64,000 nt of DNA, taken from Bacteroidales bacterium. Its GTDB lineage: Bacteria; Bacteroidota; Bacteroidia; Bacteroidales; Paludibacteraceae. Shown piece by piece: positions 1 through 64,000 of this stretch. The notes under the pieces are model-generated. The model was not told the origin of the DNA. It saw only the letters and a program-made list of their open reading frames with translations, and made no database searches. Location of the stretch: NCBI GenBank assembly GCA_015061115.1, contig SUXE01000007.1, forward strand, positions 119,132 through 183,131, in the 5' to 3' direction. Each line of letters opens with the position of its first letter. Position 1 is the stretch's first letter. The position numbers and the translations under genes were made by a program.

Positions 1-2
1 AA

Positions 3-3000
3 CTTCCGTTTCTTTCCACATACGATGTCTTCCTTGCGTCTGATGGCAAACTATATATGGCTACTGACGGAGATGGACTTTGGCGCGTCGATACTGATCT
101 GAATGAGAAATCTGTGGTCGAGCATATCCTTTCTTATGGAGAACAACCCAAAGAGTTAAGCAAAATCTATACAATTATGCAGAGTGCCGACAATGATATT
201 TGGCTCGGCACACAGATGGGTGGTGTGTTCCGTCTTTCTCTTGACAGGGAGAAGGGAGTGAACTATTCCACTGATTTTGGTTTGGATAACTTTGTCGTTT
301 CTGATTTCTTGGAATTCCCTAACGGTGATATCTTTATGGCTACCGATGGACAGGGAGCTTTTATCCTCGACAATAAATTTCAGGTTAAAAAGAAAATCTC
401 TTTGACTTCAAACAATGTCCTGCGTGCGGAATGGAACAAACGTGGCAAGATTTGGCTTTCCACTTGGGGCGATGGTATTCTTGAAATGGATCCGTTGACA
501 TTCAATACCAAGGTCCTTGAGTTTGAATATCCTGAGATGGTGCGACCTAAATGTGTCTACTCTGTGGCTGAGACAGCATCTGGAGAGATCTATCTCTGTA
601 CGGCAGGAATGGGTCTGTGGATCCGACGCACTAACGGAAAATGGGAGCCTGTGGATATGCGTGAAGGAGACTATACGGTAGAAGACAATTGGGTTTTCAA
701 TGCTTTGGAGACTCCTAATCATAATGTTTGGGTAGTCACTTCAAATTCGATAGCGTTGATTAAAGATGGAGTCTTGAAGCATGCGTTGCCTTGTGTGGTG
801 ATGGAAAAAACTCACAATCCTATCATGTTTGCGGATTCTAAGATTGATGGATACGGAAATCTTTATGTCGCAACGACTCGTGGTATAATGGTGATCATGG
901 AGTCGACTCTGGAATACAAGATGTTGGATTATCTCCCGTCTTCTTTGGATTTCAGATCTATAGAGAAGAAGAACGACGGTACATTTGTTTGTGCAACGTC
1001 GGCTGGTATACTAAGTTTCAATCCAACTACGCAGAAATATTCGTTGATACCTACTAACTCGTTGAAATCACAGAAGAAATTTTTTACAAATTCGTCGCTG
1101 TTGATACGTAAAAGCGGACAGATTCTTGCCGGAACTTCAAGTGGATTCTATATTGTGTCTGATTCGTTGAAACAACAATCCAATAAGATTGGCGACCTGA
1201 ATTGGGGCTCTGTGTATGTCAACGGTAATCGTCTCCATCCGGATGACGTGCTGTCGATAGAGGCGTCACACAACAAAAATGTCAATGTCGAGGTGAGGGT
1301 GGCGGATTTCCGTGAGAATGTTCAGGATCGTCTGTATTATAAACTGGAAGGCAAGGATAACAACTGGAGTGAAGTGCCGGAAGACAAGATGATCAGATTC
1401 TCGTATTTGCCAAGTGGAAACTTCAAGTTGAAGGTCGCATATTTGGAAGACGCGAATAAAGTTGAGCCTACAGAATTTCTGGAGATGAAACTGGCTGTCT
1501 CACCTGAATGGTATCAGTCGTGGTGGTTCTATTTGATAATGTTGGCTTTCATTGTGTTAGGGTTCAAGGTGGTGTATGAGTACCGTCTACGCAAACACAT
1601 GATCCAGGAGAAGATTTTGAAAGAGAAAGTCGCTGAACGTACGGAGGAACTTCGTACCGCACTCGATATGAAGGAGAATATCATCTCTGTGATTGCGCAT
1701 GATCTTAAAAACTCAATGTTTGGAATAGTAGGAGCTTTGTCGCCATACAACGATGAGAATGCACCTAAGAATGCCGAGACAGAGAAACTGAAAAAGGCTT
1801 ACGAACAGGCAAGCACTTTACAGAACACTATGCTTTCACTTGTCAACTGGGCGATTGCGAAGCGAGAGACAACAAAGCCAGTTTTGGTTGAAACTGATGT
1901 TGTGGCAATCTTGGAAGAGGTTGTGAACTTGAATTGTGCGGTGATAGAGGATAAGCAGATATCTATTGTGCGTAAATTTAAGACAACAGATTATGCTTCT
2001 TCAGATGAAAGAATGTTGTCGACGATACTTCGTAACCTGATGAACAATAGTATCAAGTACACTCCTGAAAATGGAGAAATCGTATTGTCTACATATTCAA
2101 ATGACGGAAAATTCTTTGTGGAGTTCTGTGACAATGGAAAAGGTATGACGCCGGAACAGTTGGAGGTGTTACGTGCATCTTCAGGTGTTATAAAGAATGG
2201 AGAGACTGGTTTCAGCGGAGAGATCTCAACAGGTTTGGGATTCTCTTTGATCTATAGCTATCTTGATATTCTTGGGGCGACGATGCAGATTGAAAGTGAA
2301 GTTGGAAAAGGCACACGTATCACTGTCGGAATGCCTGCTGCAGAACAAAAGAATGCTGATAAGAAACTTGATGTGAATGAGAAGATTTCTCTTGATTTCT
2401 CATTCATGCAGAATAAACGAATATTGGTAGTTGAGGACGACGAGTTGATTCTCGACAATATTAAGAATCTTCTGTCTGGATATTCCAAAGTCGACACGGC
2501 TAACAATGGTCAGGTTGCTTACACAAAAGCATTGCAGACTATTCCTGATTTGATTGTCAGCGATTTGCAGATGCCAATTGTGAATGGTTTTGAACTATGT
2601 AAGATGCTGCGTTCTCAGGAAAAGACGAAGAATATTCCATTTGTTGTCATGTCTGCTTCAGGAAGTGAGAGAGCAAAATTGTCCACTTTGAAGGTCGGAG
2701 CACTCGATTATATCAACAAACCATTCAAGAATGAGGAGATGTTGCTCAAGATATACAATATTTTGAAATTGAGGAATGAATCTCCAGATCAGACTAGCAA
2801 TATTCAGGACGAGGCATTGGAAATCGGATTTGTGAAGGATTTCAATGCGATGATAGAAGAACATTATTCAGAAAGTGATTTGACAATCGGAAAGATGGCG
2901 TCGCTACTATGTATGAGTACCGCTACATTAGGACGTCGTTGTTCAACACATTTCGACAAAACTCCGATCCAGTTGCTTCTCGACTATCGTATGAATCTTT

Positions 3001-3140
3001 CACACACGATGCTTACGATGCCAAACCAGTCGTTGTCAATCAGTGATATCGCATATAAAGTTGGATTCTCGGATCCTGCATATTTCTCAAAGAAATTCAA
3101 GGAATACTTTGGCGTCGCACCGTCGCAGGTGATTGGATGA
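3..3140 (+). CDS. Hybrid two-component sensor kinase/AraC regulator (HTCS), 5' truncated
   Basis: One-protein signalling system: a periplasmic sensor controls an inner-membrane kinase fused to its own response regulator and DNA-binding domain. The frame is open from base 3, so the gene starts outside the window. Numbering from the ATG at 57: propeller-type sensor repeats to about 370, a Y_Y_Y-like domain (about 380-480), a membrane segment near 487-508, a HisKA H-box with His548 (AHDLKN), HATPase N and G boxes (NNSIKYTP, DNGKGM, GLGFSL), a receiver with phospho-acceptor Asp836, and a C-terminal AraC-type helix-turn-helix (about 925-1027). In this family such proteins usually switch on adjacent polysaccharide-use loci, but no SusC/SusD pair lies downstream here, so the ligand and targets are unknown. 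Confidence 0.93.
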   Translation, partial: LPFLSTYDVFLASDGKLYMATDGDGLWRVDTDLNEKSVVEHILSYGEQPKELSKIYTIMQSADNDIWLGTQMGGVFRLSLDREKGVNYSTDFGLDNFVVSDFLEFPNGDIFMATDGQGAFILDNKFQVKKKISLTSNNVLRAEWNKRGKIWLSTWGDGILEMDPLTFNTKVLEFEYPEMVRPKCVYSVAETASGEIYLCTAGMGLWIRRTNGKWEPVDMREGDYTVEDNWVFNALETPNHNVWVVTSNSIALIKDGVLKHALPCVVMEKTHNPIMFADSKIDGYGNLYVATTRGIMVIMESTLEYKMLDYLPSSLDFRSIEKKNDGTFVCATSAGILSFNPTTQKYSLIPTNSLKSQKKFFTNSSLLIRKSGQILAGTSSGFYIVSDSLKQQSNKIGDLNWGSVYVNGNRLHPDDVLSIEASHNKNVNVEVRVADFRENVQDRLYYKLEGKDNNWSEVPEDKMIRFSYLPSGNFKLKVAYLEDANKVEPTEFLEMKLAVSPEWYQSWWFYLIMLAFIVLGFKVVYEYRLRKHMIQEKILKEKVAERTEELRTALDMKENIISVIAHDLKNSMFGIVGALSPYNDENAPKNAETEKLKKAYEQASTLQNTMLSLVNWAIAKRETTKPVLVETDVVAILEEVVNLNCAVIEDKQISIVRKFKTTDYASSDERMLSTILRNLMNNSIKYTPENGEIVLSTYSNDGKFFVEFCDNGKGMTPEQLEVLRASSGVIKNGETGFSGEISTGLGFSLIYSYLDILGATMQIESEVGKGTRITVGMPAAEQKNADKKLDVNEKISLDFSFMQNKRILVVEDDELILDNIKNLLSGYSKVDTANNGQVAYTKALQTIPDLIVSDLQMPIVNGFELCKMLRSQEKTKNIPFVVMSASGSERAKLSTLKVGALDYINKPFKNEEMLLKIYNILKLRNESPDQTSNIQDEALEIGFVKDFNAMIEEHYSESDLTIGKMASLLCMSTATLGRRCSTHFDKTPIQLLLDYRMNLSHTMLTMPNQSLSISDIAYKVGFSDPAYFSKKFKEYFGVAPSQVIG

Positions 3141-3161
3141 TAGCGGTATGCAAAGTGGTGA

Positions 3162-3193
3162 TTTGGCGTAACTGAAAGTTTTTTATATCTTTG
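3162..3193 (+). promoter_or_regulatory. Bacteroidota-type promoter of the peptide transporter gene
   Basis: TTTG at 3162-3165 and TATCTTTG at 3186-3193 with a 20-bp spacer match the Bacteroidota -33/-7 consensus. It sits 22 bp before the ATG at 3216. Confidence 0.75.
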
Positions 3194-3215
3194 CCGATAA
3201 TAAATACGGTCGAAT

Positions 3216-4946
3216 ATGACAAAGGAAGGTCATCCTAGAGGACTATATCTGCTCTTCTCAACTGAGATGTGGGAGAGATTCAGTTATTATGGAATGCGTG
3301 CTATTTTTACGCTTTTCCTTATTGGTGCGATGAGCTACGATAAAGAGGCAGCGTCGGAAATGTACGGAAATTATACTGGTTTAGTTTATCTTACTCCATT
3401 GATTGGTGGCTACATAGCGGACAATTACTGGGGCAATAAGCGTTCTATCATTGTTGGTGGTACACTTATGGCGTTAGGCCAGTTTTTTCTTTTCCTTTGT
3501 GCATCGTTCTTAGGGCAGGGAATCTTCACTCATACTCTTCTTATTTTAGGCCTTGGATTATTAGTCTTGGGTAATGGTTTCTTCAAACCCAATATCTCAA
3601 GTATGGTCGGAACATTGTATCCAGACAATGATCCACGCAAGGATTCCGCCTACACAATATTCTACATGGGTATCAATTTCGGAGCGTTCTTTTCACCTCT
3701 TGTTTGTGGATTCTTTGGTGTGACTGGAGATCCTGCTGATTTCAAATATGGATTTTTGGCTGCATGTGTTGGAATGATTATAGGTGTCGTTTCGTTTTTG
3801 TTCGGTAAGGATAAATATTTGGTTACTCCAGAAGGAGAAGAGATAGGTGGAGTGCCACGTATCGCAGAATCGACGTTGATGTTGGAATCTCACGTTGATG
3901 AGACATCTTCATCCCAGATACATACAGACAATTCAAAAATCGGTTTGTTTGTTTTGTTGGAGGTTCTTGTGTTTGGTTTGCTTTACTGGCTTTTCGACGG
4001 AGATTATATTGGAGCGTTGATATACAGTTTGAGCTGTGTCGTTCCAGTCTATATCATAACAGACAAAACGCTTGTCAAGGAGGAAAAACGCAATATCCTT
4101 GTCATTTATATCCTTGCATTCTTCGTGGTGTTTTTCTGGGCTGCGTTTGAGCAGGCAGGAGCATCATTGACATATTTTGCTGAGGAGCAGACTGACAGAT
4201 TCTTGCCAAACTTTTTTGATTTGGATCTGACATTGACGAGGAAAGTTATCTCAATTGTGATATTCACAGCTTTGTCTGTAGGCTTGACTAAATTAGTCGG
4301 TATACGACTGAATAAAAGTTTTGATCTGCCAACATATTTGTCTGTGATTATATTTGCTGTGACAATCTCATTTATATTCTTCAGTTCAGGAGAGGAGGTT
4401 AATACCAGCTATTTCGGAAGTTTGAATCCAATTTTCATTATCGTACTTGCACCGGTGATGTCGTCGTTGTGGATGACATTGGAAGGAAAGAATATCCATA
4501 TCGCATCACCCACAAAACAAGCGATAGGTTTGGCATTGCTTTCATTCGGCTATTTCTTCATAGCATACGGAGTGGATGATGTTCCGGTAGGAGAAAAAGT
4601 GTCGATGATGTGGATCACAACCTTGTATTTAGTGTTGAGTATTGGAGAATTGAGTTTGTCGCCGATAGGATTGTCTATGGTCAACAAATTGTCGCCTGCA
4701 AGATTCGCCTCATTATTGATGAGCGTATGGCTTTTGTCTTCGGCTACAGCCAATAAGTTTGCAGGTGTGTTGTCTGCACTATATCCAGAGGCAAATGCGG
4801 ACGGAATTGTCGTAGCCAAATCATTTTGTGGTTACGAAATTGCGAATTTGCATGATTTTTTCATGGTTTTTGCAGTTATGTCTGGAGTGGCATCATTTTT
4901 GTTGTTCTTGATTTGTAGATGGATCAATAAGAACGTGAAGTGCTAA
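3216..4946 (+). CDS. POT-family proton-dependent oligopeptide transporter
   Basis: Inner-membrane symporter of the PTR2/POT branch of the major facilitator superfamily that imports di- and tripeptides with protons. The N-terminus holds the family signature ExxERFxYYG (EMWERFSYYGMRA), followed by many hydrophobic segments over 576 residues, more than the roughly 490 of E. coli DtpA and consistent with the extended POT proteins of Bacteroidota. A GNGFFKPNISSMVG stretch is the second POT signature. It has its own promoter and is followed after 22 bp by a secreted-protein gene; nothing shows that the two work together. Substrate range cannot be told from sequence. Confidence 0.93.
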   Translation: MTKEGHPRGLYLLFSTEMWERFSYYGMRAIFTLFLIGAMSYDKEAASEMYGNYTGLVYLTPLIGGYIADNYWGNKRSIIVGGTLMALGQFFLFLCASFLGQGIFTHTLLILGLGLLVLGNGFFKPNISSMVGTLYPDNDPRKDSAYTIFYMGINFGAFFSPLVCGFFGVTGDPADFKYGFLAACVGMIIGVVSFLFGKDKYLVTPEGEEIGGVPRIAESTLMLESHVDETSSSQIHTDNSKIGLFVLLEVLVFGLLYWLFDGDYIGALIYSLSCVVPVYIITDKTLVKEEKRNILVIYILAFFVVFFWAAFEQAGASLTYFAEEQTDRFLPNFFDLDLTLTRKVISIVIFTALSVGLTKLVGIRLNKSFDLPTYLSVIIFAVTISFIFFSSGEEVNTSYFGSLNPIFIIVLAPVMSSLWMTLEGKNIHIASPTKQAIGLALLSFGYFFIAYGVDDVPVGEKVSMMWITTLYLVLSIGELSLSPIGLSMVNKLSPARFASLLMSVWLLSSATANKFAGVLSALYPEANADGIVVAKSFCGYEIANLHDFFMVFAVMSGVASFLLFLICRWINKNVKC

Positions 4947-4968
4947 TTCCGTCTCCTTAACTTAAAAG

Positions 4969-6759
4969 ATGATACTTTTTATGGAGTTTGTTTTGAAGCG
5001 ATATTATGAATTAGAGAAAACCATTATGCTACTAATGGTTTTTATTCTTATGTCTTTTTTTTCTGTGCGAGCAGAAAAATTCAACGCTTGTAGAGACTCA
5101 TCAATTTGGAGTGCTTATTTGATAAATGTTAAGTCAAATGAGGTAGTAGAGTCATACCTTCCAGAGGAGTTTTTTACTGACAGTGGAGGCTGTCTTCCTG
5201 GCTATAATGAAAATAGGAATCCAGATTTGGTGCCGAATTTCATCTATTCTATGGAGAGCTGTGACCTTGATTCTTTTGAAATTCATTTTAAATTCAGATT
5301 TGCGGATCCCTATTTTTGGCATCCTAATGGATATCAAGCTATTGCTTCGATTTGGTTTACATTAGAAGAGGAGTTCCAATTGGATTTTAATGATATTTTG
5401 AAAAGTAAAACTAACAAGAAGCAGATTTCATTATCAGTTGTTGATTCTGTTCCTAAAAAAACAGACTTGAGATATGCAAATTCTGAGGATGAATTGATTT
5501 TCATATATAAGGAAGGTGTCATAGAAAAATATTCAATAAGGAATGGAACTATATTTTACGGTGGAAATGCGTCCTATAATATATGTAAGCTAGATCAGTT
5601 AGGTTTGACGTGGGATAAATTAGGAGGAATGATCACATATATGTCAGTTAAAATAAATGAGGATTTTTATGAGGAGGATTTTACAGACTGTAGCAATGCG
5701 ATGAAATATAAGGAGTGTCCGCCAAAAGAGCCTGATTTTATCAAGGTGATATGTGAACAGATTCCGGATTGCAAAAATGATATTTACAAATTCTATACAG
5801 AGAGTAATCTGGGAGATATTCATTGGGTGAGTTTGGACGGGCTGTCACACGATGGCAAAGATCTTACTATGACGCTGGATGAATTTAATGGTGGATGTGT
5901 GGCTGTGTGGGCTCAAAAAGATCCATGTACTCCTCCTGTCTACGACACAATTTGTCCGCCTAAACCAGATTTTGTTGTGAAAGAAACAGAGGTAAAAGAC
6001 ACTATTTGTTGGAATGATCCGTTTGTTGTGGACGGAAATAAAATCACGGAAAGTGGAATCTATGAGGAGGTATACACAGCGGCGAACGGATGTGATAGTA
6101 TTGTACGTTATAAAGTCACTGTAAATTCTGCAGACACTACTATTTCAGACACTGTTTACAGATGTGGAGTAAAGACAATTTCCAACACTACGTATGTTAA
6201 AGATACAATAGAAGTAGAAGGAGGGTGTCCTGGCTTGCAGATGTCTCCTATCGGAAAGGCAAGTGGACGTAATCATGTCACTATCTCTAGTATTAAGGAG
6301 GAAAATGAGGAAGTCACTATTGATGTGTTTAACAATATTGGAAATATCACCTACACTACGGTGTGGATGGGAAAAGAAGAGGAAAAAAATGAGACTGGAA
6401 CATTGGAGTTTGATAAGGCTGGCATGTATAAAATCATCGCATATGATGAAGAGACGGGATGTAAGGACAGTATGAGTTTCTACTATCGTACTCCGATCAA
6501 ACCAGATTTATATTTTAACCCAGATAATTCAGATGATTATAAATGGGACATTGTGGGTATAGATAAGTATACTAATTATAGAATCTTCATTTTTGATCGT
6601 TTTGGAAAGACGTTGGTGTCCTATGAAAATGAGTTCGACGGTTGGGATGGAATCTATAAAGGAAGAAGAATGCCGTCGACGGATTATTGGTATGCTATTG
6701 AAGTTGATGAGGCCGATATTAGTATGTGTGGACATTTCACATTGATAAGAACTCCTTAA
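4969..6759 (+). CDS. Secreted protein with type B (gliding-motility-type) T9SS sorting domain
   Basis: Probable type IX secretion cargo. The true start is probably the ATG at 5026, which gives a clean signal peptide (MLLMVFILMSFFSVRA); the upstream ATG at 4969 would add 19 non-signal residues. The middle part holds a repeat seen in Bacteroidota surface proteins (DTICWNDPFVV... NGCDSIVRYKVTV) and several Cys residues. The last 80 residues resemble the gliding-motility-associated C-terminal domain: IFIFDRFGKTLVSYE, then WDGIYKGRRMPSTDYWY and GHFTLIR at the end. In known systems this domain directs passage through the outer membrane and attachment to the cell surface. The remaining N-terminal 350 residues are not recognised. 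Confidence 0.82.
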   Translation: MILFMEFVLKRYYELEKTIMLLMVFILMSFFSVRAEKFNACRDSSIWSAYLINVKSNEVVESYLPEEFFTDSGGCLPGYNENRNPDLVPNFIYSMESCDLDSFEIHFKFRFADPYFWHPNGYQAIASIWFTLEEEFQLDFNDILKSKTNKKQISLSVVDSVPKKTDLRYANSEDELIFIYKEGVIEKYSIRNGTIFYGGNASYNICKLDQLGLTWDKLGGMITYMSVKINEDFYEEDFTDCSNAMKYKECPPKEPDFIKVICEQIPDCKNDIYKFYTESNLGDIHWVSLDGLSHDGKDLTMTLDEFNGGCVAVWAQKDPCTPPVYDTICPPKPDFVVKETEVKDTICWNDPFVVDGNKITESGIYEEVYTAANGCDSIVRYKVTVNSADTTISDTVYRCGVKTISNTTYVKDTIEVEGGCPGLQMSPIGKASGRNHVTISSIKEENEEVTIDVFNNIGNITYTTVWMGKEEEKNETGTLEFDKAGMYKIIAYDEETGCKDSMSFYYRTPIKPDLYFNPDNSDDYKWDIVGIDKYTNYRIFIFDRFGKTLVSYENEFDGWDGIYKGRRMPSTDYWYAIEVDEADISMCGHFTLIRTP

Positions 6760-6764
6760 TATAT

Positions 6765-6797
6765 AAAAGCAGAACCCTGTTGGTTCTGCTTTTTATC
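6765..6797 (+). terminator. Rho-independent terminator after the T9SS cargo gene
   Basis: Perfect 12-bp stem (AAAAGCAGAACC at 6765-6776 with GGTTCTGCTTTT at 6782-6793), 5-nt loop, ending in T residues. It separates the cargo gene from ribE. Confidence 0.9.
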
Positions 6798-6836
6798 AAT
6801 CCCGTATTTTTTGAATTTACATTAAAAAAAATTATA

Positions 6837-6844
6837 TAATTTTG
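6837..6844 (+). promoter_or_regulatory. -7 element (TAATTTTG) before ribE
   Basis: Matches TAnnTTTG and lies 16 bp before the ribE ATG. The nearest upstream TTTG (6810-6813) is 23 bp away, slightly more than usual, so the -33 box is uncertain. Confidence 0.5.
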
Positions 6845-6860
6845 CAGAAAAATTTATGAT

Positions 6861-7466
6861 ATGTTTTCAGGTATTGTAGAGGGAATGGGCACCGTTCGTA
6901 AATTGGTGCAGGAAGGAACGAATTTACATCTGACGCTTTCGTGTCCGTTTACATCAGAATTAAAGATAGACCAGAGTGTGGCTCACAATGGCGTGTGCCT
7001 TACAGTGGTCAACATCAGTGGTGATGAATATACAGTTACCGCTATCAAGGAGACTCTTGACAAATCCAATCTTGGCAAATTATCTGTAGGCTCAAAGGTC
7101 AATCTGGAGCGAAGCATGATGATGAATGGCAGACTTGACGGCCATATCGTCCAGGGACATGTTGACCAGACTGCCACTTGCATTGAACGTCGGGTAGAGC
7201 AGGGAAGCCATTACTTTACATTCAAATATGAGGCGGATGATTCTATGATTTCAGCCGGCTATTTCACTGTTGAGAAAGGCTCTGTCACTGTCAATGGAAC
7301 AAGTTTGACTGTCTGTCGCTCAAAGCGAGATCAGTTCACAGTGGCAATTATTCCGTACACTTTGGAACATACTAATTTCTGCGATATTCAGGTGGGTTCG
7401 GTGGTGAATATTGAGTTTGACATCATCGGCAAGTATATTGCTCGTCTGCAGGGATTGCAAAAATAA
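6861..7466 (+). CDS. ribE: Riboflavin synthase alpha subunit
   Basis: Cytoplasmic enzyme of the last step of riboflavin synthesis: two molecules of 6,7-dimethyl-8-ribityllumazine give riboflavin and a pyrimidine. The protein begins with the diagnostic MFSGIVEGMG and shows the family's internal duplication: two lumazine-binding barrels (about 1-95 and 96-190), each with a VNGTSLTV/HNGVCLTV-type motif. Length 201 is normal. No FMN-riboswitch-like sequence was seen upstream and no other rib genes lie nearby. The next gene starts 28 bp later, so the transcript may run into the DUF3078 pair. Confidence 0.96.
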   Translation: MFSGIVEGMGTVRKLVQEGTNLHLTLSCPFTSELKIDQSVAHNGVCLTVVNISGDEYTVTAIKETLDKSNLGKLSVGSKVNLERSMMMNGRLDGHIVQGHVDQTATCIERRVEQGSHYFTFKYEADDSMISAGYFTVEKGSVTVNGTSLTVCRSKRDQFTVAIIPYTLEHTNFCDIQVGSVVNIEFDIIGKYIARLQGLQK

Positions 7467-7494
7467 GAAACATTGATATTAAGACATAATTACG

Positions 7495-8730
7495 ATGAAA
7501 AGACAATTATTCGTATCTCTTTTTGTGGCATCTGCTCTCATGACTGGCGTTGCTCAGGAGGTGAAGGTTGAAGAAAACAATGAAGTCAAGTCAGTGGTTA
7601 CTAGTCTGGCTGTGTCGAACAAGGATGTTGTCAATACAGGCATCGCTGCTGACACTGCTTTGTGGAAGTTCCCAGGAACAATATCGTTGAGTGCTGTGCA
7701 GACTTCACACAACGCTTATTCGGTTGACGGAGATGGAACAGTGGTCGGTGCAAACTTTTCTGCGACGTTGAATGCTAACTATATCCGTACCAAACATAAG
7801 TGGGATTCAAAACTTGAAGTCGCTTATGGAACGAACTTTTCTAAGGATTATGAAGCTGAACCATATTGGAGAAAGCAGAATGATGAGTTGAAGCTGTCTA
7901 CTAAATATGGTTATTTGGCGGACAAAAACGTCTACTATACTGCAAAAGCTTCTTTTGAGACTCAGTTCACTCCAACATACAGATATGATGATATCGACGA
8001 CATGTCTGAGAAAGGATTTGAATTTGACAAATGCAGCCGTGAAGAGAGAATCGATACAGGTGTGGTTAAGAATATGTTTGTTAATCCTGCATATTTGAAG
8101 TTGTCTCTCGGATTGGATATGAAGATGTCTGATACAGAAGATCTTTATTTCTATGTGTCTCCTCTTTCTGCTCGTTGGACATTCTGTGAGAATGATGTGA
8201 TCGCATCAAGCTATTCAATGGAGAAGAATAAAGATGATGCTGACAATCTGTATAAAAACACTCGTTTTGAGGCCGGTGTTCTTTTCAATCTGAATTATTC
8301 TAAATCATTCACAGACGCGTTCTCTTTGAATACATCTCTTGAGGCATTCTTCGCCGCATACGGTAAGGCTCGCGTCTACCAGCTTTCTGATGATGCGATC
8401 AGAAACAATATGCTTCTTGACGTGAATAATATCAAGGAAGACTGGAATGATGAGGATTATGTGGCAAGACATGGTCGTTATGTTATTTGGAAAACTGAAT
8501 TTATCCTCAAGGCTACTAAGTATTTGACATTCAACTTGCGTACTCAGTTGAAGTACGACAACTCTGAGGTCGATTACCATAAGGATCTGATCCGTGCTGA
8601 TAAGGGAGATTGTGACGATACTCGTGTTAGTTTGTTGAACTCTGACGCTCGTTATTATAACTACGGTTATAAGAAAGCATTCTGGCAATTCTGGGAATCA
8701 TCATCACTTGGAATCTCATACTCATTTTAA
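7495..8730 (+). CDS. DUF3078 family protein, first of tandem pair
   Basis: Bacteroidota-specific secreted protein of unknown function, 411 residues. A signal peptide (cleaved near MTGVAQ) is followed by the family's hallmark DTALWKFPG...QTSHNAY, then a long region of alternating aromatic strands ending in QFWESSSLGISYSF. A terminal aromatic is typical of outer-membrane beta-barrels, so an outer-membrane location is inferred. The next gene is a paralogue sharing the same landmarks. There is no catalytic motif. Confidence 0.85.
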   Translation: MKRQLFVSLFVASALMTGVAQEVKVEENNEVKSVVTSLAVSNKDVVNTGIAADTALWKFPGTISLSAVQTSHNAYSVDGDGTVVGANFSATLNANYIRTKHKWDSKLEVAYGTNFSKDYEAEPYWRKQNDELKLSTKYGYLADKNVYYTAKASFETQFTPTYRYDDIDDMSEKGFEFDKCSREERIDTGVVKNMFVNPAYLKLSLGLDMKMSDTEDLYFYVSPLSARWTFCENDVIASSYSMEKNKDDADNLYKNTRFEAGVLFNLNYSKSFTDAFSLNTSLEAFFAAYGKARVYQLSDDAIRNNMLLDVNNIKEDWNDEDYVARHGRYVIWKTEFILKATKYLTFNLRTQLKYDNSEVDYHKDLIRADKGDCDDTRVSLLNSDARYYNYGYKKAFWQFWESSSLGISYSF

Positions 8731-8764
8731 TTAAGGGGACTAATTCTTAAAAGTATTGAAGATA

Positions 8765-10147
8765 ATGAAAACAAAATATAATTTGCTTGCTTCTGTAGTC
8801 GCTGTTATGGGCGTTTCTACAGTCGCTGCTCAGGACGATGTAAATGAAGGCTTGAAGATGATCAAGGAGACTCAGACAACAGTCTCTGAACTTGCAGAGT
8901 CTCGTAAGGATGACGTGAATGCGGATTGGGCTTCTGATACCGCATCATGGAAATTCCCAGGTATGGTGGGAATGAATGCCGCTCAGACTTTCCATAATAT
9001 TTATTCACACGACGGAGTCGGATCCACTTTCGCTGTGGATGGCTATTTGAACCTGAACGCCAACTACACTCATGCCCGTCACAAGTGGGATAACAGTTTC
9101 TCTGTAAAGTATGGTGTCAACCTGTCTTCTGAGTATGAGCATAATCCTAAGGTTCATAAGGCAATAGACGAATTGAACTTGTCTACAAAGTATGGATTCA
9201 AGGCTACAAAGAGTATCTTTTATAGTGCGATGGCATCGTTTGAATCACGTCTTACTCCTACATACAATTACAAGAATGTGGATTCTTGGTTCTCTGACAG
9301 AATAGATGAGGTTAAGGCGGAAGGTGGTTTGGAACCTAATGAGACTCCTATCGGACATGTCAACAAAATGTTTGATGAGTTGGACAGAGACAGTATCAAG
9401 TCGTTGGGTATGATGCAGAACAAGTTCGGTAATCCAAACATTGTCAAGGCTTCTCTTGGTATTGACTTCGTTCCATGCTGTTTTAAGGGGGATCTGTCTT
9501 TGTATGTTTCTCCTATCACAGGTAAGTTCACATTCTGTAAGGATGATGATATCGCACCTAACTATTCGATGAAGCGTGACGTTGATGGAACTTATGAGGA
9601 TCTACGTACTGAAGTCGGTGCGTTGTTGAATATCAATTACAAAAAGTCGTTCAACAAGGTCTTCACTTTGATGGCAAAACTTGAAGGTTTCTACGCTTAC
9701 AATAAGGAGACATACGGATTCAGTGAAGCATTCATGAAGAAATATCATCAGGTAAACAAAGGTATGATTGAAGTCGGTTCAGATGTTGTCGATTTGAAAG
9801 AGTATGTCGACGGATTGATCTCTTCTACTAAATCGTTGCAGTTCGACAATGATGGTGTCTCAACTGATATCTACGACAAGACTAATGGTTGGTCTGCGAA
9901 GTTCAACTTGGATTTGTTGTTCAAATTGACTAAGCATATTGATTTGTCTATCAAGACTCAGTTGAAGTATGACAAGGCTGAGATCAACTATCACAAGGAT
10001 ATCCAGAAAGTTGACGAGGATGTGCTTGACAAGAAAGTTGACAGACGTGATAGCAAGTATCTCGACAGTGACTACCACTATGGATACCGTCAGGCATACT
10101 TGCAGTTCTGGGAGAGCACAACTCTTGGCTTGTCTTACACTTGGTAA
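8765..10147 (+). CDS. DUF3078 family protein, second of tandem pair
   Basis: Paralogue of the preceding gene. The start is taken at the ATG at 8765 (MKTKYNLLASVVAVMGVSTVAAQ, a good signal peptide) instead of the in-frame ATG at 8756. Shared landmarks are DTASWKFPG, QTFHNIYSHDG, DELNLSTKYGF, FESRLTPTYNY, INYHKDI and the C-terminal YLQFWESTTLGLSYTW. It is about 50 residues longer than its neighbour because of insertions in the middle. A predicted beta-barrel with a C-terminal aromatic residue. The 34-bp gap and shared terminator at 10194 suggest one operon. Confidence 0.85.
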   Translation: MKTKYNLLASVVAVMGVSTVAAQDDVNEGLKMIKETQTTVSELAESRKDDVNADWASDTASWKFPGMVGMNAAQTFHNIYSHDGVGSTFAVDGYLNLNANYTHARHKWDNSFSVKYGVNLSSEYEHNPKVHKAIDELNLSTKYGFKATKSIFYSAMASFESRLTPTYNYKNVDSWFSDRIDEVKAEGGLEPNETPIGHVNKMFDELDRDSIKSLGMMQNKFGNPNIVKASLGIDFVPCCFKGDLSLYVSPITGKFTFCKDDDIAPNYSMKRDVDGTYEDLRTEVGALLNINYKKSFNKVFTLMAKLEGFYAYNKETYGFSEAFMKKYHQVNKGMIEVGSDVVDLKEYVDGLISSTKSLQFDNDGVSTDIYDKTNGWSAKFNLDLLFKLTKHIDLSIKTQLKYDKAEINYHKDIQKVDEDVLDKKVDRRDSKYLDSDYHYGYRQAYLQFWESTTLGLSYTW

Positions 10148-10193
10148 TTTGACGATAGCTCAGACGTGAGCATTCACGTCGACAAGATTATAG

Positions 10194-10229
10194 AATTGGG
10201 ATGGATTTTATATTCATCCCAATTTTTTT
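10194..10229 (+). terminator. Rho-independent terminator after the DUF3078 pair
   Basis: 10-bp stem AATTGGGATG (10194-10203) with CATCCCAATT (10215-10224), followed by a T-run. Confidence 0.88.
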
Positions 10230-10240
10230 ACCTCATAAAT

Positions 10241-10273
10241 GAGGATTTCGGAGGGCGGAACATACGCCTTTTG
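10241..10273. repeat. Partial REP-like element (copy E)
   Basis: GAGGATT followed by AGGGCGGAACATACGCCTTTT. It matches the first hairpin of the element seen complete at 14613, but the inner loop is enlarged and the second half is missing. Confidence 0.5.
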
Positions 10274-10318
10274 CCGTTTAATATTGGTACCCCTCAATTC
10301 TAATTTAAAAAAATCCAT

Positions 10319-10326
10319 TATCTTTG
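10319..10326 (+). promoter_or_regulatory. -7 element (TATCTTTG) before agmatine deiminase gene
   Basis: Perfect TAnnTTTG match 22 bp before the ATG. No TTTG lies at the expected distance upstream. Confidence 0.55.
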
Positions 10327-10348
10327 TAAAAACAATCAACATTTAAGT

Positions 10349-11473
10349 ATGAATTACAAAAACAACGAATATAGAGCATTGGCTGAGTGGGAACGTCAGA
10401 GTTTTGTGCAGCTTACATGGCCTCACGAAGATACAGACTGGAACTATATTCTAGACGATGCTGTCCGCACATTCTGTGACATAGCCAAGGCAATTATCCG
10501 TTTTGAGAAACTGGTCATTGTTTGCCAGGATGAGGCTGAAGTACGTCGTCAACTTGGAAATGTGGACTATTCGAAGATCATCTTCACTCAGATCCCAAGC
10601 AACGACACATGGGCCCGTGACCATGGTGGAATCACATTGGTCAAAGATGGAAGAATGAAGGTTTGCAACTTCATTTTCAATGGTTGGGGACAGAAATTCG
10701 CTTCAGACAAAGATAATCAGATCACCTCTGAAATGGTTAAGAATAATTTGTTTTCGTCTGATGTGGATGTTGTGGACATTCCGTTTGTGCTTGAAGGAGG
10801 AAGTGTGGAGTTCAATACTCGCGGTGAACTTTTGTCTACCTACAACTGTTTGAATGCTCCGAACCGCAACAACCATTTTTCTGGTAAACAGGTGGAAGAT
10901 ATTCTGATAAAGATCTTCAATCTGAAGAAAGTGCACTGGCTATATAATGGTGATCTGATCGGTGACGATACAGACGGACATATAGATACACTAGCCCGTT
11001 TTTGTGATGACACCACAATAGCATACGTGAAGTGTGATGATGAGAAAGATGATCATTACCAGTGGCTAAAGGCAATGGAAGATGATTTGAAAGCGTTGAG
11101 AGACATTGATGGCAAACCGTTTAATCTTGTGCCTCTGCCAATGCCAGATGCTGTGTTTGATGAGAATGACGAACGTATCCCAGCTACCTATGCAAACTTC
11201 TTGATTATCAATGGTGCTGTGCTTGTGCCGACCTATAATCAGAAGCATGATGCCGACGCGATAGCTGTTTTGCAGAAGGTCTTTAAGGATCGTGAAGTCA
11301 TTGGTGTTGACTGCCAGACATTGATCCGTCAGCACGGATCTCTTCACTGCGTCACGATGCAGTATCCGGAAGGAGTGTTGAACGAAAGCGGAAAAACAAT
11401 TCCGTCTTCAGCAATTAAGAAAGAGTGGAATAGTGAGGAGATTTTCCCTCAATTCGATATGTGTGGTATTTGA
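10349..11473 (+). CDS. aguA: Agmatine deiminase (peptidyl-arginine deiminase family)
   Basis: Cytoplasmic guanidine hydrolase converting agmatine to N-carbamoylputrescine and ammonia, a step of putrescine synthesis. Family landmarks in order: WPHEDTDW near the N-terminus, NDTWARDHGG (substrate Asp), LEGGSVEFN, the GDDTDGHIDTLARF segment with the catalytic His, and SLHCVTMQYP with catalytic Cys334. There is no signal peptide, unlike secreted peptidyl-arginine deiminases, and 374 residues is the normal length. No N-carbamoylputrescine amidase gene is adjacent, so the pathway partner must lie elsewhere. Its own -7 element precedes it. Confidence 0.92.
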   Translation: MNYKNNEYRALAEWERQSFVQLTWPHEDTDWNYILDDAVRTFCDIAKAIIRFEKLVIVCQDEAEVRRQLGNVDYSKIIFTQIPSNDTWARDHGGITLVKDGRMKVCNFIFNGWGQKFASDKDNQITSEMVKNNLFSSDVDVVDIPFVLEGGSVEFNTRGELLSTYNCLNAPNRNNHFSGKQVEDILIKIFNLKKVHWLYNGDLIGDDTDGHIDTLARFCDDTTIAYVKCDDEKDDHYQWLKAMEDDLKALRDIDGKPFNLVPLPMPDAVFDENDERIPATYANFLIINGAVLVPTYNQKHDADAIAVLQKVFKDREVIGVDCQTLIRQHGSLHCVTMQYPEGVLNESGKTIPSSAIKKEWNSEEIFPQFDMCGI

Positions 11474-11518
11474 TAAGTGAGACTTAACTACAAATAAAAT
11501 AATTTAATAGATGTAATT

Positions 11519-12502
11519 ATGGTAGAAAAGACAGAAATGCCAGAAAAGAAGAGATTTTTTTCAGAAGGATTGGCTAATGCATTAAAAATCGACACGAAGA
11601 AGATTGTGTTGGCGATAGTTTGTGTTGTATTGCTGATTGTTGGAATGTTTTCTTACGATATCATCGAACCGGATGAACGTGGAGTAGCTGTTACATTAGG
11701 AGAGATTTCTTGTAATGAGCCAATAGAACCAGGAATTGTGACTCACCTTCCTTTTGTCACAAAGATTGAGCGATTCAGTGTCGTTCCAATGACTTACGAG
11801 GTTAAATTCTCTGTAGGTGAAGACGGTGCTATCACAAAAGATATGCAGACTGTGGGTTCAACTGTGGTTGTTCGATACAACTATGATGAGAAGCGTATCA
11901 TTGAGATTGTGCAGAAATACCGTAAGTCTTCAATCATAGAGGATGCGATGAGAGACTGTATCAAGGCATCTCTAAAGGAGATCACAGGTAAGTACAGTAT
12001 CTACGATCTTATCGCAAATCAGCAGGATATCACTCAGCAACTAAGTGAGGTGGTGTTGAGAAGAATGCAGGATAATTATCCAATTCAAATTAATTCTACA
12101 ACAATCACAAACTTCGATTGGGCAGATGATTTCGACAGAATGATTAAAGAGACAGCCAACCGTACACAGCAGGTTAAGCAGGCTGAGCAGGAGGCTAACG
12201 TTGCTGCCGCACAGGCTCAAAAGAAAGTTCGTGAGGCAGAGGCAGAGCGTCAGGCTGCAGAGGAGTTTGCAAAGGCAGAGGTGTTGAGAGCACAGGGTGA
12301 GGCAGATGCACAGAAGATCAGAGCGGATGCTCAGGCTTATGAGGCACAGAAGATTATGGCAAATATGAATGCTATGAGAGCTCAGTGGGAATACAATATT
12401 AATTTGGAGAGAGCTAAACGTTGGGATGGAAAGGAAGTACCTGACGCGGCTTATGTTGTGCCTGGTACGGGAGCTGTAGTTCCTTTGACTGCTGGCCATT
12501 AA
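11519..12502 (+). CDS. SPFH/band-7 (prohibitin-type) membrane protein
   Basis: A short cytoplasmic tail, one transmembrane helix (about 27-48), then a band-7 domain (VTLGEISCNEPIEPGIVTHLPFV onward) and an Ala/Glu/Gln-rich coiled coil (about 225-285). These proteins form large ring-shaped membrane scaffolds that regulate proteases or organise membrane domains; which role applies here is unknown. The 327-residue length is typical of prohibitin-like bacterial members. The following unknown gene is close and also ends in a coiled coil, suggesting a possible partner. Confidence 0.88.
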   Translation: MVEKTEMPEKKRFFSEGLANALKIDTKKIVLAIVCVVLLIVGMFSYDIIEPDERGVAVTLGEISCNEPIEPGIVTHLPFVTKIERFSVVPMTYEVKFSVGEDGAITKDMQTVGSTVVVRYNYDEKRIIEIVQKYRKSSIIEDAMRDCIKASLKEITGKYSIYDLIANQQDITQQLSEVVLRRMQDNYPIQINSTTITNFDWADDFDRMIKETANRTQQVKQAEQEANVAAAQAQKKVREAEAERQAAEEFAKAEVLRAQGEADAQKIRADAQAYEAQKIMANMNAMRAQWEYNINLERAKRWDGKEVPDAAYVVPGTGAVVPLTAGH

Positions 12503-12582
12503 TAGTGTGTGGCTCTTGATTGAGTCTCGCAGACGGTGATATTCAGCCTATATATACGATAACTAACCATAAAATTTATGTT

Positions 12583-13506
12583 ATGAAGGATTTGATATAC
12601 AGAGATATGACATTCTTCGCTAACAGCGATGAAAACAAGAATGAGAGGGGAATAACTTCAACTGCCGCGACTCATTTGTCGGAACTGGCCACTGAAATTA
12701 TCGCAGGTTGCAAGGCAAAACTGGAGTCGACCTCTTTTGTGAACGGATATGTCGATATCGTCGGTTCTGCTAACGATACGGGTAAGCAGGTGGAGATCGG
12801 ATACGCCACTCATCAGCTTGCTGAATTCAACACTATGGTGGCAAGAGTGGCAGAGATGCATTCCTTTTGTGCATGGATGCGTGAGGCTGTAAAGACGAAA
12901 GAGAGAATGATGGAGGAGGTTTCCGACGTTTCACTTGAAGATTGGGCTGAGGCTAACGACATCGTTTTACCGAAAATGCCGATTCGTGATGCTGAACTCA
13001 CTGATCTTGATATCATAAAGCAATTGTCGGTGGCGGAGAGGTTTGAATACTATTCGTTGGAGGCTAAAGCTGCGGCGTATGGCAAATTCATTCATCCGGA
13101 TGAACCGTTTTCTGTGGCAAGACGTCGTTTGCAGGAGATAATGTCGAAGCCGATCACCACTCAGGGTGAGGGTAGCTCTCTGCTTATCTACCGTTACGAA
13201 AATTCCGTGGAAGAGGAAGATGTGGAGAAGGTTTATCTGCAGTTGCAGAGCGAACACCGTGATGCTGAGAAACGTCTGAATCAGATCAAGACGTCTATCA
13301 AAAAGAGACTCAATATCGCTAAGGCTGAGCAGACAGAGTCGTATAAGAACAAACTTGATTCTTATCAGTCAGAATCACAGAAAATCAATGCGGAATTCAG
13401 TTCATGGCAGCGACGTGAGATAGAGAAGATTTCATCTTTGAAGATCATCGTGCCAAACGATCTGCAAGCGACATTCGACTATCTGTCTGGTCTTGATGAG
13501 AAATAA
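12583..13506 (+). CDS. Hypothetical protein with C-terminal coiled coil
   Basis: Not recognised. The start is set at ATG 12583 (MKDLIYRDMTFF); an in-frame TTG at 12520 would add 21 unlikely residues. The product has 307 residues, no signal peptide and no membrane segment. The N-terminal part is mixed helix/strand; residues about 210-285 are highly charged and predicted as coiled coil (repeated KRLNQIKTSIKKRLN-like heptads). It lies 80 bp after the SPFH gene in the same direction, with no terminator between them, so co-expression is likely. A cytoplasmic, possibly SPFH-associated protein is inference only. Confidence 0.7.
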   Translation: MKDLIYRDMTFFANSDENKNERGITSTAATHLSELATEIIAGCKAKLESTSFVNGYVDIVGSANDTGKQVEIGYATHQLAEFNTMVARVAEMHSFCAWMREAVKTKERMMEEVSDVSLEDWAEANDIVLPKMPIRDAELTDLDIIKQLSVAERFEYYSLEAKAAAYGKFIHPDEPFSVARRRLQEIMSKPITTQGEGSSLLIYRYENSVEEEDVEKVYLQLQSEHRDAEKRLNQIKTSIKKRLNIAKAEQTESYKNKLDSYQSESQKINAEFSSWQRREIEKISSLKIIVPNDLQATFDYLSGLDEK

Positions 13507-13514
13507 ATAAAAAT

Positions 13515-13700
13515 CGGTGGGCGACGCGTGTGGACGCAAAGTAACCGCACCGTCGCTCTTTATGACGCTATTACTGACATTTCAGTTTGGCTATGCAAGG
13601 CATAACCTGATAGTTCACACCGTAAGGTGAAATGCATTTTGGTTACTATTGGCGGCATCTCACATAATAATCTGACAACTTTGTCTTGGAGAGATGCCGG
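13515..13700 (+). ncRNA. Candidate structured RNA in 292-bp intergenic gap
   Basis: The gap 13507-13798 has several helices in one stretch: AGTAACC (13540-13546) with GGTTACT (13641-13647), enclosing TATGC-AAG-GCATA (13592-13604) and CACC-GTAA-GGTG (13618-13629, a GNRA tetraloop), then a 9-bp stem CGGCATCTC (13653-13661) with GAGATGCCG (13691-13699). It matches no riboswitch, tmRNA, RNase P or SRP landmark I know. No clear promoter or T-run terminator flanks it, so it could also be a folded 3' or 5' untranslated region. The strand is assumed from the flanking genes. Confidence 0.35.
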
Positions 13701-13798
13701 TCTTTGCCCTTGCCTTTGTCTTTGTCTCAAGTCAGTAGTAGCGTCGACGAATTTTGATAAGTCCTAAGTTAAACGGGCGGAAATAAAAATAAATATTT

Positions 13799-14515
13799 AT
13801 GTACAAAAACCTTTTTATTGATTTCGACGACACTTTATATGACACAAGAGGTAATGCGGATATCTCTTTGCGAGAGATGTTCGATTTCTTCCATTTGAAC
13901 GAATATTTCAAAGATCCAGAACAATTTTTCCGTTCATATTGGAAGACGAATGTGGAATTGTGGGATCAATATGCGAAGGGAGAGATCGAACGTGATTATC
14001 TCGTTGTGGAACGATTCCGTCGACCATTGTCGGAAGGTGTTGATTCAAAAGGGAATAGATTCAATCCATCACGTGAATATTGTTTGAAAATCAGTGATGT
14101 TTTCCTTGATTTCTGTGGCAATAAACCAGGAGTTGTGGATGGTGCGCATGAACTGATGGACTATTTGAAACAGAGGGGTTATAAAATCTTTATGTGCAGC
14201 AATGGTTTTCATGAGGTGCAGTTCCGTAAACTGAAATCATGTGGACTTTTTGATGCTTTCGATAAAATCATATTATCTGAAGACGCGGGGGCAAACAAGC
14301 CGAGTCCTGTTTTCTTTAATTATGCATTTAAGGCGACGGGAGCCAATCCGTCTGATACGTTGATGATCGGAGACAACTTTTCTACAGATATTTTGGGAGC
14401 AAAGAAAGCAGGATTGGCTACAATGTTCTTCAACCGTCATCCTGAATCATTCAAAGCCACGGAATCTGTGGATTATGAGATTCATTCATTAAAAGAGGCT
14501 ATGGAATTGTTATGA
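13799..14515 (+). CDS. HAD-superfamily phosphatase, YjjG-like nucleotidase
   Basis: Cytoplasmic haloacid-dehalogenase-type phosphohydrolase. Motif I is DFDDTLYD (residues 8-15, catalytic Asp pair), motif II CSN near 139, the motif III Lys in NKPSP, and motif IV GDNFSTDILGA. An alpha-helical cap (about 18-100) places it in subfamily IA. Length 238 and cap type fit the YjjG family, which dephosphorylates pyrimidine nucleotides including non-canonical ones; a phosphoglycolate- or haloacid-acting relative cannot be excluded. It stands alone between two long intergenic gaps. Confidence 0.85.
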   Translation: MYKNLFIDFDDTLYDTRGNADISLREMFDFFHLNEYFKDPEQFFRSYWKTNVELWDQYAKGEIERDYLVVERFRRPLSEGVDSKGNRFNPSREYCLKISDVFLDFCGNKPGVVDGAHELMDYLKQRGYKIFMCSNGFHEVQFRKLKSCGLFDAFDKIILSEDAGANKPSPVFFNYAFKATGANPSDTLMIGDNFSTDILGAKKAGLATMFFNRHPESFKATESVDYEIHSLKEAMELL

Positions 14516-14612
14516 TTTGCGAAAAATAAGGCTCTGTCCTATTTTAACGTCAATTCGGAGTAATAGAAGAATGTTATAGTTGGAGAAAACTGACAGTTGG
14601 AGTGCCATAAAT

Positions 14613-14673
14613 GAGGATTGTTAAGGGCGGAACGCCCTAACCCTCCCCATCAGTGCGAAGCCGTAGGCGAGCA
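14613..14673. repeat. REP-like intergenic element (copy A)
   Basis: GAGGATTGTTAAGGGCGG opens the element; AGGGCG-GAA-CGCCCT forms a hairpin. After about 20 bp follows GTGCGAAGCCGTAGGCGAGCA, in which GCC-GTA-GGC is flanked by GCGA-type direct repeats. Copies lie at 26170, 39905 and (inverted) 40017, with a partial copy at 10241. Confidence 0.75.
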
Positions 14674-14777
14674 CATATAAAAACACAGAGGATAGAAATC
14701 CATGAGAAAAGACTACGGCTTTTTATGAGAAAAAAGAGTTGAAAAATCTATCATAAAATAAGATAGTGCCAAAAATT

Positions 14778-14807
14778 TTTGTTTTGTATTTAATTTTTCT
14801 AATTTTG
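14778..14807 (+). promoter_or_regulatory. Promoter of the tandem lipoprotein genes
   Basis: TTTG at 14778-14781 and TAATTTTG at 14800-14807, spacer 18 bp, slightly short of the usual 19-21. It lies about 95 bp before the first lipoprotein start. The rest of the gap 14516-14901 holds the REP-like element and a weak hairpin near 14705-14725. Confidence 0.5.
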
Positions 14808-14901
14808 TCATCGTTTTAACGCTGTTTATAGAATAATGCGAAGCAATAGGGTATTTATAAGCGTTAAAACAATAGTTAGTTTTACATTAAAAGTAGTTTT
14901 T

Positions 14902-15411
14902 ATGAAGAATTTATTCAAGTTTGCTGCAATGATGGCAGCGGTTGTTTCTGCATCTTCGTTCGTATCATGTGATGAGGAAGAGGAAAACAACAGTTTTAAG
15001 AGCGAAACATTTACTGTTGAGCTTATAGAAAGAATTTATCCGGCTAATTCTTATACTGGCTATACATCAATCTATGAGTGGGAGTGGACAAACAGAGAGG
15101 AGGCTGCCGCTGATTCCATTGATTTGATTCCTAATCGTGATTTGATGTCTGAATTTGAAGAAAATAGCAAACTTTTGCCCAAGATCAACACAAGTGTTGA
15201 TTCTATGCCTAAATTAGAATACAAAATGCATGATACAATCAAAGAGGTATGGACATTTAAGACAAAAGAAATCGGTGTGAGAGAATTGAAATTCCGTAAA
15301 TTACGAATTTATTCAGGTCCTATAGTTTTTGAAGAAGATCTCAATGAATTAAGACGTCGTGCTAAAGAAGATCCGACTGCTGTCATCGCTGATACAGTGG
15401 TTAAATTCTGA
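14902..15411 (+). CDS. Small putative lipoprotein, first of tandem pair
   Basis: Unknown function. The ATG at 14902 gives a lipoprotein signal (MKNLFKFAAMMAAVVSASSFVSC) with the acyl-acceptor Cys at 23 followed by an acidic stretch (DEEEENN), typical of surface-exposed lipoproteins in this phylum. An earlier in-frame ATG at 14836 would spoil the signal. 169 residues. It shares ETFTVEL, YEWEWTNREEAAADSI and EVWTFKTKEIGVREL with the next gene, so the two arose by duplication. No enzymatic motif; the shared beta-rich core suggests a small binding domain (inference). Confidence 0.75.
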   Translation: MKNLFKFAAMMAAVVSASSFVSCDEEEENNSFKSETFTVELIERIYPANSYTGYTSIYEWEWTNREEAAADSIDLIPNRDLMSEFEENSKLLPKINTSVDSMPKLEYKMHDTIKEVWTFKTKEIGVRELKFRKLRIYSGPIVFEEDLNELRRRAKEDPTAVIADTVVKF

Positions 15412-15489
15412 TATGTAATGTTTTAGCACTGTATGCTTGTATAGGTGTTAAGACAAATGTTAGTTAGTTTTACATTAAAGTCAATTTTT

Positions 15490-15906
15490 ATGAAAAAGAG
15501 TTTTTCTATGGCTGCTGCAATGATGGCAGCAGCGGTTCTGTCTATCCTTTTTTTTATTTCTTGTGATGACGAGGAAAAGTTTGATAGCGAGACAATTACA
15601 GTTGAGCTTCCTCGAGATTCTCATATAATAGGTTTTGGGGCAAGTTATTCTTATCGTTGGGTTTGGACAAACCGTACAGAGGCGGCTGTGGATTCTATTA
15701 GTTTTTCGATAGAATCAAAGTCTGATTCTATTCTTTATTATGGAGGAGATAAAGAAATCTGGACATTTAAGACAAAAGAAAAAGGTGTTAGAGAATTGAG
15801 ATTTAATTATCTCAAATATACAAGTGGAATCACTTCTGATGGAATGGATACTTATGTCAATTATACTGTTCTTAAAGATACTTTGATTGATTTCAGATAC
15901 GAATAG
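15490..15906 (+). CDS. Small putative lipoprotein, second of tandem pair
   Basis: Paralogue of the preceding gene, 138 residues from the ATG at 15490. Lipoprotein signal ends at FFISC, followed by DDEEKFD. Shared landmarks: ETITVEL, YRWVWTNRTEAAVDSI, EIWTFKTKEKGVREL. It lacks about 30 residues in the middle compared with its neighbour. The leader before it (AGACAAATGTTAGTTAGTTT at 15451) also resembles that of the first gene and recurs downstream without a gene. Confidence 0.75.
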   Translation: MKKSFSMAAAMMAAAVLSILFFISCDDEEKFDSETITVELPRDSHIIGFGASYSYRWVWTNRTEAAVDSISFSIESKSDSILYYGGDKEIWTFKTKEKGVRELRFNYLKYTSGITSDGMDTYVNYTVLKDTLIDFRYE

Positions 15907-15980
15907 TATGAAAGTGAGATTAATTTAAGAATCCCATACATCTTCTTAAAAAATGTAGATTAACTTGTCTTTCTACGGAT

Positions 15981-16004
15981 AAAGACAAATGTTAGTTAGT
16001 TTTT
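15981..16004. repeat. Orphan third copy of the lipoprotein leader
   Basis: AGACAAATGTTAGTTAGTTT here is identical to 15451-15470 and similar to 14864-14883, but no lipoprotein reading frame follows. It looks like the leader left after deletion of a third tandem gene. Confidence 0.6.
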
Positions 16005-16030
16005 ATTAAGAGAATATCCAATTTCGATTA

Positions 16031-16082
16031 AATGCCTATGGTTGTGAGTTTGCCGACAGACAAATTCAGACCATAGGTTTAT
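16031..16082. terminator. Terminator-like hairpin between convergent genes
   Basis: CCTATGGT (16035-16042) pairs with ACCATAGG (16070-16077), with an additional inner GTTTG/CAAAT pairing. It lies between the lipoprotein gene and the convergent ispE; T-rich on the right side. Confidence 0.5.
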
Positions 16083-16105
16083 TATTTATGTTGGTAGTGT
16101 TATAT

Positions 16106-16921
16106 TTATAGCTTCTGGCAGAATACATACGCGTCGCCAAACAGTCCTTCCAAGTTCGGCTTCTCCTCAAAGAATCCGAAAAGAGATGATCCTGAACCAG
16201 ACATTGATGCGTAGACAGCACCTAATTCGTATAGTTTTTCTTTGATTGCTGCTACAGATGGATGTAAAGCGAAAATTGTCTTTTCAAAATCATTCTCCAA
16301 CTTGCCTTTCCACTCTTTCATTGGCAATGACACAATTTCTCGACAATTGATTTTTGCTGGAGCAGGTGTGATTCCACGGAATGCGTCAGCTGTCGATACA
16401 TGCACGTTAGGCTTGACCAAGACGAAATAGTAGCCGCTAAGATTCACGTCGATATCGGAAAGAATCTCTCCTTTCCCTTCAGCATACATCGGACGGTTGT
16501 AGATGAATATCGGACAGTCTGCACCGATTGTGATCGCTATTCCCGCCATCTTCTCGTCGCTCCATCCAAGGTTATAATGCTCATTCATCATACGTATCAT
16601 GAACGATGCGTCTGCGCTGCCTCCACCTATGCCGGCACCAAACGGAATGCTTTTCTGCAAATGCACCTTTGCGTCGAATGTGCGACCTGCGGCTTTCTCC
16701 ACTGCACGGAAAGCTCTCACCACAAGGTTCTTCTCCACATCACCGTCGACCTCCAATCCCGTCTGCACAAATTTCAATCCTTTCTCCTCTGAATCAAGCA
16801 ACTCAAGCGCGTCGCAGACAGGAATAGGATAGAACACCGTCTCCAGATTTGAATATCCGTCGGGACGACGACTTACAACATTGAGTCCTAAATTTATTTT
16901 AGCATTTGGAAATGTTATCAT
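16106..16921 (-). CDS. ispE: 4-diphosphocytidyl-2-C-methyl-D-erythritol kinase
   Basis: GHMP-family kinase of the non-mevalonate (MEP) isoprenoid pathway; phosphorylates the 2-hydroxyl of CDP-methylerythritol using ATP. Landmarks: FPNAKINLGLNVVSRRPDGYSNLETVFYPI at the N-terminus (catalytic Lys in NAKINL), the ATP-binding PFGAGIGGGSADAS glycine loop near 93-106, and MSGSGSSLFG near the C-terminus. 271 residues, normal. It is transcribed away from hsdR, with about 70 bp between the two start codons, and no other MEP genes are in the window. Confidence 0.95.
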   Translation of the reverse strand: MITFPNAKINLGLNVVSRRPDGYSNLETVFYPIPVCDALELLDSEEKGLKFVQTGLEVDGDVEKNLVVRAFRAVEKAAGRTFDAKVHLQKSIPFGAGIGGGSADASFMIRMMNEHYNLGWSDEKMAGIAITIGADCPIFIYNRPMYAEGKGEILSDIDVNLSGYYFVLVKPNVHVSTADAFRGITPAPAKINCREIVSLPMKEWKGKLENDFEKTIFALHPSVAAIKEKLYELGAVYASMSGSGSSLFGFFEEKPNLEGLFGDAYVFCQKL

Positions 16922-16947
16922 CTTTCACACTTTTTGTCAATTTTTTG

Positions 16948-16955
16948 CAAAATTA
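16948..16955 (-). promoter_or_regulatory. -7 element (TAATTTTG) of ispE
   Basis: Read on the minus strand, TAATTTTG lies 26 bp before the ispE start. No matching -33 box was found. Confidence 0.5.
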
Positions 16956-16979
16956 CGCTTTATTTTCACATTTGTGGCT

Positions 16980-16987
16980 TACTTTTG
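16980..16987 (+). promoter_or_regulatory. -7 element (TACTTTTG) of the restriction-modification operon
   Basis: TAnnTTTG match ending 7 bp before the ATG at 16995. If this is the promoter, translation may begin at the in-frame ATG 17019 or 17037 instead. Confidence 0.45.
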
Positions 16988-16994
16988 TTAGTTT

Positions 16995-21181
<4,187 letters not shown>

Positions 21182-21192
21182 GTCATACAAAA

Positions 21193-22242
21193 ATGGAAGA
21201 AATGAATTCAAACGAGATTGAAAAACTTACGAATTTGCCAGTGTCGGCAGATTTAGCTACTGATGTCCGTACTATCTTGCAAGAAGCACGAAAGATAGTT
21301 GCTCGCCAAACCAATACAGCTATGACTGCTGCCTATTGGCTCATCGGTAAGCGAATAGTAGAAGAGGAACAGCATGGCGCATCTATCGCCAAATATGGAG
21401 AACGATTATTAGAGAATCTTTCAAAAGAACTTACTGCTGAATTTGGTAACGGATTTTCGTATGCTAACCTTAGAAATATGAGGTTGTTCTACCGTACATA
21501 TTCAGACTTTAAGATTTGCTACACACTGTGTATCAAATTACCATGGAGTCATAACCGTTTGATTATGAGGGTAAAGGATTCTAAAGCTCGTGAGTGGTAT
21601 CTGCGAGAGGCTGCACAGGAGCAATGGAGCGTACGACAGCTTGAACGCAATATCAATTCCTTCTATTATCAGAGACAACTTGAAAAAGGATTGACATCGG
21701 GTGCCGACAAGTGTGTTGCTAACTCTGAGCCAAATCCTCGAACGTTTATGAAAGATCCCTATGTGTTGGAGTTTGTAGGACTCCCTCCATATCCAAATCA
21801 TAAAGAGAAAGAATTGGAGGATGTTTTGGTCGATAAAATGCAGGATTTTCTTCTTGAATTAGGCAAAGGTTTTTCTTTCATTAAACGACAGTATAGAATC
21901 AGCACCGAGACAAGTCACTTTTACATTGACCTTGTCTTTTACAACTATATATTGAAATGTTTTGTGCTTATCGACTTGAAAGCAAATAAATTGACACATC
22001 AGGATGTCGGGCAGATGGACATGTATATTCGTATGTTTGATGATATTAAGAGAGGACCAGACGATAATCCGACCATTGGAATCTTGATGTGTGCAGATAA
22101 GGATGAGACAGTAGTAAAATATTCAGTTCTTAACGATTCTCAACAAATTTTTGCAAGCAAGTATCTTCCCTATCTGCCAACAGAGGAGGAGTTGCGACGC
22201 GAATTGGAGAGTAGTGGACGTGACGAAATAGAAAACGAATAA
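21193..22242 (+). CDS. YhcG-type PDDEXK nuclease (DUF1016), inserted in RM operon
   Basis: Two-part protein: an N-terminal DUF1016 helical domain (RKIVARQTNTAMTAAYWLIGKRIVEEEQHG, about 25-160), and a C-terminal PD-(D/E)xK nuclease-like domain. In the latter, FYIDLVFYN supplies the acidic residue and FVLIDLKANK the D-x-K pair, followed by GQMDMYI. 349 residues, normal. It lies between hsdM and hsdS, a recurrent place for this family, with an 11-bp gap upstream and 13 bp downstream. Its role there (accessory nuclease or Holliday-junction-type activity) is not established. Confidence 0.88.
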   Translation: MEEMNSNEIEKLTNLPVSADLATDVRTILQEARKIVARQTNTAMTAAYWLIGKRIVEEEQHGASIAKYGERLLENLSKELTAEFGNGFSYANLRNMRLFYRTYSDFKICYTLCIKLPWSHNRLIMRVKDSKAREWYLREAAQEQWSVRQLERNINSFYYQRQLEKGLTSGADKCVANSEPNPRTFMKDPYVLEFVGLPPYPNHKEKELEDVLVDKMQDFLLELGKGFSFIKRQYRISTETSHFYIDLVFYNYILKCFVLIDLKANKLTHQDVGQMDMYIRMFDDIKRGPDDNPTIGILMCADKDETVVKYSVLNDSQQIFASKYLPYLPTEEELRRELESSGRDEIENE

Positions 22243-22255
22243 AACGGGCTGATTT

Positions 22256-23722
22256 ATGAACACAAAGAAACTAAAGCAATTAGTGCTGGATTTAGCCATT
22301 CACGGCAAATTAGTTCCGCAGGATCCTAACGACGAACCAGCAAGCGAGTTGTTGAAGAGAATCGTAGAGACGCGTGGTCGTGCGTCTAACATCGGTCATG
22401 CGTCTAATAAAAAATCAGCCATTTCATCGGAAGAAATTGATGAAGTGCCTTTTGAAGTGCCAAGTGGATGGGTGTGGTGTGAGCTTTCTAGTATTGCTTC
22501 ATTTAGTGGAGGAAAAACTCCATCTACGACAATAAAAGAATTTTGGGAGAATGGATCCAATTTATGGGTGACATCAAAAGATATGAAAAGTGTTTATATT
22601 TATGATTCTTTGATGAAAATTTCAGATAAGGCATTAGACGATATGAATCTTTATTCTCCTGATACCCTTTTGATGGTTACTAGAAGTGGAATATTAAGAC
22701 ATACATTACCATTGGCTATTCTAAAAAAGCCTGCGACTATAAATCAAGATATAAAAGCAATTTCTTTTTATGATAAAGATTTTGTATTCTATATATACAT
22801 TGTCCTAAAGGCAAATGAAAATCTTATTCTAGAAGATTATCATAAAGATGGAACAACAGTAGATAGTATAAATTTTGATAAATTCATTGATTTTCCCATT
22901 CCCCTTCCTCCCTTATCCGAACAACGCCGTATAGTGGTGGAGGTAGAGAAATGGTTTGGCATAATAGATCAGTTGGAGAGCAACGAGGCGGATTTAAGGA
23001 AGAGCATAGAGCAGACGAAGAAGAAAGTGTTGGATTTAGCCATCCATGGTAAATTAGTTTCGCAGGATCCTGACGACGAACCCGCCAGCGAATTGTTGAA
23101 GCGAATTGTAGAGACGCGCGGACGTGCGTCTAACATCGGACGTGCGTCTAATAAAAAATCAGCCATTTCATCGGAAGAAATTGATGATGTGCCATTTGAA
23201 GTGCCAGAAGGTTGGGTGTGGTGTAGACTGGGAGATATTTCTAATTATGGAAAATGTCAGAATGTAAATGTAAATACAATTAAAGATAGTGAATGGACAT
23301 TGGAACTTGAAGATTTAGAAAAAGATACTGCTAAAATTTTGTCATTTCACACTATTTCATCAAGACCATTGAAAGGAACAAGACATAAGTTTTCTAAAGG
23401 GGATGTCCTATATAGTAAATTAAGAACATATCTTAATAAAGTTCTTGTGGCAAGAGATAATGGATATTGTACAACAGAAATAATACCAGTTCGTTTTTTT
23501 GAAAATATTAATTCTGATTTCATGTGTCATTTGTTGAGATCCCAGTATTTTTTAGATTATACGATGATGCTTGGCTATGGTGTAAAAATGCCAAGATTAA
23601 GTACTGAAGATGCAAGAAAAGCATTAATCCCCCTTCCTCCCTTATCCGAGCAACATCGCATAGTGGCGAAGATAGAGGAAGTGTTTGGGGAGTTGGATAG
23701 GATAGAGGAGATGATAGGGTGA
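22256..23722 (+). CDS. hsdS: Type I specificity subunit (HsdS) with internal direct repeat
   Basis: DNA-recognition subunit made of two target-recognition domains and two conserved helical spacers. TRD1 is about residues 75-215 and TRD2 about 323-465, each ending in the conserved PLPPLSEQ(R/H)RIV motif followed by a helix. Each TRD is preceded by an almost identical block (residues 10-75 and 258-323: DLAIHGKLV, DEPASELLKRIVETRGRASN, VPFEVPxGWVW). The two blocks are 198-bp direct repeats at the DNA level. 488 residues, intact. The two TRDs differ from each other, so a bipartite asymmetric target is expected. The TRD segments are AT-richer than hsdM. Confidence 0.93.
   Translation: MNTKKLKQLVLDLAIHGKLVPQDPNDEPASELLKRIVETRGRASNIGHASNKKSAISSEEIDEVPFEVPSGWVWCELSSIASFSGGKTPSTTIKEFWENGSNLWVTSKDMKSVYIYDSLMKISDKALDDMNLYSPDTLLMVTRSGILRHTLPLAILKKPATINQDIKAISFYDKDFVFYIYIVLKANENLILEDYHKDGTTVDSINFDKFIDFPIPLPPLSEQRRIVVEVEKWFGIIDQLESNEADLRKSIEQTKKKVLDLAIHGKLVSQDPDDEPASELLKRIVETRGRASNIGRASNKKSAISSEEIDDVPFEVPEGWVWCRLGDISNYGKCQNVNVNTIKDSEWTLELEDLEKDTAKILSFHTISSRPLKGTRHKFSKGDVLYSKLRTYLNKVLVARDNGYCTTEIIPVRFFENINSDFMCHLLRSQYFLDYTMMLGYGVKMPRLSTEDARKALIPLPPLSEQHRIVAKIEEVFGELDRIEEMIG
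22283..22480 (+). repeat. Direct repeat 1 inside hsdS
   Basis: 198-bp block before TRD1, nearly identical to 23027-23224 (offset exactly 744 bp). Differences are scattered single bases. Confidence 0.9.
23027..23224 (+). repeat. Direct repeat 2 inside hsdS
   Basis: Second copy of the 198-bp block, before TRD2. Recombination between the two would delete 744 bp in frame (248 codons), leaving a one-TRD HsdS. Confidence 0.9.
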
Positions 23723-23748
23723 GGGAGAAATATAATTTTTAATAAGTT

Positions 23749-24573
23749 ATGAGTTTTGTAATACCAGAATTGGAAAGTAAAGGGATTACTTTGAAAGATT
23801 TTTATCATTATTATACATCTCTTTTGCAGAAGGAAATATATCATTTGTATAAGATGTTTCCTTTGAGTTCTATTTCGAATCTTAAGGCATATCCTTTGAA
23901 TATATGTTTGAGAATCATAAAACAAGCAAATACTATTGGCTATGTTATAGAACAATGTGAAGATTATGTTTCAGCAAATTCGTTGATACGAAGTTTGGCT
24001 GATAGTATTTCTTCATTTATTCTTATATATAAGGACTCTAATGAAGAAGAAAAATGTCTAAGACATTTTTTGTATATTATGGATGGATATTATGAGAGAT
24101 TTAAATTATTGCCTGATGAACTTAGTTATGATGGACAAATAACAAAAGATGAATTTCAGTTGTTGAGTAATCAAATAAAGAAAAAAAAATCAGAATATCT
24201 TTATGCTTGCCATTTTTGTGAAGGTAAAATCAAAGATTTGTCTATTTACTTAAATAACCAGAAAACGATAGATTATTTAATAAGTAAGAGACAATGGAGG
24301 TATAAAACGCTTTCCAATTGTAAAGAATCATATACTTGGAATTCTATGTATGAATTATTAGGGCTTAATTCCGAAAATTTACATTCTAAGTCTTTTTTTT
24401 CGGCACAATCATGTTATGTACATGGTTTAAGTACAAGTAATTTGATAATAGAAAACAAACCTGATGAATTATATGGAATAGTTGTCGCTTTGTTGGGTAA
24501 ATTACAAGAAACATTAGAATCTCTCTATATAACTGAAATAGAAGATGTTAAAATTAAAATATTTAAGGACTGA
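23749..24573 (+). CDS. Helical protein of unknown function in defence island
   Basis: Not firmly recognised. 274 residues, no signal peptide or membrane segment, almost wholly alpha-helical. Two spots recall the DUF5677/HEPN-like families: SANSLIRSLADSISSFILIY in the middle and SAQSCYVHGLS near 225, where a conserved Ser...His is usual. No intact RX4-6H nuclease motif is obvious, so RNase activity cannot be claimed. It starts 26 bp after hsdS and shares its AT-rich composition, so it was probably acquired with the RM locus and is an accessory or cargo defence gene (inference). Confidence 0.65.
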   Translation: MSFVIPELESKGITLKDFYHYYTSLLQKEIYHLYKMFPLSSISNLKAYPLNICLRIIKQANTIGYVIEQCEDYVSANSLIRSLADSISSFILIYKDSNEEEKCLRHFLYIMDGYYERFKLLPDELSYDGQITKDEFQLLSNQIKKKKSEYLYACHFCEGKIKDLSIYLNNQKTIDYLISKRQWRYKTLSNCKESYTWNSMYELLGLNSENLHSKSFFSAQSCYVHGLSTSNLIIENKPDELYGIVVALLGKLQETLESLYITEIEDVKIKIFKD

Positions 24574-24683
24574 TAAATGATGATTGAATCTGTCTCGAAT
24601 ACTTTTAAATATCTGATAAATGTAAAATCAATTGAGTCTTATAGTTATCTGGAATAAGAGCAAGCTATTTTTCTTGCCATATA

Positions 24684-25973
24684 CTAATCTTTGATGTTTG
24701 GTATTGCTCCGAATTTTCCGTTTTTATAAGATTTTAAGATAGAAGACATTTTGTTTAATCCTTTAAACTCGATAAGAGAGTAGAGGTCTGTGTTTCCAGA
24801 ATTGTCTTTTTGTGTGAACCAAACTGAATCCTTACGTACCAAATCGTCAATCAGGTTGAAAATCTCCAAGCAGTGTGTGGAGATTAGCAACTGAGAATGA
24901 GATTCTTTGTTTTCGAGAAACTTTTGAATGATGAATTCCATCAGTTCTGGATGTAATGAGGATTCCAATTCGTCGATACATAGGAATGCTGACTTGTTTT
25001 CGGCTTCATAAATTGCCGTCTCAACTCCAATCATACGGATTGTGCCTCTTGATTGTTGGAATTCATCGAATGAATATACCTCTTCTCCTCTTTTGTTTTT
25101 TACCTTATGAGAGAAAGATGTCTTTAACGAATCAAAAGTTCCATCTTTTTTTAGCTTTTCTTTTTCGTTTTCTGGTATGGATGAAGTTTCGATATATGTC
25201 ATCATATCATTTGATATGGGGCGTTTGACAAGTTCGCTGTTTATACCAGAGATGTTGAAGTCAGCTTTGTCAAGAAATGTAAGGATGTGCTTTTTTAAGT
25301 TGTCGTCTTTGTAAAGCTTTCTTTCTGCGTAAGAGAACATTTGAGTAGACGGTGAAATATTAGGCAACATCTTTTCTTTGATCCAGTTGTGAACTTTGTC
25401 AATTTCGCCTAAATCAACATTTGTCCTACCTATAGCAGAAAAGAATGAGATGTTTTTCAAACATTCAAGTTCTAACTTTTCTTGAGCTACAGAACTTACT
25501 TTTACCGCTGCATTGTTGAATGTCAGTTTGGAAAAATTATTTTCCAGATCACGTTTGAAGAGCAAAGTCGGTTGTGAAGAGTTATAGATATATAACTTTT
25601 CGCTAATTACAGCTGTGCTGTTAAGTTCAAGATGATACCAATAGCGTTTTTCATCTACGTAGAATTTCAGATCAAACTCAGATGGCAGGTTTGGTGTTTC
25701 TTTGTCGAACAAAAAAGGTTCGACGCCTGTGCCCTCGTTGCTATCGGTTTGTTTGTTAGACCAAAAATCGTATAAAAAGTCAAAAGCACTAAGGAGGTTT
25801 GATTTTCCGGAAGCATTGGCACCGTATACCATAGCAAACTTCAGCAATCTGACACCGTCATTCATTTTGACAATCTGAATGTCCTCCATGTCTGAGCTTT
25901 TGTCTGCTTCAAAACTGAAAGTTGTTTCCTCTCTGAATGAAAGGAAATTCTTAAATCTTAATTCCTGAATCAT
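24684..25973 (-). CDS. AAA/OLD-like ATPase, RloA/AbiLi type (COG1106)
   Basis: SMC-related ABC-type ATPase of the group found in phage-defence loci. RFKNFLSFREE at the N-terminus is the typical first strand; Walker A is YGANASGKSNLL (about 50-61); Walker B is CIDELESSLHPELMEFI (about 325) and ISTHCLEIFNL is the switch His. It ends with the characteristic YKNGKFGAIPNI. In AbiL/Rlo systems the ATPase is followed by RloB, a Toprim-like nuclease, but here the gene ends 110 bp before the helical-protein gene and no RloB is present. 429 residues. Convergent with the RM operon. Confidence 0.82.
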   Translation of the reverse strand: MIQELRFKNFLSFREETTFSFEADKSSDMEDIQIVKMNDGVRLLKFAMVYGANASGKSNLLSAFDFLYDFWSNKQTDSNEGTGVEPFLFDKETPNLPSEFDLKFYVDEKRYWYHLELNSTAVISEKLYIYNSSQPTLLFKRDLENNFSKLTFNNAAVKVSSVAQEKLELECLKNISFFSAIGRTNVDLGEIDKVHNWIKEKMLPNISPSTQMFSYAERKLYKDDNLKKHILTFLDKADFNISGINSELVKRPISNDMMTYIETSSIPENEKEKLKKDGTFDSLKTSFSHKVKNKRGEEVYSFDEFQQSRGTIRMIGVETAIYEAENKSAFLCIDELESSLHPELMEFIIQKFLENKESHSQLLISTHCLEIFNLIDDLVRKDSVWFTQKDNSGNTDLYSLIEFKGLNKMSSILKSYKNGKFGAIPNIKD

Positions 25974-26003
25974 CCCTATAGTATCATTTCATAGTCTTTT
26001 GTG

Positions 26004-26036
26004 CAAAATTACATTATAAATCCATAAAAGTTCAAA
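26004..26036 (-). promoter_or_regulatory. Promoter of the RloA-like ATPase gene
   Basis: On the minus strand: TTTG (26033-26036) and TAATTTTG (26004-26011), spacer 21 bp. It lies 30 bp before the start codon. Confidence 0.72.
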
Positions 26037-26169
26037 AATATTGAATTTTATTTTCAAATTTTTACTAAAATCTACTGATATTAAAAATAGAATTACTAAA
26101 GAATGCGGTTTTATTCTGCCGTTTTGTCGTGTTTTGTATTGTCATACATGGTATATTTTCGATGGTTAT

Positions 26170-26218
26170 AAAGGGCGGAACGCCCTTGTTTTCTTGTTGT
26201 GCGAGCCGTAGGCGAGCA
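26170..26218. repeat. REP-like intergenic element (copy B)
   Basis: AAGGGCGGAACGCCCTT hairpin followed by GTGCGAGCCGTAGGCGAGCA. The GAGGAT prefix of other copies is absent. Just downstream, ACCCC-TAAA-GGGGT (26229-26242) forms another small hairpin. Confidence 0.75.
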
Positions 26219-26346
26219 TGTATCTATAACCCCTAAAGGGGTAAATGGGGGGCATCATCATGGTGGTTCTACCAATATAAAACGTCTACGACGTATGTTG
26301 TGGTGGAATCCGTCATTGTGGGGGCGATGTAGAATGCACACGGTGT

Positions 26347-26474
26347 ATAACAGAAGGTTTAAACGTGTTTCCTTACGTTTTGTTTTTTGCGTTAAGCAGT
26401 TTTCAATGTCATCTATGACATGTTTTCCAGTGCCACAACGAAGTTGTCTATATGTTTGGCACGTTTTCTGTTAT
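26347..26474. other. Nested inverted repeats: candidate structured RNA or small mobile element
   Basis: Outer arms ATAACAGAA (26347-26355) and TTCTGTTAT (26466-26474) are perfectly complementary over 9 bp. Inside lie AAACGT-N8-ACGTTT (26361-26380), ATGTCAT-CT-ATGACAT (26406-26421) and a stem GTGCCA/TGGCAC enclosing ACAAC-GAA-GTTGT (about 26429-26461). No convincing coding frame exists across it. It sits in the 589-bp divergent gap 25974-26562, upstream of the M16 promoter, so it is not that gene's leader. Confidence 0.4.
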
Positions 26475-26503
26475 CTATATCAAAAATAATAATATTTTAT
26501 TTT

Positions 26504-26535
26504 TTTGCCCCTTTGCGTGGGTTTGACTATATTTG
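26504..26535 (+). promoter_or_regulatory. Promoter of the M16 peptidase gene
   Basis: TTTG (26504-26507) and TATATTTG (26528-26535), spacer 20 bp: an exact consensus match, 27 bp before the ATG. Confidence 0.78.
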
Positions 26536-26562
26536 CAGTAAATTAGTCTGAAGTAGCAATTT

Positions 26563-27816
26563 ATGGTTAAAACGAATAGGTTCACACTTGATAATGGCCT
26601 TCATGTGGTGCATCTGGAAGACAAAACATCCCAGACCGTTACTCTTAACACTGTTTTTGATGTCGGGTCGAAGGATGAGGATCCTGAGCATACTGGATTC
26701 GCGCATCTTTTTGAGCATCTGATGTTTTCCGGCTCTGTCAATGTGGATGATTATGATGGAGTGCTTCAGAAAGCCGGTGCCTACAACAACGCTTACACTA
26801 CGCAGGATCTGACCAATTATTATGTCGTCCTTCCTGCTGTGAATGCGGAGGTCGGTTTCTGGGTGGAGTCGGACAGAATGATGTCGCTGGCGTTTAATGA
26901 GAAGGGCCTTGAAGTTCAGCGTGAAGTGGTGAGTGAGGAGTTTAAGGAACGCACATCCAACAAGCCATACGGGGATGCCTATCATCATCTGTTTGCGATG
27001 ATGTATCCTGCTGACCACACTTATTCGTGGCCTACTATCGGTAAGGAAATCAAGCATATACAGGATGCCACTATGCAGGATGTGAAGGATTTCTTCTTCT
27101 CTCATTATGCTCCAAACAATGCATATCTTTCGGTTGTCGGCAATATATCTCTGGATGAGGTGAAGCGTTTGGTTGATAAGTATTACGGTGATATTCCGTC
27201 GCGTGACGTTACGAAGCGTAAGATGGCGGAGATACCGGAGCAGACTGCCGAGCAAAGAAAGATTGTCAGCGGTGATGTGCCTAACGATAAATTGTATATG
27301 GTGTTCCATTCTCCTTCCCGTCTTGACGATGATTACTATGCTTCAGATATTCTTTCGGATCTGTTGTCGAATGGAATGTCGTCACGAATGTATAAGAGAT
27401 TGATAGTTGAGAAGAAGATGTTTTCTTCTATCGACGCTTGTATTCGTGGAAGCCTTGAAGACGGTGCGTTCTATGTGATCGGTGTGCCGAATGAGGGTTT
27501 CACACGTGATGAGGTAGAGAACGCTATATGGGATGAGTTGGAATTGTTGAAGACGGAGAGTGTTGAGAAACTGGAATTGGAGAAGGTCGTCAATAAGTAT
27601 GAGGCGACGCAGATCCTTTCCGACCTTTCGGAGGCTGCAAAGGCGGAACGTCTCGGCTATTACGAGATGATCGGTGCTCCCGACTTGATCAATACTGATT
27701 TCGACAATTATTCCAAGGTCACTCCAGATGAGTTGAGAATGGCGGCGCAGAAGATTTTCAGACGTGAAAACTGTTGTGCTCTTTGGTATATGAAGAATGA
27801 CAGTAGTCGTGCTTGA
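26563..27816 (+). CDS. M16 family zinc metallopeptidase
   Basis: Pitrilysin/mitochondrial-processing-peptidase-like protease. The inverted zinc motif HxxEH is HLFEH at His48, Glu51, His52, with a third ligand probably Glu125 in REVVSEEFKER. Two homologous halves of about 200 residues are visible; only the first carries the metal site. 417 residues without a signal peptide, thus a cytoplasmic single-unit M16B-type enzyme. Substrate unknown. Transcribed from its own promoter; the putative porin gene follows after 114 bp. Confidence 0.92.
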   Translation: MVKTNRFTLDNGLHVVHLEDKTSQTVTLNTVFDVGSKDEDPEHTGFAHLFEHLMFSGSVNVDDYDGVLQKAGAYNNAYTTQDLTNYYVVLPAVNAEVGFWVESDRMMSLAFNEKGLEVQREVVSEEFKERTSNKPYGDAYHHLFAMMYPADHTYSWPTIGKEIKHIQDATMQDVKDFFFSHYAPNNAYLSVVGNISLDEVKRLVDKYYGDIPSRDVTKRKMAEIPEQTAEQRKIVSGDVPNDKLYMVFHSPSRLDDDYYASDILSDLLSNGMSSRMYKRLIVEKKMFSSIDACIRGSLEDGAFYVIGVPNEGFTRDEVENAIWDELELLKTESVEKLELEKVVNKYEATQILSDLSEAAKAERLGYYEMIGAPDLINTDFDNYSKVTPDELRMAAQKIFRRENCCALWYMKNDSSRA

Positions 27817-27930
27817 TTGATGGATTTCCAAAAAGGCAGACGGTGCTTGATTGGAAAATTTCAGTTGTAAACTTAATGACAGAGCCTAAAACATTACTTG
27901 ACAATATTGTGATAGTCTGTTAATTCAATA

Positions 27931-30141
27931 TTGATGAATAGATTTTTTAATATAATCCTTTCTGTGTTTGCGGCAGGCACAACGGTGTTTGCCAATGATT
28001 CTTTGTCTATAGTGACATCTGTAAAGGATACTGTGAATGTAACTGACATTGTAGCGAATGGCGATTCCGTGGTCGCTGAAAAGAAGGGTTCGCTACAGCC
28101 CCAGAAGGCAGATTCAGTGCCTGCATTTGAATATAAGACGGAAGTGTCTCCGTCAAAACGTGGACCAAAGGATTCCATGATGTATTTTTCGTGGAGAGCG
28201 GACGGCCCTCTTGGCCAGCCAGTCCGTGCGTATGCCGATTCCACAATCGACAAACTCTATATAGCCAACATGGCTGATAAGAACACACTCCGTTATGCGG
28301 ATCATTCTTCTTTAGGATCTCCGGGAATATCACTTATCTACGCTGACAGAATCAAGAAATCGGATTTCTTTTTCTTCACTCCGTATGAGGCCAACTATAC
28401 GTCGCCAGATGATATCCTCTATTATAACACCCGTAAACCTTATTCCAAATTCTGGTTTGTAGGAGCTGGTCCAAGCAACCGTAGCGACCAGTGTGTGGGT
28501 GGCTTGTTCACTGTCAACGCTGGATCAAAGTTTAATTTCGGTATGTACGGAGATTGGGTCAATTCCTATGGAGCGTATGAATCTTCGTCTACACGAAACT
28601 GTAATGCGGGATTTTTCGGAAGCTATATGGGCTTGCGTTCAAACCTGATGATGAGTATTGGTTTTGCCAAATTCGAGAATTATGAGAGTGGCGGATTTTT
28701 GGATGAGTCGTATATCACATCGCCAGAGAGATATGGAAATCCGGCTGATGAGGCTATTCCCGTCTACTTCACAGGAAACACATTCTCCAAACTTCATGGA
28801 TATAATATGCATCTCAACTACAAGTATCATCTTGGATTTGAGAAGGAGTATAAGGTGAATGCCGATTCTGTGATTGTGGATTATGTGCCAGTCACGTCAT
28901 TTATCGCGGATATGAAATATGAGTCTGATTGGAAGCGTTACACTGAGAAGGGAACTAACTCATTTCACGATACATTCTATAACGCAAGTGCGGAGACTCG
29001 TAAGTTTATGCCTATCTCGACGATGGATAGCGTCTTGTTCCGTCAGTTTAAAGGTAATTTCGGTGTTACTTTGAATGAGGAGTTCAACAAGTTGATGAAA
29101 TTCGGTTTGGCTGGATATTATACAGTCAGCTCAAAGACATATCACTATGCCGACGGATTACAGTTTGACTACCGTGATACTGATCCTGAATTCATAGCTG
29201 TCAACAAGTTGAAAGATTTAGAGTTGGCAGACGGAATCGCTTATATTGACTCAGTTGGTTATCGAGGACGTCCAAATTGGAGCAAGAACAAAGACACTAA
29301 GATGGGTATCGGAGCTGTATTGTCGAAACATTCCGGCAAACATCTGTTTTTCAACGTTGTCGGTGAGTATTATTTTGTCGACGAGAAGCTGACCGGAACG
29401 AGCTATTTGTTGAAGGGTGATGTGAAGACTCAGTTTGAGATAGGCAGACAGCCAGTCTCTTTGGGCGGTAGTATGGAGTTGAAGAACGAGTGTCCAGATT
29501 ATTTTGAGGATCACTACTATTCAAATTATTTCAATTGGGATAACGATTTCGACAATAAACGTAGTTTGTCGGTAGACGGTCTGTTTGAGATGCCGAAAAT
29601 TGGTTTTTCAGCCAAGATCGGTTACTACAATATCGACAACTACATCTATTTCAATGAGAAAGCATTGCCTGTGCAGACATCAGACGCTGTAAACGTATTT
29701 TATCTAAGTGCAAAAGAGAAACTAAAATTCGGTGTTTTCCACTGGGATAACGAGATCGCCTACCAGACAACTTCAGACCAGTATTTGATGCCGTTGCCAA
29801 CATTCGTATGGAACAGCAACGTCTACTTGAGATCTCCAGCGATTTTCAAGAAGAGCTTGACACTCCAAGTCGGAGCAGAATTGAACTATCACACAAGTTT
29901 CTACGCTCAGAAATATAATCCTGCGACGGGAATGCTTTACGTTCAGCGAGATAAAGAGTATGGAGATTATCCGTTGTTGAATGTATACGGACAGGCACAG
30001 TTGAAGGTTTTGAAGATGTTTATCGTATGGAATCACGTCAACCAGAAAATGGGAAACAATTCCAACTATATGATAAGTCCGGGATACGCGATGAGTCCGT
30101 CATTCTTACGTGTCGGAATCTCAGTTACATTTGATGATTAA
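27931..30141 (+). CDS. Putative outer-membrane porin (Bacteroidota family)
   Basis: Large beta-barrel protein, 736 residues. Signal peptide MNRFFNIILSVFAAGTTVFAN starts at 27934, the second ATG of a double ATG. A proline/serine-rich linker follows to about residue 75, then LGSPGISLIYADRIKKSDFFFFTPYE and YSKFWFVGAGPSNRSDQ, landmarks of the putative-porin family. The rest alternates aromatic and polar residues and ends in LRVGISVTFDD. Probably a channel in the outer membrane; substrate unknown. The solute-binding protein gene begins 11 bp after its stop codon, so the two are likely co-transcribed. Confidence 0.87.
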   Translation: MMNRFFNIILSVFAAGTTVFANDSLSIVTSVKDTVNVTDIVANGDSVVAEKKGSLQPQKADSVPAFEYKTEVSPSKRGPKDSMMYFSWRADGPLGQPVRAYADSTIDKLYIANMADKNTLRYADHSSLGSPGISLIYADRIKKSDFFFFTPYEANYTSPDDILYYNTRKPYSKFWFVGAGPSNRSDQCVGGLFTVNAGSKFNFGMYGDWVNSYGAYESSSTRNCNAGFFGSYMGLRSNLMMSIGFAKFENYESGGFLDESYITSPERYGNPADEAIPVYFTGNTFSKLHGYNMHLNYKYHLGFEKEYKVNADSVIVDYVPVTSFIADMKYESDWKRYTEKGTNSFHDTFYNASAETRKFMPISTMDSVLFRQFKGNFGVTLNEEFNKLMKFGLAGYYTVSSKTYHYADGLQFDYRDTDPEFIAVNKLKDLELADGIAYIDSVGYRGRPNWSKNKDTKMGIGAVLSKHSGKHLFFNVVGEYYFVDEKLTGTSYLLKGDVKTQFEIGRQPVSLGGSMELKNECPDYFEDHYYSNYFNWDNDFDNKRSLSVDGLFEMPKIGFSAKIGYYNIDNYIYFNEKALPVQTSDAVNVFYLSAKEKLKFGVFHWDNEIAYQTTSDQYLMPLPTFVWNSNVYLRSPAIFKKSLTLQVGAELNYHTSFYAQKYNPATGMLYVQRDKEYGDYPLLNVYGQAQLKVLKMFIVWNHVNQKMGNNSNYMISPGYAMSPSFLRVGISVTFDD

Positions 30142-30152
30142 AAGAATTGCCC

Positions 30153-30947
30153 ATGAACGGAAGTAAGTATTTCAATTTTATCATTATCGCTTTTGTTGTG
30201 CTTGCGTCAGCAGCTTTCATTATAAGTCGTTGTGTGTCGAAAGTGCCTGATATTGATGATATTGCGCATATCCGTGAGAAAGGGGCGTTGAGAGTTGTGA
30301 TTGATTCGTCGACGGATGGAATGCAGATAACAGCCGAGGGCGACACTGTGGGAGAGCAGTTTGAACTGATCCGTGAGTTTTGCCGTCAACAGAACTTGCC
30401 TGTGGAGTATAAGCTTGAAAGCAATCTGAATAATGCGATTGAGGATCTTCAGGATGGAGATTGCGACGTGATTGTCCGCTATATTCCTGTGACATCATCA
30501 TTGCGAGACACCCTTCTGTTCACAGAGAGTCTTATTCACGACAAACAGGTGCTTGTACAGAGAAAGAAGGTGATGGATAAGAAGGTGAATGAGGATTTTG
30601 TGCACAACCAGCTGGAACTCGCAGAAAAGACAGTGACATTGCCGGAAAACTCACCGTCTATAATACGATTAAACAATCTTTCAAAAGAGATCGGAGATAC
30701 CATCTATATCAACACTATTCCAAATTACGACAACGAGGCGATAGCCATTATGGTGTCGAAGGGAGAATTTCAGTATACTGTGCTTGGGCTCCATGCTGCC
30801 ACACGACTTCAGAAAGAGTATAAGAATCTAGATATACATTTGTCTATCGGCTTTTCACAATTACATTCGTGGGCAGTGCGAAAGACGAGTGTTGAACTGT
30901 GTGATTCACTCAATTCCTTTATCAAAAAGACTAATATCGACAAATGA
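30153..30947 (+). CDS. Periplasmic solute-binding protein (SBP family 3 type)
   Basis: The ATG at 30153 gives an N-terminal hydrophobic anchor or signal (FNFIIIAFVVLASAAFIIS). The remainder resembles the amino-acid-binding domain of family 3 binding proteins and of MltF: IREKGALRVVIDSSTDGM, FELIREFCRQQNLPVEY, DLQDGDCDVIVRYIPVT, LFTESLIHDKQVLVQR. Unlike MltF it lacks the C-terminal lytic transglycosylase domain: the protein stops at 265 residues. No ABC permease or ATPase is adjacent, so a sensory or enzyme-regulating role is as likely as transport. It overlaps the next gene by 4 bp. Confidence 0.8.
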   Translation: MNGSKYFNFIIIAFVVLASAAFIISRCVSKVPDIDDIAHIREKGALRVVIDSSTDGMQITAEGDTVGEQFELIREFCRQQNLPVEYKLESNLNNAIEDLQDGDCDVIVRYIPVTSSLRDTLLFTESLIHDKQVLVQRKKVMDKKVNEDFVHNQLELAEKTVTLPENSPSIIRLNNLSKEIGDTIYINTIPNYDNEAIAIMVSKGEFQYTVLGLHAATRLQKEYKNLDIHLSIGFSQLHSWAVRKTSVELCDSLNSFIKKTNIDK

Positions 30948-31531
30948 ATTTCCTTGCGCACATATATCTCTCTGGCGACGACGATGAAGGCCTGATGATA
31001 GGTAACTATATCGGCGATTGTGTGAAAGGACGTCGACTCTCTGACTATCCGTTTTCACTTCAGTGCGGAATCCTTCTGCACCGTGAAATAGATTCTTTTA
31101 CGGATAATCATCCTGTCTATCGACAGAGTAAAGATAGGTTTGTGCCTGTCGCAGGACGATATGCAGGAGTCGTATGTGATGTCGTTTACGACCATTTCCT
31201 TGCAAAAAACTGGGGCGGATACCATGCCCTGCCATTGAAGAGTTATGCGTGGAGAACTTATGGAAGAATATTGAAAAACTGGTTTAGGATGCCAAGTGAA
31301 ATGAGGCATTTCTCCGTCAATTTCATTTCCAAACAGCGACTTACCGCCTATGCAACTATTGATGGTATACGTGACACTTTGGATCTGATGTCGAACGGGA
31401 CATCGTTGCCGAATTGTTCGGATGAGGTGGTCAATGTGATGATACGAGACTATTATGAGCTAGAAAATGAATTTTTGCAGTTCTTCTTTGAGATTAGACG
31501 ACATATTGATGATTTTAAAATGAATTTTTAA
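30944..31531 (+). CDS. acpH: Acyl carrier protein phosphodiesterase (AcpH-like)
   Basis: Removes the 4'-phosphopantetheine arm from holo-ACP. The N-terminal MNFLAHIYLSGDDDEGLMIGNYIGDCVKG and HREIDSFTDNHP carry the HD-type metal ligands characteristic of the family (DUF479). 195 residues, close to E. coli AcpH. ATGA overlap with the preceding gene indicates translational coupling, though the functional link to a binding protein is not obvious. The physiological role of this activity remains debated. Confidence 0.88.
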   Translation: MNFLAHIYLSGDDDEGLMIGNYIGDCVKGRRLSDYPFSLQCGILLHREIDSFTDNHPVYRQSKDRFVPVAGRYAGVVCDVVYDHFLAKNWGGYHALPLKSYAWRTYGRILKNWFRMPSEMRHFSVNFISKQRLTAYATIDGIRDTLDLMSNGTSLPNCSDEVVNVMIRDYYELENEFLQFFFEIRRHIDDFKMNF

Positions 31532-31555
31532 TCTCCTAAGGAGGATAGATATAAA
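31532..31555 (+). promoter_or_regulatory. Strong Shine-Dalgarno held in a small hairpin
   Basis: AAGGAGG (31538-31544) lies 11 bp before the SNF2 ATG. Bacteroidota genes usually lack such a sequence. The immediately preceding CTCC (33-36 of this segment's 315xx bases) can pair with GGAG (31540-31543) around the 3-nt loop TAA, hiding the site. Confidence 0.55.
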
Positions 31556-34500
31556 ATGCAACCCCTACATCTTGAATCTCTAACCCTTCCTGAAAAAGTT
31601 GTTCTTGCTGTATATGCCTATTGTGGGAATATAATCGAATGTTCTTCCGCAATGACGGGGCTTGCTGTGCGTTATCTCTGCGGCAAAGATACTTCTGATG
31701 TGGATGTTCTGAATGTCGCTAAATCGCTGTACGATAAACGATTGCTTGATATGCACACGCGTTCTGGAGTGTTTGCCAAATATGTTGTGGCTCAGGCGTG
31801 TGAACTTCCCGTCGTCGCAGATATCTATAAAAATCACAGTGAAGATTGGTTGGAAATCATTGAGTCGGTGTGTGAAATGCCGGAAGATGGAAAGAATGTG
31901 TCGTTGACATTCAGGACGTGGTGGCTGGAGAGAATGAGATTGGTGGATACGGATTCCGTCGAACTCTATTCTTTGGGGATCCGCCAGAGAGAGATGCTTC
32001 TATCTGTGATTGATGACGCTGAATGGCGACCTGTGTTTTTCTCTTTGCCTTCCAAAAACTGGGCGGATATCTGCAAGATCATGCTTGATGGCGTATATAC
32101 ACGTGATCAATTCAATTGGGAAAATGTCAAGCCGATCATTGAGTATCGTTATGATCTTGAAAATGTCGGTGATGATCCGGAATTGGAGATGCGTGACCGT
32201 TTCTTCCTTTATCGCTATCTGGCGACGGGAGTGGATGATTTCAAGTATTACGGCATCAATGGGTGGGGCAGACTTTATGATGCGGTCAGCCTTCTTCTGC
32301 GAGATTGTTATGGGGAATCTGTAGTGACGTTCCAAAAGTCGTTGGACTCTTTTGGCGGCTTTTTGAATGAGCGAGGCGTGTTTGATGATTTTATCTTCAA
32401 CTATCTGTATGTCATTGCGATGGCTTTGGATAGTCCACTGAAAAACGAAAACAGACTACGATCATTCCTGAATAAACGCACTGTCGCAGAAAACGAACTT
32501 TTCAAGATCTCACTCATCCCGTTGATCAAGAATAAAGTCGACGGAGATGATTTCATCGTCAGCACGAAACGTTTTGTGCCTGACTTATATAAATCCGATG
32601 ATGTCCGTTTGGCAACAGCCCTTTGCCTACAGTTTAATATAGATATCAGAAAACGTTTGGAGACGGACACTGATTCATCACATTGGACTTTTGTAGAGAA
32701 TGAGTTTGATCCAGACGTCTCAATTGTCTCACGTCTGAATAAGATCAAGCCTTGGATGTACACACTCGACTCTCTTGAGAATGTGAAGATACCAAAGCTT
32801 GTGGAGAAGGAAGAAAGACTTATTTATGTCTTGGAACCGAATGAGATGCGAGTGTCTCCTTTCATCCAAAAGAGAAATGAGAACGGAGAATGGGATGGAA
32901 GTATCAAACGAATTTGGAAGGGTAAAAGCCGTGAGATTCCAGAATGCGCGATGGATGAGGATTTCCGTATCTTGAAGACATTGCCAGCCGGACAAGTATC
33001 ATTCAAGAACGGAGACGGATTATTATCGTTTGTAGGATGTGACCACATTTACCTGATGCCTAAATGGGGCAAACAACTGCGTCAGGTCACAGTGAAGATG
33101 GAGCATCCGTATCTGATTGTCGACAAGGAGGATGATGGACTTTTCCATGTCTATTCCAATCTGAAACTGTCGGATTTGAGTGAACTCACCAATGCTTTTG
33201 TCCGCACAATTGACGATACTCATTATGGAGTTGTCCATTTACGTGACAATGAAAGGGATGTCTATAAACTTATGCTCCAGATGGAGACGATTCCGGCAGA
33301 AGCGGAGAGCCGTCTGCGTCAGTCGTTGAAGCGACTGGAGGGCGTGACGAAGATTTATTCTAAACTTATACACGATGATGATGCGTTTGAAGATGCTGAT
33401 TCACGTCTTGTGATAAGGTTGTTCCCTAACACGAATGTCGGATCCACATGGAGGGTTGAGATGGTAGTTATTCCGTTTGCTGGATCAGCATATGTCGCCA
33501 CACCTGCGGATGGACAGTCACTCAGTATCCTCGACGATGGAGATCATCTTCGTTTTATAAAAAGGAATTTTATTGCGGAAAAGAGACATCTTTTCGCTTT
33601 TGAACGCTTCTGCCAAACAAATGCAATTATATATGAAGACGAGGATGTAAGCGACGTTGCGTCAGCTCTTCTCAACCTTGAGAATGTGCTGGATATCATC
33701 ACTTGGGCGAAAGAGAATGACGACAAAGCTGTGGTGGAATTGATGGAAGGCTGCAAATTCAATGTGAATGAAAAACTTACACCAAAGAATCTTCAGTTGG
33801 AAACTTTGCAGACTGTCCGTGGATGGATAGATATGAATGGAACGTTGGTCTCGTCTGATACCAAGATGGAACTTGTCGACTTGATGCGAAAGTTGCAAAA
33901 AGGAATCGGAAAATATATACGTGTCGACGGTGACAATTATGTGGAGGTGAGCCAATCATTACGTCAACTGATCAGCAGACTGCGTCTTTATAATGATGAT
34001 TTAAATAAGCCGCTTGTCATTCCGGAGCTCGCTTTAGCTTCACTGGATGATGAGTTTGATTCAATTTTAACTGAGTCGGATAGTGCTTTCACTACAATAC
34101 GAGAGCGGATAAACAGTTGTCAGACTGCTGATTTCGCAATTCCGTCTACTCTGAATGGAGAACTGAAAAACTATCAGATAGAGGGATATAAATGGATGAT
34201 GCGCACATTGTCGTGGAGTGGAGGAGTGTGTCTTGCCGATGATATGGGACTTGGAAAAACCATCCAGACGATTGCAGTGATGTTGCAAAAGAGTGAGGAT
34301 GGCCCGATGTTGGTTGTCGCACCTACATCTGTTGTGCTTAATTGGCAACATGAACTGACGAAATTTGCACCGTCGTTCCAGACAATAGTGCTGAATCAGT
34401 GTGTGCATAAGGCGAAAACGATAGATGAAGCGGAGCCGGGAACAGTGTTGATTGCTAGTTACGGAATGATGCTCACGCAGGTTTCAAATCTTGAAAAGAA

Positions 34501-35569
34501 AGAGTGGGGAATCATAGTGCTCGACGAAGCTCATGCCATCAAAAACTACAATACCAAAGCATTCAAATCTGCTATCAGACTTAATGGAAAGAACCGCATC
34601 GTCTTGACAGGAACTCCTATTCAAAACCATTTTTCTGAGATCTGGAGTCTTTTCCATTTTTCGAATCCGGGATTGCTTGGAAGCCAGAAATCATTTTCTG
34701 AGAAGGTCAAATATAATCGTGAGCGAGATGAAGATTGGGCAGACGACGTTGCGAAAGAGATCAATTCCATTGTCCGTCCGTTCATTTTACGACGTACGAA
34801 GAAAGAGGTTCTTGATGAACTGCCTGGAATAGAGGAAGTCGTGCTTGATGTGATGCTGACGAAGGAGGAATATGCTGTTTACGATTCCACACGTCTGGCG
34901 GTGAAAGAAGCCTTCCAAACGGAAGATAAATATGCGTTGGAGCGAGATTTGAGTGCGGTCGGACCACATAAAATAGCTGTTTTTGCGATGCTCACCAAAT
35001 TGCGTGAACTTACCTGTTCACCGTCGTTGCTCGTCCAGGGTTGGAAAGAGAGAAGCAGCAAAGAATTGGCTTTTCTCGACCTGTTGCAAGAGATTGACCT
35101 GGAGGAGAACAGAGTTCTTGTATTCAGCCAATTCACCGGCTTTTTAGAGAGAATAAAGATACTTTTGCAAGAAGAAGGGATTGAATATCTGTATCTCGAC
35201 GGATCCACACCGATGAAGGAGCGAGCAAAGTTGATAGATAAATTCCAAGCCGGAAAGACGCCGATATTCCTGATCAGTCTGAAGGCTGGAGGCGTTGGAC
35301 TCAACCTTACTGCCGCCAATTATGTGGTGCATCTTGATCCGTGGTGGAATCCAGCCATTGAGCAGCAGGCCACAGACAGAGCCTATCGAATAGGTCAGGA
35401 TCAGAAAGTTACTGTCTTCCACTTCATCGCAAAAGGAACGATAGAGGAGAAAATGTTGGAATTGCAGCGTCGCAAACAGACCGTTTCAGATGTGCTGTTG
35501 AGTGGCACAGACACATCGTCGTTGATGACCAAGGAAGATGTGATGGATATTTTGGAAGGAAAAATTTGA
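31556..35569 (+). CDS. SNF2-family DEAD/DEAH ATPase, very large
   Basis: 1337-residue Swi2/Snf2-type translocase. The C-terminal 470 residues hold the motor: QIEGYKWM (Q-like motif), Walker A DDMGLGKT from Asp895, DEAH from Asp990, GTPIQNH, then VFSQFTGFLERI, LDGSTPMKERAKLIDKFQ, LISLKAGGVGLNLTAA and DRAYRIGQDQ. The first 870 residues carry no motif I recognise, though Bacteroidota homologues of similar build are common. Such proteins remodel protein-DNA or RNA polymerase complexes (RapA, and DISARM or other defence helicases); nothing here decides between these. Confidence 0.9.
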   Translation: MQPLHLESLTLPEKVVLAVYAYCGNIIECSSAMTGLAVRYLCGKDTSDVDVLNVAKSLYDKRLLDMHTRSGVFAKYVVAQACELPVVADIYKNHSEDWLEIIESVCEMPEDGKNVSLTFRTWWLERMRLVDTDSVELYSLGIRQREMLLSVIDDAEWRPVFFSLPSKNWADICKIMLDGVYTRDQFNWENVKPIIEYRYDLENVGDDPELEMRDRFFLYRYLATGVDDFKYYGINGWGRLYDAVSLLLRDCYGESVVTFQKSLDSFGGFLNERGVFDDFIFNYLYVIAMALDSPLKNENRLRSFLNKRTVAENELFKISLIPLIKNKVDGDDFIVSTKRFVPDLYKSDDVRLATALCLQFNIDIRKRLETDTDSSHWTFVENEFDPDVSIVSRLNKIKPWMYTLDSLENVKIPKLVEKEERLIYVLEPNEMRVSPFIQKRNENGEWDGSIKRIWKGKSREIPECAMDEDFRILKTLPAGQVSFKNGDGLLSFVGCDHIYLMPKWGKQLRQVTVKMEHPYLIVDKEDDGLFHVYSNLKLSDLSELTNAFVRTIDDTHYGVVHLRDNERDVYKLMLQMETIPAEAESRLRQSLKRLEGVTKIYSKLIHDDDAFEDADSRLVIRLFPNTNVGSTWRVEMVVIPFAGSAYVATPADGQSLSILDDGDHLRFIKRNFIAEKRHLFAFERFCQTNAIIYEDEDVSDVASALLNLENVLDIITWAKENDDKAVVELMEGCKFNVNEKLTPKNLQLETLQTVRGWIDMNGTLVSSDTKMELVDLMRKLQKGIGKYIRVDGDNYVEVSQSLRQLISRLRLYNDDLNKPLVIPELALASLDDEFDSILTESDSAFTTIRERINSCQTADFAIPSTLNGELKNYQIEGYKWMMRTLSWSGGVCLADDMGLGKTIQTIAVMLQKSEDGPMLVVAPTSVVLNWQHELTKFAPSFQTIVLNQCVHKAKTIDEAEPGTVLIASYGMMLTQVSNLEKKEWGIIVLDEAHAIKNYNTKAFKSAIRLNGKNRIVLTGTPIQNHFSEIWSLFHFSNPGLLGSQKSFSEKVKYNRERDEDWADDVAKEINSIVRPFILRRTKKEVLDELPGIEEVVLDVMLTKEEYAVYDSTRLAVKEAFQTEDKYALERDLSAVGPHKIAVFAMLTKLRELTCSPSLLVQGWKERSSKELAFLDLLQEIDLEENRVLVFSQFTGFLERIKILLQEEGIEYLYLDGSTPMKERAKLIDKFQAGKTPIFLISLKAGGVGLNLTAANYVVHLDPWWNPAIEQQATDRAYRIGQDQKVTVFHFIAKGTIEEKMLELQRRKQTVSDVLLSGTDTSSLMTKEDVMDILEGKI

Positions 35570-35583
35570 TTAAAACTCAATGA

Positions 35584-35617
35584 TTTGTTTGAAAATGAAC
35601 AATGTTTGCTAAATTTG
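35584..35617 (+). promoter_or_regulatory. Promoter of the FISUMP gene
   Basis: TAAATTTG (35610-35617) with two candidate TTTG boxes at 35584-35587 (22-bp spacer) and 35588-35591 (18-bp spacer). 30 bp before the ATG. Confidence 0.55.
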
Positions 35618-35646
35618 CAATCGAGTTTTGTTCTAAAATATAATTT

Positions 35647-37662
35647 ATGAAAAAAAGATTTACTCAATTACTCGCTGCATCCGCAGTGTGTCTGCCATTA
35701 GCTGCTGCAACATATATGCGTGTGGTTCAAAATGATGGTAAAGTTGAAATATACGATGTTACTAATGTTAATCGTGTAGATTTTGTAGAAGAATCAGATT
35801 TGTATCCTTATGTGGATCTTGGTCTTCCAAGTGGAACTTTGTGGGCAACATATAATGTCGGAGCGTCTAAACCAGAGGAGTACGGCAATTATTATGCATG
35901 GGGAGAGACAGAACCCAAGGAACATTATACACTAGAGAATTACAAGTGGTATAATGGATCTTCAGCGTCTGATTTCACAAAGTACAATTATCGTGATAAA
36001 AATATAACCTTATTCCCAGAGGATGATGCCGCTTCTGTAAATTGGGGAGCGACGTGGCGACTTCCGACAATAGAAGAGTGTAAAGAGCTTGCCAATAATT
36101 GTACGGCTACTGTAGAGACGATTGGTGGAGTGATAGGAACAAAGTTTACTGCAAAGAATGGTAATTCGATTTTTTTCCCCGCTGCTGGATACAATTATAA
36201 TGATACTCTTCATTTAATTGCTGATCGTGGTTGTTATTGGTCATCTCAAATTTCAGAAACTTCACGCTTCCAAGGACGAGAGTTTGAAATTATGGGAGTG
36301 TATACGGCTTTTTATAGCAACTATCGTCCATGTGGAGCTTCTGTTCGTGCGATACGTGTGGAGAAAGTGCCAAATACAGACACTTTGGAAATTCCTACTC
36401 CAATAGATACAACAAAAAAAGATACAGTAGCTCATAATTATGAGTATGTGGATCTCGGTCTTCCAAGTGGAACTTTGTGGGCAACATATAATGTCGGAGC
36501 ATCTAAACCAGGAGAGTATGGCAATTATTACTCATGGGGAGAGATAGAACCCAAAGAACATTATACACTAGAGAATTACAAGTGGTATAATGGATCTTCA
36601 GCGTCTGATTTCACAAAGTACAATCATCGTGATAAAAATATAACCTTATTCCCTGAGGATGATGCCGCTTCTGCAAATTGGGGGGCATCGTGGCGACTTC
36701 CGACAGTAGAAGAGTGTAAAGAACTTGCCAATAATTGTACTGCTACTGTAGATACGATTGATGGAGTGATAGGAACAAAGTTTACTGCAAAGAATGGTAA
36801 TTCGATTTTTTTCCCCGCTGCTGGATACAATTATAATGATACTCTTCATTTAATTGCTGATCGTGGTTGTTATTGGTCATCTCAAATTTCAGAAACTTCA
36901 CGCTTCCAAGGACGAGAGTTTGAAATTATGGGAGTGTATACGGATTTTCATAGCAACTATCGTCCATGTGGAGCCCCTGTTCGTGCGGTACGTGTGGAGA
37001 AAGTGCCAAATACAGACACTTTGGAAATTCCTACTCCAATAGATACGACAAAAAAAGATACAGTAGTCCCTAATTACGAGTATGTGGATCTCGATCTTCC
37101 AAGTGGAACTCTATGGGCAGCGAACAATATAGGTGCGACTGCCCAAGGTGAAATCGGATACTATTTTGCATGGGGCGAGACAGAACCAAAAGAAACATAT
37201 ACACTAGAGAATTACAAGTGGTATAATGGATCTTCTTTATCTGATTTCACAAAGTACAATCATCGTGATAAAATATTAACGCTTCTTTCAGAAGATGATG
37301 CTGCAACAGTCAATTGGGGAACTGATTGGAGAATGCCGACATTAAGCGAATACAAAGAATTGAAAGATTATTGTACTGTAAGTGATGATACAATTAAAGG
37401 CGTTTCAGGAATTACGTTTACAGGAAAAAATGGAAACTGGATTTTCTTCCCTGGTGCAAGCTACATGGATGCAGATACACTTGGAACTAATGATCATAGA
37501 GGTATTTATTGGACTTCTCAACTTTATTCGGAAGATACAAGATTTCAAGGACGTGTTTTTGAATTCTTTGGTAAAAATAATATCTCTTATTATTCCAACT
37601 ATCGTCCATGTGGATCGCCTGTCCGCGCGGTACGTGTAGAGAAGTCTTCTGCGAAAGAATGA
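35647..37662 (+). CDS. Secreted FISUMP-domain protein with three tandem repeats
   Basis: Signal peptide (MKKRFTQLLAASAVCLPLAAA) and a short N-terminal stretch, then three copies of a 212-residue unit beginning YVDLGLPSGTLW at Tyr55, Tyr267 and Tyr479. Each contains YYAWGETEPKEHYTLENYKWYNGSS, a WGATWRLPT-type motif and YWSSQ, and closes with RPCGASVRAIRVEK, the core of the Fibrobacter major paralogous (FISUMP) domain. Linkers are PIDTTKKDTV. Units 1 and 2 are nearly identical in DNA; unit 3 has diverged. Probably displayed on the surface; binding function unknown. Confidence 0.85.
   Translation: MKKRFTQLLAASAVCLPLAAATYMRVVQNDGKVEIYDVTNVNRVDFVEESDLYPYVDLGLPSGTLWATYNVGASKPEEYGNYYAWGETEPKEHYTLENYKWYNGSSASDFTKYNYRDKNITLFPEDDAASVNWGATWRLPTIEECKELANNCTATVETIGGVIGTKFTAKNGNSIFFPAAGYNYNDTLHLIADRGCYWSSQISETSRFQGREFEIMGVYTAFYSNYRPCGASVRAIRVEKVPNTDTLEIPTPIDTTKKDTVAHNYEYVDLGLPSGTLWATYNVGASKPGEYGNYYSWGEIEPKEHYTLENYKWYNGSSASDFTKYNHRDKNITLFPEDDAASANWGASWRLPTVEECKELANNCTATVDTIDGVIGTKFTAKNGNSIFFPAAGYNYNDTLHLIADRGCYWSSQISETSRFQGREFEIMGVYTDFHSNYRPCGAPVRAVRVEKVPNTDTLEIPTPIDTTKKDTVVPNYEYVDLDLPSGTLWAANNIGATAQGEIGYYFAWGETEPKETYTLENYKWYNGSSLSDFTKYNHRDKILTLLSEDDAATVNWGTDWRMPTLSEYKELKDYCTVSDDTIKGVSGITFTGKNGNWIFFPGASYMDADTLGTNDHRGIYWTSQLYSEDTRFQGRVFEFFGKNNISYYSNYRPCGSPVRAVRVEKSSAKE
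35807..37640 (+). repeat. Three 636-bp direct repeats in the FISUMP gene
   Basis: Unit starts lie at about 35807, 36443 and 37079, exactly 636 bp apart. Long stretches of units 1 and 2 are identical, including synonymous positions, which points to recent duplication or gene conversion. Confidence 0.9.
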
Positions 37663-37748
37663 ATACAAAGAGCAATTAAGAAATGAGTTTAAGTTTTTCA
37701 ATGGAAATGAATTATATGGATTCATGACATTGGTGAATTCAAGAGTTT

Positions 37749-37788
37749 ATAACGGAGTTGCGATAAGCATTCTCCGTTATTTTTTTAT
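37749..37788 (+). terminator. Rho-independent terminator after the FISUMP gene
   Basis: ATAACGGAG (37749-37757) with CTCCGTTAT (37772-37780) and a T-run to 37787. Confidence 0.85.
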
Positions 37789-37824
37789 TATACGGTCGGA
37801 ATAGGATGATTTCGATATAAATCT

Positions 37825-37832
37825 TATTTTTG
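37825..37832 (+). promoter_or_regulatory. -7 element (TATTTTTG) before the HD-domain gene
   Basis: TAnnTTTG match 51 bp before the ATG at 37884. No -33 box at the usual spacing. Confidence 0.45.
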
Positions 37833-37883
37833 TATTGTATAGAGTCGAATTGTAAATGTAATTATATAAATAAGTAATGTTTT

Positions 37884-38501
37884 ATGAGTGATAAGGTTAA
37901 AGACGAATTTTTGGAACTTCTTCGTAGCACAGAGCGTGACGGAGTGGAGGATATGATAGAGGAATTGCAGTCAAACGGTTTTATGGATGCTCCGGCGTCT
38001 GCAGGCCATCATCTTAATGTCGCAGGCGGTTTGGTGGAACACTCTTTGAACACTTGCAAGAGTGCATTGGCTATATGGGAAGGTATGAAGACATTAAACC
38101 CTTCTTTGGAAAAGTCCACTCCTAAAGACAGTGTTATCATTGCGTCTCTTCTTCATGATGTCTGCAAAAGCGACGTCTATTTCCGCACCGTAAAAAAGAA
38201 AAAAACGGCTCTTGGCACTTGGGAAGACGCGGAGGGTTATAAAGTGTCGTATAAGAATTTCCCTATGGGACACGGAGAAAAGTCTGTGATCATGATTTTG
38301 CCATTTCTGGAACTTACTGATGCTGAGATGCTTGCTATCCGTTGGCACATGGGTGCTTGGGCAATCGACAAGTCTAATTATGAAGAGGTGAGAAATTATG
38401 ATACAGCCTGCAAATTGAATCCTCTTGTCTCTATTGTCCACGCTGCAGACATGCTTTCTTCGCATATCTTGGAGAGTGGTGGAGATGACGAAGAGTTGTG
38501 A
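37884..38501 (+). CDS. HD-domain phosphohydrolase
   Basis: Cytoplasmic metal-dependent phosphohydrolase, 205 residues. The HD ligands are GLVEHSLNTC (His), SLLHDVCKSD (His-Asp) and IVHAADMLSSH (Asp). Within the superfamily it most resembles the HD domain joined to an OB-fold in YhaM-type exonucleases, but here it stands alone. Substrate (nucleotide or RNA end) unknown. Convergent with the radical SAM gene across a perfect 20-bp palindrome. Confidence 0.85.
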   Translation: MSDKVKDEFLELLRSTERDGVEDMIEELQSNGFMDAPASAGHHLNVAGGLVEHSLNTCKSALAIWEGMKTLNPSLEKSTPKDSVIIASLLHDVCKSDVYFRTVKKKKTALGTWEDAEGYKVSYKNFPMGHGEKSVIMILPFLELTDAEMLAIRWHMGAWAIDKSNYEEVRNYDTACKLNPLVSIVHAADMLSSHILESGGDDEEL

Positions 38502-38515
38502 AAATTATAAATTAT

Positions 38516-38566
38516 AAATGCTAAATGCTAAATTAAAAGTATCCCCTAATTTAGCATTTAGCATTT
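38516..38566. terminator. Long palindrome between convergent genes (bidirectional terminator)
   Basis: Perfect 20-bp arms: AAATGCTAAATGCTAAATTA (38516-38535) and its reverse complement (38547-38566), loop 11 nt, A/T tracts on both sides. The right arm overlaps the last codons of the minus-strand gene. Confidence 0.7.
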
Positions 38567-39486
38567 AGCATTTTTAATTTTCCTTGTTTTGTTCCTCTCG
38601 CCTCAAATATTTTATTCAGACGGTCTGTGAACTCATAGTTCTTCAATCCCCAATCTGGGGCGACGAGAATGCTTTTCGGCGTTTGTGATACAAACCTTTC
38701 TATGCAGATGTCGGCACGCAGACGCTCAACAAATTCAGCCAACAACTGTTGGTACGCTTCGATAGAAAACAGTTTGAATTCATCTGGATTTTTGGCATAC
38801 TCCTCTGCCATCGGAGTCTCTTTTACAATCTGAAGCTGATGCAGTTTGATGATGTCAATTGGTAGTTCAGACATTCTGTCTGCACCTTTTAGAATCATTT
38901 CTGGTGTTTCGCCGGGCAAACCTAATATGAGGTGGGCTCCTGTCTGTATCCCACGGCTGGCAGTGTCACGTATAGCCTTGCATGCACATGCGAAGTCGTG
39001 TCCACGGTTGATTCTCTTCAATGTGTTGTCGTCGGTGCTCTCCACACCGTATTCAATCATCACATATTTTTCTTTCGACAACTCCTGAAAATAGTCGAGC
39101 AATCTGTCGTCCACACAATCTGGACGTGTGCCGATGACTATTCCCACCACGTCTTCGCATGCCAAAGCCTCTTCGTAAAGAGCTTTGAGACGTGAGAATT
39201 CACCGTATGTGTTAGTGTAAGCCTGGAAGTAGGCGAGAAATTTCAAACCAGCGTATTTGGCTTTACGTTTGAAGAATATTTTTCCCTCCTCAAGTTGTTT
39301 GGTCACAGATGTTGTGGAGACGCAATAGTCTGGATTGAAAGAACGGTTGTTGCAGTAGGTGCAACCGCCCACACCGATGCTTCCATCACGGTTGGGACAG
39401 GTGAATCCTGCGTTGATGGATATCTTCTGCACCTTATAGCCAAAGTGCTCTTTTATGTAGTCTGAATAATTTTTATAGTGATTCAT
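38551..39486 (-). CDS. TIGR01212/YhcC-family radical SAM protein
   Basis: Iron-sulfur enzyme that cleaves S-adenosylmethionine. The cluster ligands are spaced in the family's unusual pattern CPNRDGSIGVGGCTYC (Cys30, Cys42, Cys45) instead of the usual CxxxCxxC. Other landmarks are GYKVQKISINAGFTCPNRDG, FLAYFQAYTNTY, IGTRPDCV and YGVESTDDNTLKRINRGHD. 311 residues. The reaction is unknown for the whole family. Its last residues (LKMLNAKC) are encoded by an arm of the terminator palindrome and are unlikely to be conserved. Confidence 0.9.
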   Translation of the reverse strand: MNHYKNYSDYIKEHFGYKVQKISINAGFTCPNRDGSIGVGGCTYCNNRSFNPDYCVSTTSVTKQLEEGKIFFKRKAKYAGLKFLAYFQAYTNTYGEFSRLKALYEEALACEDVVGIVIGTRPDCVDDRLLDYFQELSKEKYVMIEYGVESTDDNTLKRINRGHDFACACKAIRDTASRGIQTGAHLILGLPGETPEMILKGADRMSELPIDIIKLHQLQIVKETPMAEEYAKNPDEFKLFSIEAYQQLLAEFVERLRADICIERFVSQTPKSILVAPDWGLKNYEFTDRLNKIFEARGTKQGKLKMLNAKC

Positions 39487-39495
39487 AGTGATTTA

Positions 39496-39840
39496 TTAGC
39501 CGTGGAATCCCTTTAAAAAGTCACTCTCAATAATATAAACGATTAAAATGAATAATACGGTGAAAAATATTGTAAGTATCAATATGATTATTTCGGATAA
39601 TACTTTTAAATAGCCCCGAAAGTTTTGTTGATTCCTAAAATTACGATATCCAAAAAGAATTATTTCGAATATCGGATATATCAATGAGACAAGTATGCTT
39701 GTGACCAAAAAAAATTCAGTGGTGTCATTTCTATAATTGGTTTCAAGTTTAGACATGAACCAAATCCATATCGAGCCAATTATTAATGATATAATGAGCC
39801 TAAAACATGTAGTCTTGAAATCGTATTTGAAAAAATCCAT
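39496..39840 (-). CDS. Small membrane protein, unknown
   Basis: 114 residues with three hydrophobic segments (about 13-31, 43-64, 82-105) separated by charged loops, so an inner-membrane protein. Not recognised. It precedes the radical SAM gene on the same strand by 9 bp, which suggests co-transcription. No -7 element was found within 60 bp upstream. Confidence 0.6.
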   Translation of the reverse strand: MDFFKYDFKTTCFRLIISLIIGSIWIWFMSKLETNYRNDTTEFFLVTSILVSLIYPIFEIILFGYRNFRNQQNFRGYLKVLSEIIILILTIFFTVLFILIVYIIESDFLKGFHG

Positions 39841-39904
39841 GCCTATATTTTATTGTTATTTCAAGTTTAGCAAGTAGTTCTCATATTCAAGTTGGAGTAA
39901 AATC

Positions 39905-39967
39905 GAGGATTACAAAGGGCGGAACGCCCTTGCCCATCTTTTTATTGCGAGCACGTAAGTGCGAGCG
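39905..39967. repeat. REP-like intergenic element (copy C)
   Basis: GAGGATTACAAAGGGCGG with the AGGGCG-GAA-CGCCCT hairpin, then GCGAGCAC-GTAA-GTGCGAGC. The second hairpin differs in sequence from other copies (GCAC/GTGC for GCC/GGC) but keeps pairing and the flanking GCGAGC direct repeats. Confidence 0.75.
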
Positions 39968-40016
39968 ACAATAAAAGTTATTGAATATGGAAGTCATTAT
40001 GCTAATGTTTATAAAG

Positions 40017-40075
40017 TGCTCGCCTACGGCTCGCACTGCAGAAGGGGTTAGGGCGTTCCGCCCTTAACAATCCTC
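40017..40075. repeat. REP-like intergenic element (copy D, inverted)
   Basis: Reverse-complement orientation: TGCTCGCCTACGGCTCGCA, then AGGGCGTTCCGCCCTTAACA and ATCCTC. Read on the minus strand its first half is identical to copy A. Together with copy C it forms an inverted pair about 50 bp apart. Confidence 0.78.
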
Positions 40076-40098
40076 TATATTATAAGATATAAAATGTA

Positions 40099-40131
40099 AT
40101 GTAGGGCAACCACAAGGGATTGCCCCTACAG
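40099..40131. repeat. Palindrome of the TGTAGGGCA type (first copy)
   Basis: GTAGGGCAA (40101-40109) pairs with TTGCCCCTAC (40120-40129) with one bulge. A sibling lies at 43822. It may terminate the ABC exporter transcript. The rest of the gap 39841-40169 holds only REP-like copies C and D. Confidence 0.6.
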
Positions 40132-40169
40132 ATGTGGTTCAATCACACATTATGCATTATGAATTATTC

Positions 40170-42032
40170 TCAGTCCACCACAAACTGGCTGTTGTAAATC
40201 TCGTAGTATCTGCCTTTCTTTGCCAACAACTCTTCATGCTTGCCTTGTTCTGCGATTCTTCCTTCGTGCATCACCAGAATCTTGTCTGCATTCTTGATTG
40301 TGCTCAATCTGTGGGCGATCACGAATGATGTGCGACCTTTGGTAAGGTTGTTGATGGCTTTCTGAATGAGAATCTCTGTGCGTGTGTCGATGTTACTTGT
40401 CGCTTCATCAAACACAAGGATAGGTGTCTCGACGAGGATGGCTCTTGCGATTGTCAGCAACTGTTTCTGTCCGTTGCTGATGTTCTCTCCACCACGCAGG
40501 ATCTCGCTGTTGTAGCCTTGTGGAAGACGCTCTATGAAGTTGTGGGCATTGGCTGCCTTTGATGCGTTGATGATCTCTTCCTGTGTGGCTGCCGGCCATC
40601 CGTATGACACGTTGTAGTTCACTGTGTCGGAGAATAGGAACGGTACCTGCAATACGATACCCATCTGGTCTCGCAAACTCTCTTTCGTTATGTCTCGGAT
40701 ATCAATTCCGTCTACTTTGATAGAGCCTGAATTGATGTCGTAGAAACGGGTCAGAAGGTTGATGATTGTGGTCTTTCCGGCTCCCGTTGTGCCGACAATC
40801 GCTATCACTTCATCTTGTTTGGCTGTGAATGATATGTCTTTCAATATCAATTTGCCTGGCTCATATCCGAATGAGACGTGGTCGAACACGATGTCTCCTT
40901 TCACAGTCTCTTCTTTCAATGTGATAGCATCTGGCTTGTTGGTGATCGTCGGTTTTGTGTCAAGAATCGTGAAGATTCGTTCTGCTCCTGCGATTGCCGA
41001 CTGTACTGCGTTGAATTGTGACGCCACTTGGTTGATAGGACGTAGGAATTGTTTTGTGTAAAGAAGGAACGACTGGATTGTTCCGACGGTGATGGTGGCG
41101 ATTCCGATTCCAAACACAGTCAGATCAGAGGATGTCGCCATGATTCCACCCAACACTGCCACTATGATGTATATGATATTTTCAAGCACTCGCATCAGTG
41201 GCATAAGCAGTCCACTATAGATCTGCGCTTTCACTCCTGATTTGCGCAACTCTTCGTTGATGGCATTAAACTTGTCTATCTGTTGCTGCTCAATGCCGAA
41301 ACTGCGTACCATCTTGATTCCGCTCACACTCTCTTCCACCAAACCGTTCAGCTGGCCGAGTGAAACCTGTTGTGAAGAGAAGAATTTTCTCGTTTGTTTG
41401 GAGATGATATTTGTCATCATAAACACCACAGGTATGGACAAACAGCAGACAACTGTCAGAGTTGGACTCAATGCTACCATGGCCACGACTGTTCCTGCAA
41501 GTGTGAAGATGGTGTTGAATAGCTGGATGAATGAGTCTCCCAATCCAGATTTCATCAGCTCTACATCGTTGGTGAATCGGCTCATCAAGTCGCCTCGTTT
41601 ATGCACGTCATAGAAATGGATGTCCTGCTCGAGCATCTTGTCCATCATCTGTGTGCGGAGTTTTTTCGCGATTTTCAGGGAGACGTTGGTCATTCCATAT
41701 TGCTGTACCCAAGAGAACCATGAACTTGAAATATATAGCATCAGCAACATTATGACGATGACATTCAATTTTGTGAAATCCACCGTCAACGTTGACAAAT
41801 CTATACAGTTGTCTATCGCCTTACCGATAAGGATCGGAGCCATCAGTGTGCAGAACACCTCACATAGTGAACTGACAAGCATGATCACAAGCCATGTCCA
41901 ATGCTCTTTCCAATATGAGAAAATTCGTGCGATTGTCTTGCTTGTCTCCTGTGGACGTTCGTGCTTGGCAGTCATATCTCTCATTCTGCTGCCTGGTGCA
42001 CCACTGCCATCTGCCATCATTGGTCCTCTCAT
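40170..42032 (-). CDS. ABC exporter half-transporter, catalytic-site subunit
   Basis: 620 residues: cytoplasmic N-terminus, six-helix ABC transmembrane domain (about 50-340), and a nucleotide-binding domain. Walker A is VGTTGAGKTT; Walker B VFDEATSNID keeps the catalytic Glu; the signature is degenerate (ISNGQKQ). Its partner downstream of 42029 has the opposite pattern, which fits heterodimeric exporters of the TM287/288, LmrCD or BmrCD type with one working and one degenerate ATP site. Substrate could be drugs or lipids. Start overlaps the partner's stop by 4 bp (coupled). Confidence 0.92.
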   Translation of the reverse strand: MRGPMMADGSGAPGSRMRDMTAKHERPQETSKTIARIFSYWKEHWTWLVIMLVSSLCEVFCTLMAPILIGKAIDNCIDLSTLTVDFTKLNVIVIMLLMLYISSSWFSWVQQYGMTNVSLKIAKKLRTQMMDKMLEQDIHFYDVHKRGDLMSRFTNDVELMKSGLGDSFIQLFNTIFTLAGTVVAMVALSPTLTVVCCLSIPVVFMMTNIISKQTRKFFSSQQVSLGQLNGLVEESVSGIKMVRSFGIEQQQIDKFNAINEELRKSGVKAQIYSGLLMPLMRVLENIIYIIVAVLGGIMATSSDLTVFGIGIATITVGTIQSFLLYTKQFLRPINQVASQFNAVQSAIAGAERIFTILDTKPTITNKPDAITLKEETVKGDIVFDHVSFGYEPGKLILKDISFTAKQDEVIAIVGTTGAGKTTIINLLTRFYDINSGSIKVDGIDIRDITKESLRDQMGIVLQVPFLFSDTVNYNVSYGWPAATQEEIINASKAANAHNFIERLPQGYNSEILRGGENISNGQKQLLTIARAILVETPILVFDEATSNIDTRTEILIQKAINNLTKGRTSFVIAHRLSTIKNADKILVMHEGRIAEQGKHEELLAKKGRYYEIYNSQFVVD

Positions 42033-43762
42033 AGTTTGCCCTCCTCTGCACTTTGAACTTGTGAATCGTAAACTTCTCTATATTCCACTGATGATTTGTA
42101 AAGTTCATCGTGTGAACCATAGCATAGCATCTTTCCGTCTTCAATCATCAGAATCTTGTTGGCATCTTTGATTGAACTGATTCTTTGTGCTATGATGATC
42201 TTTGTCATCTCTAGTTTGCCCAACGCCTTACGGATTTTTGATTCTGTGATCAAATCTACAGCGCTCAGACTGTCGTCTAGAATAAGGATGTCAGGCTCTG
42301 AAATCAACGTGCGTGCGATGCTTATTCGTTGACGCTGACCTCCGGATATGTTTGTCGCGTCTTGCTCGATGATGTGGTTCAAACCATCTGGCAGAGACAA
42401 AACAAAATCTGCGATGTCTGCTTTTCTCAATGCTTCTATCATCTCTTCTTCCGTCGCATCCTCTTTGCCCATACGCATGTTGTCTGCGATTGTGCCTGAG
42501 AACAACACAGTGTTCTGCATCACCATTCCGACACTCTCCTGCAAAGCTTTTCTGTCAATCTCACGGATATCTTTACCTCCGATTTTTATTGAACCTTCTG
42601 TCACGTCGTAGAAACGAGGAATCAGATTCACCAGCGTCGACTTGCCTGAACCTGTACTGCCAAGGATCGCCAATGTCTCACCCTTGTTGATCTTGAATGA
42701 GATGTTAGAGATTTGGTTCTTGTTGGAACCTTCGTATTGGAAAGAGACATTGTCGAATTCCAAATCTCCTTCTTTTGGAACGTCCACTCCCGTCGACTGA
42801 AGGTCTAGCTCACATTCCGTCTCCAAAACTTCATTGATTCTCACCATAGAGGCTTCTGCCTGGGTGATCGACATTATCACTCGCTGTGCCATCATCAACG
42901 ACATCAGGATCTGAGTCATATAGTTGGTGCATGCCATGATGTCGCCGACATTCAAACGCCCGTCAGCCACTTCGTATTCTCCAAACCATAGGACTCCGAC
43001 TACTCCGAGATTCATGATGAACGACATGGCAGGCATCATTATAATTATGAGTTTGCTTACCTTCAGCGACGACGCTATGTAGTCTTCATTTGAAGCTTCG
43101 AATCTTTCTTTCTCTCCTGGTTCCCTTACGTATGCTTTGACGACGCGGATTCCAGAAAGCAATTCCTGCACCACTGTGTTGAACTTATCCATTTTCTGTT
43201 GCACAATGGTGAATAGAGGAAATGTCTTTTTCAATATATAGATAATAGTGAAAAGCAGGATTGGCAGGATGATGATAAGAATGTATGCCATCTTCAAGTC
43301 GAGCATGAACACCATCACAATGGCTCCGATAAACATGAATGGGGCACGGAAAAGCAGTCTCATAGATGCCTGTATCACGTTTTGCACTTGTGTCACATCG
43401 CTTGTGATACGTGTGATCAATGATCCTGTCTGTAGACGGTCGATATTGGAGAATGAGAATTTTTGTATGCGTGAGAACATGTTTGTACGCATGTCCGCAC
43501 CAAACGCATACGATACTTTTCCTGCGGCATAGATGGAAAAAATACCTGCGCACACTCCTATAAGTGTGATGATAAGCATCTTGATTCCCAATGCGGTGAT
43601 TATTTCAGACTCTCCGCCAATGACACCTCGGTTTACAATCTCCGACATGATTTTAGGCTGGACAAGTTCAGCGACGACTTCGATGACCACACATAATGGA
43701 GCCATGAGTGTCAGCGTGAGATGTTTTCTTAGAAATTGTAATATTATCTTTATACTTTTCAT
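42029..43762 (-). CDS. ABC exporter half-transporter, degenerate-site subunit
   Basis: 577 residues with a six-helix transmembrane domain (about 15-315) and a nucleotide-binding domain. Walker A GSTGSGKST and signature ISGGQRQ are canonical, but Walker B is ILDDSLSAVD: Asp replaces the catalytic Glu. This is the TM287-like subunit of a heterodimer with the following gene. Transcribed first in the pair. No regulator of the MarR or TetR type is adjacent. Confidence 0.92.
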   Translation of the reverse strand: MKSIKIILQFLRKHLTLTLMAPLCVVIEVVAELVQPKIMSEIVNRGVIGGESEIITALGIKMLIITLIGVCAGIFSIYAAGKVSYAFGADMRTNMFSRIQKFSFSNIDRLQTGSLITRITSDVTQVQNVIQASMRLLFRAPFMFIGAIVMVFMLDLKMAYILIIILPILLFTIIYILKKTFPLFTIVQQKMDKFNTVVQELLSGIRVVKAYVREPGEKERFEASNEDYIASSLKVSKLIIIMMPAMSFIMNLGVVGVLWFGEYEVADGRLNVGDIMACTNYMTQILMSLMMAQRVIMSITQAEASMVRINEVLETECELDLQSTGVDVPKEGDLEFDNVSFQYEGSNKNQISNISFKINKGETLAILGSTGSGKSTLVNLIPRFYDVTEGSIKIGGKDIREIDRKALQESVGMVMQNTVLFSGTIADNMRMGKEDATEEEMIEALRKADIADFVLSLPDGLNHIIEQDATNISGGQRQRISIARTLISEPDILILDDSLSAVDLITESKIRKALGKLEMTKIIIAQRISSIKDANKILMIEDGKMLCYGSHDELYKSSVEYREVYDSQVQSAEEGKL

Positions 43763-43821
43763 CTATTTTTTTTGTCTATCTGTTTTGTTTTGGTAGAGAA
43801 TCTTCTATTCCACTAAAGAAT

Positions 43822-43850
43822 GTAGGGCAGGTTTTTATGCCTGCCCGTAT
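43822..43850. repeat. Palindrome of the TGTAGGGCA type (second copy)
   Basis: TGTAGGGCAGG followed by CCTGCCC: arms 43825-43831 and 43840-43846. It lies in the short gap between the TPR-protein gene and the ABC exporter, both on the minus strand. Confidence 0.6.
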
Positions 43851-43865
43851 ATATAATTGATTTCT

Positions 43866-45899
43866 TTAATAGTGTTCAATAAGTAAGATGTTTCGTTGGT
43901 TGTTGACGGAGATGTTGCCGAATTTGGCAATGTCATTTTTAGAAAGCTGAAGTTTGGCATTCTTGTCGTTGGTCACTTTCATTATTAGACCTTTGACTTT
44001 GATGCCTTCGATTTCCAACTCTCTGATTGTCACAACAGTTGACTCTGTCAAATCTTTATATGGATCTTGACTCCATTCTTGAGTTTGGATGTATCCATAT
44101 TTAGTTAAGAATAGAGCGTCAGCAAAACTGATGCTTCCTATTGTAGCGGCAGTGTCGAGCAGACATGAGATGTCAAGATTGTTGAGTTTGCATCCCAATG
44201 CAAATTTCTGCTGCTCACGTCTGAATTTCACCTCTGTAGTAACCATAGCTTTTTGAGCATCTGATTTCTCAGCCTTTGTAAAGTTTGCTGACACACCACT
44301 TGCTTTCTTCCACTTTTCAACCAAAGCAATGTAAGAAGCTTTTGTTCTCAAACTGTCGAGGTTTGAGTCGGAATCCACTTGCGAGAAGTTGCGGTATCCA
44401 AGTTCAAAACTTTTTTCAAGGGAGGTTAAAGCGTTGGCAGTGTCGTTGATAGCCGCATAGAAGGAGGCGGCAGTGTAGTAGTTGTCTGCGTTTGGATAAG
44501 CTTTAAGTATCTCTTTTATAGATCTTTTGCCATCATTCTGCTTTCCGATATAAAGGTAGGCGAATGGCTTATGGTTTTCTGTTGCAGACGGTGCTGTTTC
44601 CAGTTTGATTACTCTTTCAAAATCTTTCTTTGATTTTTTGATTATACCTCTGCGATAATAGAGTGGGGCATAATTCGAATTGATCTGCATTCCCACTTCG
44701 TAGTCGGAAATCGCGTCTCCAGTCATCTTACGCATCTCTTGTACTCTACCGCGCAGGTAGTAATACTCGTAGTTCATTGGGTCGAGCGACACTGCTTTGT
44801 TGGCGTAGACAAGAGCTTCGGTTGATTCGTTTTGCAAAAGCAGGATTCTAGCGATACCTGCGTTTGCGGCAGCTGTCTCCTCTAACTCATTCGCCTCTTT
44901 ATACATTGCAAGAGCAGTGTTGTAGTCTCCCTTTTGGAAATAACAGTCACCTTTCCCAGAAGATGTGATAGCGTATTTTTCGCCAAGAATGTTTTCTAGT
45001 TTATTATAGTCTTCAATTGCCGCCTCAAATTTTCCAATCTTATTGTCGACAGCTGCACGACATTGTAACCATAGTACAGTATTCTCGTCAGCTTTGATCT
45101 TTTGGTCGATTTTAGGCATTGAATAAGTTACGCATTTAGAAGCCGCATTACTTAGATCTGCAAGATACGGGTTGTAATCCTCGTTGCTTGAAGCCACGTA
45201 TGAGATGTCGTCGAAAGCTCTTTCGTAATTTTGTAATCCGAGGTTAGCTTTGTATCGAAGCATGTAAGGTTCGATTTTCTCACCGTCGACGGCGATCGCT
45301 TGATCAAGTTTTGAGATGGCGTCTCTTTCTCTTTCGTTGTTGATGTAGTTTTTCGCCAATCCCATCAACGCATTGTAGTTTTTGCTGTCATAGCGAAGAG
45401 CTTTGGCAAAAGTTGTGTCGGAACCTTTGAAATCATTTCTTGATGCATAGATTTCTCCCATTTCGACGTAGATGTCAGCCAAAGTATTGTCAGCCAAAGC
45501 AGCTTTGTTCAACTCTTCCATAGCTGTCTCTGTGTGTCCCAAGGCACGGTAGCATTTAGCGCGTTGAAGAAGCAGGTCAGCCTGTTTGATTTTACTGCTT
45601 TTGGATAATTTCTTTACGATTTGGAATTTTTTATCTAGTTGGATGGCAAGATCTATATCTTTCAATGCAAGGTCGTTTTCGCCGATTCCAAGTTCGGCTA
45701 CCGAACGATAATAATATGCCTGAGGCTCCATCTCATGGTTGGATATATATGACGTCATCAGGTTGATAGCCGCAGTATAGTTTGATTTAGAAATCTCAGC
45801 AGCGGCGGTCGCCAAATCATCAGTTTTGGGTTTTGCATTGATAGTCGACGCAAAAGCAAAAAGCAATGCGGAATATGTAAATTTTTGTAGTGTCTTCAT
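43866..45899 (-). CDS. Secreted TPR protein with C-terminal retropepsin-like domain
   Basis: 677 residues from the ATG at 45899, which gives the signal peptide MKTLQKFTYSALLFAFASTINA; a TTG 51 bp upstream is less likely. Residues about 25-550 are tetratricopeptide repeats (for example AQAYYYRSVAELGIGENDLALKDIDLAI). The final 120 residues resemble a clan AA aspartic-protease domain: LGCKLNNLDISCLLDTAATIGSIS with the DT(G/A)A-type motif at Asp582, then VVTIRELEIEGIKVKGLIMKV and LQLSKNDIAKFG in place of LLG. The Gly of DTG is Ala here, so activity is uncertain. Periplasmic. Confidence 0.78.
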   Translation of the reverse strand: MKTLQKFTYSALLFAFASTINAKPKTDDLATAAAEISKSNYTAAINLMTSYISNHEMEPQAYYYRSVAELGIGENDLALKDIDLAIQLDKKFQIVKKLSKSSKIKQADLLLQRAKCYRALGHTETAMEELNKAALADNTLADIYVEMGEIYASRNDFKGSDTTFAKALRYDSKNYNALMGLAKNYINNERERDAISKLDQAIAVDGEKIEPYMLRYKANLGLQNYERAFDDISYVASSNEDYNPYLADLSNAASKCVTYSMPKIDQKIKADENTVLWLQCRAAVDNKIGKFEAAIEDYNKLENILGEKYAITSSGKGDCYFQKGDYNTALAMYKEANELEETAAANAGIARILLLQNESTEALVYANKAVSLDPMNYEYYYLRGRVQEMRKMTGDAISDYEVGMQINSNYAPLYYRRGIIKKSKKDFERVIKLETAPSATENHKPFAYLYIGKQNDGKRSIKEILKAYPNADNYYTAASFYAAINDTANALTSLEKSFELGYRNFSQVDSDSNLDSLRTKASYIALVEKWKKASGVSANFTKAEKSDAQKAMVTTEVKFRREQQKFALGCKLNNLDISCLLDTAATIGSISFADALFLTKYGYIQTQEWSQDPYKDLTESTVVTIRELEIEGIKVKGLIMKVTNDKNAKLQLSKNDIAKFGNISVNNQRNILLIEHY

Positions 45900-45961
45900 A
45901 ATATACCCGATATTAAGAATTAGTTTTTCAGACGCGATTCTTTGCGTCAACAGGTTGATTG

Positions 45962-46507
45962 CTATTGGATATCAATCAGTTTGTGTGTCTGCAGACTCAT
46001 TCTCCATTGAGGATGTTTTAGAATATAGTCTACTACTTCAGCAGTGTTTCCACATGAGAGTGGTTGCAGAAAACGGTGCTGGCTGTTGAAGTTTGTGAAT
46101 TTTTCTACGAATGAAGGGCTTGTAAACACAACTTTCAGTTCATTAGCTTTGTTGATAGCCAGTGGAGCCTCTTTAGGACTGCATGTTATCCAATCCACAT
46201 TTTGTGGGATAGCATGGGTTCCGTTTGTTTCGATCTGCACGTAGTATCCTGCAGATTTCAGTTTGCCGACAAACTCCTCGTCGATCCACAATGAAGGTTC
46301 TCCTCCCGTCAACACAACATGCTTGGATTGGAAGGAGGAGATTCTTTGTAGTATCTCTTCGTCGGAAAGGAATTCACCGGATTCATGGATGGTGTCGCAA
46401 AAATCGCATTTCAGGTTGCATCCGGAAAAACGAATGAAGATTGCGGCGGTTCCTGTATGGAATCCCTCACCTTGAAGCGAATAGAAGATTTCGTTAATCT
46501 TCCTCAT
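45962..46507 (-). CDS. queE: 7-carboxy-7-deazaguanine synthase
   Basis: Radical SAM enzyme of the queuosine/7-deazaguanine pathway, turning 6-carboxytetrahydropterin into 7-carboxy-7-deazaguanine. Cluster ligands are Cys30, Cys34, Cys37 in CNLKCDFC; the N-terminus NEIFYSLQGEGFHTGTAAIFIRFSGC is diagnostic, and LTGGEPSLW follows. 181 residues, a short form typical of Bacteroidota. It lies 17 bp after queD, whose product is its substrate. queC and queF are not in the window. Confidence 0.95.
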   Translation of the reverse strand: MRKINEIFYSLQGEGFHTGTAAIFIRFSGCNLKCDFCDTIHESGEFLSDEEILQRISSFQSKHVVLTGGEPSLWIDEEFVGKLKSAGYYVQIETNGTHAIPQNVDWITCSPKEAPLAINKANELKVVFTSPSFVEKFTNFNSQHRFLQPLSCGNTAEVVDYILKHPQWRMSLQTHKLIDIQ

Positions 46508-46524
46508 AGTCGGAATATTGTGGA

Positions 46525-46857
46525 TTAGTCTTCCTCGTAGATTGCTGTATTGTTCTCGCTTTCAGTTACTTCTACTCTGAAAGCTGTAGGAATCTGGTCG
46601 CAGATCCACTTCGCGATATTTTCTGCTGTAGGGTTGAATGGCAACACATCATTTAGATAAGTGTGGTCTAAAGTACGGTGTAGCATACTCTTGATAGCGG
46701 TGAAATCCTCTACCATACCATTCTCGTTAAGCTCCTTGCTTCTGCAACTGATTGTGATGATCCAGTTGTGGCCATGAAGTTTGTTGCATTGGCTTTCATA
46801 TGTTGTCTTCAGACTGTGAGCTGCAGATATTTCTATTCTTTTTCGTATTGTATACAT
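46525..46857 (-). CDS. queD: 6-carboxy-5,6,7,8-tetrahydropterin synthase
   Basis: Second step of 7-deazaguanine synthesis: dihydroneopterin triphosphate to 6-carboxytetrahydropterin. Start at the ATG at 46857 (MYTIRKRIEISAAHSL); a longer frame upstream is untranslated-like. Zinc ligands His14, His28 and His30 (KLHGHNW), catalytic Cys24 (ESQCNKLHGH), and the His-Asp pair near DHTYLND. 110 residues. First gene of the queDE operon. No preQ1 riboswitch was recognised upstream. Confidence 0.95.
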   Translation of the reverse strand: MYTIRKRIEISAAHSLKTTYESQCNKLHGHNWIITISCRSKELNENGMVEDFTAIKSMLHRTLDHTYLNDVLPFNPTAENIAKWICDQIPTAFRVEVTESENNTAIYEED

Positions 46858-46998
46858 AATTATATGATGTTTTTGATTTATGCAAATTTGCGAAAAAAAA
46901 ATGATTTTTCTAACGGATTTGTTAGAAAAGAAACAATATTCCTCCATTTCTCTTTAGTAAATTATAAAGTACATATTCTTCGCTGTCTTCAATTATAT

Positions 46999-47006
46999 TA
47001 TTTTTG
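46999..47006 (+). promoter_or_regulatory. -7 element (TATTTTTG) before the first YD-repeat gene
   Basis: TAnnTTTG match 47 bp before the ATG at 47054; no -33 box at standard spacing. Confidence 0.45.
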
Positions 47007-47053
47007 TGGACAGGAAACGAATAATTTTTTGTTGTGACAAAAAAAATAAGTTA

Positions 47054-48148
47054 ATGATAAACAAAGTTGCTATTATACTATCAGGTCTATTGACTGTTTT
47101 GTTTTTGACTTCGATTTCATTTGGCGAAAGCAAAGTCGAAAAGAAAAATGATTGGGAAAAATGTGAAATTAAAGGTGAGGTGAAGGAAAGAAGAGTTTAT
47201 GAATATCGTTATTTTAATGATTCAAAGACAGAAGAATTTTTTTTAAGGAAGTTTGACAGAATTGGAAATTTAGTAGAAAAAGAGGAACGTTATTATGAAG
47301 ATACAACTGCATATGTAAATAAATATTATTATAGGTATGACGATAATAACAATTTGATAGAGGAACTTTTGTTCGATTCAAAGTTTGGTTCAGAAGAAAG
47401 AGTTATTTATGAATATGATGAAAAAGGACAGTGCGTTGAAAAACAGATGTTTAACTCAAAGGGAGAAAGTCGATATCGTTTTGTGAAAAAGTATGATGAT
47501 AATGGAAATGTAATAGAAGAACTTTATTACAATTGGAGTGATACCTTGTCTAATATTACATATCGCAAGTATGATGTGAAAGGAAACCTTCTTGATGATG
47601 GGAGAGGCACAATTTACAAGTATGATGATAAAGGAAATGTAATAGAAATTTGTAATTTTGGTTATGAAGGAGATTTGTTGAAAAAAATAAATTATGAGTA
47701 TGATAATAAAGGTATTTTGATAAAAGATTGTTGTTTTGATGCATTAAATGAAACTTATGATTCGATGAAGATTACATATAATGATAAAGGTCAGAAAATC
47801 GAGTCTGTAGTAAGTATTTATGGTGCTGATGGTAATTGGCTTTATACAAATAGATTAAAATTCAAATATGATAAAAAAGGGAGATTGGTTACGAAAAGAT
47901 ATAGCTTCAGTAGATCGGATCCTTCTTATACTTGGAAATATTATAAAGAGACTTTTAAATATGATAAAAATGGAAATAAAGTTGAACACCGTAGTTATGC
48001 TGCTGATGATGATAAGAAAATTGTATATGAAGATGAAATAGAAATTTTTAAATATGATGATATAGGTAATTTGATTGAATATAAAATGAAATATGGCAAA
48101 TATCTTAGTCATGAAGTACAATATGAATATGTGTATTATGATGAATAG
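47054..48148 (+). CDS. Secreted YD-repeat protein
   Basis: 364 residues from the ATG at 47054 with signal peptide MINKVAIILSGLLTVLFLTSISFG. The rest is at least a dozen short repeats of the form YDDNGNVIEE, YDDKGNVIE, YDNKGILI, KYDKKGRLV and FKYDKNGNKVE, the YD motif also found in RHS proteins and wall-associated adhesins. There is no RHS core, toxin tip or sorting domain, and repeats are more spaced than in RHS. A solenoid of beta-hairpins on the surface or in the periplasm is likely. A shorter relative closes the cluster at 50671. Confidence 0.78.
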   Translation: MINKVAIILSGLLTVLFLTSISFGESKVEKKNDWEKCEIKGEVKERRVYEYRYFNDSKTEEFFLRKFDRIGNLVEKEERYYEDTTAYVNKYYYRYDDNNNLIEELLFDSKFGSEERVIYEYDEKGQCVEKQMFNSKGESRYRFVKKYDDNGNVIEELYYNWSDTLSNITYRKYDVKGNLLDDGRGTIYKYDDKGNVIEICNFGYEGDLLKKINYEYDNKGILIKDCCFDALNETYDSMKITYNDKGQKIESVVSIYGADGNWLYTNRLKFKYDKKGRLVTKRYSFSRSDPSYTWKYYKETFKYDKNGNKVEHRSYAADDDKKIVYEDEIEIFKYDDIGNLIEYKMKYGKYLSHEVQYEYVYYDE

Positions 48149-48253
48149 TGTCATTGCTTTGGAAGTGCGAAATATGGTCTTTATTTCACTTATGAATTTA
48201 GTAAACATAGAAAATAAGTTTGTTTAGAACATGATATTTTGTGTTTTTGTTGT

Positions 48254-48261
48254 TACTTTTG
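48254..48261 (+). promoter_or_regulatory. -7 element (TACTTTTG) before the first small OMP gene
   Basis: TAnnTTTG match 40 bp before the ATG at 48302; no -33 box at standard spacing. Confidence 0.4.
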
Positions 48262-48301
48262 CTAATGAAATATTTACGATGTGACTAAAACTGTTTATGC
48301 T

Positions 48302-49018
48302 ATGAAAAAAATCTTTCTTTTGACTATGATGCTATTAGCTTCATTGTCAATGTTTTCGCGAACCACTCCTGAAACAATTTATCTTAAATCAGGAAGTGTG
48401 ATTAATGGAGAAATCATAGAGTATGTTCCGAACCAATCGATTAAGATTATTACATCAGACTATAGTGTATTTGTATGTAAACTAGAAGACGTAGACAAGG
48501 TTGTTCGAAACATAACTGCAAATTTAGAAAATCAACAATCGACAGCTTTTGTCACACCACAAAAAGGATATAGATTCTTTATTGCCGCAGATCAAATGAC
48601 AGGGAATTTGACAGGCTTTAAGTTTACAACAACTCATGGTGCTCAATTAAACAATAAAATATTTTTGGGCGGAGGTCTTGGTTTTTGTGTGGCCGAAGAT
48701 GAGAAAAGTTGGGATACTTATTTGTCGATTCCTTTTTATGCCGATTTTCGTTATGATATTTTAGATAAAAAAATCACTCCATTTATAGGGGCTAGGGCTG
48801 GTGTCGCCTTTGCTATAGAAGGCATAACTGGTTTTTATGGAAATTTATCCTTTGGTGGACGATTCAAAAGATTTTCAATTTCAATGGGCGTGGAGACATT
48901 GAAAGGATCGGATCTATACTATAAGTTCGATAATGATGACTATTATGGCACTTATGTTGAAATACCTGAACCATATCGAGCATTCTCTTTTGTGACAAGA
49001 TTTGCGTTTGAGTTCTAA
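48302..49018 (+). CDS. Small predicted outer-membrane protein, paralogue 1
   Basis: 238 residues from the ATG at 48302. Signal peptide, then a conserved 60-residue module TIYLKSGSVINGEIIEYVPNQSIKIITSDYSVFVCKLEDVDKVVRN, found widely in Bacteroidota. A glycine/aromatic-rich barrel-like domain follows (GLGFCVAEDE, YADFRYDILDKKITPFIGARAG, FYGNLSFGGR), ending in FVTRFAFEF with a terminal Phe as in outer-membrane barrels. Three paralogues stand in a row. Function unknown. Confidence 0.75.
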   Translation: MKKIFLLTMMLLASLSMFSRTTPETIYLKSGSVINGEIIEYVPNQSIKIITSDYSVFVCKLEDVDKVVRNITANLENQQSTAFVTPQKGYRFFIAADQMTGNLTGFKFTTTHGAQLNNKIFLGGGLGFCVAEDEKSWDTYLSIPFYADFRYDILDKKITPFIGARAGVAFAIEGITGFYGNLSFGGRFKRFSISMGVETLKGSDLYYKFDNDDYYGTYVEIPEPYRAFSFVTRFAFEF

Positions 49019-49034
49019 ACAAAATTATTACACA

Positions 49035-49748
49035 ATGAAAAAAATACTGCTTTGTGCTTTGATGTTTTTTTTGCAGATTTCTGCATTTTCTCAAGTCAAT
49101 AGAGAAACTGTTTACTTGAAGAATGGAAATGTGCTCAAGGGTGATGTCGTTGGTTTTGTGCCAAAACAATCGGTTACGATAGCTGCGGTTGATGGTGATA
49201 CTTTTGTTTGCAATTTGACAGAAATAGAAAAGATCACGAGAGATCACGGTTATATTGCTGGAAATAATGAGTCGTCATCTGGTTACTCTTATCATGAAAA
49301 GGGTTACAAATTCGTATTTTCTTTTGATATCATGTTAGGAGAAATGTCGGGTATGAAATGGACTACAATTCATGGATCACAATTAAATGAAAGAATTTAT
49401 TTAGGATTGGGTTTAGGTTTATGTATAGCAAATGATTACGACATTCATTTGTCTGTGCCTGTGTTTGCTGATTTCCGTTTTGATTTTCTTAAAAAAAGAA
49501 TAACTCCATATATAGAAACGAGGGCAGGTTACGACTTTGCTTTTGAAGGATGTCCTGGCTTTTATGGAGATTTCGCCTTTGGCTGTCGAATCAAACGTTT
49601 TTCTGTTTCAACAGGAATTGAAACTTTACGTAGAGAAAATAATGATGGCATATATTACTATAATGGATATAATGATTATGGATATGAGGAAAGCCATCTT
49701 GAATTTCAATCATTTAATTTCGTGATTAGATTCTCGTTGGAGTTCTAA
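49035..49748 (+). CDS. Small predicted outer-membrane protein, paralogue 2
   Basis: 237 residues from the ATG at 49035, only 16 bp after the previous gene. Same plan as paralogue 1: signal peptide, TVYLKNGNVLKGDVVGFVPKQSVTI module, barrel with VFADFRFDFLKKRITPYIETRAG and FYGDFAFGCRIKRFSVSTGIE, terminal FVIRFSLEF. Its last loop is rich in Tyr, Asn and Gly and differs most from the siblings, as expected for an exposed loop. Confidence 0.75.
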   Translation: MKKILLCALMFFLQISAFSQVNRETVYLKNGNVLKGDVVGFVPKQSVTIAAVDGDTFVCNLTEIEKITRDHGYIAGNNESSSGYSYHEKGYKFVFSFDIMLGEMSGMKWTTIHGSQLNERIYLGLGLGLCIANDYDIHLSVPVFADFRFDFLKKRITPYIETRAGYDFAFEGCPGFYGDFAFGCRIKRFSVSTGIETLRRENNDGIYYYNGYNDYGYEESHLEFQSFNFVIRFSLEF

Positions 49749-49873
49749 GTCCATTGGATCTTATTCTGATAAAATTAATAGTTGATTTTAGTCGTTTGAT
49801 TATTAGATGAAATGCTTTCGCTTATGATTTTGCGATAAATATTTATGTTGGGTTAAAAACTTTTAGATTTAAA

Positions 49874-50620
49874 ATGAAGAAAATATTGATGTTGGCTGTT
49901 ATGTTGATTGCCTCAATATCAGCATTCTCACAGAGTTTTCGTGAGTCGGTTTACCTGAAAAATGGAAGTGTTATAAAAGGAGATATTGTTGAACTCCTAC
50001 CTGATTCGTTGGTTAAGATTGAGGTTGCAGACGGAAGTGTTTATGCTTTTGATTACAAAGAAATCGAGAGAATCATTAGAGATAGTAAAGATGCGGTAGC
50101 ATCAAAAAATGTTGATACACATGATTCTATTAGTGATTTCAGTCTAAAAAAAGGTTCTAGATTATTTGCTTCTGCTGAATTGATGTTTGGTGAAATGCCT
50201 GGTGCCAGATTTTCAGCAACTTATGGAGCCCAACTGAATAATAAGTTTTTCTTGGGTGGAGGAACGGGATTTTGTATCGCTGCAGATTGGTATAGTGATC
50301 ATTATTCGATTCCTGTGTTTGCTGATTTACGTGTGGATTTTTTAGAAAAGAAAATCTCGCCATTCATGGAATTAAGAGCTGGAGTTGACATTGCTATTAA
50401 AGGTGCTAGTGGTTTTTATGGAGATCTTTCATTTGGGTGTAGATTAAAAAGATTCTCAGTTTCTGCAGGAGTGGAATCATTGAAAGGACTGGATTATGAT
50501 TTTCCGTATTATAATGCTGGAAGAAGAGAACGTGTTTATTATGGCAATTTCGACGAGTCTGCTGAGCCATATGGCTATCGTGCATTCAACTTTGTGACGA
50601 GATTTTCGTTTGAATTCTAA
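49874..50620 (+). CDS. Small predicted outer-membrane protein, paralogue 3
   Basis: 248 residues. Same plan: signal peptide MKKILMLAVMLIASISAFSQ, SVYLKNGSVIKGDIVELLPDSLVKI module, barrel with VFADLRVDFLEKKISPFMELRAG and FYGDLSFGCRLKRFSVSAGVESLKG, terminal FVTRFSFEF. It is separated from paralogue 2 by 125 bp, so it may have its own promoter, although no TAnnTTTG was found there. Confidence 0.75.
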   Translation: MKKILMLAVMLIASISAFSQSFRESVYLKNGSVIKGDIVELLPDSLVKIEVADGSVYAFDYKEIERIIRDSKDAVASKNVDTHDSISDFSLKKGSRLFASAELMFGEMPGARFSATYGAQLNNKFFLGGGTGFCIAADWYSDHYSIPVFADLRVDFLEKKISPFMELRAGVDIAIKGASGFYGDLSFGCRLKRFSVSAGVESLKGLDYDFPYYNAGRRERVYYGNFDESAEPYGYRAFNFVTRFSFEF

Positions 50621-50670
50621 GTATGTGATGCACCATGTTTTATTAATTGTCGATCTGTTGATGTGATCTA

Positions 50671-51498
50671 ATGAGAAAATTAAGAGTCCAAACAAAAACA
50701 ATTATAGTTTTTGTATCAATCATATTGTTCATTTCATCTTGCGTTTGGTGGAAGAATTTCTTGTCCACGTTTTTCTTTGAAAATATACATCGACCTTCAA
50801 TCCAAAATGGTAATTCTAACAAAATAAAGAGCAGTTCGTTATATGATACGAAATTAGAATCAGGAGAACTGGTCAAAGGACAACGACTATTGTATGTTGA
50901 GTATGACGAGAATGGTAATGTCACTCATAGTACAAATGGATATTTTGAATCTTTTTTTACCTATGAAGACAATAGATGCATAGAAGCTAAAATTTTTCGT
51001 GATGGACAATTGTGTGATAGCTCTGTTGATAGGTATGAAGAAGACAAAAGGGTTGAAACATTCATTTACAATGCAATGGATTCTTTGTTGTCTAGAGTAG
51101 AGTATAAATATGAAGGAGACAATATGGTTGAATCATTAATATATGATGTAAATGAAACTCTATTGAAGAAATCTAAATATAGATATTATGAAAATGGTAA
51201 GCCAGAGTTTTCGGAAGAATCAATGTATGATGCAGATGGTAATGTGGTGGATTATATGTGGTCACGTTATGACAAATATGGAAACCTTCTTGAGTCGGAT
51301 GGAAAGGAGAAATTTCAAAAATTAAAATTTGAGTATAAATACGACAAGGATGGAAAAATCTTAGAATCTGTCGGCTTCAAACAAGATGGAAGCAAGTATC
51401 CGGCAAACATTTATACTTATGACGAGCATGGCAACTGCATCAAAAAAGTGTCTGCAGACAACTCAATGGGAAATATTTGGGAATATGAGTATTATTAA
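50671..51498 (+). CDS. YD-repeat lipoprotein
   Basis: 275 residues with a lipoprotein-type signal (IILFISSC, Cys24). Repeats such as VEYDENGNVTHS, YKYEGDNMVES, YDADGNVVDYMWSRYDKYGNLLES, YKYDKDGKILES and YTYDEHGNCIKK resemble those of the protein at 47054. Together the two YD proteins bracket the three OMP paralogues, hinting at a common origin or assembly. Function unknown. Confidence 0.76.
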   Translation: MRKLRVQTKTIIVFVSIILFISSCVWWKNFLSTFFFENIHRPSIQNGNSNKIKSSSLYDTKLESGELVKGQRLLYVEYDENGNVTHSTNGYFESFFTYEDNRCIEAKIFRDGQLCDSSVDRYEEDKRVETFIYNAMDSLLSRVEYKYEGDNMVESLIYDVNETLLKKSKYRYYENGKPEFSEESMYDADGNVVDYMWSRYDKYGNLLESDGKEKFQKLKFEYKYDKDGKILESVGFKQDGSKYPANIYTYDEHGNCIKKVSADNSMGNIWEYEYY

Positions 51499-51610
51499 AT
51501 TCGTGATGGTCGTTAAATATAATTTGATGTTTATCGCTGAAAGTTCATAACTATCATTCATATTTTTGTTTCAAATCATAGTTTTCTTTGCAAAAAATCT
51601 TATGATTTTG

Positions 51611-51640
51611 TTTGAATAGTCTTATTTTTTTGTAATTTTG
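51611..51640 (+). promoter_or_regulatory. Promoter of the leucine operon
   Basis: TAATTTTG (51633-51640) with TTTG at 51611-51614 (18-bp spacer) or 51607-51610 (22 bp). It lies 32 bp before the leader-peptide ATG. Confidence 0.65.
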
Positions 51641-51672
51641 CAACATCTAAATAGACAAAGAAACTATAGACG

Positions 51673-51729
51673 ATGAAAAATATTGGAACTACATACATTC
51701 AACTCATTGGTTTGCTGCTCATAGGGTGA
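51673..51729 (+). CDS. Leucine/isoleucine-rich leader peptide of the leu operon
   Basis: An 18-codon frame encoding MKNIGTTYIQLIGLLLIG, with four Leu (three consecutive) and four Ile codons near its end, then TGA. It lies between the promoter and a terminator-like hairpin, the arrangement of ribosome-mediated attenuation: when charged leucyl-tRNA is scarce the ribosome stalls and the terminator cannot form. The peptide itself is not expected to have another function. Confidence 0.8.
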   Translation: MKNIGTTYIQLIGLLLIG

Positions 51730-51733
51730 TGCA

Positions 51734-51830
51734 GTGAGATTGTGTGTGGTCGAGATTATTTTTATATAAGACAACGATTGAGCTTTCTCACTTCAATAAA
51801 GATGTGAAAAGGCTCTTTTTATTTTTTATT
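51734..51830 (+). terminator. Transcription attenuator of the leu operon
   Basis: Terminator stem 51780-51791 (GAGCTTTCTCAC) with 51804-51815 (GTGAAAAGGCTC), one mismatch and one G-U pair, followed by a T-rich run. The 3' side of the first arm (TCTCAC, 51786-51791) can instead pair with GTGAGA (51734-51739) just after the leader peptide, giving a short competing helix. No gene lies between 51499 and 51857 apart from the leader peptide. Confidence 0.75.
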
Positions 51831-51857
51831 GTGAAACAACGCTAAAAATTTATTTTT

Positions 51858-53354
51858 ATGGCAGATAGATTATACGTTTTTGATACCACTTTGCGTGATG
51901 GAGAGCAAGTGCCTGGATGTCAGTTGAATACAATTGAGAAGATACAGGTTGCTAAGGCTCTTGAGACGCTTGGCGTGGATGTGATTGAGGCAGGATTCCC
52001 AATCTCAAGTCCAGGAGACTTTAATTCAGTAGTAGAGATATCAAAGGCTGTTACATGGCCTACTATCTGTGCCCTGACTCGTAGTGTTCAGAAGGATATT
52101 GACGTAGCTGCGGAAGCCCTCCAGTATGCCAAGAGAAAGCGTATTCACACTGGTATAGGAACAAGTGAAAGCCATATCAAATATAAATTCAATTCCACTC
52201 CTGAGGAGATTCTTGAACGTGCAGTAGCTGCTGTTAAGTATGCCCGCAGATTTGTGGATGATGTTGAATTCTATTGTGAAGACGCTGGCCGTACAGACAA
52301 TGAGTATTTGGCTCGTGTTGTAGAGGCTGTCATCAAGGCTGGTGCTACTGTAGTAAATATTCCTGATACAACTGGTTATTGCTTGCCTGTTGAATATGGT
52401 GAGAAGATCAAGTATCTTTTCGATCACGTCGACGGAATTGATAAGGCAATCATCTCAAGCCACTGTCATAACGACTTAGGTATGGCGACTGCCAACACTA
52501 TCTCTGGTGTTATGAACGGTGTCCGTCAGGTTGAGGTTACAATCAACGGAATCGGTGAGCGTGCCGGCAACACTTCTCTTGAAGAGGTTGCTATGATCTT
52601 AAAGTGTCACAAACACCTTGGCATCGATACAAACATCAACACTCAGAAAATCGCGTCTACTTCAAGATTAGTCTCTAACTTGATGAATATGCCAGTTCAG
52701 CCTAATAAGGCTATCGTTGGTAAGAATGCGTTCGCTCACTCATCAGGTATCCATCAGGATGGTGTGTTGAAGAATCTTCAGACTTACGAGATCATGAATC
52801 CTAAGGATGTAGGTATCGACGACAATGCAATCGTATTGACTGCAAGAAGTGGTCGTGCGGCTGTACGTCACAGATTAAGTGTTCTTGGTGTTGAGGTGGA
52901 TGGCGATAAGCTTAACACTATCTACGAGGCATTCCTTCGTTTGGCTGACCAGAAGAAGGAGATCTGCGACGACGATTTGTTGATGCTTGCTGGACAGGAG
53001 CGTACAAGTGCTCATCATATTAAACTTGAGTATTTGCAGACTACATCAGGAGTCGGTGTCACTCCAGTCGCAATTATCGGTTTGAATATCGCTGGTGAGA
53101 AGTTTGAGGCTACTGCTTCAGGAAACGGTCCAGTCGACGCTGCTGTCAAGGCTCTAAAGAAGATCATCGACAGAAAGATGGAGCTTAAAGAGCTTTTGAT
53201 CCAGGCCATCACACGTGGATCTGACGATGCATGTAAGGTACATGTGCAGGTTGAGACAGAGGGCGTGATCTATTATGGTTTCGCGGCTAATACAGATATC
53301 GTGTCAGCTACAATTGATGCGTATATTGATGCTATAAACAAATTCAAGAACTAA
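51858..53354 (+). CDS. leuA: 2-isopropylmalate synthase
   Basis: First committed step of leucine synthesis: acetyl-CoA plus 2-oxoisovalerate gives 2-isopropylmalate. The TIM-barrel part begins with [17 protein letters not shown] and contains the metal-binding HCHNDLGMA (around 200) and [15 protein letters not shown]; the C-terminal 130 residues (about 370-498) form the leucine-feedback regulatory domain. 498 residues, normal. First structural gene after the attenuator. Regulated at transcription by the leader and, by family knowledge, allosterically by leucine. Confidence 0.96.
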
Positions 53355-53380
53355 GACTTTAAAGAAGAAAAAGCAAAATT

Positions 53381-55501
53381 ATGAATACACTATTTGACAA
53401 GATTTGGGATTCTCATGTTGTGCAGAATGTGCAGGATGGCCCAACTCAATTGTACATTGATCGTCTTTACTGCCACGAGGTAACTTCACCTCAGGCATTT
53501 GATACATTGCGTGACAAGGGAATCAAGGCTTTCCGTCCAGACCATGTTGTAGCAATGCCAGACCATAACACACCTTCTGATCAGCAGAAGGAGATCAGCG
53601 ATCCAATCGGTTGCAAGCAGGTTGATACTCTTTCATCTAACTGTGCTGCATTCGGTATCAAGCATTTCGCTATGGGTACTAAGGACAATGGTATCATCCA
53701 TGTTGTTGGTCCAGAGAAAGGTCTTTCATTGCCAGGTATGACAATCGTATGTGGTGACTCTCATACATCTACTCACGGTGCTGTCGGTGCAATCGCAATG
53801 GGTATCGGTACTTCTGAGGTTGCTCAGGTACTAGCTTCACAGTGTATTCTACAGAGCAAGCCAAAGACAATGCGTATCAACATTGAGGGCGAGCTTCAGC
53901 CAGGTGTCACTGCAAAGGACGTCGCTCTATACATCATGGCCCAGGTTACAACATCTGGCGCTACTGGTTATGCTGTTGAGTACGCAGGTTCAGCTATCCG
54001 CAATATGAGCATGGAGGGTCGTTTGACTCTATCTAACCTTTCTATTGAGATGGGTTCACGTGCTGGTCTTATCGCTCCAGACGAGATCACTTTCGCTTAC
54101 CTTAAGGATCGTGAGTATGCTCCTAAGGGTGCTGAGTGGGATGCGGCTGTTGCTAAGTGGCGTCAGTTGAAGAGCGACGACAATGCTGTGTTCGACAAAG
54201 AGTTGACATTCAAGGCTGAGGATATCAAGCCTCGTATCACTTTCGGTACAAACCCAGGTGCTGGTATCGCAATCGACGGTACTATTCCAACATACGACGG
54301 AATGAGTGAGGCTGATGCTGCTCAGTTGAAGGCTCAGCTTGACTATATGCAGTTCAAGCCAGGACAGAAACTAGAGGGAATTCCTGTTGACTACTGTTTC
54401 CTTGGAGCTTGTACAAACGGTCGTATCGAAGACTTCCGTGCTTTCGCTTCAATAGTTAAGGGAAAGAAGAAGGCTCCTAATGTAGTTGCTTGGTTGGTTC
54501 CTGGTTCATGGTTGGTTCGCCAGCAGATTATTGAGGAGGGAATCGACAAGATTCTAAAGGATGCTGGATTCGAACTTCGTTTGCCATCTTGTTCATCATG
54601 TTTGGCTATGAACCCAGACAAGGTGCCAGCAGGTAAACTTTCAATCTCAACAAGTAACCGTAACTTCGTAGGTCGTCAGGGTCCTGGCGCACGTACAATC
54701 TTGGCTTCTCCACTTACAGTGGCTGCCAGCGCAATTACTGGTGTTGTTACTGACCCACGTACACTTCAGTCTTCACCTATCAAGGCTGCTGAGGTGACTA
54801 AGGTAGTGGATTCTAAACCACAGGATTGTCCTAACTGCGCATTCGGTGCTACAGCAGGTGCACAGGCTGCTGATGGAGCTAAGTCTGTACACAAAGCATT
54901 CAACGTAGTTAAGTCTACTTGCTTGCCTATCAATATCGATAACAACAATACAGATAATATCATTCCAGCTCGTTACTTGGCGTTCACTACACGTGATCCT
55001 AAGTTCTATGGTGATGCTTTCATGCATGATATCCGCTTCGATGCAAACAATAAGCCAGTTGCTGATTTCGTGATGAATATCGCTCCATTCAACGAGACTC
55101 CTGCTGAGGGCAAGCGTGAAATTATCATCGGTGGTAAGAACTGGGGTTCTGGTTCAAGCCGTGAGCACGCTGCATGGGCAATCGCTGGTTATGGAATACG
55201 TGTTGTTATCAGCTCATCTTTCGCTGATATCCACCGTAACAACCTTCTTAACTGCTTCGTATTGCCAGTTATTGTAAGTGAGGATTTCCGTCAGGAGCTT
55301 CTTGCTTCAATCGACAAGGATGCTAACACTATTGTTACTGTTGATGTTCCAAATCAGACTGTGACTAATGAGGCTACAGGACACTCTGAGAAATTCGATA
55401 TCAATGGCTACAAGAAGTATTGCTTGTTGAACGGTTATGATGATATTGATTATTTGTTGTCTAACAAGGATAAAATCGAGGCTTACGAGTCTAAAAAATA
55501 A
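53381..55501 (+). CDS. leuCD: 3-isopropylmalate dehydratase, large and small subunits fused
   Basis: One 706-residue frame joins what are normally two proteins. Residues about 1-465 are Leu[21 protein letters not shown] and the three [4Fe-4S] ligands Cys344 (CTNGR), Cys404 and Cys407 (CSSC), close to the E. coli positions. Residues about 466-503 are an Ala/Lys/Pro linker ([17 protein letters not shown], then [13 protein letters not shown]). Residues about 505-706 are Leu[23 protein letters not shown] and [22 protein letters not shown]. Catalyses 2- to 3-isopropylmalate isomerisation. No internal stop or frameshift is seen, and codon use is uniform across the junction. Confidence 0.9.
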
Positions 55502-55522
55502 TCCAAATTTGAGAGTGAGGAT

Positions 55523-57034
55523 ATGATCGAAATAATGGATACAACATTGAGAGATGGAGAACAGACATCTGGTGTCTCTTTCTCTCAACAGGAAAAACTC
55601 GGTATTGCCAAATTCTTGCTCTCTGAATTAGGTGTTGACAGAATAGAAATCGCTTCAGCAAGAGTGTCGGAAGGAGAGCTTCAGACTGTGAAGAAGATCA
55701 CAGAATGGGCTGACAAGGCTGGCTTTCTTCCGAAAATTGAAGTTTTGGGCTTCGTCGACGGAGAGACATCCCTCAATTGGATTGAAAGTGTCGGTGGAAA
55801 GGTGATCAACCTTCTTACTAAAGGTTCATTGCGCCATGTCACTGAACAGTTGAGAAAGACTCCTCAGGCTCATATCGATGATATCAAACGAGCTATTGAT
55901 TTGGCTCATAAGAAGAATATCTCCGTCAACCTATATTTGGAGGATTGGAGCAACGGAATGAAAAATTCCCCTTCTTATGTGTTTGATATGGTCGACGCAT
56001 TGTGTGGTGAGGGAGTGAACAGATTTATGCTTCCTGACACTTTGGGTATACTTAATCCGCTTTTGACTGCTGATTTCTGCACTCAGATGGTGAAAAGATA
56101 TCCTAATCTGAAGTTCGATTTCCATGCCCATAATGATTACGATCTTGCTGTATCCAATGTGTTTGCTGCTGTGAATTCTGGAATCAGTGGCATCCACACT
56201 ACAATAAATGGACTTGGAGAACGTGCGGGAAATGCTCCACTTACGAGTGTTTTGGCCGTACTTCACGACCAGCTTGGCATCAAGACAAAGATCAACGAGC
56301 AGAAGATGTATGATGGCTCAAAACTTGTGGAGACCTATTCGGGAGTACGTATTCCAGCCAACAAGCCGATTATTGGAGACAATGTCTTCACGCAGGTAGC
56401 TGGTGTGCATGCCGACGGAGATCAGAAAAACAATCTGTATTGCAACGACTTACGTCCGGAAAGATTCGGAAGAAAGCGTGAATATGCACTTGGTAAGACA
56501 TCTGGAAAGGCTAATATCCGCAAGAATCTTGAGACATTGGGTATAGAGTTGGATGAAAAGTCGATGCTGAAGGTGACTCAGAGAATTATCGAGCTTGGAG
56601 ACAAGAAACAGCTTGTGACTCCTGAGGATCTTCCATTCATCATCAAGGATGTGCTTGGACATGGAGAAGTGAAGCAGACAATCAAGGTTGTCAATTATGC
56701 TTTGAACTTGACTCATAATCTTCGTCCGGTCGCAACTATATTGATCGAGATCGATGGTAAGAGATACCAACAGACAGAAGCTGGAGACGGTCAGTATGAT
56801 GCATTCTCTAAAGCACTTTGGAAAGTGTATAAAGAGTTGGGCAAGGAGACACCGGAATTGCTAGACTATTCGGTTGTCATCCCTCCTGGTGGAAACACTG
56901 ACGCATTGGTTCACAACACCATTACTTGGAAGTTCAAGAATAAAGTGTTCAAGACTCATGGTTTGGATGCCGACCAGACAGAGGCGGCGATCAAAGCGAC
57001 AGTCAAGATGCTCAACTTGATCGAAACAATGTAA
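55523..57034 (+). CDS. Isopropylmalate/citramalate synthase-family enzyme
   Basis: 503-residue paralogue of Leu[18 protein letters not shown], metal site HAHNDYDLAVSN, GLGERAGNAPL, and a C-terminal LeuA-type regulatory domain (about 370-503). The order leuA-leuC/D-this gene-leuB is common in Bacteroidales. The family includes (R)-citramalate synthase, which starts isoleucine synthesis from pyruvate and acetyl-CoA and uses the same LeuCD and LeuB for its next steps; this makes citramalate synthase the most likely role, and homocitrate synthase less likely. Specificity is not provable from sequence. Confidence 0.82.
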   Translation: MIEIMDTTLRDGEQTSGVSFSQQEKLGIAKFLLSELGVDRIEIASARVSEGELQTVKKITEWADKAGFLPKIEVLGFVDGETSLNWIESVGGKVINLLTKGSLRHVTEQLRKTPQAHIDDIKRAIDLAHKKNISVNLYLEDWSNGMKNSPSYVFDMVDALCGEGVNRFMLPDTLGILNPLLTADFCTQMVKRYPNLKFDFHAHNDYDLAVSNVFAAVNSGISGIHTTINGLGERAGNAPLTSVLAVLHDQLGIKTKINEQKMYDGSKLVETYSGVRIPANKPIIGDNVFTQVAGVHADGDQKNNLYCNDLRPERFGRKREYALGKTSGKANIRKNLETLGIELDEKSMLKVTQRIIELGDKKQLVTPEDLPFIIKDVLGHGEVKQTIKVVNYALNLTHNLRPVATILIEIDGKRYQQTEAGDGQYDAFSKALWKVYKELGKETPELLDYSVVIPPGGNTDALVHNTITWKFKNKVFKTHGLDADQTEAAIKATVKMLNLIETM

Positions 57035-57184
<150 letters not shown>

Positions 57185-57225
57185 TTATGTCTATTATTTA
57201 ATTGAAATTAAAATATAAACAGAAT

Positions 57226-58287
57226 ATGGAATTAAAGATAGCGGTTCTTGCTGGAGACGGCATTGGACCAGAGATTTCAGCAGTAGGTGTTGATGTGATG
57301 TCTGCTGTATGTGAGAAGTTCGGACACAAAGTAAGCTATGAGTATGCTATTTGTGGAGCTCATGCGATCGACGAAGTTGGTGATCCATTCCCAGAGGATA
57401 CATTCAAGAAGTGTATGGCTGCAGACGCAGTTCTATTCTCTGCAGTAGGTGATCCTAAGTTCGACAATAACCCATCAGCAAAGGTACGTCCAGAGCAGGG
57501 TCTTCTTGCAATGAGAAAGAAACTTGGTTTGTTCGCAAACATCCGTCCAGTACAGACATTCGACTGCCTTGTACACAAGTCACCATTGAAGGATGAACTT
57601 GTAAAGGGAGCTGATTTCATCTGTATCCGTGAGTTGACTGGTGGTATGTACTTCGGTGAGAAGTATCAGGACGACGAGAAGGCTTACGATACAAACGCAT
57701 ATACACGTCCAGAGATCGAGAGAATCTTGAAGGTGGCTTACGACTATGCACGCAAGCGTAACAAGCACGTGACAGTTGTAGATAAGGCTAACGTTCTTGC
57801 TTCTTCACGTCTATGGAGAAAGGTCGCTCAGGAGATGGCTCCTAACTATCCAGATGTTACAACTGACTTCATGTACGTTGATAACGCTGCAATGAGAATG
57901 ATTCAGGAGCCTAAGTTCTTCGACGTTATGGTAACTGAGAACACATTCGGTGATATCCTTACAGATGAGGGTTCTTGTATCACAGGTTCAATGGGTCTTC
58001 TTCCATCAGCATCTACAGGTGAGCACACTCCAGTGTTCGAGCCAATCCACGGCTCATGGCCACAGGCAAAGGGCTTGAATATCGCAAACCCACTTGCACA
58101 GGTTCTTTCTGTAGCAATGTTGTTTGAGTATTTCGACCTTAAGAAGGAAGGCGAGTTGATCCGTAAGGCAGTAGACGCATCTTTGGATCAGAATGTACGT
58201 ACTCCAGAAATCCAGGTTGCCGGCGGTGCTAAGTATGGCACTAAGGAAGTTGGAGCTTGGTTGGTAGATTGGATCAAGAAGGCTTAA
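57226..58287 (+). CDS. leuB: 3-isopropylmalate dehydrogenase
   Basis: NAD-dependent oxidative decarboxylation of 3-isopropylmalate to 2-oxoisocaproate. The ATG at 57226 starts [17 protein letters not shown], the canonical N-terminus; an in-frame TTG at 57202 is rejected. Landmarks: [41 protein letters not shown], and the metal/substrate site [19 protein letters not shown]. 353 residues. Last gene of the operon, separated from the previous gene by the tandem repeat and followed by a terminator. Confidence 0.97.
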
Positions 58288-58308
58288 TTCTTAGTCTGAA
58301 TATATTGT

Positions 58309-58337
58309 AGAGACGCACATTGTGCGTCTCTTTTTTT
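58309..58337 (+). terminator. Rho-independent terminator of the leu operon
   Basis: AGAGACGCAC (58309-58318) with GTGCGTCTCT (58322-58331), then a T-run. Confidence 0.9.
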
Positions 58338-58430
58338 GTGAATGATTTATGTTATTTCAAATCTTTTTTCCATTTTTTTGATTAACCTCATACAATAATG
58401 CGGAGACAAATTCTTCATATACACAATAAA

Positions 58431-58462
58431 TTTGCATTTTAATCGTTTAAACTGTAAATTTG
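58431..58462 (+). promoter_or_regulatory. Promoter of porW, very close to the start codon
   Basis: TTTG (58431-58434) and TAAATTTG (58455-58462), spacer 20 bp, an exact match. The -7 box ends only 7 bp before the ATG at 58470, implying a leaderless or nearly leaderless mRNA. Another TAAATTTG at 58427-58434 overlaps the -33 box and may be an alternative. Confidence 0.65.
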
Positions 58463-58469
58463 TGCTCAA

Positions 58470-61400
58470 ATGGATAAGAAGTACTTTTTAATATATATAT
58501 CTGCATTGTCGCTCTTTATGCTGACGATGCTTGGCTGTTCCAACAAGAAGAATACAGCCATATCTCGTGGTTACCAGGCGATGACCACGCGTTATAATGT
58601 CTACTATAATGGAAGGGAATCATTGGAAAAAGGCAAGGAGAATATCGAAAATGCCTATAAACCGGATTATTCTCAGATTTTGAAGATGTATCCTGTGGGT
58701 GATAAAACCACAAAAGGGGCTGCTTTCTCACAGTGTAACAGGGCTTTGGATAAGTGTCAGACTGCCATCAAACTCCATTCCATGCGAAAAAAACCAGTGA
58801 AGAAACCAGGCAAGATGAAGGACCCTGATTATGCGGCTTTCTATGCGCAGGAGGAATTTAATTCTAAAATGGACGACGTGTGGATGCTGATGGGTGAGAC
58901 TAAATACTATAATGAGGATTTCCTAGGTGCTTCTGCCACTTTTACATACGTTGAAAAACATTTCTCTGTTCATAAAGATTTGGTTGTGAAAGCATCTATC
59001 TGGAGAGCAAGAGCTCTTATGGAAATGGATTGGCTGTATGAAGCAGACGAGATATTATCTAATATCAGTGATGATGACTTAAACTTTGAAAATCAAGAGT
59101 TTTATGCTGCCGCAATGGCTAATCTTCGTCTGAAACAGAATGAGAAAGCTGAAGCCTTGAAGTATTTGAAACAAGCAATTCCGTCGGCTGAAAACAGAAA
59201 AGAAAAGACGCGATTCTATTTTATTATGGCTCAGCTTAATCAAGAACTAGGCCATAACGACGTCGCATACGCATATTATGATTCTGTGATACGCAAATGT
59301 CCAGACTATGAGATGCAATTCAATGCAAGAATACGTCAGTCTGAGGTCGTTCCTGGTGATTTGGCAAATACGGATCGTATTGTGGCAAAACTAAAAAAAG
59401 CGGCTAAATCATCTAAAAACAAAGATTATCTTGATCAGATTTATTATGCAATAGGTAATGTTTATCTTACTAAAGGAGATACTGCCAATGCGATCAAGAA
59501 TTATATTGTCTCAGCGGAGAGCAGTACAAGAAACGGTATTGAAAAGGCTGTCACTTTGATGAAACTAGGTCAGCTTTATTACCAAAAAAGAAATTATATA
59601 GATGCAGAGCCTTGTTATGCGGAGGCGTCATCTATTCTTTCAAATGACCATCCTGATTATAATGAGATTTTTGCCAAAGCGAAGAATCTTACTGAGTTGA
59701 AGCAAAATTATGAGGTCGTCCATCTTCAGGATTCATTGCTCGCTTTGTCGGAGGCTACTGATGCGGAACGTATTGCAGCGGCACAACGTGAGGTTGACAA
59801 AGTCAAGGCTCGTTTGCAGAAAGAACAAGAGAAGAGAGAGCAGGACTCCCTTAACGCTCGTATCGCTGGAATGGAGATTGAAACAATCGTATCAAAGAAT
59901 GTGAATTCGGTCAGAGGCTCTAATTGGTATTTCTACAATGCTCAGGCTGTGTCAAAGGGTAAAATCAGCTTTAAAAACAAGTGGGGGGATCGTCGTCTTG
60001 AGGATAACTGGAACAGAAAGAATAAGCAGATGATGATGATTTCAGATGAGGTCGCTATTAATGATACTGCAAATAATAGTCAAAACGTGCCTGAGTTCGA
60101 GGATAGAGGTTCTGATTCTGAACGTTTCGCAAATGGACAGGATATGCCTGAACTTACACTTGGATATTATCTGAATCAGATTCCTAAGACTCCAGAGGCA
60201 AAGGCTCTTGCCCTTAACCAGGTTCGCACCTCATTATTTAATGAGGCGGTTGTCTTCGACGAGAAAATCAGAGACTACGATATGGCGATCCAGACTTATG
60301 ATGAGTGGATGCGTCGTTTTGGTGGTGAAAAAGCAGACAAGGATGCTGATGTCTTGTTCAACTCTTACCGTGTGGCTGAGAAGATGAACGACAATGCTTT
60401 GGCTGTGAAATATAAGGATGAACTTGTGTCTAAGTATCCTAACAGCAAGTATTCGCAGGTGTTGAGCGATCCTGACTACGCTAATAAGTTGGTAAGAATG
60501 GCAAATGTGGAGGATTCGATCTATAGAGCTACATATAACGCTTATCATGCATCCGAATACCAGACTGTTTTGGCTAATGCGGATTATATGCAAAAGAACT
60601 ATAAGATGTCGTCGTTGATGCCTAAGTTCATGTTGCTGAAATCTTTGTCGTTTGGTAAACTGGGTCAGCACGATTCTTTGAAGGCTTCTTTGGGAACACT
60701 TGTAGCTGAGTATCCAAAGAGTGATGTTGCGACGATGGCAAAAGATATCTTGGCATTGATAGAGCAGGGTAATGTGTCGTCGAAAGGAACTACGGCATCA
60801 CTCGCGTCGCAGAGAGAGCGGATATTGCTTGAGGAGAATATCCAGACTGGTGTGGTTGATACTGTAGGATTCAGATATAGTGATAAGAGTGCTTATCATT
60901 TCTATATCATATCTCAGGCAGACAAGGTTGACCAGAACAGATTGTTGTTTGAGGTCGCTACATACAACTTCTCGAAATTCTTGGTTAAGGATTACGATTT
61001 GAAAGTCAGACCTGGATTGGTTTCTGTATCTGGATTGGACAATCTTGACGAGGCTCTTTGGTATCAGAAAGGTGTGAAGGAGAGCGACGGAATTATGAAT
61101 CTTCTTAAGGGTACTGACTATACTTTGTTGGTGATCTCAGAAGAGAACAGTCGTTTGATCGGTCGTGGATACACACTTGAACAATATAAAGTGTTCTATG
61201 AGAAGAATATTCTCAACCGCAAGCAGGATAACAAGAAGAAGATCAATATCGAACTTATTGGTAATGATGCTCCTGCTGCTCCTGTTGAAATCAAGGAGGG
61301 TGATGACTTGAATAACATGTCTCAGTCGAAAATCGCTCCATCAACAAAATCAGAAGCTAAAACCGAGGCAAAGCAGGAGTCGAAGAGTGTAAACAGTGAC

Positions 61401-61895
61401 GAAAAAACAACAGACGAGAAAAAAACGGAAGCAGTCAAGCCTGCGGAGACAAAGTCGGAAGCCAATAAAGTTGAAGAAAAGAAAGTCGACGCTGCTCCAA
61501 AGAAAGAGTTGAAGAAATACAAGAATCTTTATACGCTCGACCGTACGGCAGAGCATTATTTCGCTCTTCTTATCACAAGAGGTGCCGTGGATTCCGAAAA
61601 GTTGATTCAACTTTTGGCTAATGCTAATGATGAGTGGCCCGGAGGAGAATTGAAAGTGGAGAAAACAGATGGCAAAAATTTCACTTTGATTGTCACGGTA
61701 GGTTTGTTTGAAAACTCCTCTGTAGCGATGGATTATTTGAAAGGTATTGTGAAATCAGATGCCTTGAAACAAAGATTACAGAATGTCTCTTATAATAGTG
61801 TTATTATTTCTAAAGATAATCTTGATGCTTTGCGTCAGTCGGGAAATCTTAATGTTTATATGGAGTTGTTCAAGAAAGGTTATCTTGGCCGTTAA
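58470..61895 (+). CDS. porW: PorW/SprE-like TPR lipoprotein of the type IX secretion system
   Basis: 1141 residues. Lipoprotein signal ends at MLGC (Cys23); then NTAISRGYQAMTTRYNVYYNGRESLEKG, the family hallmark. Multiple TPR units span about 90-460 and 560-790. A coiled-coil Glu/Lys-rich stretch lies near 440-470, a Lys/Glu/Ser/Thr-rich low-complexity segment at 950-1015, and a conserved C-terminal domain follows. In T9SS organisms PorW/SprE is an essential outer-membrane-associated lipoprotein linking the motor to the translocon. It is immediately followed by porX. Confidence 0.85.
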   Translation: MDKKYFLIYISALSLFMLTMLGCSNKKNTAISRGYQAMTTRYNVYYNGRESLEKGKENIENAYKPDYSQILKMYPVGDKTTKGAAFSQCNRALDKCQTAIKLHSMRKKPVKKPGKMKDPDYAAFYAQEEFNSKMDDVWMLMGETKYYNEDFLGASATFTYVEKHFSVHKDLVVKASIWRARALMEMDWLYEADEILSNISDDDLNFENQEFYAAAMANLRLKQNEKAEALKYLKQAIPSAENRKEKTRFYFIMAQLNQELGHNDVAYAYYDSVIRKCPDYEMQFNARIRQSEVVPGDLANTDRIVAKLKKAAKSSKNKDYLDQIYYAIGNVYLTKGDTANAIKNYIVSAESSTRNGIEKAVTLMKLGQLYYQKRNYIDAEPCYAEASSILSNDHPDYNEIFAKAKNLTELKQNYEVVHLQDSLLALSEATDAERIAAAQREVDKVKARLQKEQEKREQDSLNARIAGMEIETIVSKNVNSVRGSNWYFYNAQAVSKGKISFKNKWGDRRLEDNWNRKNKQMMMISDEVAINDTANNSQNVPEFEDRGSDSERFANGQDMPELTLGYYLNQIPKTPEAKALALNQVRTSLFNEAVVFDEKIRDYDMAIQTYDEWMRRFGGEKADKDADVLFNSYRVAEKMNDNALAVKYKDELVSKYPNSKYSQVLSDPDYANKLVRMANVEDSIYRATYNAYHASEYQTVLANADYMQKNYKMSSLMPKFMLLKSLSFGKLGQHDSLKASLGTLVAEYPKSDVATMAKDILALIEQGNVSSKGTTASLASQRERILLEENIQTGVVDTVGFRYSDKSAYHFYIISQADKVDQNRLLFEVATYNFSKFLVKDYDLKVRPGLVSVSGLDNLDEALWYQKGVKESDGIMNLLKGTDYTLLVISEENSRLIGRGYTLEQYKVFYEKNILNRKQDNKKKINIELIGNDAPAAPVEIKEGDDLNNMSQSKIAPSTKSEAKTEAKQESKSVNSDEKTTDEKKTEAVKPAETKSEANKVEEKKVDAAPKKELKKYKNLYTLDRTAEHYFALLITRGAVDSEKLIQLLANANDEWPGGELKVEKTDGKNFTLIVTVGLFENSSVAMDYLKGIVKSDALKQRLQNVSYNSVIISKDNLDALRQSGNLNVYMELFKKGYLGR

Positions 61896-61907
61896 TAAAG
61901 TTTAATT

Positions 61908-63461
61908 ATGGATACATTACAGGGAACAATATTATGGGCAGACGATGAGATCGATCTGCTAAAGGCACACATCATTTTTTTGAAGCAGAAGGGATATGAG
62001 ATAGACTGTGTGAATAATGGTCAGGATGCTGTGGAGGCGTGTAGAAACCGTCATTATGACATTGTTTTCCTTGACGAGAATATGCCCGGTATGAATGGTT
62101 TGGAGGCACTTCAGCAGATTAAGGAGATCGACAGCACAATCCCTGTGGTGATGATAACGAAGAGTGAGGAGGAGGATATTATGAATCAGGCTATCGGTGC
62201 TAAAATCGCCGACTATCTGATCAAACCTGTCAATCCTAATCAGATTCTGCTTACTTTAAAAAAGAATATCAAGGCACGTCAGATTATTTCCGAAGCCACA
62301 ACTGATGGCTATCGTTCGGAGTTCGGAAAAATCGGTTTGCAGATCAACGACTCTTCATCTGTGGAGGATTATATGGAAGTCTACAAGAAACTCGTTTTCT
62401 GGGAGTTGCAACTTTCTGAGTCTGCCGCGGATATGGATGATATCCTTCTTATGCAGAAGGAGGAGGCTAACAGTGCTTTTGTAAAGTTTATAAAAAAGAA
62501 TTACGAAGGTTGGTTTAAGGATGAGTCAAACCGACCATTGATGAGTCAGGATGTATTCAAGACGAAGGTGTTGCCGTTGCTCGACAATGGAGAGAAGGTT
62601 TTCTTCGTAGTGTTGGATAATTTCCGTTTCGACCAGTGGAGAATCATACGTGAACTGCTCAGTGCAGATTTTGTTGTGGAGACGGAGGATTTGTATTGCA
62701 GTATGTTGCCAACAAGCACTCAGTACAGCCGTAATGCGATTTTCTCTGGTTTGTTGCCATTGCAGATTAAAGAGATGTATCCGCAGTACTGGGTGGAGGA
62801 AGATGATGAAGATAGCAAGAACAAGTTTGAGGAAGAGTTGATAGGTACATTTTTCCAACGCTACCGTCGCAAATTCAAATATTCATACGCGAAGATTGTG
62901 GATTCTGCATTCGCATCCAAATATGTGTCTGAATTGAAAAAGTTGAAAGACAACGATTTGAATGTGACTGTGTTCAACTTCGTCGATATGCTTTCACATG
63001 CCAGAACAGACAGTAAGATGATTCGTGAACTCGCGTCGACTGATGCCGCTTACAGATCATTGACAAAGACATGGTTCCAACATTCAGCTATCAAAGAGTT
63101 TTTTGAGGCAGTGAAGAATATGGGCTATAAAGTGGTGCTGACTACAGACCACGGAACCATCCATGTGCGTAATGCGATAAAGGTGGTGGGAGACAAGAAC
63201 ACCAATACTAATTTGCGTTACAAGGTCGGCAAAAACTTGAATTATAATCCGAAAGAGGTTTTTGAGATACGTAAACCAGAATCAATAGGACTTCCATCAC
63301 CTAATGTAAGTTCAGCATATATTTTCGCATGTAATTCAGATTTCTTCGCATATCCTAACAATTACAACTATTACGTCTCATACTATAAGAACACATTCCA
63401 GCATGGAGGCGTGTCGATGGAGGAGATATTCTTGCCATTGGTTGTGATGAAAGGAAAATAA
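61908..63461 (+). CDS. porX: PorX-like response regulator with PglZ phosphatase domain
   Basis: 517 residues: a CheY-like receiver (1-125) with the acidic pair in ADDE and phospho-acceptor Asp56 in FLDENMPGMNG, a helical middle segment, then a PglZ domain of the alkaline-phosphatase superfamily (about 200-515) with FVVLDNFRFDQW and TTDHGTIHV metal-site motifs. PorX controls type IX secretion genes in Porphyromonas, acting with PorY and sigma factor SigP; neither is in this window. It lies 12 bp after porW, so both are co-expressed. Related genes occur in some species without T9SS, so the pathway link rests partly on porW and the cargo gene. Confidence 0.88.
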   Translation: MDTLQGTILWADDEIDLLKAHIIFLKQKGYEIDCVNNGQDAVEACRNRHYDIVFLDENMPGMNGLEALQQIKEIDSTIPVVMITKSEEEDIMNQAIGAKIADYLIKPVNPNQILLTLKKNIKARQIISEATTDGYRSEFGKIGLQINDSSSVEDYMEVYKKLVFWELQLSESAADMDDILLMQKEEANSAFVKFIKKNYEGWFKDESNRPLMSQDVFKTKVLPLLDNGEKVFFVVLDNFRFDQWRIIRELLSADFVVETEDLYCSMLPTSTQYSRNAIFSGLLPLQIKEMYPQYWVEEDDEDSKNKFEEELIGTFFQRYRRKFKYSYAKIVDSAFASKYVSELKKLKDNDLNVTVFNFVDMLSHARTDSKMIRELASTDAAYRSLTKTWFQHSAIKEFFEAVKNMGYKVVLTTDHGTIHVRNAIKVVGDKNTNTNLRYKVGKNLNYNPKEVFEIRKPESIGLPSPNVSSAYIFACNSDFFAYPNNYNYYVSYYKNTFQHGGVSMEEIFLPLVVMKGK

Positions 63462-63466
63462 ATATT

Positions 63467-63498
63467 AAAGAGACGTTGCGTGTGACGTCTCTTTTTTT
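63467..63498 (+). terminator. Rho-independent terminator after porX
   Basis: AAAGAGACGT (63467-63476) with ACGTCTCTTT (63485-63494) and a T-run, partly shared with the -33 box of the next promoter. Confidence 0.88.
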
Positions 63499-63527
63499 GT
63501 GGTTTTCCGCAAATTATATTATCTTTG
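63496..63527 (+). promoter_or_regulatory. Promoter of rsmA
   Basis: TTTG (63496-63499) and TATCTTTG (63520-63527), spacer 20 bp: consensus match 19 bp before the ATG. The -33 box lies within the T-run of the upstream terminator. Confidence 0.78.
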
Positions 63528-63546
63528 CACCGCAAATCTGAAAAAG

Positions 63547-64000
63547 ATGAAAGTTACACCAAAAAAAGCTCTTGGACAGCACTTCCTAAAAGATCTCAAC
63601 ATTGCTCAACGCATTGCTGAGACGATTGATCTTGGAGGTGGTATGCCGGTGTTGGAAATCGGTCCGGGCATGGGTGTGCTCACTCAGTTCTTGCTTCAGA
63701 ACAAGGAGATCGATCTTACTTGTGTGGAGTTGGATTCAGAATCAGTGACTTATCTTTTAGCCAATTTCCCAGAACTTAATGGTCGCATAATAGAGGGCGA
63801 CTTTCTTAAAATGAACCTTGACGAGATGTATAAGGGACAGTTCTGTGTGATTGGAAATTTTCCTTATAACATTTCAAGCCAGATTTTCTTCAAGGTCCTT
63901 GATCACAAGGACAAGATTCCCATTTGTGCGGGAATGATTCAGAAGGAGGTGGCAGAGCGAATGGCGTCGAAGCCTGGAACGAAGGCTTACGGAATATTGA
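63547..64000 (+). CDS. rsmA: 16S rRNA dimethyladenosine transferase, 3' truncated
   Basis: RsmA/KsgA dimethylates two adjacent adenosines near the 3' end of 16S rRNA during small-subunit maturation. The first 151 codons are present: [21 protein letters not shown] at the N-terminus, SAM-binding motif [15 protein letters not shown], the acidic loop VELDSE, and the catalytic motif [12 protein letters not shown]. The right edge cuts the gene; the family has about 265 residues. Confidence 0.95.

Follow-up and report, generated by a model that had tools for sequence, protein, structure and literature searches.

The DNA between promoter and leuA in the window (the whole stretch of 64,000 nucleotides that was analysed, from a gut Bacteroidales bacterium) is very probably an attenuator by which a translating ribosome controls transcription of the leuA-leuCD-cimA-leuB operon. 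It is almost certain that the attenuator is real and functional, and its mechanism can be read with good confidence from strong comparative evidence. We also favour, with some reserve, a wider reading in which the attenuator takes both leucine and isoleucine as inputs and its control codons were re-tuned in evolution, Ile codons being kept while cimA stands in the leu operon and lost when cimA leaves it. The element would then be one of a wide set of leaders (Leu/Ile, His and Phe/Tyr here; in the class Thr/Ile, Ile/Val and perhaps Asn) and would show that translation and transcription are coupled closely enough in Bacteroidota for classical attenuation.

The gene order 3′ of the attenuator is leuA, leuCD, a cimA homologue and leuB, all on the plus strand. 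The 2-isopropylmalate synthase gene leuA (51858–53354; NCBIfam and Pfam) is followed by leuCD (53381–55501), which encodes a 706 aa fusion of the large and small subunits of 3-isopropylmalate dehydratase (TIGR00170 and TIGR00171 in one frame, NCBIfam), by a second synthase gene (55523–57034), and by leuB, the 3-isopropylmalate dehydrogenase gene (57226–58287; TIGR00169 above cut-off). The best model for the second synthase is the (R)-citramalate synthase CimA of the isoleucine route (NF042433), with an E-value of 1.4e-196, yet the match stays under that model's strict cut-off. These profile matches agree with the fused dehydratase and second synthase named in the preliminary description. An intrinsic terminator with a 10-pair stem and a T tail (58309–58331, plus strand) closes the operon. 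Among named relatives, a Paludibacteraceae MAG (L245) stands closest, with a LeuA identity of 95%. Just 5′ of the operon, at 48281–50620, lie three tandem paralogues of about 245 aa that look secreted, the last with a weak match to the LA_0442/LA_0875 N-terminal domain model. Directly 3′ of leuB, at 58470–61895, there is a PorW/SprE type IX secretion lipoprotein gene (NF052312), the product of which carries a C-terminal extension past the end of the model.

Upstream of leuA, a promoter, an 18-codon peptide with LLL and four Ile codons, a competing helix and a terminator had been proposed from the sequence, and each of them was found where it had been placed. The putative promoter is of the Bacteroidota type, with a −33 element TTTG (51611–51614) and a −7 element TAATTTTG (51633–51640; consensus TAnnTTTG), both on the plus strand. 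The leader ORF (51673–51729, plus strand) would encode the 18-codon peptide MKNIGTTYIQLIGLLLIG before a TGA stop and reads ATG AAA AAT ATT GGA ACT ACA TAC ATT CAA CTC ATT GGT TTG CTG CTC ATA GGG TGA. It contains four Ile and four Leu codons, including LLL, and the control codons are mainly codons 11–17. A short frame rich in codons for the products of the operon is what a leader should be, and its translation is predicted; an Ile/Leu-rich ORF is also conserved at this place in relatives.

The leuA gene was located in relatives and the upstream DNA was extracted, which gave 94 curated leaders from many Bacteroidales families and genera. Each of them has an Ile/Leu-rich ORF and a terminator, with a median distance of 34 nt from the stop codon to the terminator. 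In 86 of the 94, the motif TAnnTTTG was present within 80 nt 5′ of the leader start codon, compared with 6% of shuffles, and TTTG or TTGG stood at a distance matching the −33 element in 60. Among in-frame leader residues Ile makes up 20% and Leu 22%, percentages that are inflated by the choice of ORFs partly on their I+L+V content, so that Val, at 1.6%, serves as an internal control; this choice inflates neither the Val value nor the codon, covariation and model results. The other two frames are full of stops (182 and 109). Codon usage is also distinct from that of the adjacent leuA genes (60 loci), with CUA accounting for 29% of Leu codons in leaders versus 3% in leuA, and AUU for 84% of Ile codons versus 42%. 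The leader is not universal, and it is absent where leuA comes after ilvC or another gene. In three loci from several Bacteroidales families (L085, L117 and L118), leuA lies directly 3′ of an ilvC-like gene, whose product has a C-terminus resembling ketol-acid reductoisomerase, and no leader precedes leuA; control presumably sits at the head of the longer operon.

Which amino acids the leader peptide contains seems to depend on the enzymes encoded in the operon. When cimA was mapped in the same genomes, leaders with cimA next to leuA (n = 53) were found to contain 2 to 8 Ile codons, while those without cimA in the operon were mostly Leu-only. At most one Ile codon was present in 0 of the 53 leaders with linked cimA and in 9 of the 13 without it (Fisher p = 2e-8, a statistic that ignores kinship, the losses stemming from a few clades only); the other four leaders that lack cimA carry 2–4 Ile codons each. 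A first sample had given a weaker result (p = 0.005), and two families with cimA losses were therefore added. Both states occur within one family, where the cimA-linked peptide MTITMNSIILSLSIIGLTLSK corresponds to the related MNTTLLSLSLTSGLTLSK of an operon lacking cimA. Genomes that carry cimA at another site follow no uniform pattern, with 0 to 7 Ile codons in eight cases, several of them at contig ends, and no clear Ile leader was seen in the region upstream of such cimA genes. These comparisons support the earlier suggestion that Leu and Ile codons together would be apt where the operon includes a second synthase. It is rather improbable that the leader senses leucine alone, with Ile codons that are incidental, being hydrophobic codons such as AUU that fit the RNA structure. 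The densest run in the window, LLLI, is mainly Leu, and the strong AUU preference could reflect pairing needs of the RNA; however, Ile is as frequent as Leu across the 94 leaders, leaders that lack cimA in the operon mostly drop Ile and keep Leu, and the family holding both states differs in the same way.

The folding of the window leader is consistent with the preferred reading of the element as an attenuator. In the minimum-energy fold, segment 1 (51688–51716), within the leader ORF, forms the 5′ side of a protector helix, and segment 2 (51725–51750), which includes AGTGAGA, forms its 3′ side; segment 2 is also seen in the alignment. Segments 3 and 4 make up the predicted intrinsic terminator hairpin (51780–51815), with a stem of 12 positions, one mismatch and about −15 kcal/mol, followed by a U-tract (51816–51829). 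The putative antiterminator pairs AGTGAGA (51733–51739) with TCTCACT (51786–51792), all of these features being on the plus strand, and the 5′ arm of the terminator takes in the TCTCAC of the latter strand. The competing helix GTGAGA/TCTCAC of the preliminary description is present and exact, and it is one base pair longer, at 7 bp. The fold of the whole 166-nt leader consists of the 1:2 protector helix and the terminator (z = −4.5; none of 200 shuffles reached its stability), and when segment 1 is removed the best fold switches to pairing of segments 2 and 3. These modelled folds are the 1:2 / 2:3 / 3:4 scheme of classical attenuation. The 1:2 helix, clear in the window, was also seen in many relatives, and codon choice favoured it over synonymous recoding in 22 of the 94 leaders at p ≤ 0.05, with about 5 expected, which modestly supports this pairing across leaders. 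A generic terminator scan of the window did not pick up the attenuator, probably owing to the loop limit of the scan.

The 2:3 helix of the window alone is statistically unexceptional, as 43 of 200 shuffles pair equally well. What carries the case is the conservation seen in relatives, together with their compensatory changes. In an alignment of 71 leaders (A1), compensatory changes were observed at 13 of 13 terminator pairs (76 cells versus 19.6 ± 3.4 in shuffles) and at 8 of 12 antiterminator pairs (47 cells versus 19.9 ± 4.3). The antiterminator is 76% paired in the alignment, compared with at most 52% for slid registers; an example of its changes is GTGAG/CTCAC to GTAAG/CTTAC, and a second class of leaders pairs GAGAATGG with CCATTCTC. 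RNAalifold on the full alignment recovered just part of the terminator. As had been asked of related species at the outset, they keep the peptide frame with its Leu/Ile codons and, despite sequence change, the base pairing of the terminator as well as that of the antiterminator. Covariation of two mutually exclusive helices is expected of an attenuator, but not of a plain terminator. A strong U-tract hairpin could simply end transcription, or damp it to a constant degree, beside an ORF present by chance, and shuffled AT-rich DNA yields terminator-like sites too, but such a reading is scarcely credible and is largely refuted by the conservation of frame and codons and by the covarying second helix; moreover, nearly all leaders have the hairpin 3′ of the promoter and 5′ of leuA, a position that rules out a terminator of the upstream gene.

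The switch was seen when the nascent transcript was folded 3′ of a simulated ribosome, at a stage when segment 4 had yet to be transcribed. The mean number of antiterminator pairs was 12.1 with the ribosome on the Ile/Leu run, 3.3 with the ribosome at the stop codon, 6.0 with no ribosome and 9.0 with segment 2 shuffled, and the same folding of the window gave 9.8 on the control codons, 6.1 at the stop, 2.9 for naked RNA and 8.6 for the shuffle. Equilibrium folding with the complete terminator failed to show the switch in most leaders, and in the window the terminator wins even with a stalled ribosome; 18 of 92 leaders lose at least half of the terminator with a stalled ribosome, and none shows the reverse. 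The equilibrium effect is weak, and the switch would therefore have to be kinetic; known attenuators likewise decide kinetically. The nascent-RNA folds predict that a ribosome stalled on the control codons would expose an antiterminator incompatible with the terminator, and a putative intrinsic terminator with a covarying stem lies between the leader ORF and leuA.

The anatomy, its conservation and the covariation of both mutually exclusive structures are seen directly; from them we infer ribosome stalling, coupling, termination and a response to both amino acids, as follows. RNA polymerase would start near 51645–51650, and a ribosome would translate the 18-codon leader. With charged Leu-tRNA, and probably also Ile-tRNA, plentiful, the ribosome would get to the stop codon at 51727 and cover segment 2 (AGTGAGA), so that segments 3 and 4 could pair as the terminator and transcription would end near 51820. 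With Leu or Ile in short supply, the ribosome would stall on the Ile/Leu codons and open the 1:2 helix; the freed segment 2 would pair with segment 3 as the antiterminator, and the polymerase would continue into leuA. If there is no translation, the 1:2 helix should form and leave the terminator as the default.

As a held-out test, the covariance model R1 was applied to a further 79 leuA loci, all with named records and spanning 1.03 Mb in total. A plus-strand match was found in 57 of the 79, a few of which apparently are training-set genomes under other names (e.g., L286 and L288), and the match ends 9–118 nt 5′ of leuA in each. The other R1 matches are the reverse strand of the same hairpins, and none in the 1.03 Mb lay away from leuA leaders. 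Among these loci the leader was present in 54 of 70 that have cimA but in 2 of 8 that lack it, a comparison that ignores phylogeny.

Leaders of the same layout precede other operons in the same genome. A His-rich leader (HKHHHEH) stands before hisG, and the YFAYYYFFFFYF leader stands before pheA; the hisG leader (MRFRRLHKHHHEH...) has the pairing CAAGTGAG/CTTACTTG, and the pheA leader MQQRYFAYYYFFFFYFRR has GCGGGATT/AATCCCGC. At L200 (G000:C13, upstream of 93747), the His-rich leader MRFRRLHKHHHEHCIEND... and a terminator lie directly before hisG, and at L156 (G000:C22:218122-218237), the Phe/Tyr-rich leader MQQRYFAYYYFFFFYFRR and a terminator lie before pheA (prephenate dehydratase). A strong terminator was also seen before trpB at L158 (G000:C11:78166-78293), where the short ORF MILRFIVGFFKARI has no Trp codon. 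The low-scoring model matches L155, L157, L159 and L161 in this genome are not leader-like in appearance, and no evident leader was found at its ilvD and thrA. Among class relatives, the same model revealed Thr/Ile leaders before thrA-type genes and Ile/Val leaders before ilvE, ilvB and ilvD, in counts that leave out most weak matches (E about 1e-3). Thr/Ile leaders such as MTINNTTIITIITTGINFGGR stand before aspartokinase (thrA-type) genes at L177, L178, L182 and L184 and resemble E. coli thrL. At L183 (G587:C1:346728), the Asn-rich short ORF MMNFYFNNNFNYATPPGGD and a terminator precede asnA, with a tandem second model match at 346603; the whole is possibly an asparagine attenuator. Adjacent leader-like matches (L176, with leader MKNSIQNSIIISIIIIRIT, and G445:C23:497070-497180) precede a gene for a small protein, perhaps ilvN, for which no NCBIfam model reached E ≤ 1e-30.

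These sister leaders also bear on what the leu peptide is for. Short hydrophobic peptides look like small membrane proteins, yet a stable functional microprotein, with attenuation secondary or absent, is most unlikely here, as the peptide shows little conservation apart from its Ile/Leu residues, the rare codon CUA is over-represented, and the same layout recurs with His-, Phe/Tyr- and Thr/Ile-rich peptides before cognate genes. A riboswitch, T-box or protein-binding RNA sensing an amino acid or tRNA without translation would explain a structured 5′ region with a terminator, but it deserves very little credence, for what recurs most regularly is a reading frame with many cognate codons, and Rfam gave no family at the gathering threshold and just far-below-threshold chance matches when relaxed.

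Two results deserve most attention: the association of the leader's Ile codons with cimA, and how widely leaders of this kind occur in Bacteroidota. The association is a direct, falsifiable statement on how a regulatory peptide is tuned, and the leader set offers a natural test of how leader codons follow gene content. Classical attenuation requires a ribosome moving close behind RNA polymerase, and a Bacteroidales-wide attenuator with its hisG and pheA sisters predicts that transcription and translation are coupled in this way in a major phylum of the gut, one whose promoters and translation starts are unusual. Leaders of this type, like the short RNAs that end at their terminators, are easily missed in annotation.

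Leader-peptide attenuation is a textbook mechanism, and a 2010 survey by Lopatovskaya et al., cited in PMC4833913 and PMC10272879, may include Bacteroidetes. An Rfam scan of the whole window at the gathering threshold revealed no leader family, Leu_leader or T-box match, and a relaxed scan (E ≤ 5) over 51600–51870 gave no Leu_leader or T-box match. Rfam's Leu_leader is the leuL attenuator of enterobacterial leu operons. Like leuL, the present element has a short ORF with a Leu run that includes CUA-type codons, competing helices and a terminator before leuA; in contrast to leuL, it has Leu plus Ile codons and a distinct motif, AGTGAG...TGTGTG / CCTTTCTCACT, that Bacteroidales conserve, and it is probably a convergent or very diverged element. 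No description of the leu/cimA leader was found in the searchable literature. According to a genome-scale paper of 2010, leader-peptide attenuation had until then been shown only in Proteobacteria and Actinobacteria, to which that paper added the Firmicutes (PMC2965389). The 5′ UTRs of B. thetaiotaomicron contain leader-like sORFs (PMC7366714). Novelty in Bacteroidota was overstated in the preliminary description, because strong clues for leader-peptide attenuation before amino-acid biosynthesis operons have already been published for Flavobacterium psychrophilum (PMC9723704). That bacterium belongs to the same phylum and has leader peptides before amino-acid operons; the passages that give these clues do not describe the leu/cimA case, the helices or the Bacteroidales spread (PMC9723704). 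The Corynebacterium ilvBNC uORF and the leuA leaders of Actinobacteria (PMC10272879, PMC1262725) are likewise BCAA-rich leader ORFs, which control ilv or leuA outside Proteobacteria, but they belong to another phylum and differ in sequence. E. coli ilvL and thrL (annotated in NC_000913) are alike in having leader codons for several amino acids and operons with several products, and the thrL logic reappears in the Thr/Ile leaders before thrA of class relatives; compared with ilvL and thrL, the leader here has Leu and Ile codons with almost no Val, which fits a leu operon that also carries cimA. The leu/cimA leader is best regarded as a well-supported new case of known ribosome-mediated attenuation.
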